This document shows, piece by piece, positions 1 through 64,000 of a stretch of 64,000 nt of DNA (within the stretch, counting starts at the first letter, position 1; each line of letters begins with the position of its first letter). The notes under the pieces were generated by a model. That model ran no database searches, was not told the DNA's origin, and saw only the letters and a program-made list of their open reading frames with translations. Source of the stretch: Cellvibrionaceae bacterium (lineage in GTDB: Bacteria; Pseudomonadota; Gammaproteobacteria; Pseudomonadales; Cellvibrionaceae); the NCBI GenBank assembly GCA_002707785.1, contig PANW01000042.1:6479-70478 (forward strand), given 5' to 3'. Made by a program: the position numbers and the translations under genes.

Positions 1-224
1 TCAAAGGTTTTTAATAGATTTAAATCAAAGGCTTGCAGTGTCATTGTAAGGTGTTTTCTAGGATAAAATTGAGAGTTAAATTCACAAAATCTATACAATG
101 ATAAACAATATAAATTTTAAATATAGGTTGTCACAGCGCACTATCCAATAGCAACTACAATTAATACCGTGCAGCACTAGCTTTTAGCCGCAACCCATCA
201 ACAAGACAGCAGCGATAGGCCTCC

Positions 225-1382
225 ATGACCACATCATTTAGTTTTACCACCACCAAAACCTTGATCAATGCCCCCGACTCTCTTCAAGAGCTAGGCTCTC
301 ACTTGAGTAAGCTCGGGGTCAAACGGCCTTTGATCGTTACTGATCAAGGTATCGTCTCAGCCGGGTTACTCGATCAAATTGAACGGGCACTGGACGGCAC
401 TGAATTGTCTATCGACACCTACGCGGATGTGGTTGCAGACCCCGCCGAAAGCATCGTTTTGAATGCCCTTGACCAAGCCAAACAACACCAAGCTGACGGC
501 ATTATAGGGTTTGGCGGTGGCAGCTCCATGGACACCGCCAAGGTTATCGCCTTACTGGCCTGCTCGGGAGAATCGCTGGATGAGATTTACGGCGTTGAAC
601 AAGCTAAAGGGCCTCGCCTGCCCTTGGTGTTGATCCCGACCACCGCCGGCACTGGCTCCGAAGTGACCGCCGTGGCGATCATCACCACCGGTGAAACCAC
701 CAAGTCGGGTGTTGTCTCCCCCTTGTTGCTGCCCGATATCGCGCTATTGGACGCCAAGCTAACGCTCGGCTTGCCAGCACAGGTTACCGCGGCGACAGGT
801 ATAGACGCCATGGTGCACGCGATCGAAGCCTTCACCAGCATTCACAAAAAGAACCCCTATTCCGACATGCTGGCACGAGAAGCGCTCAAACTGATGTCGT
901 CCAACATCGAAACAGCCGTGTCCAACGGCGATGACTTAGACGCTCGTCAAAACATGCTGTTTGGAGCCGCGCTGGCCGGGCAAGCTTTTGCCAATGCTCC
1001 TGTCGCGGCCGTACACGCACTGGCCTACCCGCTGGGCGGACATTTTCACATTCCCCACGGCCTGAGCAACTCTCTAGTATTGCCCCATGTAATGCGCTTT
1101 AACGCCCCCAAAGCTGCACACTGGTACGCGGAGCTTTGCGACCTAATTCTTCCGGATAACCCGGGCGACTCAGAGACTGACAAGACCCACCTTCTGATCA
1201 ACCACTTCGAAGCGCTGATAAACAGACTCGGACTACCTTGCCAGCTGCGTGATGCAGGGGTTTCTGAATCATCCTTAGAAACACTGGCTGCGGACGCCAT
1301 GCTGCAGCAGAGACTGCTGATCAACAATCCAAGAGTCGTCAACGAGGCGGATGCGCTGGCGATTTATCAAGCAGCATTTTAA
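225..1382 (+). CDS. Iron-containing alcohol dehydrogenase
   Basis: 385 aa ORF; GGGSSMDTAK, PTTAGTGSEVT and HAIEAFTS motifs typical of Fe-ADH. Confidence 0.93.
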   Translation: MTTSFSFTTTKTLINAPDSLQELGSHLSKLGVKRPLIVTDQGIVSAGLLDQIERALDGTELSIDTYADVVADPAESIVLNALDQAKQHQADGIIGFGGGSSMDTAKVIALLACSGESLDEIYGVEQAKGPRLPLVLIPTTAGTGSEVTAVAIITTGETTKSGVVSPLLLPDIALLDAKLTLGLPAQVTAATGIDAMVHAIEAFTSIHKKNPYSDMLAREALKLMSSNIETAVSNGDDLDARQNMLFGAALAGQAFANAPVAAVHALAYPLGGHFHIPHGLSNSLVLPHVMRFNAPKAAHWYAELCDLILPDNPGDSETDKTHLLINHFEALINRLGLPCQLRDAGVSESSLETLAADAMLQQRLLINNPRVVNEADALAIYQAAF

Positions 1383-1463
1383 CGCGAGCCCGCTACCCGA
1401 GTGCTCTATTGTCTCGGAGTTACACAACAACCATCACCAAGACACAAAACAACGGAAGCCCCT

Positions 1464-1892
1464 ATGGCAAACCTTCTCACACGTGACGACTTTGGCTTTT
1501 TGCTACCCATTACCACTCGCTGGATGGACAACGACGTCTACGGTCATGTTAATAACGTCACCTATTATTCGTACTTTGATACGATTGCCAACAGCTATCT
1601 AATAGAACAGGCAGAACTCGACATCCACAATGGCGACACCATTGGTTTTGTCGTCAACTCCCAGTGCAATTACCACAGTGCCATTGCTTTTCCCGACCAA
1701 CTTGAAGGTGGCTTGCGAGTCAACCGTATAGGAAACAGCTCCGTTGAATACGGAATTGGAATTTTTAAACGAGGCGAAAATGAAGTGGTTGCGGACGGAA
1801 CCTTTACCCACGTCTTTGTAAAACGTGAATCCCAGCGTCCAGCACCCATACCGACAGTCTTGCGTGCCGCACTGGAGAAGATCCTATGCTAA
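1464..1892 (+). CDS. Acyl-CoA thioesterase (4-hydroxybenzoyl-CoA thioesterase-like hotdog fold)
   Basis: RWMDNDVYGHVNNVTYYSYFDT motif; start trimmed to MANLLTRDDFGF at 1464. Confidence 0.85.
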   Translation: MANLLTRDDFGFLLPITTRWMDNDVYGHVNNVTYYSYFDTIANSYLIEQAELDIHNGDTIGFVVNSQCNYHSAIAFPDQLEGGLRVNRIGNSSVEYGIGIFKRGENEVVADGTFTHVFVKRESQRPAPIPTVLRAALEKILC

Positions 1893-2011
1893 GCGCCTCA
1901 TCTTTTTGATCGACACCCCCCTGAGGCGTGTTTTCTTAATCTGGGTCAATACCAGAATCAAGTTGAGCGACTATCATTACCGGATTAGTCACTCAGCGAG
2001 ACACCATAACC

Positions 2012-2746
2012 TTGATAGAGACACTGCAAAAACTGCTCAAATCCATGTTGGGAAGTCTCAGGGACTTACTCCCTATAATTGTGGTCATCGGCTTTTTCCA
2101 GCTGGTTGTGCTGCAACAACCACTACCCAATCTCGGGCAACTGTTTGCCGGAGTGGTTTTAGTTGTACTGGGCCTGACTTTTTTCATACACGGACTAGAG
2201 CAAGGGCTCTTTCCTATCGGCGAGTCTATGGCTCACGCACTCGCTCGCAAAGGCAGCGTGTTTTGGCTCATTGCATTTGCTTTCGCGCTGGGATTTGGCA
2301 CCACAGTTGCTGAGCCCGCCTTGATCGCAGTGGCTGCCGAGGCCGCCAGCATTGCCGCACAAGCCAATGTTATCGAAGCCAGCGAACAAGCACAGCATGA
2401 CTATGCCTTTGGTTTACGCATGACTGTGGCCCTCTCGGTGGGCATTGCCATAGTCTTAGGCGTCATTCGTATTCTTAAAGGTTGGCCCATTCAATGGATC
2501 ATCATAGGCGGCTACATTTTGGTCGTCATCATGACGATGCTTGCCCCCCCTGAAATTATCGGCATCGCTTACGATTCTGGCGGCGTTACCACCTCCACCA
2601 TTACAGTGCCCCTAGTAACTGCACTTGGTGTGGGACTGGCCTCATCAATAAAAGGTCGGAACCCTATGATTGATGGCTTTGGACTCATTGCCTTTGCCTC
2701 CCTTACACCGATGATTTTCGTTATGGCCTACGGGATGCTTATCTAA
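2012..2746 (+). CDS. DUF1538 family membrane protein (first paralog)
   Basis: Hydrophobic 244 aa; [15 protein letters not shown] and [20 protein letters not shown] motifs shared with the next ORF. Confidence 0.85.
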
Positions 2747-3606
2747 TGGAAGTACTGTCACAAATATTCAGCACATTGGCTAGCACCATCAAGGATGTGC
2801 TGCCCATTGCCGCTATCATTTTTGGTTTTCAGTTCGCCGTCATAAGAAAAAAACCGGCCAACATGGGCCAGATTCTTTTCGGCTTTGTCTGGGTGCTATT
2901 GGGATTGTCGCTATTTTTGCTCGGCCTTGAGTGGGCCCTCTTTCCCTTGGGTCGACTAATGGCTGGGCAACTGACAGATCCTGAATTCATTCACGCTGGC
3001 AAAGTGGCCGTCGATACGATCACCAGCGTTGAGTGGCAAGACTACTTTTGGGTGTATATCTTCGCTTTCCTCATTGGTTTTAGTACAACCATCGCCGAGC
3101 CGTCGCTGATTGCCGTTGCGATTAAAGCCAACGAAGTCTCCGGTGGCGCAATCGGTATCTGGGGGCTGCGCCTAGCCGTTGCGCTGGGTGTCGCTGTGGG
3201 TATTGCTCTGGGGTGCTATCGAATAGTCGTTGGCGACCCAATTCACTGGTACATCATCGCAGGCTATGTGGTGGTGGTTATTCAAACCGCTTTTGCGCCA
3301 AAAATGATTATTCCCCTGGCTTACGATTCAGGCGGCGTAACCACATCGACCGTGACTGTTCCGCTAGTCGCGGCGCTAGGGCTTGGACTCTCTGAAACAG
3401 TGCCAGGTCGCAACCCTTTAATCGATGGCTTTGGGCTGATCGCCTTTGCCAGCCTATTTCCAATAATGTCGGTGATGGCCTATGCGCAACTCTCTGAAGC
3501 CAAAGCCCACCTAGCCAAGAAACGCGAGCAAGGCACCAACGCAGCTCAACCAACAACAGACTCCATCGCACCAAATTCCGACGAGGGTAACAAACATGCA
3601 CTTTAA
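2746..3606 (+). CDS. DUF1538 family membrane protein (second paralog)
   Basis: GFSTTIAEPSLIAVA and [20 protein letters not shown]; start abuts the preceding stop. Confidence 0.85.
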   Translation: MEVLSQIFSTLASTIKDVLPIAAIIFGFQFAVIRKKPANMGQILFGFVWVLLGLSLFLLGLEWALFPLGRLMAGQLTDPEFIHAGKVAVDTITSVEWQDYFWVYIFAFLIGFSTTIAEPSLIAVAIKANEVSGGAIGIWGLRLAVALGVAVGIALGCYRIVVGDPIHWYIIAGYVVVVIQTAFAPKMIIPLAYDSGGVTTSTVTVPLVAALGLGLSETVPGRNPLIDGFGLIAFASLFPIMSVMAYAQLSEAKAHLAKKREQGTNAAQPTTDSIAPNSDEGNKHAL

Positions 3607-3946
3607 AATGATTGTCGTGTTAGTCGAAGACGAAAAAACAGACGCTATTGTCGATGCGGCCCGAGATGCGGGCGCTACAGGTTCTACGGTACTCAACAAC
3701 GCTCGGGGCGAAGGTATAGAAAAGAACAAAACGTTTTTTGGCCTATCCCTCGAAAGCCAACGCGACATGATAATTCTGCTGGTTGAAGAGCATCTCAGCC
3801 GCCACATACTTGAAGAGATCAATCGTGTCGGCGAGTTCGATGCAAAACCCGGAACCGGCATCGCCTTTCAACTCGACGTTGAAGACGCCGTGGGCGTAGC
3901 GAAACAAGTGGAAACAATTACTGGAAACGTAAAGGAGCTACTGTAA
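3596..3946 (+). CDS. PII-like (GlnB-family fold) regulatory protein
   Basis: 116 aa; MIVVLVEDEKTDAIVDAARDAGATGSTVLNNARGEG resembles PII-type proteins; overlaps the preceding gene. Confidence 0.75.
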   Translation: MHFKMIVVLVEDEKTDAIVDAARDAGATGSTVLNNARGEGIEKNKTFFGLSLESQRDMIILLVEEHLSRHILEEINRVGEFDAKPGTGIAFQLDVEDAVGVAKQVETITGNVKELL

Positions 3947-4350
3947 TGACAAAGCGCGTAATTAAAGCTAGTGACATCATGCAAGAAAAACACCTTGAAT
4001 TAGACGGGCTTGCTACCGTAAAAGAGGCTCTTGAAGCGATGCGCCGTGAAGATGCTGATGTCGTTATCGTAAAAAAGCGCGACGAACACGACGCCTACGG
4101 ATTGGTTTTATTGTCAGACATTGCCAAAAATGTTCTAGCGAAAGATCGCTCTCCGGATCGAGTTAACATTTACGAAATCATGTCAAAGCCAGTTATTTCC
4201 ATCGAGCCAGAACTGGATGTGCGCTATTGCGCTCGCCTATTTAACCGCTTTGGACTCTCTAACGTCCCGGTGATACAAAACGGCAAGGTATTGGGGATTG
4301 TCAGCTATTCAGAATTGGTGCTGCACGGCCTCTATGAACTTATGGATTAG
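3946..4350 (+). CDS. CBS-domain protein
   Basis: 134 aa with two CBS-like repeats (KASDIMQEKHLEL..., NIYEIMSKPVISIEPELDV...). Confidence 0.88.
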   Translation: MTKRVIKASDIMQEKHLELDGLATVKEALEAMRREDADVVIVKKRDEHDAYGLVLLSDIAKNVLAKDRSPDRVNIYEIMSKPVISIEPELDVRYCARLFNRFGLSNVPVIQNGKVLGIVSYSELVLHGLYELMD

Positions 4351-5357
4351 TCCTCGACTTGAGGCGTTTGAACCGCTGAAACAAATGCGTCACTTAAGAT
4401 GTCACCGCGACGAGCGCCTGCGAAAAAGCAGCGTTTCGTCAGCTCCTCAACCATCCTAGGATTGCCGCACAAAAACACCTTAACGCCGCGCAGCCTAGGG
4501 TGTTTCTCGACAACTAGTGATGCAAGCTCGCCAACCAACAAGGGCCACTTGGAAGGCACAGCCACCCCTGACTCCGACAACACCAAGTGAACACTAAGAT
4601 TGCTATGACTGTCCGCTAGCTCCAGCAGTTCTTCTATCAAGTAGAAAGACTTTACATTGGTCTCACCAATATAAAGAGAAATATTTCCTTCATGCCCTTG
4701 CGCAAAAGCTTCGAGCAGCACGCCATACAGAGGTGCCAAACCCGTACCCGTAGCCACCAAGATTAACTCCGCGGAGCCGTCATCTCTGGGATAGCAGCAA
4801 TGGCCTTCCGGTTTCGACAGCCCCACTGTATCGCCTATAGCCAATTGATCGTGACACCAATCACTGACTAGGCCCTGCCGATGACGCTTGATATGTAGCA
4901 CGATCTGCTTGTCAGCATCGCAACGACTAGCAATCGAGTATGGCCGTGCATGAACCTCATCGCGCCACAACAACACATGCTGACCCGCCTGCCAGTGACC
5001 ATCTACCTTTAGAGACAACTCCAAAACCTGATCGTTATACTTGCGAAGCCCTGACACTGTACCCAGCCAATCATCATCGTGCTCAGGCAGAGAAACGGAC
5101 AATGCCTGCTGAGGGAAACACTGACAAGCCAATAGCATGTGTTGCTGGCACTGAAGTTTAGACAAACCCAACTGTGCAGCACTGGGTATGACACTGTCGC
5201 TGGTTGCTCGCATCAGACATGCATGGCACAACCCAGCCCTGCAGCTGTTGGGGATTTTCTGGCCAGCAGACAACAAGCCCTCTAATAATGATTGGCCCTC
5301 GCGCAGTTCGACGCGAGTAGAACATCCCTGATCAGACCAAAACTCGACCTTGCTCAT
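4347..5357 (-). CDS. 2Fe-2S ferredoxin / FAD-NAD(P)H oxidoreductase
   Basis: N-terminal plant-type [2Fe-2S] motif SCRAGLCHACLM...C, then RPYSIAS (FAD) and LVATGTGLAPLYG (NAD) motifs, as in reductases of diiron monooxygenases. Confidence 0.9.
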   Translation of the reverse strand: MSKVEFWSDQGCSTRVELREGQSLLEGLLSAGQKIPNSCRAGLCHACLMRATSDSVIPSAAQLGLSKLQCQQHMLLACQCFPQQALSVSLPEHDDDWLGTVSGLRKYNDQVLELSLKVDGHWQAGQHVLLWRDEVHARPYSIASRCDADKQIVLHIKRHRQGLVSDWCHDQLAIGDTVGLSKPEGHCCYPRDDGSAELILVATGTGLAPLYGVLLEAFAQGHEGNISLYIGETNVKSFYLIEELLELADSHSNLSVHLVLSESGVAVPSKWPLLVGELASLVVEKHPRLRGVKVFLCGNPRMVEELTKRCFFAGARRGDILSDAFVSAVQTPQVED

Positions 5358-5980
5358 TGGACCGCTTGGGTATCGCCAGAAATTGGCACGCCTGAATGGA
5401 AGCGAAACAGCGGATCTTCACTTAGGATTGATTCCTGCTCCAAGTCTAGAAAGAAATCCACTCTAGACTGAATATCTTCCCGTGCGTACTGTGCCGCCAG
5501 CACCAGATAATCTTGGAAGTGCCGAGCTTCAGACTTTAACAGCGATTGATAAAATTTAGTGAGTTCTTCATCCAACATGGGCGCCAAGGCGGCAAACCGC
5601 TCACAGGACCGAGCCTCAATGATAGCGCCAACAATAAGCGTGTCGACAAATTTCTGATCTTGTTCTTTGCTTATGTGTTTTGCCATGCGTGACGCATAAC
5701 GACTGGCTTTTATCGCACGGTACTCTATACCTCTGCGCTTGAGTATCTTCAGCACCTGCTCAAAATGAACCAGCTCTTCTCGTGCTAGACGACTCATCTT
5801 ATTGAGCAAATCGATCTTGGTATGATTTCTCGACATTAACGTCATCGCTGACTGGGCTGCTTTCATTTCGTTGGCAGCGTGATCCAACAGAATAATTTCA
5901 AGCTCCTGAAGAGCCCTGTCAATCCAGGCCTGAGGCGTCCGACAACGAAGAAAGGTGGTAATAGGAGTAATATCTGTCAT
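5354..5980 (-). CDS. miaE: tRNA-(ms[2]io[6]A)-hydroxylase
   Basis: 208 aa ferritin-like diiron protein; FLRCRTPQAWIDRAL, DHAANEMKAAQSAM and REELVHFEQVLKIL match the MiaE pattern. Confidence 0.9.
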   Translation of the reverse strand: MTDITPITTFLRCRTPQAWIDRALQELEIILLDHAANEMKAAQSAMTLMSRNHTKIDLLNKMSRLAREELVHFEQVLKILKRRGIEYRAIKASRYASRMAKHISKEQDQKFVDTLIVGAIIEARSCERFAALAPMLDEELTKFYQSLLKSEARHFQDYLVLAAQYAREDIQSRVDFFLDLEQESILSEDPLFRFHSGVPISGDTQAVQ

Positions 5981-6064
5981 AGGCTTCGCGAGTAACTGCT
6001 TTAAAGCGCAGCATTGTACACCGTAATAGTCACTTCATCGAAACCTATGCGCTCTAGTTCAGCT

Positions 6065-8374
6065 CTAGACTTTATACAGATCGACAATGCGCCCAAGATT
6101 ATCGGACATAGCATTCAGTTCGCGGCTCATTTCTGATAGTCCAAGTATTCGCTCGGCCGAAGCCGAAGCTGACTCATGGATGGATGAGGCGTTACGACTG
6201 ATCTCCCCAGCAACCGCAGTTTGTTGTTCAGCGGCCGTAGCAATCTGCATGTTCATGTCGGAAATCTCTCCAATAATTCGCCCCTCCTCAACGACAGCCG
6301 CCTCCACCTGCTCTACCACCGTCATGTTGGAGGCTAAATTCCCCGCCCCCTCTGCCATCGAGCTAACCGCACTTTTGCTGCCGGACTGTAAACGATGAAT
6401 CATGTCGTCAATTTCAGTGGTCGCCTCCGCCGTTTTACTGGCCAATGTACGTACTTCGTCGGCAACTACAGCGAAGCCGCGGCCAGCTTCGCCCGCTCGC
6501 GCCGCCTCGATAGCAGCATTCAGAGCCAGCAAATTAGTTTGATCAGCAATGCCTCGAATAACATCCAAAACAACGCCAATTTCCTGCGTATCGCGATCCA
6601 CCGTACCCACCACCTGAGTAACATCATCCATCTCTGCTGACAGCAGCCCCAAGTCTGAACTGGATTGCGCAATCAATCCATTCGCGGATTGTGCAAGCTC
6701 TGCCGCTTCTACCGTTTTCTCAGAGGTCGTCGCAGCATTGCTGGCCACTTCTTAAACAGTCTGCTCCATCTGTGTCGCGGCACTGGCTTGCTGATGACAT
6801 CGATCGTTCTGATCGTTAATGGAGTTCATGACCTCGGCCATAGAATCATTGAGCTCTACTGCCGCTCCCCTGACACCCATCGCCGTGCTTTGAATATCCT
6901 GAAAGTTAGTTCGAAGCCTTGCCACCAATGCGTTAACGGCTTGACCTAAGGCTTCAAGCTCAGCACCGCCCGACAAAGACACTTGCGAAGTTAGGTTTCT
7001 ACTCTCGGCAATTTCCGCTACTTGATCACTAATGTTGACTATTGGATCGGCAATGTTCTTTGCAACAACTAGCCCCACAACAGCAGCTAAGACTATACAA
7101 CCGAGAGTAATCCCCAGTGCCCACCAGAACACCTGACTCGCCAACGCCTCAACAGCCGCATAAGCCTCAGCGGCATCCTGCTCACTTAAGATTGCCCATT
7201 GCACCCCTGCAACCTCCAAAGGCGCATAGGCGGAAACCACCGTTTCACCGCGATAATCCTGCTGCGTCGTGATTCCAGATTCACCACTAAGCGCAAGATC
7301 AGCCGCTCGAGTCTCGATTGGCAGCTTACCTACAGCCGATCCTCCGCGACTAAAAACATCAATCATTTGCGCATCCATGCCGGCCAGCCTAAGCGCAGCT
7401 ATAAAACGTGATGAGTCTTCCAACTGAAAACGACTGGCACTTCTGAGCAGCTTGTCTTGTCCGATCAGATAAGTCTCGCCACTATTGCCCATACCGGATT
7501 CTTTCCAATGGCCTTCATAGGTCATCAAACGATTGATCCGATCCAACGGCATTTGAAAAATCAACACGCCCACCAAGGTTTCCGCCTCATAAATTGGCGT
7601 GCTTATAAAAGCCGCCGCAGCTTCATAAGACGGGGAATATGGCGCAAAATCGGTAAGCTTGTTTTGCCCCTTACTTAACGATATCGCTTGGCGAAACGCT
7701 TCGGCCAAACCCGATTGACTATGAGGTCCGCTGTTAAGGGAGGTCGCAAAATCGATCTCCTTGTAGGTCGAATAAATGACCTGGCCCGAGCTCGGTTCCA
7801 CAATAAAAATATCGTACAACTCAAAGGCGTTCAGGAGCTCGCGAAATGAACCATGGTAGCGACGATGCACTCTATCGTAGGGCGTGCCCTGACCTCCAAC
7901 ATCAAGAAGATCTTTACTACCAAGGGGATGAGAATTGCGCGCGATGTACGTTGTCTGTAGGAGTTTTGCCGCGCGGCTCAAACCGCCAAAGACACTTTCA
8001 TAATCAGGGGACACCCCATTACTGTCGCTATACACTCGACCGAATTGTTCACGATAGAATTGATCCAACTCGGAAAAGTCAAACTCAACGGATGACGCTG
8101 CTGTTTGCGCAAACGCCTCACTGAAATCTCTCGCAGCCTCAGCCGCCCAAGGGCTTTTCGCTTGACTCATAAGCAGCTGCTTCAGCTGATCAATATAGTC
8201 TTCGATTTCTGCCTTCTTAACTTCTCTTTGAGACTGAAGATTAGCGGCAACCTTTGCTTCAATCGCACTACTACCACGATCGTAGGCCACCTTACCGATG
8301 AATCCACTTGCGACAATCGCTGGCACGACTGCAATGACCAAAAACACAAGAATCAGTTTTGCTTTAATTTTCAT
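6065..8374 (-). pseudogene. Methyl-accepting chemotaxis protein interrupted by an in-frame TAA
   Basis: Two same-frame ORFs (6752..8374 and 6065..6748) form one MCP. The first ends ...ATQMEQTV*, the second continues [17 protein letters not shown]; the signalling hairpin ([38 protein letters not shown]) lies after the stop. Confidence 0.88.
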
Positions 8375-8633
8375 GGTGTCGATTACTATAGAAAGAGACT
8401 AAAAACATTGCGCAACAAAATGATGCACAAAACTCTGCTGAAGCTTTGATCTTCCTAGAAGTTTTCGACTAAAAGCGACATTCCTGTAACAAATAATACG
8501 TCAGCTATTTAGAATATAGTTCATGACTTGAGTTCTTTCTTGGAAATCAAAATAGTAAAAGCAAGCCCTAGAAAACTTGCCGAAAACTCAGGCAACAACA
8601 CCAAGAACACAAACTGAAAGATGATTCAAAAGA

Positions 8634-9089
8634 TCATTCGGACAACTGAGGGAGACTGAAATAGCGCTCATAGTGAGCACAGGAAAGAGTGTAATAGTCT
8701 GCGTCGATAGCATCTTTGATTTGAATCAGACTAGTGTGAGTCCAATCAGCATGACGCTCCAAACCGTAAACTGAAAGATCAACAATTTGACTCGCTCCAG
8801 CCTTGAGAAGATCGAATACCCAGCAATAGGGATTTTGCTCCTGCTTGAAATTAATTTGCTGATGTTTAACCGCCGTCAACAATCGAGCTTCGTCAGTTAT
8901 TAGAAGCTTGTTGCTCACTACTTGCGCTACAAAACCTTCCAGCCTTTGCGCGATGACGAAACGCTGCTCATTGGAATATGCATTCCAATTGACGACCTCG
9001 TGGGCGTAGCGCTTACAGCCGCGACACACTTGATCACCAATTCCGGTACTGCAGACGCCGATACAGGGCGTTCGAACCCTTTTAAACAT
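8634..9089 (-). CDS. DUF1289 domain-containing protein
   Basis: RVRTPCIGVCSTGIGDQVCRGCKRYAHEVVNWNAYSNEQR Cys-rich motif; start set at the second Met with an upstream GGAG. Confidence 0.85.
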   Translation of the reverse strand: MFKRVRTPCIGVCSTGIGDQVCRGCKRYAHEVVNWNAYSNEQRFVIAQRLEGFVAQVVSNKLLITDEARLLTAVKHQQINFKQEQNPYCWVFDLLKAGASQIVDLSVYGLERHADWTHTSLIQIKDAIDADYYTLSCAHYERYFSLPQLSE

Positions 9090-9257
9090 GTATAACCACT
9101 CCAAATCGAGCGGGGATTATATGACATACATCAACAGATCACAGCCCTAATGCCGTATGCTAGTGGCAAATTAGTGGGAGCTAGGTATATTGCCTCCCTA
9201 TCTAGATCCAAGTGCCTTCAGGGCGAACGAAACAACAGACACAATAAGGATTCGAAC

Positions 9258-9479
9258 ATGGCAGGTGAATTTAAGATTGCCCAGCAAGCTATTCGTGACG
9301 CGATGGAAACAGCCGCTGCAGAAAACAGCATGAGCCAAGATGCGATGGGGCGCGCCCTGCTGGCTGAACTACTGCAAGCATTATCCAAACAAAGCTCCAG
9401 TGCAGAGCTAAAGGATATGGTTGATTACCAACTCGAAAACCTATCGACTGACTCCTTTGTAATCACTCGAGGCTGCTAG
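9258..9479 (+). CDS. Hypothetical small protein
   Basis: Frame open from 9150; MAGEFKIAQQAIRDAMETAAAENSMSQDAMGRALLAELLQ... is the plausible start with purine-rich upstream sequence. Confidence 0.55.
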   Translation: MAGEFKIAQQAIRDAMETAAAENSMSQDAMGRALLAELLQALSKQSSSAELKDMVDYQLENLSTDSFVITRGC

Positions 9480-9684
9480 CCTTAGACGCCGATCGATGGC
9501 GGCGACACTTTCCATAGTCGTACGCCTCAAGCCTCCTTTTAATCCCTTAAATCGCTGCTAATCTTAGTCATTAATGCGTGATAATCGATCTCGATGTCTC
9601 GAGATTTATCAGTTTAGCAAATGACGTTGAAATCACTATTCATCTAAATTATTTCGATTATAAGTCGCTGATTTACATGAGATC

Positions 9685-9713
9685 TTAACTCTGCAACGCC
9701 TTTCATGTAGAAT
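9685..9713 (+). promoter_or_regulatory. Predicted sigma70 promoter for acnB (TTAACT-N17-TAGAAT)
   Basis: -35 9685-9690 and -10 9708-9713, spacer 17; expected TSS about 9720, where the structured leader begins. Confidence 0.5.
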
Positions 9714-9719
9714 CCACGC

Positions 9720-10073
9720 CCGATTGCAGTAGGTTTTGTAAGGAAACTACACGGCAATCCTTGTCGATGTGGGCCATCGATAGACTCTCTGTCCTAACAA
9801 TAAGGGCCAGATGAGTCAGAATGACATATTTAGACAAATTAACCGTGCTTGAGCTGACTGTTTACACGTCAAAGAACGTGGCACAGGAGAAGTAACTCCA
9901 AGCTGCTAAGCGCCTTATGTGATTGAGGAAACCACTGTCTAACCACAGTGAATGCAGTTTGAGTTCCCTACAAAAACTGCAGCCAATTAATCTAACTATT
10001 AATAGCGGCTACCAACGCCGGTCATGGACACCTCTTAAGTGTCTATAACCCGTGTTTGCCCTGAGAGGTTTGA
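9720..10073 (+). ncRNA. Structured 5' leader of acnB (putative cis-regulatory RNA)
   Basis: Manually found stems: GATTGC/GCAATC (9722-9727/9754-9759) enclosing GTAG-g-TTT/AAACTAC; TCGATG/CATCGA (9764-9769/9775-9780); GACTCTCTG/CAGA-t-GAGTC (9783-9791/9808-9817); CACG/CGTG (9865-9868/9877-9880) inside GTGC/GCAC (9845-9848/9881-9884); GGAG/CTCC (9886-9889/9896-9899); CACTG/CAGTG (9933-9937/9946-9950); TGCAGTTT/AAACTGCA (9953-9960/9974-9981); GACAC/GTGTC (10027-10031/10039-10043). Confidence 0.6.
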
Positions 10074-12869
10074 ATGAGCTTATATTCAGAATACATGGAT
10101 GAAATCGCAACCCGTGAAAAGGATTTGGGACTGCACCCAAAGCCGATCGACAGTGCCGAGCTGCTGTCCGAGATCATTGCCCAAATCAAAGATACCGGCA
10201 ATGCTAACCGCGAAGACTCTCTGAAGTTCTTTATCTACAACACTCTGCCAGGCACAACCCCTGCTGCTGGCGTCAAAGCTCAGTTCTTGAAAGATATCGT
10301 ATTGGGTGACGAAGTCGTTGCAGAAATCTCTGCTGAGTCCGCTTTAGAGCAGCTATCTCACATGAAAGGCGGTCCGTCTGTTAAAGCCCTACTGGACGTC
10401 GCCCTATCAGATCACGCTCAAGCCAAAGCGGCCGGCGAAGTGTTGAAAACTCAGGTCTTTTTGTACGAAGCCGACACCACTCGTTTAGACGAGGCCTACA
10501 AAGCCGGCAACGCAATCGCTACAGACATTCTGGAAAGCTACGCAAAAGCTGAGTTTTTCACCAAACTGCCTGAAATCGACGAAAAAATCGACGTTGTAAC
10601 CTATATTGCCGCTGAAGGTGATATCTCCACTGACTTGCTGTCACCCGGTAATCAGGCTCACTCTCGTTCAGATCGTGAGCTGCACGGCCAGTGCATGATT
10701 ACCCCTGAAGCTCAGCAAGAAATCGTTGCTCTGGGTAAAAAGCACCCGAACGCCAAAGTGATGCTGATCGCTGAAAAAGGCACCATGGGTGTTGGCTCTT
10801 CTCGTATGTCCGGTGTAAACAACGTAGCACTGTGGGCCGGTAAGAAGACCTCTCCTTACATCCCGTTCGTAAACAACGCGCCTGTTGTTGCCGGTACTAA
10901 TGGCATCGCCCCAATCTTTTTGACTACTGTCGGCGTAACCGGCGGCATTGGTCTGGATTTGAAAAACTGGGTTAAGAAAACCGACGCCGAAGGTAACGTG
11001 ATTACTGACGCTAACGGTGATGCAGTATTGGAAGAGGCCTACTCTGTAGCAACCGGCACGGTTCTGACCATCGACACTAAAGCCAAAAAACTGTACAACG
11101 GCGACAAAGAGTTGGTTGACGTATCTGACGCCTTCACGCCTCAGAAAGTTGAATTTATGAAAGCGGGTGGCTCTTACGCCCTGACTTTCGGTAAGAAGCT
11201 GCAAACGTTTGCTGCTGAAGCACTGGGCATCGAAGCGCCAGCCGTATTTGCTCCGTCTAAAGAGATCTCTATCGAGGGCCAGGGCCTGACTGCTGTTGAG
11301 AAAATTTTCAACCGCAATGCTGTTGGTGTTACTTCTAAGACCCCACTGCACACCGGTTCCGACGTTCGCGTTAAAGTAAATATCGTCGGCTCTCAAGACA
11401 CCACCGGCCTGATGACCTCTCAGGAACTGGAGTCAATGGCGGCTACCGTTATTTCTCCAAGCGTTGATGGTGCTTACCAGTCAGGCTGTCACACGGCCTC
11501 CGTATGGGACAAGAAAGCCCAGGTAAACATCCCTCGCCTGATGAAGTTCATGAACGACTTTGGTGTAATCACCGCGCGCGATCCTAAAGGCGTCTACCAC
11601 GCTATGACCGACGTGATTCACAAAGTACTGAATGACATCACCATCGACGACCGCGCAATCATCATCGGCGGTGACTCTCACACCCGTATGTCCAAAGGTG
11701 TGGCTTTCGGTGCTGACTCAGGTACTGTTGCTATCGCTCTGGCGACTGGCGAATGCGCCATGCCGATCCCTGAGTCCGTAAAAGTGACTTTCAAAGGCAA
11801 CATGAAAGAGCACATGGACTTCCGTGACATCGTACACGCAACTCAAGCGCAGATGCTGAAGCAGTTCAACGGCGAAAACGTCTTCCAAGGTCGCGTTATC
11901 GAAGTGCAAATCGGTACTTTGCTGGCTGACCAAGCGTTTACCTTCACCGACTGGACTGCAGAAATGAAAGCGAAAGCTTCTATCTGTATTTCAACTGACG
12001 ATACTCTGGTCCAATCTCTGGAGCTGGCTAAGTCTCGCATCCAGATCATGATCGACAAGGGCATGGAAAATCGCGACAACATGTTGCAGGGTCTGATTGA
12101 TCTCGCCGACAAGCGTATCGCTGAAATCAAGTCTGGTGAAGAGCCTGCCTTGGCCCCAGACAGCAACGCTAACTACTACGCGGAAGTTGTTGTTGACCTC
12201 GATACTATCGAAGAGCCGATGATTGCCGACCCAGATGTCAACAACGATGACATCTCCAAGCGTTACACCCACGATGTGATTCGTCCAACCTCTTACTACA
12301 ACGGCCGTAAAGTTGACTTGGGCTTTGTTGGTTCTTGCATGGTTCACAAAGGCGACATGAAAATTATCGCTCAAATGCTGCGCAACATGGAATCACAGGG
12401 TAAAGAGATTAAGTTCAACGCCCCACTGGTTATCGCGCCACCGACCTACAACATTGTTGATGAACTCAAGGCTGAGGGCGATTGGGAGCTTCTAGAGAAG
12501 TACTCTGGCTTCGAATTTAACGATAGCAATCCGAAAGAAGCTGCTCGCACTAAGTACGAAAACATCATGTACTTGGAGCGCCCTGGATGTAACCTGTGCA
12601 TGGGTAACCAAGAAAAAGCAGAGCCAGGCGACACGGTTCTTGCAACTTCTACCCGTCTATTCCAAGGCCGCGTTGTTGAAGATAGTAGCGACAAGAAAGG
12701 TGAATCTCTTCTAGGCTCGACCCCAATGGTTGTTCTGTCTACCATCCTGGGTCGCTTCCCTACTCTGGAAGAATACAAAGAAGCCGTTGAGGGCATTAAC
12801 CTGACAGCCTTTGTTCCACCTTCAGAAGACCTCAGTGTCGAAGCGGTACCTGTGAAGATCGTCGGCTAG
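10074..12869 (+). CDS. acnB: Aconitate hydratase B
   Basis: 931 aa; LSPGNQAHSRSDRELHGQCMI, GGDSHTRMSKGVAFGADSG and YLERPGCNLCMGNQ are diagnostic for AcnB. Confidence 0.97.
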   Translation: MSLYSEYMDEIATREKDLGLHPKPIDSAELLSEIIAQIKDTGNANREDSLKFFIYNTLPGTTPAAGVKAQFLKDIVLGDEVVAEISAESALEQLSHMKGGPSVKALLDVALSDHAQAKAAGEVLKTQVFLYEADTTRLDEAYKAGNAIATDILESYAKAEFFTKLPEIDEKIDVVTYIAAEGDISTDLLSPGNQAHSRSDRELHGQCMITPEAQQEIVALGKKHPNAKVMLIAEKGTMGVGSSRMSGVNNVALWAGKKTSPYIPFVNNAPVVAGTNGIAPIFLTTVGVTGGIGLDLKNWVKKTDAEGNVITDANGDAVLEEAYSVATGTVLTIDTKAKKLYNGDKELVDVSDAFTPQKVEFMKAGGSYALTFGKKLQTFAAEALGIEAPAVFAPSKEISIEGQGLTAVEKIFNRNAVGVTSKTPLHTGSDVRVKVNIVGSQDTTGLMTSQELESMAATVISPSVDGAYQSGCHTASVWDKKAQVNIPRLMKFMNDFGVITARDPKGVYHAMTDVIHKVLNDITIDDRAIIIGGDSHTRMSKGVAFGADSGTVAIALATGECAMPIPESVKVTFKGNMKEHMDFRDIVHATQAQMLKQFNGENVFQGRVIEVQIGTLLADQAFTFTDWTAEMKAKASICISTDDTLVQSLELAKSRIQIMIDKGMENRDNMLQGLIDLADKRIAEIKSGEEPALAPDSNANYYAEVVVDLDTIEEPMIADPDVNNDDISKRYTHDVIRPTSYYNGRKVDLGFVGSCMVHKGDMKIIAQMLRNMESQGKEIKFNAPLVIAPPTYNIVDELKAEGDWELLEKYSGFEFNDSNPKEAARTKYENIMYLERPGCNLCMGNQEKAEPGDTVLATSTRLFQGRVVEDSSDKKGESLLGSTPMVVLSTILGRFPTLEEYKEAVEGINLTAFVPPSEDLSVEAVPVKIVG

Positions 12870-12913
12870 AGCAGACGTCGATTGCTTAGGCTCGGTCACA
12901 CACTGAGCCACAT

Positions 12914-12946
12914 AAAGCCCTGCATTGATCGATGCGGGGCTTTTTT
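12914..12946 (+). terminator. Rho-independent terminator of acnB
   Basis: AAAGCCCTGCAT-TGATCG-ATGCGGGGCTTTTTT. Confidence 0.88.
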
Positions 12947-13107
12947 ATGCCCTCGATTCCTGTCAACACGCTCAGACTCCAACTAAAAAACGATGCAAAT
13001 ATAAGAATGATCTGAATATGGCAAGACATTCTCCGAACGGAGGCTCACTCAAGATCCAATACTGACTATCGCTCTGTAAAGACAAGAATCCGCACTAGAG
13101 CAATCGG

Positions 13108-13356
13108 TCAAAACAGCTCGATTTCATCCTCACTGTCGCCACAGTGCTCCGTCCGCTCTCGACTCCTCTTTTCCATTGCGACTAACTCATCAAGCTCCTT
13201 GAGATCGTTATCCTCCAAGGATGATAGATCTAACCCTTTAAAGCTGTGTCTCATCAAGGCGTCTGCCTCAAAACACTTTCGATGAGAAAGCCCCCTGCCC
13301 GGCACTGTCATTCCGTTCCCTCCATAGACCGGCAGCTGACAAAACAAGCATTTCAT
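13108..13356 (-). CDS. Hypothetical small protein with N-terminal CxxC
   Basis: 82 aa ORF MKCLFCQLPVYGGNGMTVPGRGLSHRKCFEADAL; possible zinc-knuckle-like pattern. Confidence 0.55.
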   Translation of the reverse strand: MKCLFCQLPVYGGNGMTVPGRGLSHRKCFEADALMRHSFKGLDLSSLEDNDLKELDELVAMEKRSRERTEHCGDSEDEIELF

Positions 13357-13493
13357 TTTGATAACCCTGATTAAAATTCAGAGTTTGCGCCAACTCGCAC
13401 ACAGTCGCCATGATCAAGATCAATGGGACGACAAACCGACAAGCCTTTCACAATGTGTTTTAATGCTGCAAATTCCCAATTCTAGACAATGAA

Positions 13494-14132
13494 ATGAAAA
13501 ATCACTCTGGCGCCTCCATTAAGAGCAGAATCCCAGCAATACTCTGCACACTTCTGTTGTTGACCGGTTGCGCCAAGCTAATACAGCCACAGCTAACGGA
13601 GCAGATGTCTGATGTTTCCTCGGGCAACTATCAGCTAGACAACAAACACACGGCCTTACTTTTCAAGGTAAATCACTTAGGCTTTTCAAGTTTTGTCGGG
13701 CGCTTTGAAGAGGTTTCTGCAACCTTAAGCTACAACCCCGAGCAGCCGGAACTTTCCAGCCTAAGGGCTAGCGCCAACATGGCGTCAGTGAACGTCAACA
13801 ATGAAACATTTGAGAACACATTGAGAAACCGCTTTTGGCTGAACACTCAGAAATTCCCTACGGCCCACTACCAGACCAGAAGCGCAAAACGAACAGGCGC
13901 CAATCACTTGCTATTCGACGGAGAGCTTACATTTCTAGGAGTTACCAAACCTTTGAATCTTGCGGTGACGATCAATGGCGCGGGGATGAATCGCATCAAC
14001 GGCGAATATACATTGGGCGTTTCTGCGACTGGAACTGTTATCAGATCCGAGCATGGGCTCGGCCTATTTACACCCGCCATTGGCGATGACGTAACACTGG
14101 AGATACACGCAGAATTTATACGCAATCAATAG
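13494..14132 (+). CDS. YceI-family lipoprotein
   Basis: Lipobox LLTGCAK; YQLDNKHTALLFKVNHLGFSSFVGRFEEVSATL typical of YceI. Confidence 0.88.
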   Translation: MKNHSGASIKSRIPAILCTLLLLTGCAKLIQPQLTEQMSDVSSGNYQLDNKHTALLFKVNHLGFSSFVGRFEEVSATLSYNPEQPELSSLRASANMASVNVNNETFENTLRNRFWLNTQKFPTAHYQTRSAKRTGANHLLFDGELTFLGVTKPLNLAVTINGAGMNRINGEYTLGVSATGTVIRSEHGLGLFTPAIGDDVTLEIHAEFIRNQ

Positions 14133-14184
14133 CGTCGTCGACTAATTTTACCAGAATTCTCTGATACTGGGGCTATTAAAAACA

Positions 14185-14616
14185 CTAATCAGCCTCGACA
14201 TATTCCGGATCGCTCTCTCTGCGAAGATAAACGCCTTCTATTCGATTAGTTTCTGCTGACACATCACAGCGTGCGAAAATCTGGCTAATGCCCTGCTCCA
14301 GATGAACTCCTGTACTGTCTTCAGCGGCAACATCGGCTAGGAAAAACAGTTTATTGGTGTTGCTGCTTTCATCGTAACGAGCCGCACGATCATCACTGAC
14401 CAAAGAGACCACATGCCCAACGACTGCTTTTTTTACATCGGCCTCGCATTCATCGTAGCTTTCAAAAAGATCATATCTTCGCAGCGGAAGCTCTCCTTCA
14501 GCTCTAACCGAACGACCATCCGACAGTGAATTCATAACAACAACGGTGGCCGCAGAGCTCAAAATTATCAACAGACATGCGGCTGCCAGCAGAACGGTTT
14601 TGCTCGATTGATTCAT
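14185..14616 (-). CDS. Hypothetical protein with N-terminal TM segment
   Basis: MNQSSKTVLLAAACLLIILSSAATVVVM leader; start trimmed. Confidence 0.55.
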   Translation of the reverse strand: MNQSSKTVLLAAACLLIILSSAATVVVMNSLSDGRSVRAEGELPLRRYDLFESYDECEADVKKAVVGHVVSLVSDDRAARYDESSNTNKLFFLADVAAEDSTGVHLEQGISQIFARCDVSAETNRIEGVYLRRESDPEYVEAD

Positions 14617-14620
14617 TATT

Positions 14621-15451
14621 CTACCTTTGCCTCTCAGGCCCGACGCCTTCAATTATTTGACTGTATAAACCCGACATTGTTATTTTTTCGAGCCCCTTAT
14701 CCAGCGTTAAGGCTAAACTCTCCGAGTCCGCCCGACTCTTACTAAAGGCGACATATATATCACTGGTATGATTGCGCTCACCCTTTCGAATAGCGACATC
14801 CGCCAATCCCATGTCAACCAGTGTATAGCGAGCAACCTCGTCAAACATGATTGCCATATCCAATCGATGAGCCAATAACATTTTGATGATTTGCCTCTGC
14901 GACGACACCCTAATCTCTTTGAATCTGCTGCGATGGGCTTCATATTGATCCCCGTATTCGTAGCCAATAATGAGACCGACGTGGCTGTCGTCGGGTATGT
15001 CCCCATGAACCCGAACATCAATATCACTTGAAACGGGAAAATAGAATGAGCCCTGCACGGTAAGAATTGGTCTTTCACCAAACAGAAACCGCCCTTGCGT
15101 GCTCGCTTGTCGAGTCACGTTAAAGCCCCCGTGAAGCGCTCCGCTTTCCACCTCCCGAAGTACCCGAGCATATGGCAATACACGAAGCTCTACACGACGC
15201 CCCATCGTCTCATAAGCTGCCGTCACTATCTCAGCACTGATACCCGATCCGTTACTCAGCGCAAATGGCGGCCAGCTATCTTCTACCCCGAGGATAACGG
15301 GTTCGTCATTACTCGCCTTCTGGGCATAAAGAGGGGTTGGCGTTAAACCGACTGCCATCACCAGCAATAGGGTGCTGCTGGTGATGGCAGCAAATGAAGG
15401 GAGCCTAAACCCCGAAAAAAGCTTGGATATTATCCTTTTCCCACATGGCAT
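14621..15451 (-). CDS. Periplasmic substrate-binding protein (PBP2 / SBP_bac_3 type)
   Basis: Signal peptide, then ILGVEDSWPPFALSNGSGISAEIVTAAYETMGRRVELRVLPYARVLREVESG. Confidence 0.78.
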   Translation of the reverse strand: MPCGKRIISKLFSGFRLPSFAAITSSTLLLVMAVGLTPTPLYAQKASNDEPVILGVEDSWPPFALSNGSGISAEIVTAAYETMGRRVELRVLPYARVLREVESGALHGGFNVTRQASTQGRFLFGERPILTVQGSFYFPVSSDIDVRVHGDIPDDSHVGLIIGYEYGDQYEAHRSRFKEIRVSSQRQIIKMLLAHRLDMAIMFDEVARYTLVDMGLADVAIRKGERNHTSDIYVAFSKSRADSESLALTLDKGLEKITMSGLYSQIIEGVGPERQR

Positions 15452-16547
15452 CGTTGTAACCCAACTCTATAAGCTCATCGATATAAGGTTTTTCAAAGAG
15501 AAGATAGCTGGTTGTCGCGGCTCCGCCACCTTTGGTTGTCGCCCCAGTTGATCTCATGAAGAAGCGAACACTTCTCGGCATATGTCGTATTTTTCTGCCT
15601 GCAATTTTATCCAGTTCTTTGCTCGGTGAAATAACCAGAGTTTCAACCGGCCGTAGAGGTAGAGAGCTGCGCTCGCGCTCTTCTTCTGGAATAAGCGTCA
15701 GCAATTGGTTGATCCGTTCAATGTGTTCAATGTCGCCCTCAAGACTATCAATGAAGGCACTGTTGAACAAATGCCCCATTACTTGTGCAACCGAGGGGGA
15801 ATGCTTGGCAGGCATCGTTCGCTTAGCCCAATGCACGGGATTGCGGTTTCCCGAAACACCGATCACAAAAACTCTATCGGCCCCCAAATGTAGCGCAGGA
15901 CTAATAGGCGCCACCTGCCTCAAGGCACCGTCTCCGTAATAGTCTGATCCTACTTTAGTTGCCGGAAAAATCCCTGGAATCGCAGATGAGGCCATCAAGT
16001 GCTCTAAAGACAACTTCGCCTTAACGCCCGTGCGGCGATAGCGCCGCCACTCCTCTAGGCTATTCTCACCTTCGAAAAAGCTGACAGACTCCCCCGAGGT
16101 GTAATTCATCGCAGTGACACACAATGCCTTCAAATCACCGGCATCGATACCTTTTTGCACTTGCGAGAAATCAATAAATCCACTTAAGAACTCACGCAAT
16201 GGGTCATTGTCCAATAGCGCGATAGACTTGTGCTTGCCAACACCTTCGTTAAATAACGACATGGCTAAACGCCCGCCGCCGTAGATGAGCTCTCGCCACG
16301 AAGTCTTGAATACCCGATCGGTTCGTAACTCACTCCATAGACGACTAAGATCCTCTAGCGCTTCATAAAAGTGACCGGTGTGAGTAGCCAACGCCAAGGC
16401 ATTAATAGCCCCGGCTGAGGTTCCACAAATGATTTCGAAGGGATTGTGTGTCGATGTAGGCAAGAGTTCGTTTACTGCTTGTAATACACCCACCTGATAG
16501 GCTGCCCTTGCGCCTCCACCTGACAATATCAAGGCATTAGACGTCAT
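15405..16547 (-). CDS. Patatin-like phospholipase
   Basis: LILSGGGARAAYQVGVL oxyanion loop and CGTSAGAINA (GXSXG); DGALRQVAPISPAL. Confidence 0.92.
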   Translation of the reverse strand: MTSNALILSGGGARAAYQVGVLQAVNELLPTSTHNPFEIICGTSAGAINALALATHTGHFYEALEDLSRLWSELRTDRVFKTSWRELIYGGGRLAMSLFNEGVGKHKSIALLDNDPLREFLSGFIDFSQVQKGIDAGDLKALCVTAMNYTSGESVSFFEGENSLEEWRRYRRTGVKAKLSLEHLMASSAIPGIFPATKVGSDYYGDGALRQVAPISPALHLGADRVFVIGVSGNRNPVHWAKRTMPAKHSPSVAQVMGHLFNSAFIDSLEGDIEHIERINQLLTLIPEEERERSSLPLRPVETLVISPSKELDKIAGRKIRHMPRSVRFFMRSTGATTKGGGAATTSYLLFEKPYIDELIELGYNDAMWEKDNIQAFFGV

Positions 16548-16618
16548 AAATCGGCTCTCCAATCAAACTCCCAGTACTTCTTAAATCTCTCATCGACCAC
16601 TTAATACTCATTTTGCAA

Positions 16619-17230
16619 TCAAATACTCGTTTTAATGACGGATACTTTTTCCATTAGCTCCGCTAATCGCTTTACTTTCATCTTCGACATCACGCGGCTT
16701 CGATGAATTTCCACGGTCTTGATGCTGATGCCTAGCGCATCGGCAATTTCGCGGTTGGCCTGCCCTTGTATCACCAGTTTAGCGACATCGTTCTCACGGC
16801 GACTTAACTCTGACCATTGCGCCAAAATCTGATCATGTTGGTTTTGCTCTAACAACACTCTCTCGTTATCGGCCAACGTTTTGTCTATGAGGGTCAACAT
16901 TGCCACATCTTCAAACGGTTTTTCGATAAAGTCGATGGCATTGTTTTTCATCGCCTGAACCGCCATTGGCACATCACCATGACCGGTAATCATGATCACG
17001 GGTATTGATAAGCCCCGCTGGATCATTTCCTGTTGCAATTGCAAACCACTCATTCCCGACATGCGAACATCAAGCAATACACAGCCAGGCTGACCGCCAT
17101 AACCGAACAGAAACGCCTCTGCACTTTCATAAGCCACCACCTTGTGGCCGCCCCCTTCTACTAACCAGGCTAACGAATCCCTAAAATCACGGTCGTCATC
17201 AACAATAAACACAGTGTTTTCTATGGTCAT
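16619..17230 (-). CDS. FixJ-type response regulator (REC plus LuxR HTH)
   Basis: VFIVDDDRDFRDSL, LLDVRMSGMSGL, MITGHGDVPMAVQAMK; LuxR HTH LVIQGQANREIADALGISIKTVEIHRSRVM. Confidence 0.93.
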   Translation of the reverse strand: MTIENTVFIVDDDRDFRDSLAWLVEGGGHKVVAYESAEAFLFGYGGQPGCVLLDVRMSGMSGLQLQQEMIQRGLSIPVIMITGHGDVPMAVQAMKNNAIDFIEKPFEDVAMLTLIDKTLADNERVLLEQNQHDQILAQWSELSRRENDVAKLVIQGQANREIADALGISIKTVEIHRSRVMSKMKVKRLAELMEKVSVIKTSI

Positions 17231-18777
17231 TTTTCGTCCTTACGATGCTCTCGGGGTAACACAACAGTGAATGTGGTACTGGTTTTGTGATCACTGGATA
17301 CACTAATCTGACCACCATGGGCCTCTATGATTGATCTCGATATAGACAGTCCCATACCAATCCCATCCGCCTTGGAGGTAACGTAGGGCTCGAACAGAGA
17401 GGCCTGCAACTCCTCACCAAGCCCGCCCGCCTTGTCCATAACTATGAGTTCGACGTGTTTGGCTCGCTCGGCAATAGACACGATAATTTGTCGTCGCTTG
17501 CTGCGAGGTGGAATGATATCTTCGCTCTTTTCGCGCCCATAGGGTCCATAGGCATCCATACTGTTGCGAATTAAATTGATTAACACCTGCTCAATTTGTA
17601 TTCGATCTCCAATGATATTCACATCCTCGTCAGGCATATCGAAGTCGATCCTTACCGACTGACTCCACAAGTCGTGACTTAACAATAGATCGACTTCCTT
17701 TACCGTCTCCTGCAGCGCAAAGCGCCGCCTCTGAAAGGGTGTTTTTTGCACTAAACTTCGCAGACGTTTAATAATATCCGCAGCATGCTGGGCCTGCTTA
17801 ACAATCATCGAAAGCACTTTTAATCCGGATGATCTACTGATCACCTCGCCCTTTTCCAAGCGCCGAATCGCGCCACGGGAATAGTTCAAGGTTGTCGCCA
17901 ACGGCTGGTTAATTTCATGAGCCAGTCCGCTCGCCATTTCTCCCATCACCATCAACCGCGATGCGTGAATTAACTCCGACTGATGATCTCTGACATTTTT
18001 CTCTGCCAACTTTTGATCCGTTAGATCTCTAACAATCAGAGAGTAGAAATTGCCCTCCCGGCCAATATCTTCCCGTGAGTGGGCGAGAACTTCCTCCAAC
18101 TGCAAATAGCGCTCATCCCAGTATTCGCCCTTGAGCCGGAGCGCGCCCTTCCAACGCCCCCTCTGACCTGCCTCGACAAACACTTGCGAACTTACCGTAC
18201 GATAGTTTTCTTCGCCAAGTAAGGCGGATAAATGGGGCAGCTCTTCTAACCCGTCACGATCGAAAACTTCGCTCGCTGCGGCGTTCATGTAACTGATTCG
18301 GTGCTGTCGATTACAGTACAAAATGAGCGCATAGGACGCATCTACCACCGATGCCATGCGGCGTGTCAGCTCTTCGTTTTTTACCTGCTCAGAGATATCT
18401 CGAGTGATGGCGAGAATCTCCAGTAACTCGCCGCTATCGTTGCGAATGGAGCGATGGGTAGATTCCATCCAGAAGTATCCGCCCTCTTTATGCCGGCTGC
18501 GGTAACGGAAAGTCCTTGTGCCGTGATGATAAATTGCCGGAATCAGCTTGTTTTTCATCGCTTCGGCATCGTCAGGATGAAACAGATCATAAGCTGGAAC
18601 GCCCATTAGCTCTTCAGCGGTATAGCCAGACATCTGCTCCAGAGCAGGGTTCAGCGAAGTATAAGCCCAATCCCCAGGACGATGAGTCGATATAATGTCT
18701 CCTGAATGCTCAACTAAGAAACGATAACGCTCACCTGAACTGGCGCCCGGCATCGGTGATTGCTGTTCTTCTGCCAC
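17227..18777 (-). CDS. PAS-domain sensor histidine kinase
   Basis: PAS repeats; H-box GLAHEINQPLATTLNYSRGA; N-box QVLINLIRNSMDAYG; overlaps the RR start by 4 nt. Confidence 0.93.
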   Translation of the reverse strand: MAEEQQSPMPGASSGERYRFLVEHSGDIISTHRPGDWAYTSLNPALEQMSGYTAEELMGVPAYDLFHPDDAEAMKNKLIPAIYHHGTRTFRYRSRHKEGGYFWMESTHRSIRNDSGELLEILAITRDISEQVKNEELTRRMASVVDASYALILYCNRQHRISYMNAAASEVFDRDGLEELPHLSALLGEENYRTVSSQVFVEAGQRGRWKGALRLKGEYWDERYLQLEEVLAHSREDIGREGNFYSLIVRDLTDQKLAEKNVRDHQSELIHASRLMVMGEMASGLAHEINQPLATTLNYSRGAIRRLEKGEVISRSSGLKVLSMIVKQAQHAADIIKRLRSLVQKTPFQRRRFALQETVKEVDLLLSHDLWSQSVRIDFDMPDEDVNIIGDRIQIEQVLINLIRNSMDAYGPYGREKSEDIIPPRSKRRQIIVSIAERAKHVELIVMDKAGGLGEELQASLFEPYVTSKADGIGMGLSISRSIIEAHGGQISVSSDHKTSTTFTVVLPREHRKDEK

Positions 18778-19092
18778 TAATACTCCCCCATCTACCCAAC
18801 CACCACAAAGACAGCTTGCTCGTGAAGCAACCTTCTTACATTCCGACTATAAACTAAGCATTGCTGCTTTGACCGCTACCAGATTGCTAGCGTTGTTAGG
18901 GAATAACTACCTAAATCCCCTATTGACGGCAGTATACCGTGTTTTGAAGAGCGCTTCAGAGTCCAAGAGTTGCAGCAAACAAGGGGTAACCCCGTATACT
19001 AGCCTTACTCAGCGAGAGCTCCACAGAAGCCGAGTACGATTAATCACAACCAGCTTCGCATCGCCCACTTTCACACAATAAAAGCGAGAAGA

Positions 19093-19500
19093 ATGATGAA
19101 AACAATCGACCCGTCACCAGGAAAGATAAAAGAGTTGATGCTAACGGTGGACGAACACTCCCCGATAGTGATGGTGAATCTTTTGAAGTTTAAGGATCAA
19201 GCTCAGTATCCCGATGGGGCTGCCCACAGCCCTTGCACTGGTGAACAAGCTTATCAGCGCTATTCGGAAGTCGCTTTCGAAAAAATCAAGCAAGCTGGAG
19301 GAGCAGTGAGCTTTCTTGCTGCATCGCTAGGAACACTCATTGGCCCCGAAGATGAGAACTGGGACAGCGTTATCTTGGTGAAATATCCTTCATTTCGAGC
19401 TTTTGTTGCCATGATCATGGCCGATGAATATCAAGCGGCATCAATACATCGAACCGCGTCCATGGAAAACGCTCGACTCATCTTAACTGAAGAGCAATAA
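19093..19500 (+). CDS. DUF1330 domain-containing protein
   Basis: PIVMVNLLKFKDQAQYPDG...AYQRYSEVAFEKIKQAGG pattern. Confidence 0.75.
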   Translation: MMKTIDPSPGKIKELMLTVDEHSPIVMVNLLKFKDQAQYPDGAAHSPCTGEQAYQRYSEVAFEKIKQAGGAVSFLAASLGTLIGPEDENWDSVILVKYPSFRAFVAMIMADEYQAASIHRTASMENARLILTEEQ

Positions 19501-19573
19501 AGGCTCGCAAGGCAAAGACAGAACTGTACGGGCAATCAATGAAGACTTGCCCGGGCACTGCCACTTTCAGCCG

Positions 19574-20464
19574 CTAGGATTCTGCGATCTCCATGAGAAG
19601 GTCTCGCATCCATAGGTTTGCCTGGTCGTGATCGGCACTTTTGTGCCAGAAAAGATTCCAATCCAGCGGTGGCAAGCTGAACGGCAGCTCCAAAACCTGT
19701 AAATCGTACTTCTGCGCCATGCTCATCGGCATGGTTAAGGCCATGTCTGTACGCTCTACAACTAAAGGCGCCACCTGATAATGCTGTACCCGCGTGCGTA
19801 TCTTGCGCTGACGCCCCAGCCGATTTAGCGCCGCATCTTCATAGCTAACCCCTTTGCGTCGCGAAGATACCACCACATGATCAAGCTCCAAATATTGATC
19901 CAAGGTGAGACTGCCGCCCACCACTGGATGCTCCTTCCTTACGGCACAGGCATAGCGCTGACGCAATAGTGGCTTGGTACACATCTGGCTGCCGGCGATC
20001 AAAGGCCCGTCGAGGGCAAAATCCAACGTACCTGCCGCAAGCTCGCGCTCTACATCGTTGCGATTAACCTGATAACACTCGACACCAATATTAGGTGCCA
20101 CCTCGCGCAGGTGCTCTAGTAAGTTCGGCAAAATCATTGCTTCAGCCAAATCATTCATGCTCAACCGAAAGACTTTGTCGGTTTCCGAAGGCTGAAAGAT
20201 TTCACCTTCGGTAACGCTAGTATTGAGCAACTGAAGGGCCTCCTGAACCCGCCCAACAATGTTTTCAGCTAAAGGTGTAGGAGTCATACCTTGCGAGGTT
20301 CTGACAAATAACGGGTCATTTAGGGTCGTTCTTAAACGCCCTAATGCGTTGCTTACTGCCGGCTGCGTTATACAGAGCACCTCGGCAGCCCGAGTTAGGT
20401 TGCGCTGCTGATAAATGGCATCGAACACGATGAATAGATTTAAATCGACCTGACTTAATCTCAT
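19574..20464 (-). CDS. LysR-family transcriptional regulator
   Basis: NLFIVFDAIYQQRNLTRAAEVLCITQPAVSNALGRLR HTH. Confidence 0.93.
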   Translation of the reverse strand: MRLSQVDLNLFIVFDAIYQQRNLTRAAEVLCITQPAVSNALGRLRTTLNDPLFVRTSQGMTPTPLAENIVGRVQEALQLLNTSVTEGEIFQPSETDKVFRLSMNDLAEAMILPNLLEHLREVAPNIGVECYQVNRNDVERELAAGTLDFALDGPLIAGSQMCTKPLLRQRYACAVRKEHPVVGGSLTLDQYLELDHVVVSSRRKGVSYEDAALNRLGRQRKIRTRVQHYQVAPLVVERTDMALTMPMSMAQKYDLQVLELPFSLPPLDWNLFWHKSADHDQANLWMRDLLMEIAES

Positions 20465-20554
20465 AACTCTCTCTCTGGCTTAAATCTGGCGTTGTAGTCG
20501 TCGGTCTAACGCCGAGCTTTGTCTATACTAGAACAACGCCTTACATTAGTGAGA

Positions 20555-20572
20555 TGAATATTTATCCATTCA
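20555..20572. promoter_or_regulatory. Candidate LysR operator TGAAT-N8-ATTCA
   Basis: Inverted repeat in the divergent LysR / histidine-phosphatase intergenic region. Confidence 0.3.
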
Positions 20573-20655
20573 CATAATAAACTTTGCAAATACTACTCTC
20601 ATGACTACTCTGTATCAATAGCAATTTTCGGGTAAACCCCTACTTAGGAGATGAT

Positions 20656-21333
20656 ATGGCAGAGCTGTACCTTGTTCGACACGGTCAAGCATCATTCGGT
20701 GCTGAGAACTATGACAAGCTGTCTGAGCTGGGATACCAGCAAGCCGTTTGGCTCGGCGAGTACTTTAAACATCGCGGGCAGCAGTTTGACTCCATTCTGA
20801 CCGGCGACTTGGTTCGTCACCGTGAGACAGCCGAAGGTATTGCCGAAGGCCTAGGGCTGCAAACTCCCACCTTCAACCCCTTTACCGGATTGAATGAGTT
20901 TGACTTTCACTCTCTACTCGAGGCCTACGCCAATCAGTTTCCCGAACAAACTATCGGCGCCAATGCCCCCCGCTCTGCCTATTACAAAATGCTGAAGAAG
21001 ACCATGCACCTCTGGTCTATCGGAGAACTTGAAGGGGACCTTCCCGAAACTTGGCTAGAATTCGAACATCGGGTTAGCGATGTAATGACCATGATTCAGC
21101 GCGAGTTTCATGGCCAAAAAGTGCTGGCAGTGAGCTCGGGTGGTGCCATTGCCATGGCCCTGCGTCAAGTTCTTAAGGCGCCCAGCGAAACCGTCATTGA
21201 GCTGAATCTACAAACAAAAAACACCGCAATAGCCCACTGCTTCTTTAACCCTAAGGCTGTGCGGGTAACCAGTTTTAACCACGTACCACACCTCGATACT
21301 AACGAGCGTAACGATAAAATCACTTACAGCTAA
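20656..21333 (+). CDS. Histidine phosphatase family protein
   Basis: LYLVRHGQASFG RHG motif; HRETAEGIAEGL. Confidence 0.9.
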   Translation: MAELYLVRHGQASFGAENYDKLSELGYQQAVWLGEYFKHRGQQFDSILTGDLVRHRETAEGIAEGLGLQTPTFNPFTGLNEFDFHSLLEAYANQFPEQTIGANAPRSAYYKMLKKTMHLWSIGELEGDLPETWLEFEHRVSDVMTMIQREFHGQKVLAVSSGGAIAMALRQVLKAPSETVIELNLQTKNTAIAHCFFNPKAVRVTSFNHVPHLDTNERNDKITYS

Positions 21334-21380
21334 GTGTACTTTTAGCGACTTGAATAAAAGCAACCGGAGAGGACAAAATC

Positions 21381-22592
21381 ATGGATTTTGAATATAGCGA
21401 CAAAGTCAAAGAACTTCTTGAGCAAGTTCGCAGCTTCATGCAGGAACACATCTACCCTAACGAAGCTCTGTTCCACGAACAAATTTCTGAGAACCGCTGG
21501 GAAACCCCTGCAATCTTAGAAGAACTAAAAGCCAAGGCAAAAGCCCAAGGCCTGTGGAACTTCTTTTTGCCTTTGGCTTATGGCGAATACAGTGGCGGCC
21601 TGACCAATCTTGAGTACGCCCCACTGGCTGAAGAAATGGGCAAAGTGGCCTGGGCTTCAGAAGTGTTCAACTGCGCTGCACCAGACACCGGAAACATGGA
21701 AGTGTTAGCCAAGTACGGCAACGATGAGCAGAAGAAGCAATGGCTTGAGCCCTTGTTAGAAGGCAAAATTCGCTCCGCGTTTGCTATGACCGAGCCAGAA
21801 GTCGCCTCGAGTGACGCAACCAACATCGAAACCAACATCGTTCGCGATGGTGACGACTACGTTATCAACGGCCGTAAGTTCTACATCAGTGGCGCTTGCC
21901 GCAAATCTTGCGAAATCATGATCGTGATGGGCAAGACTGACCCAGAAAACCCGAACCGTTACATGCAGCAATCGCAGGTCTTGGTACCCGTCAACACTCC
22001 AGGCGTGAAAATCGTTCGCCCAATGACCGTATTCGGTTACGACGATGCACCTGAAGGCCACGCTGAAGTTGTCTTCGAAAACGTACGCGTCCCAGTGAGC
22101 AACATTATTTTGGGTGAAGGTCGTGGCTTCGAAGTGGCACAGGGCCGTTTAGGACCTGGTCGTATTCACCACTGCATGCGTTCCGTTGGTGCCGCTCAGC
22201 GCGCACTGGAAATGATGTGCAAGCGAGCCAACGAGCGAGTCGTTTTCGGTCAGCCAATGATCAAGAATCAATCCACTCGTGAAGATATCGCTAAGTCAGC
22301 CTGTCAAATTGAACAATCTCGTTTGATGACTCTGAAGGCCGCACAAAAAATGGATACTGCCGGTAACAAAGAAGCGAAAGATTTGATTGCCATGATTAAA
22401 ATTGTTGCACCGAATATGGCTCTTGATGTTATCGATCGCGCCATCCAGATCTACGGCGCTGCAGGTGTAAGCCAAGATACCTTCCTGGCTCACATGTACG
22501 CAGGTCAGCGTACCTTGCGTTTGGCTGATGGTCCGGACCAAGTACATATGATGCAACTAGGTCGCAACTTGGCCGCACAATTTGCCGAGTAA
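21381..22592 (+). CDS. Acyl-CoA dehydrogenase (ACAD10/11-like)
   Basis: [66 protein letters not shown]. Confidence 0.93.
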
Positions 22593-22622
22593 TTTGTAGC
22601 ACTGCTATAGATGTACCACCAA

Positions 22623-22650
22623 CGCCAGCGCCGGTTTACCGACGCTGGCG
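22623..22650 (+). other. Intergenic GC-rich hairpin between ACAD and kinase genes
   Basis: CGCCAGCG-c-CGG-TTTA-CCG-a-CGCTGGCG; no T-tract follows. Confidence 0.6.
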
Positions 22651-22712
22651 CTCTGGTGTTAGTCACACTGAAAACCAATCAACATAACAACATCAACACT
22701 ACGAGATAAAAC

Positions 22713-23756
22713 ATGTCACAAGTCGATACTCTTGATGAAGTTAAATTGGCCAGCTATCTCGAAGCCAACGTCGAAGGCTTCAAAGGCCCATTAACCGCCA
22801 CTAAATTCGCCGGCGGACAGTCAAACCCAACCTTTAAAATCGACGCAGCTTCTGGCGAATACGTTTTACGTCGTCAGCCTCCTGGAAAGCTCCTAAAAAG
22901 TGCCCACGCGGTTGATAGAGAATACCGAGTATTGGATGCCTTAAAAGATACCGACGTCCCAGTAGCGAAGGTCTACCACCTGTGTGAAGATCGTGATGTC
23001 GTTGGCTCCATGTTCTACCTAATGGAGTACTGTGACGGCAACATCTATTGGAGTGCCGCACTCAAAGAGATTGACAGTAACGAACAGCGTACAAAAATGT
23101 ACGACGAAATGAATCGAGTATTGGCCGCTTTGCACAGCGTTGATATCGATGCGGTTGGCTTGTCAGATTATGGCAAGCCCGGCAACTACTTTGAACGTCA
23201 GCTTAATCGCTGGACCTCACAGTACAAGGCTTCCGAGCTTGAGCCGATTCCGGAAATGGATGAACTCATCACTTGGTTAGAAAAACACTTGCCAGAAGAT
23301 GATGGTCAAGTATCTCTAGCCCACGGCGACTACCGCCTAGATAACGTTATGTTTGATAAGGACAACAACAAGATCATCGCCGTTCTTGATTGGGAACTAT
23401 CAACACTGGGCCACCCCTACGCCGATCTAGCCTACCAGTGCATGCAGCAACGCCTGCCTGCTAGCGACGCCAAAAACACCATGTCCGGCTTGATGGGTGT
23501 AAACCCCACCGATCTAGGCATCCCCACAGAAGAAGAATACGTAGCGGCTTACTGCAAACGTGTCGGCATCGATAAGATCGACAACTGGTCGTTCTATCTG
23601 TGTTTCAGTTTCTTCCGTCTCGGCGCGATCGCACAAGGCGTAGCGAAACGAGCAGCTGATGGAAATGCATCAAACAAAGCGGCGGGAAAAGTGGGTGCCA
23701 TGGTCCAACCTCTCGCACAAATGGCGTTACACATCATTAACACTGAACAAGCCTAA
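22713..23756 (+). CDS. Phosphotransferase (APH-fold) family protein, ACAD10/11 kinase-like
   Basis: KFAGGQSNPTFKID, EYVLRRQPPGKLLKSAHAVDREYRV, LAHGDYRLDNVMFD, VLDWELSTLGHPYADLAY. Confidence 0.92.
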   Translation: MSQVDTLDEVKLASYLEANVEGFKGPLTATKFAGGQSNPTFKIDAASGEYVLRRQPPGKLLKSAHAVDREYRVLDALKDTDVPVAKVYHLCEDRDVVGSMFYLMEYCDGNIYWSAALKEIDSNEQRTKMYDEMNRVLAALHSVDIDAVGLSDYGKPGNYFERQLNRWTSQYKASELEPIPEMDELITWLEKHLPEDDGQVSLAHGDYRLDNVMFDKDNNKIIAVLDWELSTLGHPYADLAYQCMQQRLPASDAKNTMSGLMGVNPTDLGIPTEEEYVAAYCKRVGIDKIDNWSFYLCFSFFRLGAIAQGVAKRAADGNASNKAAGKVGAMVQPLAQMALHIINTEQA

Positions 23757-23782
23757 TCAGAAATTAGCAGGAGACATCAGTT

Positions 23783-24757
23783 ATGAAAGCAATCGTCTGC
23801 GAAAAATTCGCACCCGTAGAAGAGCTGCAATACAAGGACGTTGAAAACCCCAAAGCCGGCGCTGGCGAAGTCGTAATTGATGTTTCCGCCATTGGGGTTA
23901 ATTATCCCGACGGCCTTTTGGTACAAGGTTTGTATCAAATGAAACCGCCCTTTCCTTTCATTCCTGGAAATGAAGTTGCAGGAGTTGTTAGCGAGCTAGG
24001 TGATGGTGTTAAACACTTGAAACTAGGCCAACGAGTGATCGGGCTGGGTATGCTCAATGGCTACGCTGAAAAGATCTGTTTGAATGCTCAGATGGCGATG
24101 CCTATCCCCGATGGCATTCCTGATGATGAAGCTGCAGGACTCATTACCGCTCACGCAACGGCTCACCATGCACTTAAACAACGTGCACAATTGAAGGCTG
24201 GCGAAACGCTGGTGGTAACCGGTGCAGCTGGCGGCACCGGCTTGGCCGCAGTGCAAATTGGTAAAGCCATGGGCGCCAACGTGGTGGCCGTTTGCTCAAG
24301 CCAAGAAAAACTCGACATTGCCAAAGACAATGGCGCAGATGTACTGATCAATTACAGTGAACAAGATCTGAAAACAGAACTCAAAAAGCTCAACGATGGC
24401 AAAGGCGTAGATGTGGTCTATGACGTTGTCGGCGGCGATGCTTTCGACGCTTGTTCCCGCGCAATGGCGTGGAATGGTCGCCTACTGGTTATTGGCTTTG
24501 CCTCGGGAACCATCCCCCAATTCCCCGTCAATCTAAGCCTAGTGAAGGGCTACTCCGTAGTCGGCGTATTCTGGGGTAGCTTTACCATGCATGAGCCAAA
24601 AGCGTTCATGGAAAACATGTTGGAACTTATGGATTGGTACGTGGGCGGCAAGGTCAAAGTAGTTGTCGATGAAACCTTCGCCTTAACCGATACCGCTAAG
24701 GCGCTTAACAAAGTACTGAACCGTGAAGTTAAAGGAAAAGTCATTTTGACTCCCTGA
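23783..24757 (+). CDS. NADPH:quinone oxidoreductase-like (MDR superfamily)
   Basis: MKAIVCEKF, GNEVAGVVSELG, VTGAAGGTGLAAVQIGKAMGA. Confidence 0.92.
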   Translation: MKAIVCEKFAPVEELQYKDVENPKAGAGEVVIDVSAIGVNYPDGLLVQGLYQMKPPFPFIPGNEVAGVVSELGDGVKHLKLGQRVIGLGMLNGYAEKICLNAQMAMPIPDGIPDDEAAGLITAHATAHHALKQRAQLKAGETLVVTGAAGGTGLAAVQIGKAMGANVVAVCSSQEKLDIAKDNGADVLINYSEQDLKTELKKLNDGKGVDVVYDVVGGDAFDACSRAMAWNGRLLVIGFASGTIPQFPVNLSLVKGYSVVGVFWGSFTMHEPKAFMENMLELMDWYVGGKVKVVVDETFALTDTAKALNKVLNREVKGKVILTP

Positions 24758-24801
24758 GACACCTTACACTTCACCACATAAACAGAATTATTGAGAATAT
24801 T

Positions 24802-25569
24802 ATGGCTACAAATCTTTTTGACCTCACAGGAAAAACTGCCCTTGTCACCGGTGCGAGCCGAGGCATTGGCGAAGAGATCGCTAAACTACTGGCAGAACAA
24901 GGCGCTCACGTTATTGTCTCTAGCCGCAAGATAGACGACTGTGGAGCAGTCGCAGAGGCAATCAATAACGATGGCGGCAGCGCAGAAGCCTTGGCCTGCA
25001 ATATCGGCAACATGGATGACATCACCGCGACTTTCGATCACATTCGTGAGAAACACAACGGTAAGCTAGACATCCTCGTCAACAACGCTGCAACTAACCC
25101 CTACTTCGGCCACATCTTGGATACCGATTTAGGCGCGTTCAATAAAACCATCGACGTCAATATTCGCGGTTACTTCTTCATGTCAGTAGAAGCTGGAAAA
25201 CTAATGCGCGAAAATGGTGGCGGCGCAATCTTAAATACAGCATCAGTTAATGGCCTACAACCTGGGCTAGGCCAAGGTATCTATTCAGTCACCAAAGCCG
25301 CTGTTATCAATATGACAAAAGCCTTCGCTAAAGAATGCGCGCAATTTGGCATTCGCTGTAATGCGTTGCTACCTGGCTTAACCAAAACAAAATTTGCCGG
25401 TGCTCTATTCACCAGCGATGAAATTTACGATGCAGCCGTGCAGATGATTCCTATGGGCCGTCACGCTGAACCCAAAGAGATGGCGGGTACCGTTTTGTAC
25501 CTCGTATCCGAGGCTAGCAGCTACACCAATGGTGAGTGCATCGTCGTTGACGGCGGCATGACGATCTAA
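24802..25569 (+). CDS. Short-chain dehydrogenase/reductase
   Basis: TALVTGASRGIGEEIA, YSVTKAAV; C-terminal GECIVVDGGMTI. Confidence 0.93.
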   Translation: MATNLFDLTGKTALVTGASRGIGEEIAKLLAEQGAHVIVSSRKIDDCGAVAEAINNDGGSAEALACNIGNMDDITATFDHIREKHNGKLDILVNNAATNPYFGHILDTDLGAFNKTIDVNIRGYFFMSVEAGKLMRENGGGAILNTASVNGLQPGLGQGIYSVTKAAVINMTKAFAKECAQFGIRCNALLPGLTKTKFAGALFTSDEIYDAAVQMIPMGRHAEPKEMAGTVLYLVSEASSYTNGECIVVDGGMTI

Positions 25570-25598
25570 AACAGAAACACCACGGAGCGCGATTGGCG

Positions 25599-26366
25599 AT
25601 GTCAAATTACCAGAATCAAGTTGTACTGATAACCGGTGCCGGCGGTGGACTCGGCGCAGAAGCTGCGCGACAGTTCGGTGAGCAAGGCGCCAAACTGGCG
25701 ATCAGTGATATCAATGAGGACAAACTTGAACAAACCTCAGCCGAATTAAAAACACAGGGCTTTAACGTGTTTTCGAGACTATGCGACGTCACCCACGAGG
25801 ATGACGTAAAAGCGTTCGTCGACGGCTGTGTAGAACATTTTGGTCGACTCGATGCCGCCATCAACAATGCCGGCATTGACCCCGCGCACAACTTGCTCGC
25901 TGACACCCCTCTTGACGACTACCAGCGGACGATGGACATCAATGTTAAAGGTGTCTTTCTCTGCATGAAGTATCAGATCCCGCATATGGTCAAACAAGGC
26001 GGTGGCGCCATCTGCAATATCGCATCCGTTGCGGGCATCGGCGGCGCCCCCTTTATGTCGGTCTATGCGGCGAGTAAACATGCGGTCGTCGGATTAACAA
26101 AAACCGCCTCTTACGAATACGGTCGTCAACGCGTGCGTGTTAATTGTGTCTGCCCATTTATCACTATGACTGACATGTTTGAACAAACGCTTGCCGTGAT
26201 GCCCGATCGCGATGAAGCGATAAAGAAACTCACGCAAGGTGCGGGCCTTAAACGACCGGCACAGCCCGAAGAGATCGTTCAGGCGATGCTATTTGCTTGC
26301 GATCAAAAGAACTCTTACATGACCGGCCACGAACTCGTCGTCGATGGCGGCATGAGCGCAATTTAA
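25599..26366 (+). CDS. Short-chain dehydrogenase/reductase
   Basis: VLITGAGGGLGAEAARQFG, NNAGIDP, YAASKHAVVGLTK. Confidence 0.92.
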   Translation: MSNYQNQVVLITGAGGGLGAEAARQFGEQGAKLAISDINEDKLEQTSAELKTQGFNVFSRLCDVTHEDDVKAFVDGCVEHFGRLDAAINNAGIDPAHNLLADTPLDDYQRTMDINVKGVFLCMKYQIPHMVKQGGGAICNIASVAGIGGAPFMSVYAASKHAVVGLTKTASYEYGRQRVRVNCVCPFITMTDMFEQTLAVMPDRDEAIKKLTQGAGLKRPAQPEEIVQAMLFACDQKNSYMTGHELVVDGGMSAI

Positions 26367-26373
26367 AGGATAT

Positions 26374-27144
26374 ATGATGGACCCTCTATTAGATTACACC
26401 GACAAAGTTGTATTGATTACTGGCGCCGCCAGTGGTTTCGGCAAGCAACTGGCTGAGGACTTTTCAAAACGCGGCGCCAAGTTGGTGCTGGGTGACTTGA
26501 ATGAAGAAGGCGTACAAGCCGTTGCAGCAAGCTTGGACGGCCCTGTCGCGGCCATGGGTTGCGATGTCAGCCAAGAAGATCAGTGCGCCGCTATGGTTGA
26601 AGCAGCCATCGAGCTCTATGGACGCTTGGACATTGCCGTTAACAATGCCGGCATTGCACAGGCCTTTACCCCTCTTCACCAAACTACTGATGAGCTGTTT
26701 GATCTGCAAATGGACGTCAATGTTAAAGGTGTGCTCTACGGCATGAAGCATCAGATTGAAGCCATGAAAAGCCAGGGCGAAGGTGTCATCCTCAATGTGA
26801 GTTCTATGGCGGGCCTGAATGGAGCGCCCAAAATCGGTGCTTACTCTGCGGCTAAACATGCCGTCATTGGTTTATCCAAGACGGCTGCGGTGGAATACGG
26901 CAAAGCAGGAATTCGCGTAAATTGCGTTTGTCCTTTCTTCACCTTAACGCCAATGGTGACAGACTCAGAAATGACCGCAGGCAACCCCGAACAGATGGAA
27001 GCTTTTTTGAGTCAAGGCGCGCCAATGAAACGCCTGGGACAGCCACATGAAATCACCAATGTCATGCTGATGCTTTGCTCTCCGGGCAACACCTACATGA
27101 CGGGTCAATGTGTTGCCATTGATGGTGGCGTTTCCGCACTCTAA
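26374..27144 (+). CDS. Short-chain dehydrogenase/reductase
   Basis: VLITGAASGFGKQLAEDFS, NNAGIAQ, YSAAKHAVIGLSK. Confidence 0.92.
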   Translation: MMDPLLDYTDKVVLITGAASGFGKQLAEDFSKRGAKLVLGDLNEEGVQAVAASLDGPVAAMGCDVSQEDQCAAMVEAAIELYGRLDIAVNNAGIAQAFTPLHQTTDELFDLQMDVNVKGVLYGMKHQIEAMKSQGEGVILNVSSMAGLNGAPKIGAYSAAKHAVIGLSKTAAVEYGKAGIRVNCVCPFFTLTPMVTDSEMTAGNPEQMEAFLSQGAPMKRLGQPHEITNVMLMLCSPGNTYMTGQCVAIDGGVSAL

Positions 27145-27176
27145 CTCGCTTTTTTATCCGACCAACGAGCCCTACG

Positions 27177-28136
27177 ATGACGTCTGATTTTCACCACAGC
27201 TTTATCACCGTCAACCAGCTGCGATATCACCTAGTGACCTGCGGCGAGGGCCCGCTGGTGTTATTCACCCACGGCTTTCCTGAGTCCTGGTACTCCTGGC
27301 GCAATCAATTGCCGGCACTCGCAGAGGCGGGCTATAGAGCCGTCGCGGTTGATATGCCAGGTTACGGAAAAACCGACAAGCCCGAAGATCCCAGCCGCTA
27401 CAATCAAATTGCCATCAGCGATGATATGGCGGCCATAGCTGATTCTTTGGGTTATGACACATTCGTCAGCGTCGGACATGACTGGGGGGCACCCACCGCC
27501 TGGAATACCGCGCTGCGCTTCCCTGATCGTGTGCGAGCCGTTGTCGGCATGAGCATTCCCTATGGTGGTCGATCGCTAACCCCGCCCACACAAGGGTTTA
27601 AGCGGTTGTTCAGTGATTGCTTCTTCTACATGCTCTATTTTCAAACACCCGGCGTCGCTGAAGCCGAATTGGAATCTGATATTCCGCGTTTTCTGCGAAG
27701 CTTCTGGTGGTCAAGCAGCGTAGAAGGTAAAGGCGGCTTTGACACCACCAGCGTCGGTGCTGACAAAGCACTGTTTGACGCTATGCCAGACCCTGGACAG
27801 TTACCAGCGTTTATCTCCGAAGAGGAAGCCGACTACTATAGATCTGAATTCACTCAGAATGGATTGAGAGGCCCTCTGAACTATTACCGCAATCTCGATC
27901 GTAACTGGGAGCTGTCGGAGAGCTACAAGGACGCAACTGTTACCCAGCCTTCACTGTTTCTCTATGGCGACTGCGACCCTATTCCTCATGTGGGTGGCGA
28001 ATTCAAACGCATGAAGGAGAGCCTCCCAAAACTGACGACTAAGCTCATCGAAAACTGCGGGCACTGGACGCAACAGGAACAGCCGGAGACCGTTAACCGT
28101 CATTTGATCGAATTTTTACAGCAACTCCCCAAATAA
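27177..28136 (+). CDS. Alpha/beta hydrolase (epoxide hydrolase-like)
   Basis: HGFPESWYSWRNQLPALAEAGYRAVAVDMPGYGKTDKP; VGHDWGAPTAW nucleophile elbow. Confidence 0.9.
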   Translation: MTSDFHHSFITVNQLRYHLVTCGEGPLVLFTHGFPESWYSWRNQLPALAEAGYRAVAVDMPGYGKTDKPEDPSRYNQIAISDDMAAIADSLGYDTFVSVGHDWGAPTAWNTALRFPDRVRAVVGMSIPYGGRSLTPPTQGFKRLFSDCFFYMLYFQTPGVAEAELESDIPRFLRSFWWSSSVEGKGGFDTTSVGADKALFDAMPDPGQLPAFISEEEADYYRSEFTQNGLRGPLNYYRNLDRNWELSESYKDATVTQPSLFLYGDCDPIPHVGGEFKRMKESLPKLTTKLIENCGHWTQQEQPETVNRHLIEFLQQLPK

Positions 28137-28201
28137 AAATATCACCAGCGACTGCATCCACCGAGTTGCAACATACAATAAATGAGAGAGAGGAAAAGCA
28201 C

Positions 28202-29224
28202 GTGAGCAATTATCAAAATACCAGCGTTGTACTTGCCAAACGCCCCAATGGAGAAATCCAAGATGGCGACTTGGCGTTAAAAACCAATGACGTTCGAGCC
28301 ATCAATGACGGCGAAATACTCATCAAAACACTTTGGCTATCCCTAGATCCCTACATGCGACCACGCATGAACGACGCTCAAGGATACATGGATCCAGTCG
28401 CCATCGACGGTGTCATGGTGGGTGAAAGTGTCGGTCGCGTGGTTGAGTCCAAATCTAACAAGTACTCCGTCGGTGATGTCGTCACCTGTTACTCCGGCTG
28501 GCAAGAATACTATATCGCTCCAGAAGACGAGCCGATGATTTACAAGGTTAACCCCGATGGTGTTCCTTTGCAGGCCTATTTAGGTGTCGCCGGCATGCCC
28601 GGTCGCACAGGTTACTGCGGCTTGACTCACGTTGGTCAACCGAAGGCAGGCGAAACCGTTGTTGTTGCTGCCGCATCCGGCCCTGTAGGCACAGTAGTTG
28701 GGCAAACAGCCAAACAATTGGGTTGTCGTGCGGTAGGTATTGCTGGTGGGCCCGAGAAATGTCGTTATGTCGTTGAAGAACTCGGCTTCGATGACTGTAT
28801 CGACTACAAAGAAGGTGACTTACTGAGCAAACTGAAAGCCGCCTGCCCAGACGGTATTGACGTGTACTTTGAGAACGTTGGCGGTGATGTCACTAAAGCC
28901 GTAGCACAACTGTTAAACAAAGGTTCAAGAGCGCCTATTTGTGGTTACGTCTCAGCCTATAATGCCACTGACATGGCTGGCGTAGAAACTCCATTCCATA
29001 TCTTCGGCGCTTTGGAGCACCCTCCTGAGCATCGTTTCTTTTTGGTCACTGAGTGGCAAGAGCAACATCAAGAAACAACCAAGCTATTGGCGGATCGCGT
29101 CAAGAGCGGTGAACTCAAGTACAGTGAAACCGTCGCGGAAGGCCTCGAAAATGCCGTTGAAGCCTTTAAGGGCATGTTAAAAGGTAAGAACTTCGGCAAA
29201 CAATTGGTTCATATCGCAGACTGA
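28202..29224 (+). CDS. NADP-dependent oxidoreductase (MDR / leukotriene B4 dehydrogenase-like)
   Basis: LWLSLDPYMRPRMND, GMPGRTGYCGLTHVGQPKAGETVVVAAASGPVGTVVGQTAK; GTG start at 28202 preferred. Confidence 0.9.
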   Translation: MSNYQNTSVVLAKRPNGEIQDGDLALKTNDVRAINDGEILIKTLWLSLDPYMRPRMNDAQGYMDPVAIDGVMVGESVGRVVESKSNKYSVGDVVTCYSGWQEYYIAPEDEPMIYKVNPDGVPLQAYLGVAGMPGRTGYCGLTHVGQPKAGETVVVAAASGPVGTVVGQTAKQLGCRAVGIAGGPEKCRYVVEELGFDDCIDYKEGDLLSKLKAACPDGIDVYFENVGGDVTKAVAQLLNKGSRAPICGYVSAYNATDMAGVETPFHIFGALEHPPEHRFFLVTEWQEQHQETTKLLADRVKSGELKYSETVAEGLENAVEAFKGMLKGKNFGKQLVHIAD

Positions 29225-29238
29225 TTTCAACCAGTTTA

Positions 29239-29277
29239 ATCTTAGCGCGGCTACAGCTAATACGGCTGCGCTAAGAT
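29239..29277. terminator. Convergent terminator-like inverted repeat
   Basis: ATCTTAGCGC ... GCGCTAAGAT (10 bp perfect) between convergent genes, followed by a T-rich stretch. Confidence 0.6.
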
Positions 29278-29333
29278 CTTAATTTTCGACCGTCTAGCCG
29301 ATCCAACAACCAAGCTACAACTTGTAGGAAACG

Positions 29334-30287
29334 CTAAATTACGCCCCAGCCACGATCAAAAAGCCAGTAACTCGCCAGTATTCCGATGCCATAGATAGCG
29401 ATAAACTGCAGGCGTTCTCGCCATGACTGAGATAACGTCATAGATAACAGTTTAACCGCCAAAACTCCTAGCAGAATAAACGCCACCTGTCCCAGCTCTA
29501 CACCGACATTAAAAAAGAACAATCCCGTAACAATCTCGGTCTGTGGTAGACCAATATCTTGCAGGACTGATGCAAAGCCAAAGCCGTGCAACAAACCGAA
29601 CGACGTGCTCACCAACACCGGCTTTCGGTAGGTAAGCGTTTGCGGATTGTCTCTCACAATCTCTACCGCAAGAAACACAATACTGAACGCTATTAGGGTC
29701 TCGACAGGCGCTATGGGCACCCTCACCCACTCCATAGCCGCCAACACCAAAGTGATCGAATGAGCGATGGTAAACCCAGTCGCCGTGATGATCATGCGTT
29801 TTAAGCTTCCGGCAATAAACATCAAACAAGCGATAAACAACAGGTGATCTAGACCAATCAGAATGTGCTCTACACCAAGCCAAGTATAGTGTTGTGCAAC
29901 ACCAAGCGTTGACTCTTCCGTAGGAATTTCCCAGCTCGACTCCGTTGCCGCAAGCAATGCGGAATACTCTTCACCCGAGAGAAGTTTGAGCCGAGCAAAA
30001 GAGGACACAGAGGGATTGTATTGCGGGTAGTCGATCTCAATCGTTTGTCCCGTCAGTGCCCCCTCACAACGATAAATTTGTGGCCCTTGGAGCAAGCAGC
30101 TTGCGGGCATCTTGATCGTAGGTCTATTCTGCACATCGACGGTGGGAGGAATTTTTACTTGAAGCTTATAGGTTTGCTCAGCCTGCTCAATGATATCAAC
30201 ATACAGTGGTCTATTTTCATGACTCATTGCTTGCAATGACAAAGCGGCCAAACAAAAAACGAGTAACAAACGTCGCACGGTAAACAT
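29334..30287 (-). CDS. HupE/UreJ-family membrane protein with N-terminal extension
   Basis: HYTWLGVEHILIGLDHLLFIACLMFIAGS, TIAHSITLVLAA, GLLHGFGFASVL. Confidence 0.85.
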   Translation of the reverse strand: MFTVRRLLLVFCLAALSLQAMSHENRPLYVDIIEQAEQTYKLQVKIPPTVDVQNRPTIKMPASCLLQGPQIYRCEGALTGQTIEIDYPQYNPSVSSFARLKLLSGEEYSALLAATESSWEIPTEESTLGVAQHYTWLGVEHILIGLDHLLFIACLMFIAGSLKRMIITATGFTIAHSITLVLAAMEWVRVPIAPVETLIAFSIVFLAVEIVRDNPQTLTYRKPVLVSTSFGLLHGFGFASVLQDIGLPQTEIVTGLFFFNVGVELGQVAFILLGVLAVKLLSMTLSQSWRERLQFIAIYGIGILASYWLFDRGWGVI

Positions 30288-31198
30288 CAGCGTTCGACCA
30301 CTTTGTATTGCTTAACGATGTCACCCACAGCTTGCCTTTGATGCTCAAGGATTTTGGCCTGTCGATAATCCTGGGCAACCATCGCTCTAACATCTTCCAG
30401 CTCGGGCGAACGCCCTTCTAAGCGCTGACTGACATTCACTAGATGCAAACCATACTGCGACCGAAAAGGCCCGACCCAGTTAAGAACGCTCTCGCCATCG
30501 CTCGCTAAGCCGAAGAGCTCGTCCGAGAAGGATTCTCCAAAATGGCTGGCAACAAATTCTGGAGTTTTCTCAACATAGTTCACGTGAAAGGGAAAGCGAT
30601 CCCCATACCCTACTGACTGCGAAAAACTCACTCGATCATCATGCAGCTGCTTTAACTGTTTTTGCGCGACATCGACAAAGCTGTCCTGAGTCCCGCCAGC
30701 TTTGATATGTTTGTCGTAACTGAGGTAAACATGGGTGAAGGTGATAGAGGGCTCTATATAATATTCTGCTTTGTGCTCCTCAAAGAAAGCTGCCAATGCC
30801 TCTTCATCAATCACTAATTCTTGCTCTACAAAGCCCTGAGTAATGAACTCTAACTTCTGCACCATGCGTCGGCGAATAATATAGTCGTCGCCTTCGAGCC
30901 CCATAGCAATTGCCTCTCGATAGAGAGCCTCTTCCTCAACATACTGCCTAATAAGCTTCTGACGATCATCATCCGATAAGCTATCCAAATGCTTGGCAGC
31001 CATTTCCGGCTGAAACACTTTTGTTCTATATTGAGTAAATGTTAGCAGCGCATCTCGATCGACAACGATTGTACGTTGATTCTCTTTCTCTGGCGCAATC
31101 CAAGACAGCGCCAAAAAAAGTACAGCTCCGGCGACAAGAAAGTGAGTTAAAGGATCTTGTTTCCAAGAGCGTACCGTGATCTGTGGTTCTGGGTTCAT
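30287..31198 (-). CDS. Parvulin-type peptidylprolyl isomerase (PpiC/SurA-like)
   Basis: TM anchor, VEEEALYREAIAMGLEGDDYIIRRRMVQKLEF, then a C-terminal rotamase-like region GPFRSQYGLHLVNVSQRLEG. Confidence 0.85.
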   Translation of the reverse strand: MNPEPQITVRSWKQDPLTHFLVAGAVLFLALSWIAPEKENQRTIVVDRDALLTFTQYRTKVFQPEMAAKHLDSLSDDDRQKLIRQYVEEEALYREAIAMGLEGDDYIIRRRMVQKLEFITQGFVEQELVIDEEALAAFFEEHKAEYYIEPSITFTHVYLSYDKHIKAGGTQDSFVDVAQKQLKQLHDDRVSFSQSVGYGDRFPFHVNYVEKTPEFVASHFGESFSDELFGLASDGESVLNWVGPFRSQYGLHLVNVSQRLEGRSPELEDVRAMVAQDYRQAKILEHQRQAVGDIVKQYKVVER

Positions 31199-31237
31199 AG
31201 CGTCTCTAATTATTACTGTTTGTTGTTATAACAGAAT

Positions 31238-33049
31238 CTATTGTGGTGTATACCAGATGGGAGAGGAATATGCTCGCTCCTGTATGGTGACGGGGTAACG
31301 AGATTGGTCTTCTGGATCCATCTCAAGAGCCAACATATCCAAAGTGGAGTGTCTGGCCGTTGGTACTTGTAACACTCTTACATAGTAAAAACAGCGCTGC
31401 TGAGAGTCAAAACTAGGATCCTGCCAAACGACAGAGAACTGATCGTCGCCCGAATCTTCGGTGAGTTTACCCGTATTTCTATCAACAAAATCACCAATAG
31501 GCGCCAGTTTACCGCCCACTAGTTGACGCTCGCCTGCCCAGGCAACGTTAAACACCTGCTCTTTCGTGGTGCCGTCTTCTAGCAGCCAACCTTTGACCAC
31601 TTGAACACGATCTAGGCCGGCGCCCTGAGGGTCCTTTTGAGCCTGAATAAGCAGCGACGGCGCACTCATCATCTGTGCATCCCCGACAAGATCACTCCCC
31701 ATCGGAACGCCCTTGTTATAGCCAGCGCTGGCGATATCAGACAGGCCTGCATCAGATTGACTAAACTGGAAACCACCGAAGACTCTTAGAGACATCCGAG
31801 GCCCGGTTGTGGCGTAGACCTCGCGTCGCTTGAACGCATCCAATATAGACTCTCGAGTATTGCTTTGCGCCCAAACGGCCGCCAGTCCGGAGGCAGACAT
31901 ATCCCAGCCGGTGATGGCGCTACCCGCTACCGGCTCTAAGTTACGTTTTGGGAGAACACCGGTTGAGAATTTGCCGGTGAAATTGTCCTCCTCCACACTC
32001 GCAAGGCCTGTGTGGGTATCGGTAGAACCGATTACACCAAACTTGAATGGATTCACACCCAACTCTGCTTCGTGCTTCAAGCCATTTTTTAGTGCCGAAC
32101 GAACGTAATCTGCTTCCGTGGGTTTGGGGTTATCACCATTCATTACAGGCTTGATCAGGTGCTCGTAGGTTTCAAAATTCGCAAATTCGTCCGCGGGAGA
32201 GAGAACCTCTATAGTTTCAGAATCTCCTTTGATTTGGGTGATTTCCACCACCGGCTCCCAACGCGCTCGCTGAGAAGCATATGTTGCGGTTAAAGCTTCG
32301 CCATTAGAATCAAGCGAGGCGAACATACGGCCATCACTGATGTTGGAATTGTGCGGAATGGCAACAAATCGCGCATCATACTTGTCAGAGGTTTGCTCCA
32401 GCCAATTCCACAAGGCTTCCGGTTTGTTTGAATCGTTTGAACTAAAGGGTATGAACTGGGTAGCAACATCAGCTGATTCATCAGTAAAAACCACCCGGTG
32501 AAGATTCCCTCCGTTGGGCAGCGACGACCACTCCCACCCAATCAGAGCCGTGAATCGATTGGGCTCGTTATGCCTATCGGCAGCGGCGGCGAGACGATTC
32601 CAGATCGATTGCCTCGCGTCTGGCTTCTCAAATTCGGCCTCAGTTTCATTGCGATTGAGAAAACCAAGAAACTTAAGCAGGGCTTTGTCACCTTCGCCCG
32701 ACTCAATGAGATCGTAGATCTGTTTCCCGAAACCGGTCTTGATTAACCTCTGTTCGCCCTCCGTAATCCTCAAAGGAATACCCATCATTTCCGCATGGTC
32801 CGCGATCACCAAAAAATCCAAAGGCCTTCTAAGCTGAGCGCGCTCACCACTGACAGAATTGAGCACTGGAGCCCCTTTGGCAAATCGATAGGCTTGATCA
32901 GGCGACATACTGCGGTTACCCAAAAGAAAGGCATCAGGAGATATATTGCTGTGCAGGTGAGTATCTCCCCAGTATAGGTGGGTTTCCGAGGAGGCAGCAG
33001 TGGCACATAGACTGCTAGCTACACACATTAGATAGGGAACAAATTTCAT
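31238..33049 (-). CDS. DUF3604 domain-containing protein
   Basis: Signal peptide; HLYWGDTHLHSNISPDAFLLGNRSMSPDQAYRFAKG and FLVIADHAEMMGIP (PHP-like metal motifs). Confidence 0.88.
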   Translation of the reverse strand: MKFVPYLMCVASSLCATAASSETHLYWGDTHLHSNISPDAFLLGNRSMSPDQAYRFAKGAPVLNSVSGERAQLRRPLDFLVIADHAEMMGIPLRITEGEQRLIKTGFGKQIYDLIESGEGDKALLKFLGFLNRNETEAEFEKPDARQSIWNRLAAAADRHNEPNRFTALIGWEWSSLPNGGNLHRVVFTDESADVATQFIPFSSNDSNKPEALWNWLEQTSDKYDARFVAIPHNSNISDGRMFASLDSNGEALTATYASQRARWEPVVEITQIKGDSETIEVLSPADEFANFETYEHLIKPVMNGDNPKPTEADYVRSALKNGLKHEAELGVNPFKFGVIGSTDTHTGLASVEEDNFTGKFSTGVLPKRNLEPVAGSAITGWDMSASGLAAVWAQSNTRESILDAFKRREVYATTGPRMSLRVFGGFQFSQSDAGLSDIASAGYNKGVPMGSDLVGDAQMMSAPSLLIQAQKDPQGAGLDRVQVVKGWLLEDGTTKEQVFNVAWAGERQLVGGKLAPIGDFVDRNTGKLTEDSGDDQFSVVWQDPSFDSQQRCFYYVRVLQVPTARHSTLDMLALEMDPEDQSRYPVTIQERAYSSPIWYTPQ

Positions 33050-33244
33050 CTGCGGTCTCTCTTATTGTTAGAATGGATTGTATTGAACTGCATCGAGCGC
33101 GACTGCAGAATACGAGCCACCGATTACCGGCAAGCCTCTCTCAGTGGTCAATATAGCAACGAGACTTCTATTCCAATATGACCAAAAAAAGCAGATATTG
33201 ATTAATATGCCCCCTATTGTCCTGCAGATCCCCTTGTTAGCGTC

Positions 33245-34195
33245 ATGATCGATTATCTGTTGTACGCGCCTGCATTAGAGAGTATCGCCAAATCCACCGA
33301 TCTTTGGGATCGACTGTCAGGCACCCCTCACGAAGCTCTAAAGCTAGAATCACTGGGCTCTACGCCCATAAAAAACAGTACATTTCAAATTCTGATTGAT
33401 CATCTACTGGAAATTACCAGTGACGACTTCTTTCTGACATTTAGACAACATAATGACTCGGCCCCGCGTCATTTTTCCATTTGGCTCAGCGACAACTGCG
33501 AGACAGTAGAAGAATCTCTGATGAGCCTTTGTCATTACACGCCCTTAACCAACATTGCAGACAGAATGCAGTATCACACCTCTGAGCATCAGGCGACCTT
33601 CAGCTATCGAAACCTCTCTGTTGATTTGCGCCATCGGTGGATCTACGAGTACATGTTTAGCTTCTTGCTATCGCGCATTAGACGCCTAACGAGAACTGAC
33701 ACAACATTTAGGCAGGTGGAGTTTATGTACAGCGCGCCCCACTACGCCACTCGATACGAAGAGGTGTTTGGCTGCCCCGTCTACTTTGGACGAGAGTTCA
33801 ACACGATAACTCTGGACCAAGAAAGCACGCGACTAGTACTACCAAGCCGCGACAGCCATCTCTGTCACATGCTAAGAGGACAGGCTGATCAACAACTGAC
33901 AACGCTAGATGCCGGACATCTGGTCTATCGCGTAAAAGCGCTGATTAGCGACAGCATGATGGGGATCGACTGTAACGCCGAGGAGACCGCCAAGAAGCTC
34001 CATATGGACAAGGCCACGCTAAATCGAAAGCTTAAAAAATACGACTTAAGTTTTCAAAAAATACTGGACGCTACTCGACACGAGTTTGCTAACCATCTAT
34101 TGCGCTTGGGTGATGATGCAGATTCCATTGCGCTGAAGCTTGGTTTTTCAGAGGTGAGCAGCTATAAACGGGCTCTAAAGAGGTGGGAGAAATAG
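33245..34195 (+). CDS. AraC-family transcriptional regulator
   Basis: C-terminal HTH AEETAKKLHMDKATLNRKLKKYDLSFQKILDATRHEFANHLLRLGDDADSIALKLGFSEVSSYKRALKRW. Confidence 0.85.
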   Translation: MIDYLLYAPALESIAKSTDLWDRLSGTPHEALKLESLGSTPIKNSTFQILIDHLLEITSDDFFLTFRQHNDSAPRHFSIWLSDNCETVEESLMSLCHYTPLTNIADRMQYHTSEHQATFSYRNLSVDLRHRWIYEYMFSFLLSRIRRLTRTDTTFRQVEFMYSAPHYATRYEEVFGCPVYFGREFNTITLDQESTRLVLPSRDSHLCHMLRGQADQQLTTLDAGHLVYRVKALISDSMMGIDCNAEETAKKLHMDKATLNRKLKKYDLSFQKILDATRHEFANHLLRLGDDADSIALKLGFSEVSSYKRALKRWEK

Positions 34196-34231
34196 AGTAC
34201 AATAGACGGCAAAGCCTAAACGCCAAGCAAA

Positions 34232-34260
34232 AAAAAGCGCGGCCCTAAGCCACGCTTTTT
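34232..34260. terminator. Bidirectional terminator
   Basis: AAAAAGCG-c-GGC-CCTAA-GCC-a-CGCTTTTT between convergent AraC and CoA-ligase genes. Confidence 0.85.
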
Positions 34261-34297
34261 AAATACTTGCCAACAGCTGTTAGCCCGCATAAATAAG

Positions 34298-35938
34298 TTA
34301 AGCAGCTTTGCCAGCTTGCTTCGCTTTTTCTTCTTCTTTCAGCTCTCGACGCAAAATTTTACCGACGTTGGACTTCGGCAGCTCTTCACGAAATTCGATT
34401 AAGCGAGGAACCTTATAGGCTGTTAACTGCTTGCGACAGAAAGCAACGAGATCCTCCTTAGTAACCGATGAGTCACTGGAAACGACAAATAATTTTACCG
34501 CCTCCCCTGTTTTTACGTCTTCGACACCAATAGCCGCGGCCTCTAGAATAGCTGGGTGCTTACAGATCTCATCTTCAATTTCGTTCGGATAGACATTAAA
34601 GCCGGAAACAATAATCATGTCCTTCTTGCGGTCGACAATTTTTATGTAGTTGTCTTCGCAAAGCACCGCCATGTCTCCAGTATTCAGCCAGCCATCTTCA
34701 CTTAGGACTTCTGCGGTTGCTTCAGGGCGCTGCCAATAGCCTTTCATGACCTGAGGCCCACGAACCAGAAGCTCACCGGATTCGCCCTTGGCAACTTCAT
34801 TGCCCTCATCGTCAACGATTTTGATTTCAGTATCAGTAACCGCAGTACCCACGGTACCCACACGAATATCATTGGGTGGATTAGTGGAGATAACGGGAGA
34901 GGTTTCTGTCATGCCATAGCCTTCTGAGGCCTGACATCCAGTGGTTCGCTGCCACAATTCACCAACATCAGTCGTCAGCGCCATACCACCTGAGGCTGTG
35001 ATTTTCATCTTGCTAAAATCTAGAGACTTAAACCCGTCATGATGACATAAACCGTTGAACAGTGTATTCAAACCAACGAAACCGGTAATTTGATGGGGTT
35101 TAAGCGCAGCAACCAAAGAATCCAAATCACGAGGATTCGGAATTAAAATACTGTGATTACCTGTCGCCATCAGCATCATGCAGTGAGTCGTAAATGCATA
35201 GATATGATAAAGAGGAAGAGGCGCAACAAAAGTCTCTGCGCCCTCATCCGTCTCAGCGCCGATTCGCTCATCCATTTGCTTCATATTTGAAACAAGGTTG
35301 TGATGAGTCAACATCGCACCTTTAGCAACACCTGTGGTGCCACCAGTGTATTGCAGCACGGCAACATCTTCGGGCTGTGGCTTTGCAGCCGTGACAGAGC
35401 CCGACACCCCAAGCTTTAGAGCCTTGCGGAAGTCCACTTGGTTGGGGAACGAAAAGTCAGGCACCATCTTCTTTATATGCTTGGCAACAAAGTTGATGAT
35501 TGGACGTTTAGGAAAGCCGTGCAAATCGGCCGCTTCAGTAACGATAACCTGTTCAACATCGGTGTTCTGAATAATTCGTGAGGCTGTATCTGCAAGGTTA
35601 GCCATGACCACCAGAGCCTTCGCGCCTGAATCCGTCAATTGGTGCTGCACTTCACGCTCTGTATAGAGCGGGTTGGTATTCACCAGAACCATACCCGCTC
35701 GTAAAATACCGAACATACACACTGGGTATTGCAGAACATTTGCCAACTGAACAGCGACTCTATCGCCAGGTTTTAAGTTAGTGTGGTTCTGTAGATAGCT
35801 GGCAAACTGTTCACTGTAGCGATCTATGTCGCCATATGTCAGAGTTTGTCCTAGACAAGTAAACGCGGGTTTTTCACGATACTGTTGAAATGCTGCCAGA
35901 AATACTTCGGGCACTGTGTGCAAGTTATTGGTATCCAT
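34298..35938 (-). CDS. Long-chain fatty acid-CoA ligase (FadD-like)
   Basis: YTGGTTGVAKGAMLTHHNLVSN and GYGMTETSPV; IVDRKKDMIIVSGFNVYPNEIE. Confidence 0.93.
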   Translation of the reverse strand: MDTNNLHTVPEVFLAAFQQYREKPAFTCLGQTLTYGDIDRYSEQFASYLQNHTNLKPGDRVAVQLANVLQYPVCMFGILRAGMVLVNTNPLYTEREVQHQLTDSGAKALVVMANLADTASRIIQNTDVEQVIVTEAADLHGFPKRPIINFVAKHIKKMVPDFSFPNQVDFRKALKLGVSGSVTAAKPQPEDVAVLQYTGGTTGVAKGAMLTHHNLVSNMKQMDERIGAETDEGAETFVAPLPLYHIYAFTTHCMMLMATGNHSILIPNPRDLDSLVAALKPHQITGFVGLNTLFNGLCHHDGFKSLDFSKMKITASGGMALTTDVGELWQRTTGCQASEGYGMTETSPVISTNPPNDIRVGTVGTAVTDTEIKIVDDEGNEVAKGESGELLVRGPQVMKGYWQRPEATAEVLSEDGWLNTGDMAVLCEDNYIKIVDRKKDMIIVSGFNVYPNEIEDEICKHPAILEAAAIGVEDVKTGEAVKLFVVSSDSSVTKEDLVAFCRKQLTAYKVPRLIEFREELPKSNVGKILRRELKEEEKAKQAGKAA

Positions 35939-36081
35939 TCTTCCTCCCAGGCAAGAATCTATTCTCTCTCATTGTCGTTACCAAGGTTCAATATTGTTTT
36001 TTAGTTCCTGTAGTTTTTAACCACAGGGAGAACCTGGTCTTGTAGTATCCGCACTTACCATAAGCGCGAACGAGTATTCTA

Positions 36082-36402
36082 TTAGCTCCCTATAGGAAAT
36101 AGTTCAGACACGCTTGTTGCGTGGGAGAGGTTTCCGTGAGCTTTTATTCGACCAAACATAAACGCCTGCATGCCATTGACCTTACCATTCAGTACATCGA
36201 GTAAAGTCTGGAAATCCATAATAAGCGTTGCAGTGGGTGCGTCACTGACTCCATCGTGCAGGAAGCACTTAGAGTCAGAAACCACAAGATAACAATCCCC
36301 AGCATCGGGGATTGAAAACTGTATACACGCCTCGAGACCAACGGCCGCTTCTCGATTGAAGCGATCGCGGGCCTGGAGGAAAACTTCGCGTAAGTTAGGC
36401 AT
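36082..36402 (-). CDS. SCP2 sterol-binding domain protein
   Basis: 106 aa; CIQFSIPDAGDCYLVVSDSKCFLHDGVSDAPTATLIMDFQTLLDVLNGKVNGMQAFMFGRIKAHGN. Confidence 0.88.
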   Translation of the reverse strand: MPNLREVFLQARDRFNREAAVGLEACIQFSIPDAGDCYLVVSDSKCFLHDGVSDAPTATLIMDFQTLLDVLNGKVNGMQAFMFGRIKAHGNLSHATSVSELFPIGS

Positions 36403-36428
36403 CAGTGATACCGCACTAGTTCAATGAA

Positions 36429-38213
36429 TTAAAACGCGAAGGATTCAACATCCATATCCATCAGGCTGTCTGCGCCTGAAAGCATGGTAGTTGCGAGAGA
36501 TTCAGTACGAGGCAAGATACGTGCGAAGTAGAAGTTCGCAGTCTGAATTTTGGCAGTGTAGAAAGCTGCATCGCCGCGACCTTCATCCAGAGCTGCTTGG
36601 GCTCTAACAGCAGCCAACGCCCAGAAGTACGCAAGAACCACATAACCAGAGAACATGCAGTAGTCTACAGATGCAGAACCGACTTCATCTGGGTTCTCCA
36701 TAGCGGCCATACCCACTTTCATGGTCAGGTCACCCAATTGCTTGTTGGCTTCAACCAACTTAGCAACCAGAGGATTGCCTTCATTCGCTTGGCAGAACTT
36801 GTGAATCTCTTTGGTGAAAGGCTTCATGATTTCGCCTTGGGTCATCAGAACTTTACGCCCCAACAAGTCCAACGCCTGGATACCAGTAGTACCTTCATAC
36901 AACATAGAAATACGACAATCACGAACGTTCTGCTCTGCGCCCCACTCGGAAATAAAGCCGTGGCCACCAAAGCACTGAACACCGTGGTTTGCTGCCTCAT
37001 AACCAACTTCGGTCAAGAAAGCTTTGGCAATTGGTGTCAAGTAAGACAGCTTGTCATCAGCAATCTTGGCTTCTTCTTCGTTGCCGCCTTCAATTTGGTC
37101 AACCAACTTACCGCAGTAGCCCATCAGCATACGGCCGCCTTCAGCGAACGCTTTCTGGGTCAACAACATACGACGTACATCTGGGTGAACGATGATTGGG
37201 TCAGCTGGACCTTCTGGGTTTTTAACGCCGCTCAAAGAACGCATCTGCAGACGATCGCGAGCGTAGTCCAGAGATTTTTGGAAACCCAATTCAGCGTGAG
37301 AAACACCCTGCATTGCGGTGCCCAAACGGGCGGTGTTCATAAAGGTGAACATGCAGTTCAAACCACGGTTAGGAGGTCCAATCAAGAAGCCCTTGGCGCT
37401 ATCAAAGTTCATTACGCAAGTTGCACTCGCCTTGATACCCATTTTGTGTTCGATAGAACCACAGGTGACACCGTTACGCTCGCCAACACCACCGTCTTCG
37501 GTAACGTTGAACTTAGGTACGATGAACAGAGAAATACCTTTGGTACCTGCGGGTGCATCTGGAAGACGCGCCAATACGATATGAACGATGTTATCGGCCA
37601 TGTCGTGCTCACCGGCAGAGATAAAGATTTTGGTGCCGGAAATTGCGTAAGAACCGTCAGCGTTAAGCTCAGCCTTGGTACGCAGCATTCCTAAGTCAGT
37701 ACCACAGTGAGGCTCGGTCAAGCACATGGTGCCTGTCCACTCGCCGCTCACCATTTTAGTCAGGTAAACGTCTTTTTGCTCTTCCGTGCCGTGCTCTGAA
37801 ACGGTATTCATTGCGCCGTGTGACAGACCTGGGTACATACCCCAAGACCAGTTCGCAGAACCGATCATTTCATTGAGGAAGATTCCCAACGAAGGAGGAA
37901 GGCCTTGTCCGCCGTGCTCGACGGCGTGGCTCAATGATGGCCAACCGGCTTCTACGAACTGTGAGTAAGCTTCTTTAAAGCCTTTAGGAGTGGTAACAAC
38001 ACCATCGTCCCACTTACAGCCTTCCGCATCACCTGATTGGTTCAGAGGAGCCAAAACGTTTTCACAGAACTTGGCGCTCTCATCAATGATCGCAGTCGCA
38101 ATATCAACACCAGTATCTTCATACTTTGAAATACCTTGCCAATGCTGCTCGTAGTCCAACAATTCAAACAAGGTGAATTGCATATCGCGTAAAGGAGCTT
38201 TGTAATCAGCCAT
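36429..38213 (-). CDS. Acyl-CoA dehydrogenase (long form with C-terminal extension)
   Basis: MCLTEPHCGTDLGMLRTKA, VQCFGGHGFISEWGAEQNVRDCRISMLYEGTTGIQALDLLGRK. Confidence 0.94.
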   Translation of the reverse strand: MADYKAPLRDMQFTLFELLDYEQHWQGISKYEDTGVDIATAIIDESAKFCENVLAPLNQSGDAEGCKWDDGVVTTPKGFKEAYSQFVEAGWPSLSHAVEHGGQGLPPSLGIFLNEMIGSANWSWGMYPGLSHGAMNTVSEHGTEEQKDVYLTKMVSGEWTGTMCLTEPHCGTDLGMLRTKAELNADGSYAISGTKIFISAGEHDMADNIVHIVLARLPDAPAGTKGISLFIVPKFNVTEDGGVGERNGVTCGSIEHKMGIKASATCVMNFDSAKGFLIGPPNRGLNCMFTFMNTARLGTAMQGVSHAELGFQKSLDYARDRLQMRSLSGVKNPEGPADPIIVHPDVRRMLLTQKAFAEGGRMLMGYCGKLVDQIEGGNEEEAKIADDKLSYLTPIAKAFLTEVGYEAANHGVQCFGGHGFISEWGAEQNVRDCRISMLYEGTTGIQALDLLGRKVLMTQGEIMKPFTKEIHKFCQANEGNPLVAKLVEANKQLGDLTMKVGMAAMENPDEVGSASVDYCMFSGYVVLAYFWALAAVRAQAALDEGRGDAAFYTAKIQTANFYFARILPRTESLATTMLSGADSLMDMDVESFAF

Positions 38214-38521
38214 CCTGATAACCTCAATCTCTGTTTTTAGGGGTTTTGGCCTGTAAATCAGGCACTTATTGAACGGTCGTTAGAATCCCGAATTAGTCAA
38301 TTTGCCTCAATGGCAAATGCGACTACATTCACTAACAAATATGACTATAGCTCACTTGCGGGACACTTTTGCCGGTAGACCGCTCAGTCACAGAGCGATT
38401 ACGCATAAACAACAGCCTATGACCAATAAGTCAGCAATGGAGGTGTTAAGGCCGAAAAAGAGAGTTTGAGCGCTGATCGAATTCAGGGCTAACAAGGGAC
38501 TTAAATTGTAAGAATCGTAAA

Positions 38522-39580
38522 CTAGTTCGCTTGTTCGAACGCCATCTGCTTGCGGTATTCACCCGGTGTCATGCCGGTCCATTTTTTGAAAGCGCGAAAA
38601 AAGGCACTGGTTTCATCAAAACCTAATTTCTCTGAAATCACACTGTTGGTTAGATCTTGGCAACCCAGGTAATGAATGGCCGCCTCTAGACGACACTCGT
38701 CTTTGATTTTCTGGAAAGACGTATCTTCTTGTTGAAGATGGCGCCTCAAAGTCGTGACAGACAGGTTTAACTTCGACGCAACGACTTCTGCCCCCGGCAT
38801 AGACTCGCTCACATCCTTTGACAGGATGGTACGAACCTTTGACTTCAAGGTACTTTTGGCACTATCGCTGATCACCAAATGGTAGGGCGCCATGCGAATA
38901 AACTCATCGAGCGTCTGAGGATTCTGAATAATCCGTGCCTCTAGGTACTCGCGGTTAAACTCAAAGCCATTGTAGGGCTGATTGAACCTCACCTGAGCCG
39001 GATAGGATTCTGCCAAGGCGCGAAAGGAATCAGGACAATCGAAACTGAAGCTAATGGACTCAAGCGGTATTTCTTGGCCTATTAGCCAGCAGTGGAATCT
39101 ATGCCAAACCGCCAAAGAAGTGCGAATTCGGTCGGCGTTGTCTACCGACATTAATCGTTCAAACTCTTCGGAGGAGATTGATTCGATCCCTGCCATACGT
39201 ATGGAGACCCGGTCCCCTTCTCCACACACCAAGGTAGAGCGCACCTGAAATCCGCGGCAGATTTCACTGAATTCACCGGCGCGAATCACCGCTTGGCGAA
39301 GGTTCTCACAATGAATCAGCGTGAGGCACATCAGACGAAAAGAGCCCCAGCGAACTTTGCCCCCCGCCATCATGCCAAAGCACTCATCTTGCATAAGCCA
39401 CATGATGCGCTGATAGAGCTGACCGTACTTGACCGCACTAAAAAAACGACCACTGTCGATATCTGACAGATCTATCCCCAACTCCAACAGGATCGCGTCC
39501 GTGTCACAACCCTGCTCCTTTGCAGCAGCAAGTAGTGATTGTGCGTATTCAACCGGTACGTGGCTGTCAAAAATGGCCAT
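38522..39580 (-). CDS. AraC-family regulator (OruR/ArgR-like architecture)
   Basis: C-terminal HTH SKLNLSVTTLRRHLQQEDTSFQKIKDECRLEAAIHYLGCQDLTNSVISEKLGFDETSAFFRAFKKWTGMTPGEYRK. Confidence 0.92.
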   Translation of the reverse strand: MAIFDSHVPVEYAQSLLAAAKEQGCDTDAILLELGIDLSDIDSGRFFSAVKYGQLYQRIMWLMQDECFGMMAGGKVRWGSFRLMCLTLIHCENLRQAVIRAGEFSEICRGFQVRSTLVCGEGDRVSIRMAGIESISSEEFERLMSVDNADRIRTSLAVWHRFHCWLIGQEIPLESISFSFDCPDSFRALAESYPAQVRFNQPYNGFEFNREYLEARIIQNPQTLDEFIRMAPYHLVISDSAKSTLKSKVRTILSKDVSESMPGAEVVASKLNLSVTTLRRHLQQEDTSFQKIKDECRLEAAIHYLGCQDLTNSVISEKLGFDETSAFFRAFKKWTGMTPGEYRKQMAFEQAN

Positions 39581-39657
39581 CTATCATCTTCCAGATCAAC
39601 TAGAGGAAAAACCAAAGGGTAATATGGTGACCATTTTGGCGTTTTCGGTCAACAAGT

Positions 39658-39879
39658 TCAATCGCGGTGCCTTAATCTCTGCAAAAGCTTCAGTAACGCC
39701 ACCACTGTAATCGCGGCCACCATAACACAGACGATAAGCGCCATTGAGATCAAAAAGAACTGCCCGACCTTTTCTAGAGGCATTCCCCAGCCCCAAACGG
39801 CTAACGCCATGAACGCTAATGACGCCAATAACGCCACTGCGATGGCCGATTTAGGTTTTCTGTTTTTGGAAAAAATCAT
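39658..39879 (-). CDS. Small two-TM hypothetical membrane protein
   Basis: 73-79 aa ORF with two hydrophobic segments; stop and start adjacent to the HAD gene. Confidence 0.5.
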   Translation of the reverse strand: MIFSKNRKPKSAIAVALLASLAFMALAVWGWGMPLEKVGQFFLISMALIVCVMVAAITVVALLKLLQRLRHRD

Positions 39880-39889
39880 CAAACTACCT

Positions 39890-40780
39890 TTATGCACTAC
39901 AATTGTGAGGCCTATGGTTACTCAGGGAGAGAACCCTCTCCAATACCAGCGCTACGCCATCGTCCCACACCGGCAGGGTTTCAATATCGGCCACCGCCTT
40001 AATATCGTCTGCAGCGTTGCCCATGGCTACGCCCACACCTGCCCTCTGCAGAAATACCTTATCCGACTGAGCATCCCCGAAGGCGATTGTTTCATGGGCG
40101 GATACTTGGTGATAAGCCAGCAGCTGATCAAAACCCTGGTTTTTGCAGCCTTGGTCGCTAATCACACTCACAAACAACCATTCTGGTTTGGCGGCCATTT
40201 TAGCATAGGCAAACACAACCGCGGGAAAACGCGCTTCAAGCTCGTACAAGAGTCTATGTTGCCCCACCTCGGTTACCGCAAATAGTAGTTTGAGCACCGG
40301 TTGAGAGCCGATCAAATCTTGCATGGATGGAACTTTCTTAGGCGTGGCCCTCAAATGTTCACTGTGCAGCTGCCCTAGATAGGGCCAATCCTCGACAAAA
40401 AAGTCATCACGGAAACACAGCTCGGTATACAAGTCGAGATCCTTTGCTGCCTTGAGTAGATCAGAGACCAACGAGTCGCTGAGCGAGTGTTCTGCCATAG
40501 GACCTAGATCGGACTTCGGATCTTCCAAGTGCGCACCGGTACAAAACAATCCGGCATCTGATAAACCCAGCTCTTCTATCAGAAAATCGGCAGCGAATTT
40601 CGGTCTTCCGGAGGCTACCGCAGTTTTGATGCCCGCTTTTTGAAAACGCTGCATGGCGCGTTTGAGTCGCTCAGTATAATTGCCATCAAGGCCCAACAAA
40701 GTCCCATCAATATCAAAAAAAGCCAATTTAAACGGACGTGCCAACAGTAATTCGGCGTCTCTATCGTGTATATGCATCAT
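39890..40780 (-). CDS. HAD-family hydrolase (Cof-type)
   Basis: LAFFDIDGTLLGLDGNYTERLKRAM, TAVASGRP, AFGDAQSDKVFLQRAGVGVAMGNA. Confidence 0.92.
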   Translation of the reverse strand: MMHIHDRDAELLLARPFKLAFFDIDGTLLGLDGNYTERLKRAMQRFQKAGIKTAVASGRPKFAADFLIEELGLSDAGLFCTGAHLEDPKSDLGPMAEHSLSDSLVSDLLKAAKDLDLYTELCFRDDFFVEDWPYLGQLHSEHLRATPKKVPSMQDLIGSQPVLKLLFAVTEVGQHRLLYELEARFPAVVFAYAKMAAKPEWLFVSVISDQGCKNQGFDQLLAYHQVSAHETIAFGDAQSDKVFLQRAGVGVAMGNAADDIKAVADIETLPVWDDGVALVLERVLSLSNHRPHNCSA

Positions 40781-40889
40781 TAGACCAAAACCAGAGCAAA
40801 GCGTTTAAACGCTGGCTATTGCAATCAGCTACAAAACCTTCGGCAACTAAAACAACGAAGACAACTACAGCCGATTGAAACAGCTGCCA

Positions 40890-41315
40890 CTAAAGACTCA
40901 GTGAGCCTTCGTGACTCCATTCGCATCGGACTTGAATATCACCTGAGCCAGGCGTGTGGGAGTTGTCTGCAGAGTCCCAAGTAAAGGTATGTGTACCAGA
41001 CAGTTCGGTCTCTAAGTGAACAGTGGCAGAGACCCAGTACATTTTGCTGAGCAACTCTTCAAACTTTTGAATCCACTGCTCCCACTCGTACTCGACGGCT
41101 TTGTAGGAGGCCCCAAAGTGCATGACCTCGGTTTGGTAATTTGCCTGATCTATCTCGACCCTCGGTATAGCGAACATCTCCTGACACAGAAATGGCCAAC
41201 CGTCGGCTTTTGGAAGATTCAACATTGCTTGACGATTAATCCGGCGGCGACTGGAATCCTCCTCAAAGAAGGAAGCATCTTTAATACAACCGTAAACTAT
41301 CGATTCTTGATCCAT
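40890..41315 (-). CDS. Hypothetical protein
   Basis: 141 aa ORF with coding-like composition, compact with neighbours. Confidence 0.55.
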   Translation of the reverse strand: MDQESIVYGCIKDASFFEEDSSRRRINRQAMLNLPKADGWPFLCQEMFAIPRVEIDQANYQTEVMHFGASYKAVEYEWEQWIQKFEELLSKMYWVSATVHLETELSGTHTFTWDSADNSHTPGSGDIQVRCEWSHEGSLSL

Positions 41316-41347
41316 AACTTCTCTCCAACCCCCTCAACGGCAATCTG

Positions 41348-41947
41348 CTAAAAAATCCACCAACCATCACTTTCTAGCCTCTTCTCACAAGACGCTAGTT
41401 GACGTTTATAGGTCGCAGCTCTTGACGACACCTTTTTCGCAACCTGCATCAACCAGGCTTTTTTCTTATAAGTCCCACGGTTATAACCACCGTGGCCTTC
41501 GTGATAAGCAAGATACAAGTGATACGGGCTGTTTAGCGCAATCTTACTTCGTTTGTTACTGGTGTGATTGTACCAACCAATAAAATCGACGGCGTCATGA
41601 AAGTCGTCTCGGTCGGCGCCCCAGGAACCTGCTTCCTTTTTGTACCAATCCCAGGTTTCATCTTTTGCCTGAGAAAAACCATAAGCACTGCTTTGTCTTG
41701 GCCCAGGGATCACCCAGAGAATTTTAGTTCTCGGAGGCTTGGCCTTGGGCTGGAAACGAGACTCTTGATGCATAAAAGCCATCAAAATTGGCAGCGGACT
41801 CCCCCAGCGTTTCTCTGCATCTTTCGCATCGTCGTACCAGCCATCCTTTTCATCAAAAATGTGGCAAATATTATCGACGTGCTTTGGAGGCGAGGTTACA
41901 CAGCCAGACAAAATGGCAACAGCCATTAAAACTACAATCCCTTTCAT
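41348..41947 (-). CDS. Lytic transglycosylase (SLT-like) lipoprotein
   Basis: Lipobox ILSGCVTS; MAFMHQESRFQPKAKPP...SSAYGFSQAKDETWDWYKKEAG. Confidence 0.85.
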   Translation of the reverse strand: MKGIVVLMAVAILSGCVTSPPKHVDNICHIFDEKDGWYDDAKDAEKRWGSPLPILMAFMHQESRFQPKAKPPRTKILWVIPGPRQSSAYGFSQAKDETWDWYKKEAGSWGADRDDFHDAVDFIGWYNHTSNKRSKIALNSPYHLYLAYHEGHGGYNRGTYKKKAWLMQVAKKVSSRAATYKRQLASCEKRLESDGWWIF

Positions 41948-41956
41948 TGTTGTTCC

Positions 41957-44035
<2,079 letters not shown>

Positions 44036-44262
44036 CTAGAGAATGTGCACATTTTGAATATTTATGACGGCAACCTACCGCGCTTGTCGCACTTGAACCC
44101 AAGCGGCAACGACAATCAGTATCATCGGCTAGGCTGGGCCAGCCGAAATCGCTAGCCACCAACCTCTCGATATCTGCGCCCCCCTTACCAATCTCCCCCA
44201 TCTCTTGAATGAATTGGCAAAGTAAATGTAGAGGCTGCTAGCTCCCCAACACTGACAACAAC

Positions 44263-45216
44263 TTATACCAACCGCTTGCGCTCAAACTCTCTGATTCGCG
44301 CGCGACAATGCTCTAAGGTTTGTGCCGTCATAATACTGCGGTTCTCATCTTTTAACTCGCCATTTAAACGCTCTGCCAGAGCTTTAGCGGTCGCTGCCAT
44401 AGCATCGAATGCATCCATGCTACTTGAGCTCATGGGCAAGGTCATAAACAAGCTGACCCCAGGGGTTTCGAAATCCTCCATGGTGTTTAGGTCAAACGAG
44501 CCAGGCACAACTATGTTAACCATGCTGAATAAAAGCGGCCCGTCGCCATCGTCATCCAAATGGCGATGGAAAATTTTCATGTCTCCGTAGCGCATGCCAC
44601 ACTCGAGCACCACCGCTAAAAGCTCACCGCCCTTGAAGCGATCATCGCCCGTGGACATGACATTAATTACCAATACCTCTTCGGCTTCGGCTTCGGCTTC
44701 TTCCGTATCACCAGCCTGCGATCGAGCAGGGCTGACTGGCTCGCGAGTCTTAGTGCGCGCTGGAGATTCAAGCTCTTGATTCAGCATTGGCTGTTCTGCG
44801 ACTGGCGCCGAATCATCTAGCACTAGCTCGTCACTCAGTGAAGGCTCTTTGCGTGCATCTTCATCAACAGGCTCCATCAACATTGGAACTTCTTCGTCCA
44901 GATTAAGAGTGACCTGTTCAGGGATCTTCAACGGCTTTTGTAACGTTGTTTTAGACTGCTCGAATGTCTCTTGTAGATTGCGGGTCAGCGCTTTAGCATC
45001 ATCTTCATCTCGGTGCGCAACCACGCGCGCGCCACCATTGGGCAGTTCACTGCCATAACCCGGACCCGTTCCACGCTCTTCACCTGCAGGCATAGAGCGA
45101 GACATTTTAATCGACTGGCGCTTAGACTGTCGCATTCGGCGCCAGCCATCCAGCAGCACTCCAACGATCAGTAAAACGATAATGACTGTGAGCCATTCAC
45201 GCATTGCGAATTCCAT
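44263..45216 (-). CDS. zipA: Cell division protein ZipA
   Basis: N-terminal TM, acidic linker, ZipA C-domain (GELLAVVLECGMRYGDMKIFHRH...MEDFETPGVSLFMTLP); located between smc and ligA. Confidence 0.92.
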   Translation of the reverse strand: MEFAMREWLTVIIVLLIVGVLLDGWRRMRQSKRQSIKMSRSMPAGEERGTGPGYGSELPNGGARVVAHRDEDDAKALTRNLQETFEQSKTTLQKPLKIPEQVTLNLDEEVPMLMEPVDEDARKEPSLSDELVLDDSAPVAEQPMLNQELESPARTKTREPVSPARSQAGDTEEAEAEAEEVLVINVMSTGDDRFKGGELLAVVLECGMRYGDMKIFHRHLDDDGDGPLLFSMVNIVVPGSFDLNTMEDFETPGVSLFMTLPMSSSSMDAFDAMAATAKALAERLNGELKDENRSIMTAQTLEHCRARIREFERKRLV

Positions 45217-45313
45217 TCGTTATCGACCCTCCCTCGCGGTCAATGTTGTCTTACCTTGTTGCATCACAACTTTCATGTTTTCAATGTACCTAATTTGTCT
45301 GTTGCAGCATATT

Positions 45314-48300
45314 CTAGCTGGCCGCTAGCTCCGCCGCCTCTTCTACATCTACCGTCACCAATCGAGATACGCCTGGCTCATGCATGGTAACCCCAAGCAG
45401 CTGGTGAGCCATTTCCATAGCAATCTTATTGTGGGTAATGTAGATAAACTGAACGTGCTCACTCATCTGCTCCACCATTCTTGCATAGCGGCCGACGTTG
45501 GCATCATCGAGTGGTGCATCAACCTCATCAAGCATACAGAAAGGCGCCGGATTCAATCGGAAAATGGAGAAAACTAACGCGATAGCCGTCAGTGCTTTTT
45601 CACCACCAGATAACAGATGGATTGTACTGTTACGCTTTCCTGGCGGGCGAGCCATGATCGCGATGCCGGTATCCAGTAGATCCTCACCGGTCAATTCCAA
45701 ATAGGCGTGTCCACCACCAAATACCTTTGGAAACAACTCCTGCAATCCGCTATTAACTTGATCGAAAGTTTCCTTAAAGCGCGTACGCGTTTCTCGATCA
45801 ATCTTCTTGATGGCGTTTTCGAGTGTTTCAAGCGCATCCACAAGATCGTCATTTTGAGCGTCAAGGTAGTTTTTACGTTCCGATTCGATTTTGTATTCTT
45901 CAATAGCAGCCAGATTAATCGGGCCTAAGCGACTAATACGCGCACCGATTTTTTCGAGCTCTTCTTCCATTGGTTTTTCAGCGGTCTCTTCCGACAACTG
46001 CTGTAACAAAGTTGGAAGATGTAGGTTATCTTCTTCGAGCTGTTGCTTAATGGTGTTTCGCTGCACTTCCAAGGTCTGAGCTTCTAATCGCGCTTGCTCG
46101 AGCCTTGCGCGAATTGCTTGAACGCCTTGTTCTGCCTTATTTCGATCTTGCTCGGCATTACGCAAATCTTGTTCGATTTGTTCAACCGCCTTACGAGCCT
46201 CAGCCAGCTCTTGCTCTACGCCTAGACGTTTTTCTAGCAGTGCTTCCAATTCAAGCTTATGGTCTTCGGTAGGATCACGAGTCTCTTCAAGCTGATCGCG
46301 CAGCTGGTCACGGCGTTCCTGTAAGCGCTGAGTTTGTTCACGCAAGCGAACCAAGCCGGATTTCACTGCATCGGCTTGCGTTTTTAGCGATTGATGACGC
46401 ATGGCGAGTTGATGGCCGCGATCTTTATCGTGACGAGCACGCTGGCGAGCATCGTCAAGTTTTGCTCGGATATCATCACGACGGCCGAGCAGCAGTTCGC
46501 GCGCATCTGTATCGCGCTCCATCGCCTCGATCGCTTCTTCCAATATCATTCTTGCTTCGGACAAGCCTTCAGCTTCTTGCTCGATCTGCTCTTGCGCTTC
46601 GCGAATTTCGTTTTCAACACGTTCACGACGCACCGCAATCTGTTCCACCCGAACCTGTTTGGCGCTCAACTGGGAGCGAACTTCACTGTATTTTCGGCTG
46701 TGGGTATCGGACTCGCGTCGCACAACTTCACGCTCTTGTTCGAGCGTCTTGATGCGTTCACGTCCTTCGTCTAATTTATGACTAAATTCTTCCACACGAA
46801 CTTCAGTTTCTTCAAGCTGTGCAGTCAACTCTTCCAGCTCTTGCTTGCGAGCAATAACACCGGAGTTTTCGTCGACATCGCGAGCAACGCGTAACCAATT
46901 GGCTCCGATCCAAATGCCATCTTTAGTGATAATGGATTCATGTGACTGTAGCTTAGAGCGCAACTCCAGCGCGCGAGGTAAGTTTTCTACCGCGTAGATT
47001 GAACCCAATAGCGCACTCATGTTGACGCTTGAGCTAATTTGATCGTGCAAACGTGCAGCCAAGTCGCCTGGGTTTTCGTCGACCGTACCTTTGCTATCAA
47101 GCAGTACCATCTCACCTTGGGTAAGATTTCCCACCACCTTAGCAACTGCGTCGAAACCGTCCACACACACCGCTTGCAGAGTACTGCCAAGCACTGTCTC
47201 AACGGCCTTGTCCCAACCATCTTTTACTTCAACACCCTCAGCCAAACGAGGATTAGAGGCTAAACTCTGCTCGCTCAACCACTCGCTGACGGCTTCGCTT
47301 TTTTCGCCCATTGCCGCCTGTTGCAGCGCTTCGAGCGATGCATGTCGACCGCGCATAGCCTGCAATTGACCACGCACATCGTCGAGTTCGTCACCAACCT
47401 GTGAATTGGCGTCTCTCTGATTATTGATGTCGTCCGTTAAAGTTTCAACTTTGGCTCGCTTCTCGTCAGCCGCTAAATCCAGCTCCGCCAACTGCTCAGT
47501 GAGCTCGCCGATTTCATCTTCAGAATCATCAGGGGTTAAGTTCTTTCTCTCATCGTCAAGGCGTCTAATACGTTCAAGCAAACGAGTTTGGACTTGCTCC
47601 AAGTGCTGAATTCGAGATTGCTGTACTTCGGCACGCTGACGCGGCTCGGAGGCAGTCTGGTTAAAACCGTCCCACTCTTGCTGCCAAGCCTGCATGGCAT
47701 CTTCGGCTTCCTCCAGTTCATCACCGGAGCCCTCTTCTGCCGCTTTCACCATTTCCAGCTCGGGTTCGAGCTCCATCAACTCCTCTTCCCAGGCTTCAGC
47801 TTTTTCTTTGTCAGCAACCAAGTGTTGCTCGGCTTCTTTGCAATCACGTTCAGTTTGCTCGAGATCACTTTGCAGTTGGCGACCGCGCTCTTGGGAGTGT
47901 TGGATGGTTTGCTCGATGCGAGCAATATCAGCACCAATGGAATAGTAGCGCCCCTGCACCTCGTTAAACTTGTCGCCCAATTCGGTATATTGCGTACGGT
48001 ACTTATCAATAGCCGTATCGTTGCTCACCTGATCGGTCACAAAGGATTCAACATTGAGCTCGAGTGCGGAAATGGCTTCTTGTTTTACACTGGCTTCGGC
48101 ATCCAGCACCTTGAATCGAAATGCTTGCAGCTGCGCTTTCAGCAATCGCTCTTCTTTCTTGAATTCGGTGTATTTCTCGGCAGCTTGCGATTGGCGATGC
48201 AAGCGTGACAATTGTCGCTCCAGCTCATCGCGGATGTCTGTTAAACGCTCAAGGTTTTCGTGGGTGCGACGCATTCTGTTTTCAGTGTCACGGCGGCGCT

Positions 48301-48823
48301 CTTTGTACTTGGAAATACCTGCTGCTTCTTCGATGTAAACTCGCAGCTCTTCAGGTTTGGCCTCGATCAGCTTAGAAATCATGCCCTGTTCGATAATGGC
48401 ATAGCTGCGAGGCCCCAAACCGGTACCTAAGAAAATATCGGTAATATCGCGGCGTCGACATTTGGTGCCATTGAGGTAATAGCTGTTTTGAGCTTCGCGG
48501 GTCACCTTTCGTTTGATCGAAATTTCTGAAAACCCAGCATACTCACCTTTGAGGGTACCGTCGCTGTTATCAAACACCAATTCGATCGATGCCTGACCCA
48601 CAGGCTTACGTCCGCCCGAGCCGTTAAAGATAACATCGGTCATCGACTCGCCACGCAGGTTCTTGGCGGATGACTCTCCCATTACCCAGCGCACAGCATC
48701 AATGGTGTTTGATTTACCGCAACCGTTAGGCCCTACGACCGCACACAGATTGCTTGGGAAGTTAACCGTGGTTGGATCAACAAACGATTTAAAGCCTGCC
48801 AGCTTAATACACTTTAGCCGCAT
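45314..48823 (-). CDS. smc: Chromosome segregation protein SMC
   Basis: MRLKCIKLAGFKSFVDPTTVNFPSNLCAVVGPNGCGKSNTIDAVRWVMGE; long coiled coil; LSGGEKALTAIALVFSIF. Confidence 0.97.
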   Translation of the reverse strand: MRLKCIKLAGFKSFVDPTTVNFPSNLCAVVGPNGCGKSNTIDAVRWVMGESSAKNLRGESMTDVIFNGSGGRKPVGQASIELVFDNSDGTLKGEYAGFSEISIKRKVTREAQNSYYLNGTKCRRRDITDIFLGTGLGPRSYAIIEQGMISKLIEAKPEELRVYIEEAAGISKYKERRRDTENRMRRTHENLERLTDIRDELERQLSRLHRQSQAAEKYTEFKKEERLLKAQLQAFRFKVLDAEASVKQEAISALELNVESFVTDQVSNDTAIDKYRTQYTELGDKFNEVQGRYYSIGADIARIEQTIQHSQERGRQLQSDLEQTERDCKEAEQHLVADKEKAEAWEEELMELEPELEMVKAAEEGSGDELEEAEDAMQAWQQEWDGFNQTASEPRQRAEVQQSRIQHLEQVQTRLLERIRRLDDERKNLTPDDSEDEIGELTEQLAELDLAADEKRAKVETLTDDINNQRDANSQVGDELDDVRGQLQAMRGRHASLEALQQAAMGEKSEAVSEWLSEQSLASNPRLAEGVEVKDGWDKAVETVLGSTLQAVCVDGFDAVAKVVGNLTQGEMVLLDSKGTVDENPGDLAARLHDQISSSVNMSALLGSIYAVENLPRALELRSKLQSHESIITKDGIWIGANWLRVARDVDENSGVIARKQELEELTAQLEETEVRVEEFSHKLDEGRERIKTLEQEREVVRRESDTHSRKYSEVRSQLSAKQVRVEQIAVRRERVENEIREAQEQIEQEAEGLSEARMILEEAIEAMERDTDARELLLGRRDDIRAKLDDARQRARHDKDRGHQLAMRHQSLKTQADAVKSGLVRLREQTQRLQERRDQLRDQLEETRDPTEDHKLELEALLEKRLGVEQELAEARKAVEQIEQDLRNAEQDRNKAEQGVQAIRARLEQARLEAQTLEVQRNTIKQQLEEDNLHLPTLLQQLSEETAEKPMEEELEKIGARISRLGPINLAAIEEYKIESERKNYLDAQNDDLVDALETLENAIKKIDRETRTRFKETFDQVNSGLQELFPKVFGGGHAYLELTGEDLLDTGIAIMARPPGKRNSTIHLLSGGEKALTAIALVFSIFRLNPAPFCMLDEVDAPLDDANVGRYARMVEQMSEHVQFIYITHNKIAMEMAHQLLGVTMHEPGVSRLVTVDVEEAAELAAS

Positions 48824-49010
48824 AGAAATGCTTCACTCAGATGTAACATATTGATTTTGTTATAGTTAAGGCAAGTCGTGATTTCGAACACCCGAGTCTT
48901 AATCAAGCTTTGATTATCGCCATAGTAGGCGCCATTGACTCACATGAGAGAAATCCGTCGGACTCCATTACCGATCTCGGACCGCCCTATTATCCCCGAT
49001 TCTATGGTTT

Positions 49011-49043
49011 TGATGCCCCTCGCGATTGGCGACAGGGGCGTCA
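49011..49043. other. Strong intergenic hairpin between smc and ccmI
   Basis: TGATGCCCCT-CGC-gattg-GCG-ac-AGGGGCGTCA; no obvious U-tract on either strand. Confidence 0.6.
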
Positions 49044-49195
49044 TGCCGGCACATTTTGTGCAGCCAGCAAACCAAAGGGAGATTCTACACATTTGACCTA
49101 GTGATTACATCACCAGAAATGGAAATTCGGGAGATTTTACCCGGCTGAACCACGCGCCATAACAGGCAATCCAGCCAACTTTCAACAACCAGCGA

Positions 49196-50512
49196 TTAGG
49201 GCAGCTGATCGGCGATAATCACCGCTATAGAACTCTCAACCTCAGCCAAGCGAATTGGCCCCACCGCCCCCTGCCAATCGCCCGGCTGAGCGATCGGATT
49301 ACCATCAGGCGACACCCGCGCCACTAGCTCGAGCTGTGGAAAGCTACTGAGCGTCATACCCGGCGCCATCGCCATGGATTCGTTGAGCTCGATCTCGGCA
49401 GGCAACTGGGCCACCGACAGGCGCTGTATCGCCAAGGGAACCTTAGGCCCCTGCCATGCGCGAGCATAGACAAAGACGGTATCTCCCTCTGCAGCAGCAA
49501 CCCCCTCAGACAAGGCCACACGAACCACAATGCTGGCCTCATCGCCCCCCTGCTCTGCCGCATCCACCTTCGGAACCTCGCTTTGAGACTCGGGCACAAC
49601 GGGAGCCCCACCCTGCTGCGCCAGCAACTCTTGCGCGCGAGCCATTCCAGAGCGCAAAGACATACTGGCATTTGATGCCGGCCCCAATAACTGAACTGCG
49701 CGCCCCCAATAATCAATAGCGTCGCTATAACGACCTTGCTCAAAGGCGGCGATACCCGCCAAACCAAGCGATGAAGTTTCATTGGGATCAATCGATAAGG
49801 CTTTATCAATGAGCTGCTGCACCTCCGGCGTCACACTATTGCCAGCGGCCAAAAATACCGCCTGAGCCAGCTCACCGACGATATTTGCAGGCACCCGTGA
49901 AGACTCACCAGACTGCTGCTTTGCCTCTTCCAGTGCGATGAGCTCCATATAGGACGCCGCCGCCTTCATGTACTGCGACATTTGCATGTAGGAGCGCGCC
50001 AACAGGTAGCGATTACCCGCATTGTCCGGCTTAACGTCTAAACGCTCTTCCAGCTTGATCACCAACTCCTCCAGCGCAAGCGGCGTGGACTCTCCATCGC
50101 CCGCTTCGCCCATTGAGGCCTGGTGAAAATAAGCCATACGACTTTCTACAATTTCGACATCGTCGATAGAGCCACGCTCAACATACATAAGTACGGATGC
50201 CACCGGCAATATCAAGCCCGCCAACCACAACCATCGATAGCCAGAGGTGCCTGCATTGACTTGGTGCTCAGCTTCACCGGCATCCTCCAGCAGCGACTGC
50301 TCAAGCTCATCGCGCAGCTGCACGAACTGCTGCTGATCAATCTCTTCGCTTTGGAGCTGCTTTTCAAGGGCAATCAAATGCTCATTAAAGAGATCTAGCA
50401 CCAACTCTTGGCGATCTACTCCAGCTTCCTGACGCCCACTCCACAACGGCCAAACGACAAATCCAACTGCAAACAGCGCCATTGCAACTGCCAAAACCCA
50501 AAACAACCCCAT
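49196..50512 (-). CDS. ccmI: Cytochrome c biogenesis protein CcmI (CycH)
   Basis: N-terminal TM, NRYLLARSYMQMSQYMKAAASYMELIALEE TPR, C-terminal GDTVFVYARAWQGPKVPLAIQRLSVAQLPAEIELNESMAM. Confidence 0.9.
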   Translation of the reverse strand: MGLFWVLAVAMALFAVGFVVWPLWSGRQEAGVDRQELVLDLFNEHLIALEKQLQSEEIDQQQFVQLRDELEQSLLEDAGEAEHQVNAGTSGYRWLWLAGLILPVASVLMYVERGSIDDVEIVESRMAYFHQASMGEAGDGESTPLALEELVIKLEERLDVKPDNAGNRYLLARSYMQMSQYMKAAASYMELIALEEAKQQSGESSRVPANIVGELAQAVFLAAGNSVTPEVQQLIDKALSIDPNETSSLGLAGIAAFEQGRYSDAIDYWGRAVQLLGPASNASMSLRSGMARAQELLAQQGGAPVVPESQSEVPKVDAAEQGGDEASIVVRVALSEGVAAAEGDTVFVYARAWQGPKVPLAIQRLSVAQLPAEIELNESMAMAPGMTLSSFPQLELVARVSPDGNPIAQPGDWQGAVGPIRLAEVESSIAVIIADQLP

Positions 50513-50606
50513 AAAAAATTCCTAATAAGCCGCGCTAGATAACGCTCGCGCCTGATAGCGCTTATAAATCAACTGACAACCACTTCGCTTTGACCTTACG
50601 GACACG

Positions 50607-51113
50607 CTAGTCCCTGCCACCAGAGATATTCTTTCTCTGCTTCGCCTGCTCAAGCAATTCTTCGAGACGCCTCTGCGACTTCGACTCTTCACCCTTCATG
50701 CCGCTGGCTTGAGCACTGGCACCGACAGAGCGACGCTGCCGCAGAGTGACAACAACCATCGCCACCCCGAAGAACAACAGACCTGCAGGCAGCCCCCACA
50801 AGAGCCAGGTATCGCTCTTTACCTGAGGTCGATACAGCACGTAATCACCATATCGCGCGACCATAAAGTCGACGATTTCTTTGTCGGCCTTCCCCTCTTG
50901 CAGCATGCGATACAACTCCCGCCGTAAATCTGCAGCAATAGGAGAATCAGAACCAGCCAGATTCTGATTCTGACACTTCGGGCAACGCATCTCTTCAATA
51001 AAGGACAAATAACGCTGTCGCGTCACATCATTGTCAAATTCGTAGGCATCGATCACCGCGCCCGAAGGCATTGCGAAGAGCAACACCCACACAGCTAACA
51101 TCTGCTTTATCAT
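50607..51113 (-). CDS. ccmH: Cytochrome c-type biogenesis protein CcmH/CcmL
   Basis: EEMRCPKCQNQNLAGSDSPIAADLRRELYRMLQEGKADKEIVDFMVARYGDYVLYRPQV. Confidence 0.94.
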   Translation of the reverse strand: MIKQMLAVWVLLFAMPSGAVIDAYEFDNDVTRQRYLSFIEEMRCPKCQNQNLAGSDSPIAADLRRELYRMLQEGKADKEIVDFMVARYGDYVLYRPQVKSDTWLLWGLPAGLLFFGVAMVVVTLRQRRSVGASAQASGMKGEESKSQRRLEELLEQAKQRKNISGGRD

Positions 51114-51278
51114 TGAATATGTGTCCAAAGCGGTTTTGAGAGGACAGGAGTATAGCAACGAGAGAATTCCGACACTAGATAAGTCCAGTAAAGAAAAAAT
51201 GCTAAAATCATGAATTCACTGGAAAAATTCGTTGACGAAGAAAAAAATATCCGTAGTATACGCATCCACAGACAGCGC

Positions 51279-51354
51279 GGGTGGTTAGCTCAGCTGGGAG
51301 AGCATCGCCCTTACAAGGCGAGGGTCGGGGGTTCGATCCCCTCACCACCCACCA
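51279..51354 (+). tRNA. tRNA-Val (anticodon TAC)
   Basis: GGGTGGTTAGCTCAGCTGGGAGAGCATCGCCCTTACAAGGCG...GGTTCGATCC...ACCACCCACCA; cloverleaf and encoded CCA. Confidence 0.96.
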
Positions 51355-51399
51355 ATTTACTGATGCGTGATGCAGTAAGTTGTAGCTGTCGAAAATTGC

Positions 51400-51476
51400 G
51401 GACCGGTAGTTCAGTTGGTTAGAATGCCGGCCTGTCACGCCGGAGGTCGCGGGTTCGAGTCCCGTCCGGTCCGCCA
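51400..51476 (+). tRNA. tRNA-Asp (anticodon GTC)
   Basis: GGACCGGTAGTTCAGTTGGTTAGAATGCCGGCCTGTCACGCCGGAGGTCGCGGGTTCGAGTCCCGTCCGGTCCGCCA. Confidence 0.97.
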
Positions 51477-51483
51477 CTATTGC

Positions 51484-51515
51484 AAAAAACCGCTATCCTC
51501 GGGTAGCGGTTTTTT
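51484..51515 (+). terminator. Rho-independent terminator of the tRNA operon
   Basis: AAAAAACCGCTA-TCCTCGGG-TAGCGGTTTTTT. Confidence 0.93.
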
Positions 51516-51807
51516 ATTGCCTGCAGAAAAACACCTCGCACCAACACTCTTGCAACTCCAAGCGAAACTGCCTTTCAGGCCTGCCCCTCTTGCCCACTCA
51601 GATCCAGCCCAAACATAACCTTTAGCCGCCTGTTACAAAAAAGACACCACGCAGGATCCGCCCCACACTTTCGACAGCCACCGCTAAAGTAACAAAGAAG
51701 ACGAACTCTATGGCGAACGCCAAAAAGAGCAACACAGGAAAAAGCCCTAGCGACACTCACGCTAGAGCTATTTAGATTCGATATGATCGGCGTAACGGAG
51801 AGCGTAT

Positions 51808-51936
51808 TTACTTCTCGTCAGCTTTGGAAATTTCATCTTTGATGTGACGGTAGCCGTAATAACCTACATACCCAAACACAACACAGGTTAGCGCCACAAT
51901 AACCAATCCAGATACTACATAACTGTCGACGTACAT
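51808..51936 (-). CDS. ccoM: CcoM-like small cbb3 oxidase-associated membrane protein (42 aa)
   Basis: Not in the supplied ORF track (<60 aa). Translates to MYVDSYVVSGLVIVALTCVVFGYVGYYGYRHIKDEISKADEK: one TM helix with the MxVD N-terminus I associate with CcoM; FNR/Anr box upstream. Confidence 0.7.
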   Translation of the reverse strand: MYVDSYVVSGLVIVALTCVVFGYVGYYGYRHIKDEISKADEK

Positions 51937-52011
51937 AAGTCACCTTCCCTCGCTATCAGCGGTTTTGCTTTTTAGATGGGATAAGTCTAGGCGCAAACCC
52001 GTCAAAGGTTA

Positions 52012-52025
52012 TTGATCTCAATCAA
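52012..52025 (-). promoter_or_regulatory. FNR/Anr box TTGAT-CTCA-ATCAA upstream of the ccoM-like gene
   Basis: Perfect consensus TTGATNNNNATCAA; a class-II-spaced -10 (TAGACT) is readable on the minus strand at 51989-51984. Confidence 0.85.
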
Positions 52026-52075
52026 GCAATTGCGCAACAAAACAACGGCTCAACAGCCTCACAACCTCCTCCAGA

Positions 52076-52089
52076 TTGATCCTAATCAA
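52076..52089 (+). promoter_or_regulatory. FNR/Anr box TTGAT-CCTA-ATCAA upstream of the MBL-fold gene
   Basis: Perfect consensus; TATCCT (-10-like) at 52112-52117, matching a box centred at -41.5. Confidence 0.87.
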
Positions 52090-52181
52090 TAACTATTTCG
52101 ATTTAGAAAGCTATCCTGCCTTGCTCAAAAAAGACCATCCTTTCAGGACAGCATCGACGCTGCAAGACACCAAGGAACCCC

Positions 52182-52994
52182 ATGGGATCTATTCAAAGCA
52201 TTACCACTCAAGACGGCGCCAAAATCCTCTACAACAGAAATGGACATCAGTGCATTGCGTTTACACACCTGGTAGAAGGACGAGGAATTCAAGCCAATCA
52301 GTTCTTACTTATCGACGAAAACCATGCGGCCCTGATCGATCCCGGCGGAGATTTAACCTACACCCCTCTTAGTATCGAATTGAGCAAACGAGTCAATATT
52401 TCTGAGCTGGACTATATTTTCGCCTCCCACCAAGATCCGGATATTATCGCCTCACTTCCGCGCTGGATGATGCACAGCAAATGCCATGTGGTGACCTCTC
52501 GATTATGGTCGCGCTTTTTGCCACATCTGGCATCCACCTTTGTCACGAATAAGTTCGGGGACGACCTAGACGACAGAATCATTAGCGTGCCTGACGAGGG
52601 CATGAGTGTTTCATTCGGACGCTCAACGATTGAAGCTGTTCCAGCCCACTTTTTACATTCAGTGGGAAACTTTCAATTCTATGACCCAGTCAGCAAAATT
52701 CTCTTTACTGGTGACATGGGGGCGTCGCTGATAGACGACAATGCCGATCTTCCCGTAGAAGATTTCGATCAACATATCCCCCATATGAAGTCATTTCACC
52801 AGCGTTACATGGCATCCAACAAAGCTTGCCGAATCTGGGTGAACCGTGCCCGAAAACTGGATATTGAGATGATTGCGCCTCAACACGGAAGCCCGTTTGT
52901 CGGCAAAGAAATGGTCGCGCGATTTTTTGATTGGATCAGCCAGCTGAGATGTGGTGTCGACCTGATGGATGAAAACGGATTCTATCGTGCCTAA
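52182..52994 (+). CDS. MBL-fold protein resembling oxygen-binding diiron protein (ODP/flavodiiron-type MBL domain)
   Basis: ASHQDPDIIASL (HxDxD rather than HxHxDH), PAHFLHSVGNFQFYD, LFTGDMGAS, APQHGSPF; no flavodoxin domain in the 270 aa. Confidence 0.82.
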   Translation: MGSIQSITTQDGAKILYNRNGHQCIAFTHLVEGRGIQANQFLLIDENHAALIDPGGDLTYTPLSIELSKRVNISELDYIFASHQDPDIIASLPRWMMHSKCHVVTSRLWSRFLPHLASTFVTNKFGDDLDDRIISVPDEGMSVSFGRSTIEAVPAHFLHSVGNFQFYDPVSKILFTGDMGASLIDDNADLPVEDFDQHIPHMKSFHQRYMASNKACRIWVNRARKLDIEMIAPQHGSPFVGKEMVARFFDWISQLRCGVDLMDENGFYRA

Positions 52995-52998
52995 TGCC

Positions 52999-53047
52999 GG
53001 GCTGCGGGCTGCGGGCTGCGGGCTGCGGGCTGCGGGCTGCGGGCTGC
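52999..53047 (+). repeat. Seven perfect copies of the heptamer GGGCTGC
   Basis: Direct reading 52999-53047, starting 4 nt after the stop codon of the MBL-fold gene. Confidence 0.97.
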
Positions 53048-53155
53048 GTATGGTAAGCCGCCGTATCTACAGAAAACCTCAAATACCTAGCCTTAACAGG
53101 GACGAATTGAAGGCATCGAGTCTACTAGGTCATTTATTTTTGGCTAGAGCCCACA

Positions 53156-53190
53156 AACAAAAACACCGCCATAGTGACGGTGTTTTTGTT
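53156..53190. terminator. Bidirectional terminator
   Basis: AACAAAAACACCG-CCATAGTGA-CGGTGTTTTTGTT between convergent genes. Confidence 0.9.
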
Positions 53191-53210
53191 ATGAAGCTGG
53201 ACCCAGGAGA

Positions 53211-54392
53211 TTAAAGAACCTCGAACAGACCCGCTGCACCCATGCCGCCACCAACACACATGGTAACCACAACGTACTTAACGCCGCGACGCTTACCCTC
53301 AAGCAGCGCGTGCATCACCATACGAGCACCACTCATGCCATATGGGTGACCGATGGAGATAGCACCACCGTTTACGTTCAGACGATCTTGAGGGATGCCC
53401 AACTTGTCACGACAGTAGAGAACCTGAACCGCAAACGCTTCGTTCAATTCCCACAGACCGATATCGTCCATCTTCAAGCCAGTGCGTTGCAACAGCTTAG
53501 GAATAGCGAAAACCGGACCAATACCCATTTCATCTGGCTCACAACCGGCTACCGCCATACCGCGATAAACACCCAGTGGCGCAAGACCACGTTGCTCAGC
53601 CAACTGGCCATCCATCAGTACAACTGCGGCTGCACCATCAGACAACTGTGACGCGTTACCAGCAGTAATAGAGCCGCCTTCACGAACAGAGTTCAAGCCA
53701 GACAGACTTTCTAGCGTTGTGGAAGGACGGTTACCCTCATCTTTAGTCAAGGTCACCTGCTCTTCGCTAGCTTCGCCGGTTTCTTTATTCATCACCAGTT
53801 TGGTAGCCGTTACAGGAACAACCTCATCAGCAAACTTACCCGCTTCTTGTGCGGCAGCCGTACGTTGCTGAGACTGCAAAGCATACTCATCTTGAGCTTC
53901 ACGAGAAACGTTATAGCGATTAGCAACGATTTCTGCAGTATCCAACATTGGCATATGAATGTTAGGCGCATGAGCGATCGCTTTTGGATCCACCATACGA
54001 TTCACATTCATGTGCTCGTTTTGAACCAAGCTGATGGACTCGCAACCACCCGCCAAGGCCACTGGAGCACCGTCCATAACGATTTGCTTAGCAGCAGTGG
54101 CGATAGACATCAAACCGGAAGAACACTGACGATCCAAGCTCATACCAGATACAGAAACCGGCAGACCTGCAGCCATGACCACTTGACGGCCGATGTTGTA
54201 GCCTTGAGAACCTTGTTGCAGAGCGGCACCCCATACACAATCATCGATCTCGGAAGGATCGATACCAGCACGCTCGACGGCTGCATTGATCGCAAAGGAA
54301 GAAAGGCTTGGCGCCTCGGTGTTGTTAAAAGCACCGCGATAGGCTTTACCAATCGGCGTACGTGCTACGGAAACAATGACTGCTTCTTTCAT
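53211..54392 (-). CDS. Acetyl-CoA acyltransferase (thiolase)
   Basis: [54 protein letters not shown]. Confidence 0.95.
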
Positions 54393-54475
54393 GATTTTAT
54401 CCTTGTTTTTAAAGTTGCCGATAGGTCTATAAATCTACGGACCTATCGAATCAAACCAACTATCTGCTCCCAGCA

Positions 54476-55399
54476 TTACTGCTGAGACTGAACGTAGGCC
54501 ATGGCCTTGGTGAGAAACTTCTCGGATTGCTTAGCGCCAGACTCCAACTCACTTTGATCAGCGGTGTCACACACAGCATCCCACTTGGCGAGCACAGCCT
54601 CTGGGCTCTGCTCTTGCTCTGGAATGAATACGCCTTCGGTCTCAAACAAGCGCGTAGAAGCATAACCACCAGCGCCGGCACACAGAATCAAACGGTTTGG
54701 AGCATCATCGTGACACAGAGTCAGCGCACCCGCTGTTACCGCTTCGGGCTTCAGCATGTTGAGAATTTCTGGAGGCATCAAATCTTCCGTCATGCGGGTG
54801 CCAGCAGTCGGCGCCAGAGCATTAATGCGGATATCGTTTTTCGCCCCTTCAAGAACCAGAGTGTTCATGAAACCTAGTACAGCCATCTTCGCAGCGCCAT
54901 AGTTGGTCTGCCCGAAATTGCCATACATACCAGAAGAGGAAGTGGTCATTACAATACGACCATAGTTCTGCTCACGCATAATGTCCCAAACCGCCTTGGT
55001 ACAATTCACGCTACCCATAACATGAACATCCATAACCAACTGGAAGTCTGCGAGGTCCATTTTTGCGAAACTCTTGTCGCGCAAAATACCGGCATTGTTA
55101 ATTAGGATGTCGACACGACCCCATTTGTCCATAGTCTGCTTGACCATATCTTGGACTTCGTCGAACTTCGCAACGTTGGCGCCATGAGCGATGGCTTCGC
55201 CACCCATTTCCTCGATAAGAGCAACCACTTCTTGAGCAGCATCGGATGATGCACCGCTACCATCGCGCGCACCGCCCAAATCATTCACAACCACTTTAGC
55301 TCCACGACGAGCCAACTCCAATGCGTGGGATCGGCCCAAGCCATTACCCGCACCTGTTACAATCGCGACGCGACCTTCAAAACTAACTGTCATAGTCAC
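54476..55399 (-). CDS. SDR-family 3-hydroxyacyl-CoA dehydrogenase (MFE2-like)
   Basis: FEGRVAIVTGAGNGLGRSHALELARRGAKVVVNDLGG; YGAAKMAVLGFMNTL. Confidence 0.93.
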   Translation of the reverse strand: MTMTVSFEGRVAIVTGAGNGLGRSHALELARRGAKVVVNDLGGARDGSGASSDAAQEVVALIEEMGGEAIAHGANVAKFDEVQDMVKQTMDKWGRVDILINNAGILRDKSFAKMDLADFQLVMDVHVMGSVNCTKAVWDIMREQNYGRIVMTTSSSGMYGNFGQTNYGAAKMAVLGFMNTLVLEGAKNDIRINALAPTAGTRMTEDLMPPEILNMLKPEAVTAGALTLCHDDAPNRLILCAGAGGYASTRLFETEGVFIPEQEQSPEAVLAKWDAVCDTADQSELESGAKQSEKFLTKAMAYVQSQQ

Positions 55400-55427
55400 T
55401 CTCCTTCTTTATAGATCTCGGCGCCAG

Positions 55428-55907
55428 TTAGGCAACCATTTGCATGCCAATCCAAACTGCTTTCAAAGCGGGCTTATCTTCGCCTTCAATTTCAACAGTT
55501 ACTTCAGTCTTAGACATAAACTGCCCAGGATTCTTTTCAATAATTTCTAAGGTTTTTGCGTGAGCACGAATACGGCTATTCACTTTAACCGGAGAAATAA
55601 AGCGCACGGAATCAAATCCGTAGTTGACGCCCATATAAGTGCCTTCGATCACCAAGCCAAACTGTTCGGAGAAGTGAGACAACATGGACAGAGACAAAAA
55701 ACCGTGGGCAATCGTGGTACCGAAAGGCGTCTCTTTAGCCTTGGCTGGATCGATATGAATGAACTGATGATCCAAGGTGCAATCGGCGAACTGATTGATT
55801 TGCTCTTGCTTAACGTCGAACCAATCGGTTGGCGCACTTTCGTAGCCAGCGTATTGTGAAACTTCATCTCTTTTAATTGTTTTCATTTTTCTCTCCCTTT
55901 TGATCAA
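55428..55907 (-). CDS. MaoC-like enoyl-CoA hydratase
   Basis: INQFADCTLDHQFIHIDPAKAKETPFGTTIAHGFLSLSMLSHF hotdog/MaoC motif. Confidence 0.93.
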   Translation of the reverse strand: MIKRERKMKTIKRDEVSQYAGYESAPTDWFDVKQEQINQFADCTLDHQFIHIDPAKAKETPFGTTIAHGFLSLSMLSHFSEQFGLVIEGTYMGVNYGFDSVRFISPVKVNSRIRAHAKTLEIIEKNPGQFMSKTEVTVEIEGEDKPALKAVWIGMQMVA

Positions 55908-55913
55908 AAAGAA

Positions 55914-55939
55914 AAGGCCGAGCTTGGCCGCTCAGCCTT
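55914..55939 (-). terminator. Intra-operon terminator/attenuator-like hairpin
   Basis: Minus strand AAGGC-t-GAGC-GGCCAA-GCTC-g-GCCTT followed by TTCTTTTT, between the ACAD stop and MaoC start. Confidence 0.6.
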
Positions 55940-55950
55940 CAACCTACTGC

Positions 55951-57756
55951 CTAGAACCATTCTTCCTGCATTTCAAATGTTGTATCGTCAAGATCACACA
56001 GAATCTTCGACCAAACATTGATTTCGGGAAGCTCAAAGCGGAAAAAGTACTTCAACGCCTGCAGCTTACCATTATAGAAGTTAACATCACTTTCGTGCGG
56101 GTTTTGCTGCAACGCTTTAGCCGCAACGATGCCTTGTTTCAACCAAACCCAAGCCACAACAACATTGCCAAACAACTCCAAATACTTGACCGAATTCGCT
56201 AAGGCTAAATCGATGTTCTTCTCCATCATGGCGCCCAGCAAAGTATTGGTTGTGGTTTTCAAGGCGGCAATTGCCTCGGTCAATTGCGCGCCATAGGCCG
56301 CCACGGCCTCGATATCAACAGACTCTGCAATTGTTGCTTCCATTGCCGCTAGACAGGCGTTATAGCCAGCCATGCTTTTCATTGGAACCTTACGAGCCAA
56401 CAAGTCTAGAGACTGAACGCCATAGGTACCTTCATGGATGGGGTTCAAGCGGTTATCGCGATAGAACATTTCCACAGGATGTTCATTAATATAACCATGG
56501 CCACCCATTACCTGGATCGCCAAGCTGTTGGCACGCGGCCCGTACTCTGACGGCCAAGATTTAATGATCGGCGTCAAGAAATCCAATAACAGGTGCGCTT
56601 GCTCACGCTCCTCTTGAGTCGGCGCGGTAGCCTCATCATCGGACAGCTGAGAACCTAGCAGGCATAAAGCGTAGGCACCTTCAGAATACGCCTTCTGAGC
56701 CAGCAACATACGACGAACGTCGGGATGTTTAATAATATTTACTGCCGGAGACTCAGGATCTTTGCAAGAAGCCAAGCGCCCCTGCGGACGCTCTTTGGCA
56801 TAGTCCAGCGAATATTGGTAACCCGTTAACGCGGTTAATGCCGCGCTAGTGCCAACCATGATGCGAGCTTCGTTCATCATATGGAACATGTAACGCAAAC
56901 CCTGGTTCTCTTCACCCACGAGATAACCCACGGCTCCGCCCTTTTCACCGAAACTCATCGCGCAAGAAGTCTGACCGCGACCACCCATTTTATGGAATAG
57001 GCCCGCCAACCAAACATCATTTCGATCGCCCAATGAACCATCTTCACTGACCAAAAACTTAGGCACAATAAACAGCGAAATGCCTTTTACACCTTTCGGT
57101 GCACCCTTGACTCGGGCCAATACCAGATGAACGATATTTTCGTTCAGCTCATGATCACCACCAGAAATGAAAATTTTGTTACCGGTAACCAAATAGCTGC
57201 CATCTTCGGCCTTCACGGCACTGGTCGTTAAGTCGGCCAAACCGGAACCTGCACTAGGTTCAGTCATCGCCATGGTTCCAGCAAAGCGACCTTCACGCAT
57301 GGGCTTCACCCAGGTATCAATCTGCTCTTCAGTACCGTGAGCCTGAATAAGATTACAGTTGGCGTTGGTCAAGCCGGTATAGCCCATTGTAGTACTGCCC
57401 GCGGCTGACAAATAAGAACTAGTCGCGCTAGCTACAATTGCCGGCAACTGCATTCCACCCAGCTCATAGTCCGCGGTTGGGTTAGCCAAGCCTGACTCGA
57501 TCACTGCGTCGACGGCCACCTTAATTTCGGGAATCATATCGACATTTTTGCCATCAAACGTTGGCTGATGGGTATCCACCTTTTGACGTATGGGCAGGAA
57601 GTACTTTTGAGCGACTGTTTCTCCGGTTTCCATAGCAGCACGGAAAGTATCTCGGCTGTGATCACTATAACGTTCACGCTGAGTTAAACTCTCAGCATCA
57701 AACAATTCATAGAGCATGAATTCCAAATCACGGGTATCAAGAATGGGAGCAACCAC
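55951..57756 (-). CDS. Acyl-CoA dehydrogenase (long form)
   Basis: MAMTEPSAGSGLADLTTSAVKAEDGSYLVTGNKIFISGG; VMGGHGYINEHPVEMFYRDNRLNPIHEGTYGVQSLDLLARK. GTG start at 57756 (MVAPILDTRDLEFM) chosen because AAGAGG lies just upstream; the track ORF begins at 57822. Confidence 0.9.
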   Translation of the reverse strand: MVAPILDTRDLEFMLYELFDAESLTQRERYSDHSRDTFRAAMETGETVAQKYFLPIRQKVDTHQPTFDGKNVDMIPEIKVAVDAVIESGLANPTADYELGGMQLPAIVASATSSYLSAAGSTTMGYTGLTNANCNLIQAHGTEEQIDTWVKPMREGRFAGTMAMTEPSAGSGLADLTTSAVKAEDGSYLVTGNKIFISGGDHELNENIVHLVLARVKGAPKGVKGISLFIVPKFLVSEDGSLGDRNDVWLAGLFHKMGGRGQTSCAMSFGEKGGAVGYLVGEENQGLRYMFHMMNEARIMVGTSAALTALTGYQYSLDYAKERPQGRLASCKDPESPAVNIIKHPDVRRMLLAQKAYSEGAYALCLLGSQLSDDEATAPTQEEREQAHLLLDFLTPIIKSWPSEYGPRANSLAIQVMGGHGYINEHPVEMFYRDNRLNPIHEGTYGVQSLDLLARKVPMKSMAGYNACLAAMEATIAESVDIEAVAAYGAQLTEAIAALKTTTNTLLGAMMEKNIDLALANSVKYLELFGNVVVAWVWLKQGIVAAKALQQNPHESDVNFYNGKLQALKYFFRFELPEINVWSKILCDLDDTTFEMQEEWF

Positions 57757-57822
57757 GGTTCTTACCTCTTCTAATCTCATCAAGTTGACGCTATTGTGCC
57801 GCCGGGCCTGAGTGGCCACCAC

Positions 57823-57835
57823 GACATGGAATGTC
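57823..57835. promoter_or_regulatory. Candidate operator GACAT-GGA-ATGTC
   Basis: Perfect 5+5 inverted repeat between the divergent ACAD operon and the XRE/MmyB regulator. Confidence 0.35.
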
Positions 57836-57886
57836 AGGTAAAACCCCTATACAATACCGCCCACGCACGGGTATGAGCATTGAAGT

Positions 57887-58723
57887 ATGGCAGAAGGTTC
57901 ACAAGAACTGACGTTCGGACGTTTTTTGAAGTTTTGGCGAGGCGTCCACAGCATCAGCCAAGAAGAGTTGGCCCATCGACTGGACAGCTCCCCCCGCCAC
58001 ATTAGCCGCCTAGAAAATGGCTCAAGCAGGCCCAGCGAAACCATGATTGAGGATATTGCATCGGCACTCTCGCTGAAGCAACGCGATCGCAATCACCTGC
58101 GGATCTCAGCCGGCTACTCGCCAAAACAAGAGAAAGTAGATTTTCACGCCAGCGAGTTAAAGTGGCTTAGAAAAGCCATGAACCTGTCACTAAAGGCGAT
58201 GGACCCTTACCCCTCGGCACTATTAGACAGTAGCAGCAATATTCTGATGGTCAATCGAGCTTGGGTAGGTTTCTATCAAGCGACCATCCCTGCCGCAGAA
58301 CTGCAATCAGTTTCCAATCATTACGACTTCCTGTTCAGCCGCAAAGGCGCAGGAACCCTCTTGACTGGGTGGCAGGACACCCTCTCAATGATTGTCATGT
58401 CGATGCAGCAAACAACGCTGCTGAGCAACGATCCAGAGGATCAACGTTTACTTGATGCCTTTATGGCCAATCCCAACGTGCCCGAGGACTGGGCGCAGCG
58501 CGCCGCCAAACTGGAGCCGATGGCGAGCTTTCGAGTACAAGCTGAATTTCAGGGACGCTTAGAAAAGTTTTACAGCGTGAACCAGACCATTGGCGCGCTG
58601 GGGCCTGCGGCCTATATCTCGGAACCCAAGTTGACCCTCAGCACCCTCTACCCGGAAGACGAAACACTAGACATGAGCTTCATAGTCTCGGAAGAACTGA
58701 CACACCCACTTCTGAACTATTAG
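57887..58723 (+). CDS. XRE-family regulator with MmyB-like ligand-binding domain
   Basis: FGRFLKFWRGVHSISQEELAHRLDSSPRHISRLENGSSRPSETM HTH; C-terminal YPSALLDSSSNILMVNRAWVGFY... MmyB-like. Confidence 0.9.
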   Translation: MAEGSQELTFGRFLKFWRGVHSISQEELAHRLDSSPRHISRLENGSSRPSETMIEDIASALSLKQRDRNHLRISAGYSPKQEKVDFHASELKWLRKAMNLSLKAMDPYPSALLDSSSNILMVNRAWVGFYQATIPAAELQSVSNHYDFLFSRKGAGTLLTGWQDTLSMIVMSMQQTTLLSNDPEDQRLLDAFMANPNVPEDWAQRAAKLEPMASFRVQAEFQGRLEKFYSVNQTIGALGPAAYISEPKLTLSTLYPEDETLDMSFIVSEELTHPLLNY

Positions 58724-58909
58724 CCGATTGATGATTCTTTACCCAGCCTAGATTGCCCAGTATCGTCGATTTTGCTCTACTGTAATTTTGATGGCTCCAG
58801 CTCCCCTGAGTTCGGCTCGCCGAACCCAGCAAATATCGGCCGTATCCCATTGGCAAACTGCGTCAGCGAGCTGCCCACTGAAGAGCTGACGAACTAAGGA
58901 CAAACACAC

Positions 58910-59914
58910 ATGGACCCTCTAACCCAAGGCGTTATAGGCGGGATAGTCGCGCAAACAAGCGCCTCCAAAGAGCAGATCGGGAAAGCTTCTCTGCTGGGAG
59001 CGCTGGCCGGCATGGCGCCAGACCTCGACGTATTGATCCGCTCTGCCAATGATCCCTTATTGGCATTGGAGTTTCATCGCCACTTTACCCACTCTCTATT
59101 CTTCATCCCCTTTGGCGGACTGATTTGCGCCACCGTCTTCTATCTATTGGTGGCTAAGCGCTGGCAACTGACTTTCAAACAGATTCTCATCTGGTGCACT
59201 CTTGGCTACGCCACTCACGGCCTGCTGGATGCATTCACTAGCTACGGCACACAGCTACTGTGGCCTTTTTCAAATCTTAGAGTGGCCTGGGATGGTATCT
59301 CCGTCATCGATCCTCTTTTCACCCTACCAATACTCGTCGGATTAATCGCTGCTGCTCGCACTCAATCCCACAGGTTTGCCACCGTGGCCATGGTGTGGGG
59401 AGCACTGTATTTGTCGCTTGGGCTAATTCAACACGAGAGAGCGCTCAATCTCGGCAAAGAGATTGCCTCATCCCGCGGCCACCTGCCTGAGCGGCTAGAA
59501 GCCAAGCCCAGCTTCGCCAATATATTGGTTTGGAAGGTCGTTTATGAGGCAGACAACCACTTTTATGTAGACGCGGTACGCCCAGGGCTGAGCGAGAGCA
59601 AACACTGGTCAGGCGACAATATTCCGATTCTGGATATTGAGAGAGATTTTCCATGGCTTGACCCGACCTCTCAGCAGGCTCGTGATATCGAGCGCTTTCG
59701 TTGGTTCTCGGCTGGCTACATAGCCGCGGACAAAACAGCACCCAACTCCATTATTGATATTCGTTATTCCATGCTGCCTCATGAAATCAAACCACTCTGG
59801 GGCATACGAATAAGTCCCACCGAGGACATCAACCATCCAGCCACCTACTATACTGAGAGGAACGACAGCCAAACGGCGCTCGAGGAGCTCATTGATATGC
59901 TAGAGGCAATCTAA
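58910..59914 (+). CDS. Metal-dependent hydrolase, YdjM/DUF457-like membrane protein
   Basis: MDPLTQGVIGGIVAQTSA...GALAGMAPDLDVLIR...FHRHFTHSLFFIPFG...HGLLDAFTSYGTQLLWPF. Confidence 0.9.
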   Translation: MDPLTQGVIGGIVAQTSASKEQIGKASLLGALAGMAPDLDVLIRSANDPLLALEFHRHFTHSLFFIPFGGLICATVFYLLVAKRWQLTFKQILIWCTLGYATHGLLDAFTSYGTQLLWPFSNLRVAWDGISVIDPLFTLPILVGLIAAARTQSHRFATVAMVWGALYLSLGLIQHERALNLGKEIASSRGHLPERLEAKPSFANILVWKVVYEADNHFYVDAVRPGLSESKHWSGDNIPILDIERDFPWLDPTSQQARDIERFRWFSAGYIAADKTAPNSIIDIRYSMLPHEIKPLWGIRISPTEDINHPATYYTERNDSQTALEELIDMLEAI

Positions 59915-60078
59915 CGGCTAGACATTGGCGCGGGATCCTTAGGCCGCCAATCTAGTCGTATTTGACCAAAGAGTTGACCAGAGAATACACGAAGCATCAC
60001 CAGCCTAGGGTTAACTGAAATAGCCGAGTTCCCTTGCCAAAGTTCACTCAAAACAGACAGGGATAACAGGAGCCCTTA

Positions 60079-61019
60079 ATGGCGTTCGAGCCCCAAGAAC
60101 CAATCACCTATTCGGGCTGCTTGTCGTGTTTCTACTCGCTAATATTGCTTATGGTCAGCGCAGGGTTTGTCTGCACGCCCGTGAATGCCAACGAATCTAA
60201 TCCCACTCCCTTTACCGTCTACACCTACCACGACAAGCCTCCCTACTTCAGCCACTATCGTTATCTCCGAAAAAGCGTCAAACAGGCAACAGAGATTGAA
60301 CAGATCGATACAGCAGAGGGACTCTACCCTGCGTTCATCGAACTCTTGAATCAATCACAGCAACACTGGTCGTTATCGCTAAAGCATCTACCGAGAAAAC
60401 GACTTCAGCTTCGGCTTGATCAAAACAGGCTGGACGGCGCAGTAATCGGCGTCAACCCTCTCTGGTTCTCCGACAAAAGTCAGATCAAATACCTGTGGAG
60501 TGCGGGCTTCATTAATGATCGCGATGTCATCGCAGTGAAAGGCAGTAGCGACATCAAATACACGACGCTCGAAGATCTGCATGGATTGAAATTTGCGGTC
60601 CCCAGAGGTTGGTACTTCGCGGGGATCTCAGAGAAGATTGATCAAGACCTGATCCAGAGCTTTGAAACCAGCTCTGACATTCAAAACCTCAAGCTCATTG
60701 CGCAAGGAAGAGTGGATGCCACCGTGATAAGCCTGCCTACACTGCTGTACTTCCAATCACGGATGCTCTCTCCGGGCGCACTTAGCGCCTGCGTAAACCC
60801 CACAGCCGATTCCAGCGTCAATGGCTATTCCCTCGAAGTAACCAAAGGGCCTTTAATGAGCTGTCGGTGACAATAGCAGAGGTCAGTAAATCCGACGTCT
60901 GGCAGGAACTACTGCAAGAAAAAGGGCTTCCGCCTGTCTGCCCAAGCTCATTGACCAATAACTGCCTACCCGAAAACCATCAGCCCTCTGTCCCAGTTGC
61001 ACACGAAACAAAACCCTAG
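60079..61019 (+). pseudogene. Periplasmic substrate-binding protein (PBP2 type), apparent C-terminal frameshift
   Basis: ORF 60079..60870 ends ...SLEVTKGPLMSCR*. The adjacent frame continues NELSVTIAEVSKSDVWQELLQEKGLPPVCPSSLTNNCLPENHQPSVPVAHETKP* to 61019, resembling a PBP2 C-terminal helix. Confidence 0.65.
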
Positions 61020-61120
61020 CAACTAGCCCCTCTGCACTTGAGCACACCACCAAAGGTTCCATCAATGTGACTTAAGAGGTAAAATCGCCGCAAAATATCT
61101 GAAGTAGCAGGATTAAGTCC

Positions 61121-61837
61121 ATGGGTAGAGCGTACCAAAACCGAAAAGAATCGATGGCTAAGACCTCCGATCAAAAATCAAAGGTCTACAGCAAGTATGG
61201 TCGTGAGATCTACGTATGCGCCAAGAAAGGCGGTTTCGATCCAGATGGCAACCTTGCCCTGCGCGGCCTGATTGATCGAGCCAAGAAAGATCAAGTGCCC
61301 GCACACGTTATTGATAAAGCGATAGACAAAGCTAGAGGCGGCGGTGGCGAAGATTTTGATACCGCCCGCTATGAGGGATTCGGCCCAGGTAGCTGCATGG
61401 TTATTATTGAGTGCCTAACGGACAATCCCAATCGCACTTTTGGTGATGTTCGCCAGTGTTTCACCAAGACCAAAACCAAGATTGGTACTCAAGGCTCCGT
61501 CAGCCACATGTTTGATCACGCTGCCGTATTTGCGTTCAAAGGTGAAGACGAAGATTCAGCACTCGAGGCGCTGATGGAAGCAGACGTCGATGTTACTGAC
61601 ATCGAAAATGAGGACGGCATAATTACCGTGTTCGCCCCCAACACTGAGTTTGCCAAGGCCAGACAAGCCTTAACCGACGCCATCGAAGGGATAGATTTTG
61701 AAATGGCGGAAATTCAGTTTGTCCCGCAAACCATGACGCCAGTTGCAGGTGACGATATTGAGATGCTCGATAAGTTTCTCGATATGCTGGAAGACGTAGA
61801 TGATGTGCAGCGGGTCTATCACAACGCTGAAGTCTAA
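61121..61837 (+). CDS. YebC/PmpR-family protein
   Basis: [77 protein letters not shown]. Confidence 0.93.
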
Positions 61838-61877
61838 CAACACATCTGAGTTTGCCGCCTCACACCTAAGTGGGTTC

Positions 61878-63212
61878 CTATTGAGGCGGTGAAAACACCC
61901 AAAAATACTGACCTGTCTCCCCGCCTTCTACGACTGCCCTTTCAGTGACAAAATCTATTTCTGCCTGCAGCTCGGCACGAGACCAACCTAAACACGCTTC
62001 CATTTTCAAGCTGTGGTGATCAAATTCCATGGCGTAGTTTTCAGGTGCCCTTACCATCAACGCCGATGGCAGTACCACGCAATGATAAACACGCAGTGCG
62101 CAGGGTAAGCTTCGCGCCCTTTCAAACGTCTGACGAAAGTTCTCAGGTGAATCTCCGGGCAAGCCTAATATGATCTCAATCGCTACCGACGCCACATCGC
62201 GCAAGTCTTGTAGCGTCTTTTCAAATCTAGCCTCATCGTACGCTCGTTCAACGTGAGACAGCACCTCGTTATCAAAAGACTGCAAACCAATGCCCACTAG
62301 CGGCATACCCACCATCGACAGAAACTCTAAGTGTTCATCTTTAACTTTCGCGGGGTAAACTTCAGAGATTAGATACTTATCTTCGAAGAAACGTGATTTT
62401 TTTGCGGCTTCCAGTAGATTTTTGAAACCATGAGGATTGAGATTAAGGCCGGCATCCACCAGTAAGCTGCCACGAATCCCATTGTCATCCATGGCTGCAA
62501 ACTCCTCGCACAAGTCGTCAACGGATCTCACCCGCTTAGGGGATTCTAATGTACCCCACTCGCAAAAAGAGCAGGTAAACGGGCAGCCACGATAGGTTTG
62601 AAGAACGCCGATTCCGCCTTTAGGCACCAGGCCCATCTTATACGGCGAGGCAAGATCACTCAGATCTGCAAGCGGTCGCTCCGGAGTTTCTATCCACCCG
62701 CTAATGGCTGGTATCGCCAAACCATCTATTTTCTGCAGTGCCGAGGCTGAGCGATCAACAGCCTCAACAATTTCTCGAAACGCGGTTTCACCCTCGTTAA
62801 TAACCAGTATATCGATATCGTTTTTGGCTGGTTGGTAAGGTGGCAACTTAAACATAGAGGGGCGTGCAGACGGTCCGCCAAACACAATCAGACGCTTGGG
62901 GTCATCCTCTTTCAGCCGCTTCGCAACCTGAGTAAATAGATCAAATGACCACATAAACGCCGAAAAACCTATGACATCGGGATCATACGCCAACAACTCT
63001 CGAACCAACTGCTCGCCATCGGCTTCTGTTAAATCCCAAACCTTAACCTCAAGCCCGGTCAACTGGGATGCCCTGAGTGTCGCCTCCACCATGCGCATAC
63101 CGTGATTTGAAATAAACTGCGGCGGCATAGCCGCATCACGCAGCGGATAACAAGCGACCAAAGCAACTCTACGTCCGGATCTCAAAGCGGATGGATTTGT
63201 CGATAAGCTCAT
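61878..63212 (-). CDS. B12-binding-domain radical SAM protein
   Basis: Cobalamin-type N-domain (VALVACYPLRDAAMPPQF...), YRGCPFTCSFCEWGT (CxxxCxxC). Start at 63212 gives an ATGA overlap with the upstream gene. Confidence 0.88.
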   Translation of the reverse strand: MSLSTNPSALRSGRRVALVACYPLRDAAMPPQFISNHGMRMVEATLRASQLTGLEVKVWDLTEADGEQLVRELLAYDPDVIGFSAFMWSFDLFTQVAKRLKEDDPKRLIVFGGPSARPSMFKLPPYQPAKNDIDILVINEGETAFREIVEAVDRSASALQKIDGLAIPAISGWIETPERPLADLSDLASPYKMGLVPKGGIGVLQTYRGCPFTCSFCEWGTLESPKRVRSVDDLCEEFAAMDDNGIRGSLLVDAGLNLNPHGFKNLLEAAKKSRFFEDKYLISEVYPAKVKDEHLEFLSMVGMPLVGIGLQSFDNEVLSHVERAYDEARFEKTLQDLRDVASVAIEIILGLPGDSPENFRQTFERARSLPCALRVYHCVVLPSALMVRAPENYAMEFDHHSLKMEACLGWSRAELQAEIDFVTERAVVEGGETGQYFWVFSPPQ

Positions 63213-64000
63213 CGCTGTGGAGGAAAGAACCACCAAAAATCCCCCGCCGTACCATCAGAGATTTGCGCTTGATGGTTGTTGTAGTTTCTGGTGCTTGCAA
63301 AATCTCGCTCACTCCAGCCCAAACAAGAGGTCATCATCATATTGTGTGGATTAAATTGCACATTCCATTCAGGCTTTGACCGAGACAGCAACGCATCCGG
63401 CAGCACCAAGCAATGGTAGGCTCGCACTCCGACCGGCAAGCTGCGAGCAAAGGCCAGTGTTTTTTTGAAGCCTTCGGGCGTATCACCAGGAAGCCCCATG
63501 ATGATTTGAATTTCGCAATAGGCAACTTCTGCAAGCTTGCGTGCCGCCTGCTCAAACCGATCCATACTGAAAGGTCTGTCCTGATCTTTGAGTACCTTAG
63601 GATCGATTGACTGTAGGCCGATCCCTAGATAACCAATATTCACATCACTCAAAAATTGCAGGTGCTCGTCACGAACATTGGTAGGATAGATTTCGGCCCA
63701 AATACCCGAGCACTCGCGCAAGAACTTAACTTCGTTTTCGGCTTCACGCAAATTACGGAAAGCCTTGGCATTTAAGTTCAATCCGGCATCCACCACAAAT
63801 ACCGAGCGCGCCTCAGCTTCGCGATAAGCACTGAGTTCACGCACCAAGTATTCCGTTGAAAAAACCTTAGAAGCCTTTTCAGTTGCCCCCCATTCGCAAA
63901 AGCGACAGCCCATCGGGCAGCCTCGAAAGGTTTCCAAATAGGCCACTGTCCTTTTCGGCATCACACCCAATTGGTAGGGAGATTCAATATGATCGAGATG
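63209..64000 (-). CDS. Radical SAM protein, paralog of the neighbour; truncated by the window edge
   Basis: FRGCPMGCRFCEWGA motif; frame stays open past 63970 to 64000 (...HLDHIESPYQLGVMPKRTVAYLETFRGC). Confidence 0.88.
   Translation of the reverse strand, partial: HLDHIESPYQLGVMPKRTVAYLETFRGCPMGCRFCEWGATEKASKVFSTEYLVRELSAYREAEARSVFVVDAGLNLNAKAFRNLREAENEVKFLRECSGIWAEIYPTNVRDEHLQFLSDVNIGYLGIGLQSIDPKVLKDQDRPFSMDRFEQAARKLAEVAYCEIQIIMGLPGDTPEGFKKTLAFARSLPVGVRAYHCLVLPDALLSRSKPEWNVQFNPHNMMMTSCLGWSERDFASTRNYNNHQAQISDGTAGDFWWFFPPQR

Follow-up and report, generated by a model that had tools for sequence, protein, structure and literature searches.

The acnB locus and its leader

The window, by which we mean the whole 64,000-nt stretch of Cellvibrionaceae DNA that was analysed, carries acnB at positions 10074-12869. 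NCBIfam identifies its product as bifunctional aconitate hydratase 2/2-methylisocitrate dehydratase of the 931-aa PRK09238 type. The gene lies on the forward strand, as do all features described below, and the 354-nt gap in front of it (9720-10073) forms its leader. The preliminary description took this gap for non-coding, and indeed no ORF of at least 60 aa was found over 9480-10073. For comparison, acnB orthologues were taken from neighbouring genomes and named GTDB contigs. Genus-level relatives, including Pseudomaricurvus (L041/L005) and Aestuariicella (L043/L007), share with the window both the promoter block and the leader's 5' half. A reading that starts with ATGAGTCAG near 9811 was dismissed as a conserved upstream ORF because it is not retained in relatives.

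A consensus scan places a putative sigma70-type promoter of acnB, TTAACT-N17-TAGAAT, at 9685-9713, just as originally reported; in shuffles of a region of this size, 1.2 promoter-like matches are expected on average by chance. The block is common to relatives in the form cTTAACt...TGTAgAAT..CGCC (kept in the genus relatives L005-L008, L014, L074 and L087), and a -35/-10 pattern precedes 59 of the 81 copies of the element described below. From the position of the -10 box and the initial sequence conserved in relatives, transcription is predicted to start at 9720-9721 (CGCCCGATT). The Shine-Dalgarno (SD) sequence GAGAGG occupies 10063-10068 and is kept as GAGAGGTTTGA in relatives. Further upstream, in two relatives (L006 and L043), the conserved block includes a perfect dyad, CTTATAAT-G-ATTATAAG, some 25 nt ahead of the -35 box; a degenerate form of it (AAATTATTTCGATTATAAG) is seen at 9640-9676 of the window. 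This dyad looks like a transcription-factor site.

The leader is predicted to fold with an energy of -107.6 kcal/mol, compared with a shuffle mean of -87.1 (z -3.76; none of 100 shuffles was as good). All stems named in the preliminary description were located: GATTGC (9722-9727) with GCAATC (9754-9759) and the inner GTAG/CTAC, here called P1; TCGATG (9764-9769) with CATCGA (9775-9780), belonging to P2; GACTC-TCTG (9783-9791) with CAGA-t-GAGTC (9808-9817), that is, the GACTCTCTG/CAGATGAGTC stem or P3; and TGCAGTTT/AAACTGCA at about 9954-9982. No terminator was found in the window leader. Judged by comparison with relatives, the stems are unequal in standing. The original observation of a structured leader holds and reaches well beyond the window. 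P2 and P3 are kept across families; P1 is a variable accessory, and approximately 9849-10050, including the TGCAGTTT/AAACTGCA stem, is specific to the species.

Distribution of the conserved element

Six sequences served to build a first covariance model (R1), which covers P2, P3 and the linker behind them, and 37 matches a second one (R2). R1 matched 55 of 145 genomes of the family. R2 matched 35 of 394 genomes drawn from the order in two largely overlapping draws; by family, it was found in all 21 genomes of f25, 7 of 11 of f31, 2 of 6 of f16 and 1 of 3 of f2. Tallied from the search tables, these matches come from about 88 genomes, which belong to five families of one order, with about one match per genome. 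Wider draws, which include some genomes of the order and in which stricter filters lose weak matches, yielded one match among 369 genomes of the class and one among 150 of the phylum, each time the window's own genome.

Every one of the 81 copies examined stands directly upstream of acnB, with a median of 15 nt from the end of the match to the start codon. By pattern, the downstream gene is canonical in 65 copies and of PRK09238 type in 12; the remaining four, unresolved by pattern, appear on reading to be AcnB starts or run off the contig. With about one match per genome, no copy was seen at another citrate, iron or TCA gene. By these searches the element is shown to be tied to acnB alone in approximately 88 genomes of five families.

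Other acnB leaders were seen on the way. A member of the genus missed by both models (L008, genome G005) shows, at the equivalent place upstream of acnB, two hairpins whose sequences are unrelated: GATCC.ATAC/GTAT.GGATC and CTCGCC/GGCGGG. In family f22, the acnB leader of L029 (G057) is a different one; it contains a long inverted repeat, GAAGCTGTTTTCAAAG...CTTTGAAAACAGCTTC, and may likewise be structured. The Thalassolituus/Oleibacter-type acnB genes of L066, L068, L093 and L110 are without the element and have a common leader end (GAGAG..GGTCGC before ATG), which may hold another motif.

Structure and covariation

The consensus P2 reads AUCSAUG-NNGGY-CAUSGAU and is followed by AG. P3 then reads Y-CUC ... 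CAG-[A/C]GAUC-CUG ... GAG, and UAA, an A/C-rich linker and an AGAGG-type SD sequence complete the leader. In a typical copy, some 30 nt separate the end of P3 from the start codon, which puts it beside or inside the ribosome footprint.

The preliminary description proposed to look for compensatory substitutions in orthologue leaders, and they are plentiful. Among 79 distinct sequences, 14 of 17 pairs change on both sides. Standard pairs make up 93.8% of 1327 pair cells; shuffles reach 77.3%, and slid controls never exceed 47%. Sliding also lowers the covariation score from 0.451 to 0.073 or less. Since the alignment had been fitted to the model, it leans towards the proposed structure. P2 is paired in 97.6% of cells, and six of its seven pairs have changes on both sides. 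A tree-aware null was written for this analysis (it is not R-scape), in which substitutions are re-placed along a FastTree tree and an APC-corrected G statistic is computed. Under this null three pairs have E < 0.05, namely 6-31 in P2 (E=0.003) and 41-96 (E=0.008) and 46-85 (E=0.036) in P3, with no significant pair off the structure. A preliminary run with 51 sequences gave the identical three pairs. Compensatory changes also distinguish f25, where the lower P3 pair turns from U-A into C-G and the A-U pair of CAG/CUG into G-C.

G-U cells outnumber A-C cells by 57 to 14. By this comparative evidence the element is therefore shown to act as RNA of the transcribed strand, under selection, rather than as a DNA operator. 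That the dyads are transcription-factor sites just downstream of the start is very improbable for further reasons. P2 is near-palindromic, and in f25, where P1 is missing, it begins about 10 nt past the predicted start, as an operator might. However, the arms change sequence and stay complementary (GC, CG and AU at pair 6-31), P3 is bulged and variable in length, and in other families, where a P1 hairpin of unrelated sequence usually intervenes, the element is reached only 22 to about 140 nt past the predicted start.

Single copies have lower folding energies than their shuffles (mean z -2.3 over 81 copies). Such folding below random energy, together with the free variation of the extra hairpins (P1 and the insert), would suit a passive leader whose hairpins carry no signal and serve to shield the 5' end against RNases or to hold the SD sequence open. 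We think this quite unlikely, for several unpaired positions are nearly invariant: AG between the helices (97-98%), GAUC in the P3 loop (92-98%) and UA after P3, none of which a passive hairpin needs. GG in the P2 loop is conserved to 77-88%.

Comparison with known RNAs

As the preliminary description had suggested, Rfam was searched. With Rfam 15 at the gathering threshold, neither the window leader nor 24 element-bearing or related loci gave a match; the best sub-threshold matches were unrelated (E >= 0.58), and a permissive search of the window leader returned an implausible snoRNA match. A literature search for an acnB leader motif found nothing. With strong covariation in 79 sequences and every copy examined at acnB, the proposal of a candidate new cis-regulatory RNA is supported.

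The iron-responsive element (IRE) is a hairpin bound by IRP1, with a CAGUGN apical hexaloop and a bulged C below a 5-bp upper stem. The acnB-leader element resembles it in being an RNA hairpin tied to aconitase biology, and the sequence at the apex of P3 reads CAG[A/C]GA. We nevertheless reject an IRE-like hairpin, because CAG in P3 is not part of a CAGUGN loop; it pairs with CUG, and the two covary (pairs 47-84, 48-83 and 49-82), A-U being replaced by G-C in 16 sequences. No bulged C of IRE type is conserved in the alignment.

Also comparable are sucC (RF01759) and sucA-II (RF01758), candidate leaders of gamma-Proteobacteria/Pseudomonadales obtained by comparative genomics (PMC2864571). Like the acnB element, they are structured 5' leader candidates of single central-metabolism genes; they belong to other genes, and no acnB-leader copy tested matches Rfam. 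A pair of tandem hairpins near the ribosome-binding site (RBS) also recalls ANTAR-target RNAs. The loops of the latter are hexanucleotides with A1 and G4 (PMC8164766), whereas those of the element are typically of 5 nt (NNGGY and [A/C]GAUC), and this candidate was rejected. In E. coli, apo-AcnB binds a stem-loop in the 3'UTR of its own mRNA in iron-poor cells (PMC4150767). The likeness here lies in iron-linked post-transcriptional control of acnB through an RNA stem-loop; the differences are that the present element belongs to another order and lies on the 5' side, in typical copies close to the RBS.

A metabolite or metal riboswitch would need no protein at all: P2/P3 would be an aptamer for citrate, isocitrate, Fe2+ or similar, and would change access to the RBS. 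The conserved unpaired positions named above count in favour of an aptamer. We nonetheless hold a riboswitch to be rather unlikely, given the simple architecture, the absence of the element from any other citrate, iron or TCA gene, and the lack of both a terminator and a conserved, mutually exclusive SD pairing. Sequestration of the SD sequence by the P3 5' strand (CCUC) or by the apical loop (GAUCCU) is attractive in single folds and proved no better than in dinucleotide shuffles. The mean z of P3:SD duplex energies was -0.12, -0.30 and +0.08 in three groups, and no expression platform was found.

The copy in the window

The window begins its leader with P1 (9722-9759), a predicted accessory hairpin of GATTGC/GCAATC with the inner GTAG(TTT)/(AAA)CTAC. 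In relatives a different and still paired sequence takes its place, for example GTTAGCGG/CCGCTAGC in L005 and GTTAAGGG/CCCTTAAC in L043. The conserved element follows at 9761-9828 and consists of P2 (9763-9781, GTCGATG-TGGGC-CATCGAT), P3 (9783-9817, GACTC-TCTG-TCCT-[AACAATA]-AGGG-c-CAGA-t-GAGTC) and the start of a linker (9818-9848) that aligns with GAGTAAAcAACGACATATTAG..AACCGTGC of the relatives. The copy scores 69.9 bits with R1 and 52.7 bits with R2; since the window was in the training set, these scores are not independent, and its membership is supported by the homologous position in G003 and G004.

The element as we define it consists of P2, AG, P3 and GUA upstream of acnB. The window has all of these parts, reading GUC in place of GUA. 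More than 90% of the 79 sequences have the bases of the apical loop [A/C]GAUC, which is closed by CAG/CUG; the P3 of the window lacks this loop and has UCCU-AACAAUA-AGGG. What the window keeps is P1, P2, AG and a rebuilt P3. The copy is homologous by position and sequence to those of G003 and G004, though 9761-9828 is best called a diverged member of the conserved element. The copy in G030 (L026) is likewise without the GAUC loop. Another departure was noticed in L087, where three near-identical copies of CATTGAyAGCyTC follow one another in the leader (850-974), which looks like a duplication of the P2/P3 junction.

Between the element and the RBS lies a structured, species-specific insert of about 200 nt (9849-10050, edges approximate). 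All relatives aligned are without these approximately 200 nt between AACCGTGC, which ends at 9848 in the window, and the RBS. The stretch 9858-10052 folds well on its own (z -3.99). It is present in a single copy in its own genome and has no plasmid or phage match, and it was therefore rejected as a repeat or mobile element. By alignment, the 354-nt extent of the leader is largely due to this insert; the conserved unit is of about 69 nt, or about 110 nt with P1. Because the element precedes the insert and lacks the consensus loop, control in the window's species is probably altered.

Two types of acnB behind one leader

The window acnB scores 953 bits with NF006690 (cut-off 782) and 368.7 bits with TIGR00117, below the cut-off of 1287. 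By these profiles it is of PRK09238 type and not of the canonical TIGR00117 type. The element is kept ahead of both AcnB types, and the 931-aa type is about 35% identical to the canonical one. In Aestuariicella (L043), the element precedes the PRK09238 gene, and a canonical acnB follows directly behind without the element. The arrangement suggests a leader that was already there when the second gene type came to stand behind it. The tandem arrangement (L043, 5780-6100) is also seen in G004 and G005, with the canonical type about 280 nt after the leader-bearing PRK09238 type; the window's genome has the PRK09238-type acnB only.

Persistence of the element before both types bears on what might read it. 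It argues against strict recognition of one AcnB protein, though both could bind, and it suits a riboswitch, which need not recognise protein. It also weakens the idea that apo-aconitase B, having lost its Fe-S cluster, binds its own leader and thereby represses or protects its mRNA. The strict association with one gene speaks for such autogenous control, as does the precedent from iron-poor cells, where a stem-loop of its own mRNA is bound (PMC4150767). Yet the E. coli site is in the 3'UTR, P3 is not IRE-like, and two proteins of about 35% identity would need identical RNA specificity, which makes apo-AcnB binding a doubtful explanation in our view.

A possible mode of action

We propose that a conserved two-hairpin element in the 5' leader is a real structured RNA that acts post-transcriptionally on acnB. 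To this reading, drawn from comparison of genomes, we would assign a probability of roughly 70%. Post-transcriptional control of acnB is the best reading because the element occurs with acnB only, adjoins the RBS in typical copies and has an invariant loop; from this we infer that it is a cis-acting switch. Our best guess is that a trans-acting factor controls acnB translation or stability. Such a factor would read P2/P3 together with the GAUC loop. Because P3 ends so close to the start codon, its binding would then block or permit 30S binding, or shield the mRNA from RNase attack, and either effect would set the level of aconitase. Steric blocking does not apply directly to the window, where the insert leaves about 257 nt between P3 and the start codon.

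Among candidate signals, which in the preliminary description were iron, citrate or the TCA cycle, iron or TCA status would be the likeliest. As reader, a protein is most likely, since the element belongs to one gene only and is simply built; it may be apo-AcnB itself. Taken singly, any one named reader is improbable. One may go further and imagine a new class of ligand- or protein-sensing RNA dedicated to aconitase B, which would report citrate/isocitrate or iron-sulfur status to translation and which was captured by a second acnB type displacing the native gene. We offer this as a tentative idea, and the odds are somewhat against it.

Aconitase connects the TCA cycle with iron and oxidative stress. 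The element described here would represent a new family of a known kind, the structured cis-regulatory leaders, missing from Rfam. It offers a defined target of about 69 nt for asking if bacteria sense citrate, iron or apo-aconitase via a 5' leader. It also suggests that the enzyme gene may be exchanged behind a leader that keeps its place.
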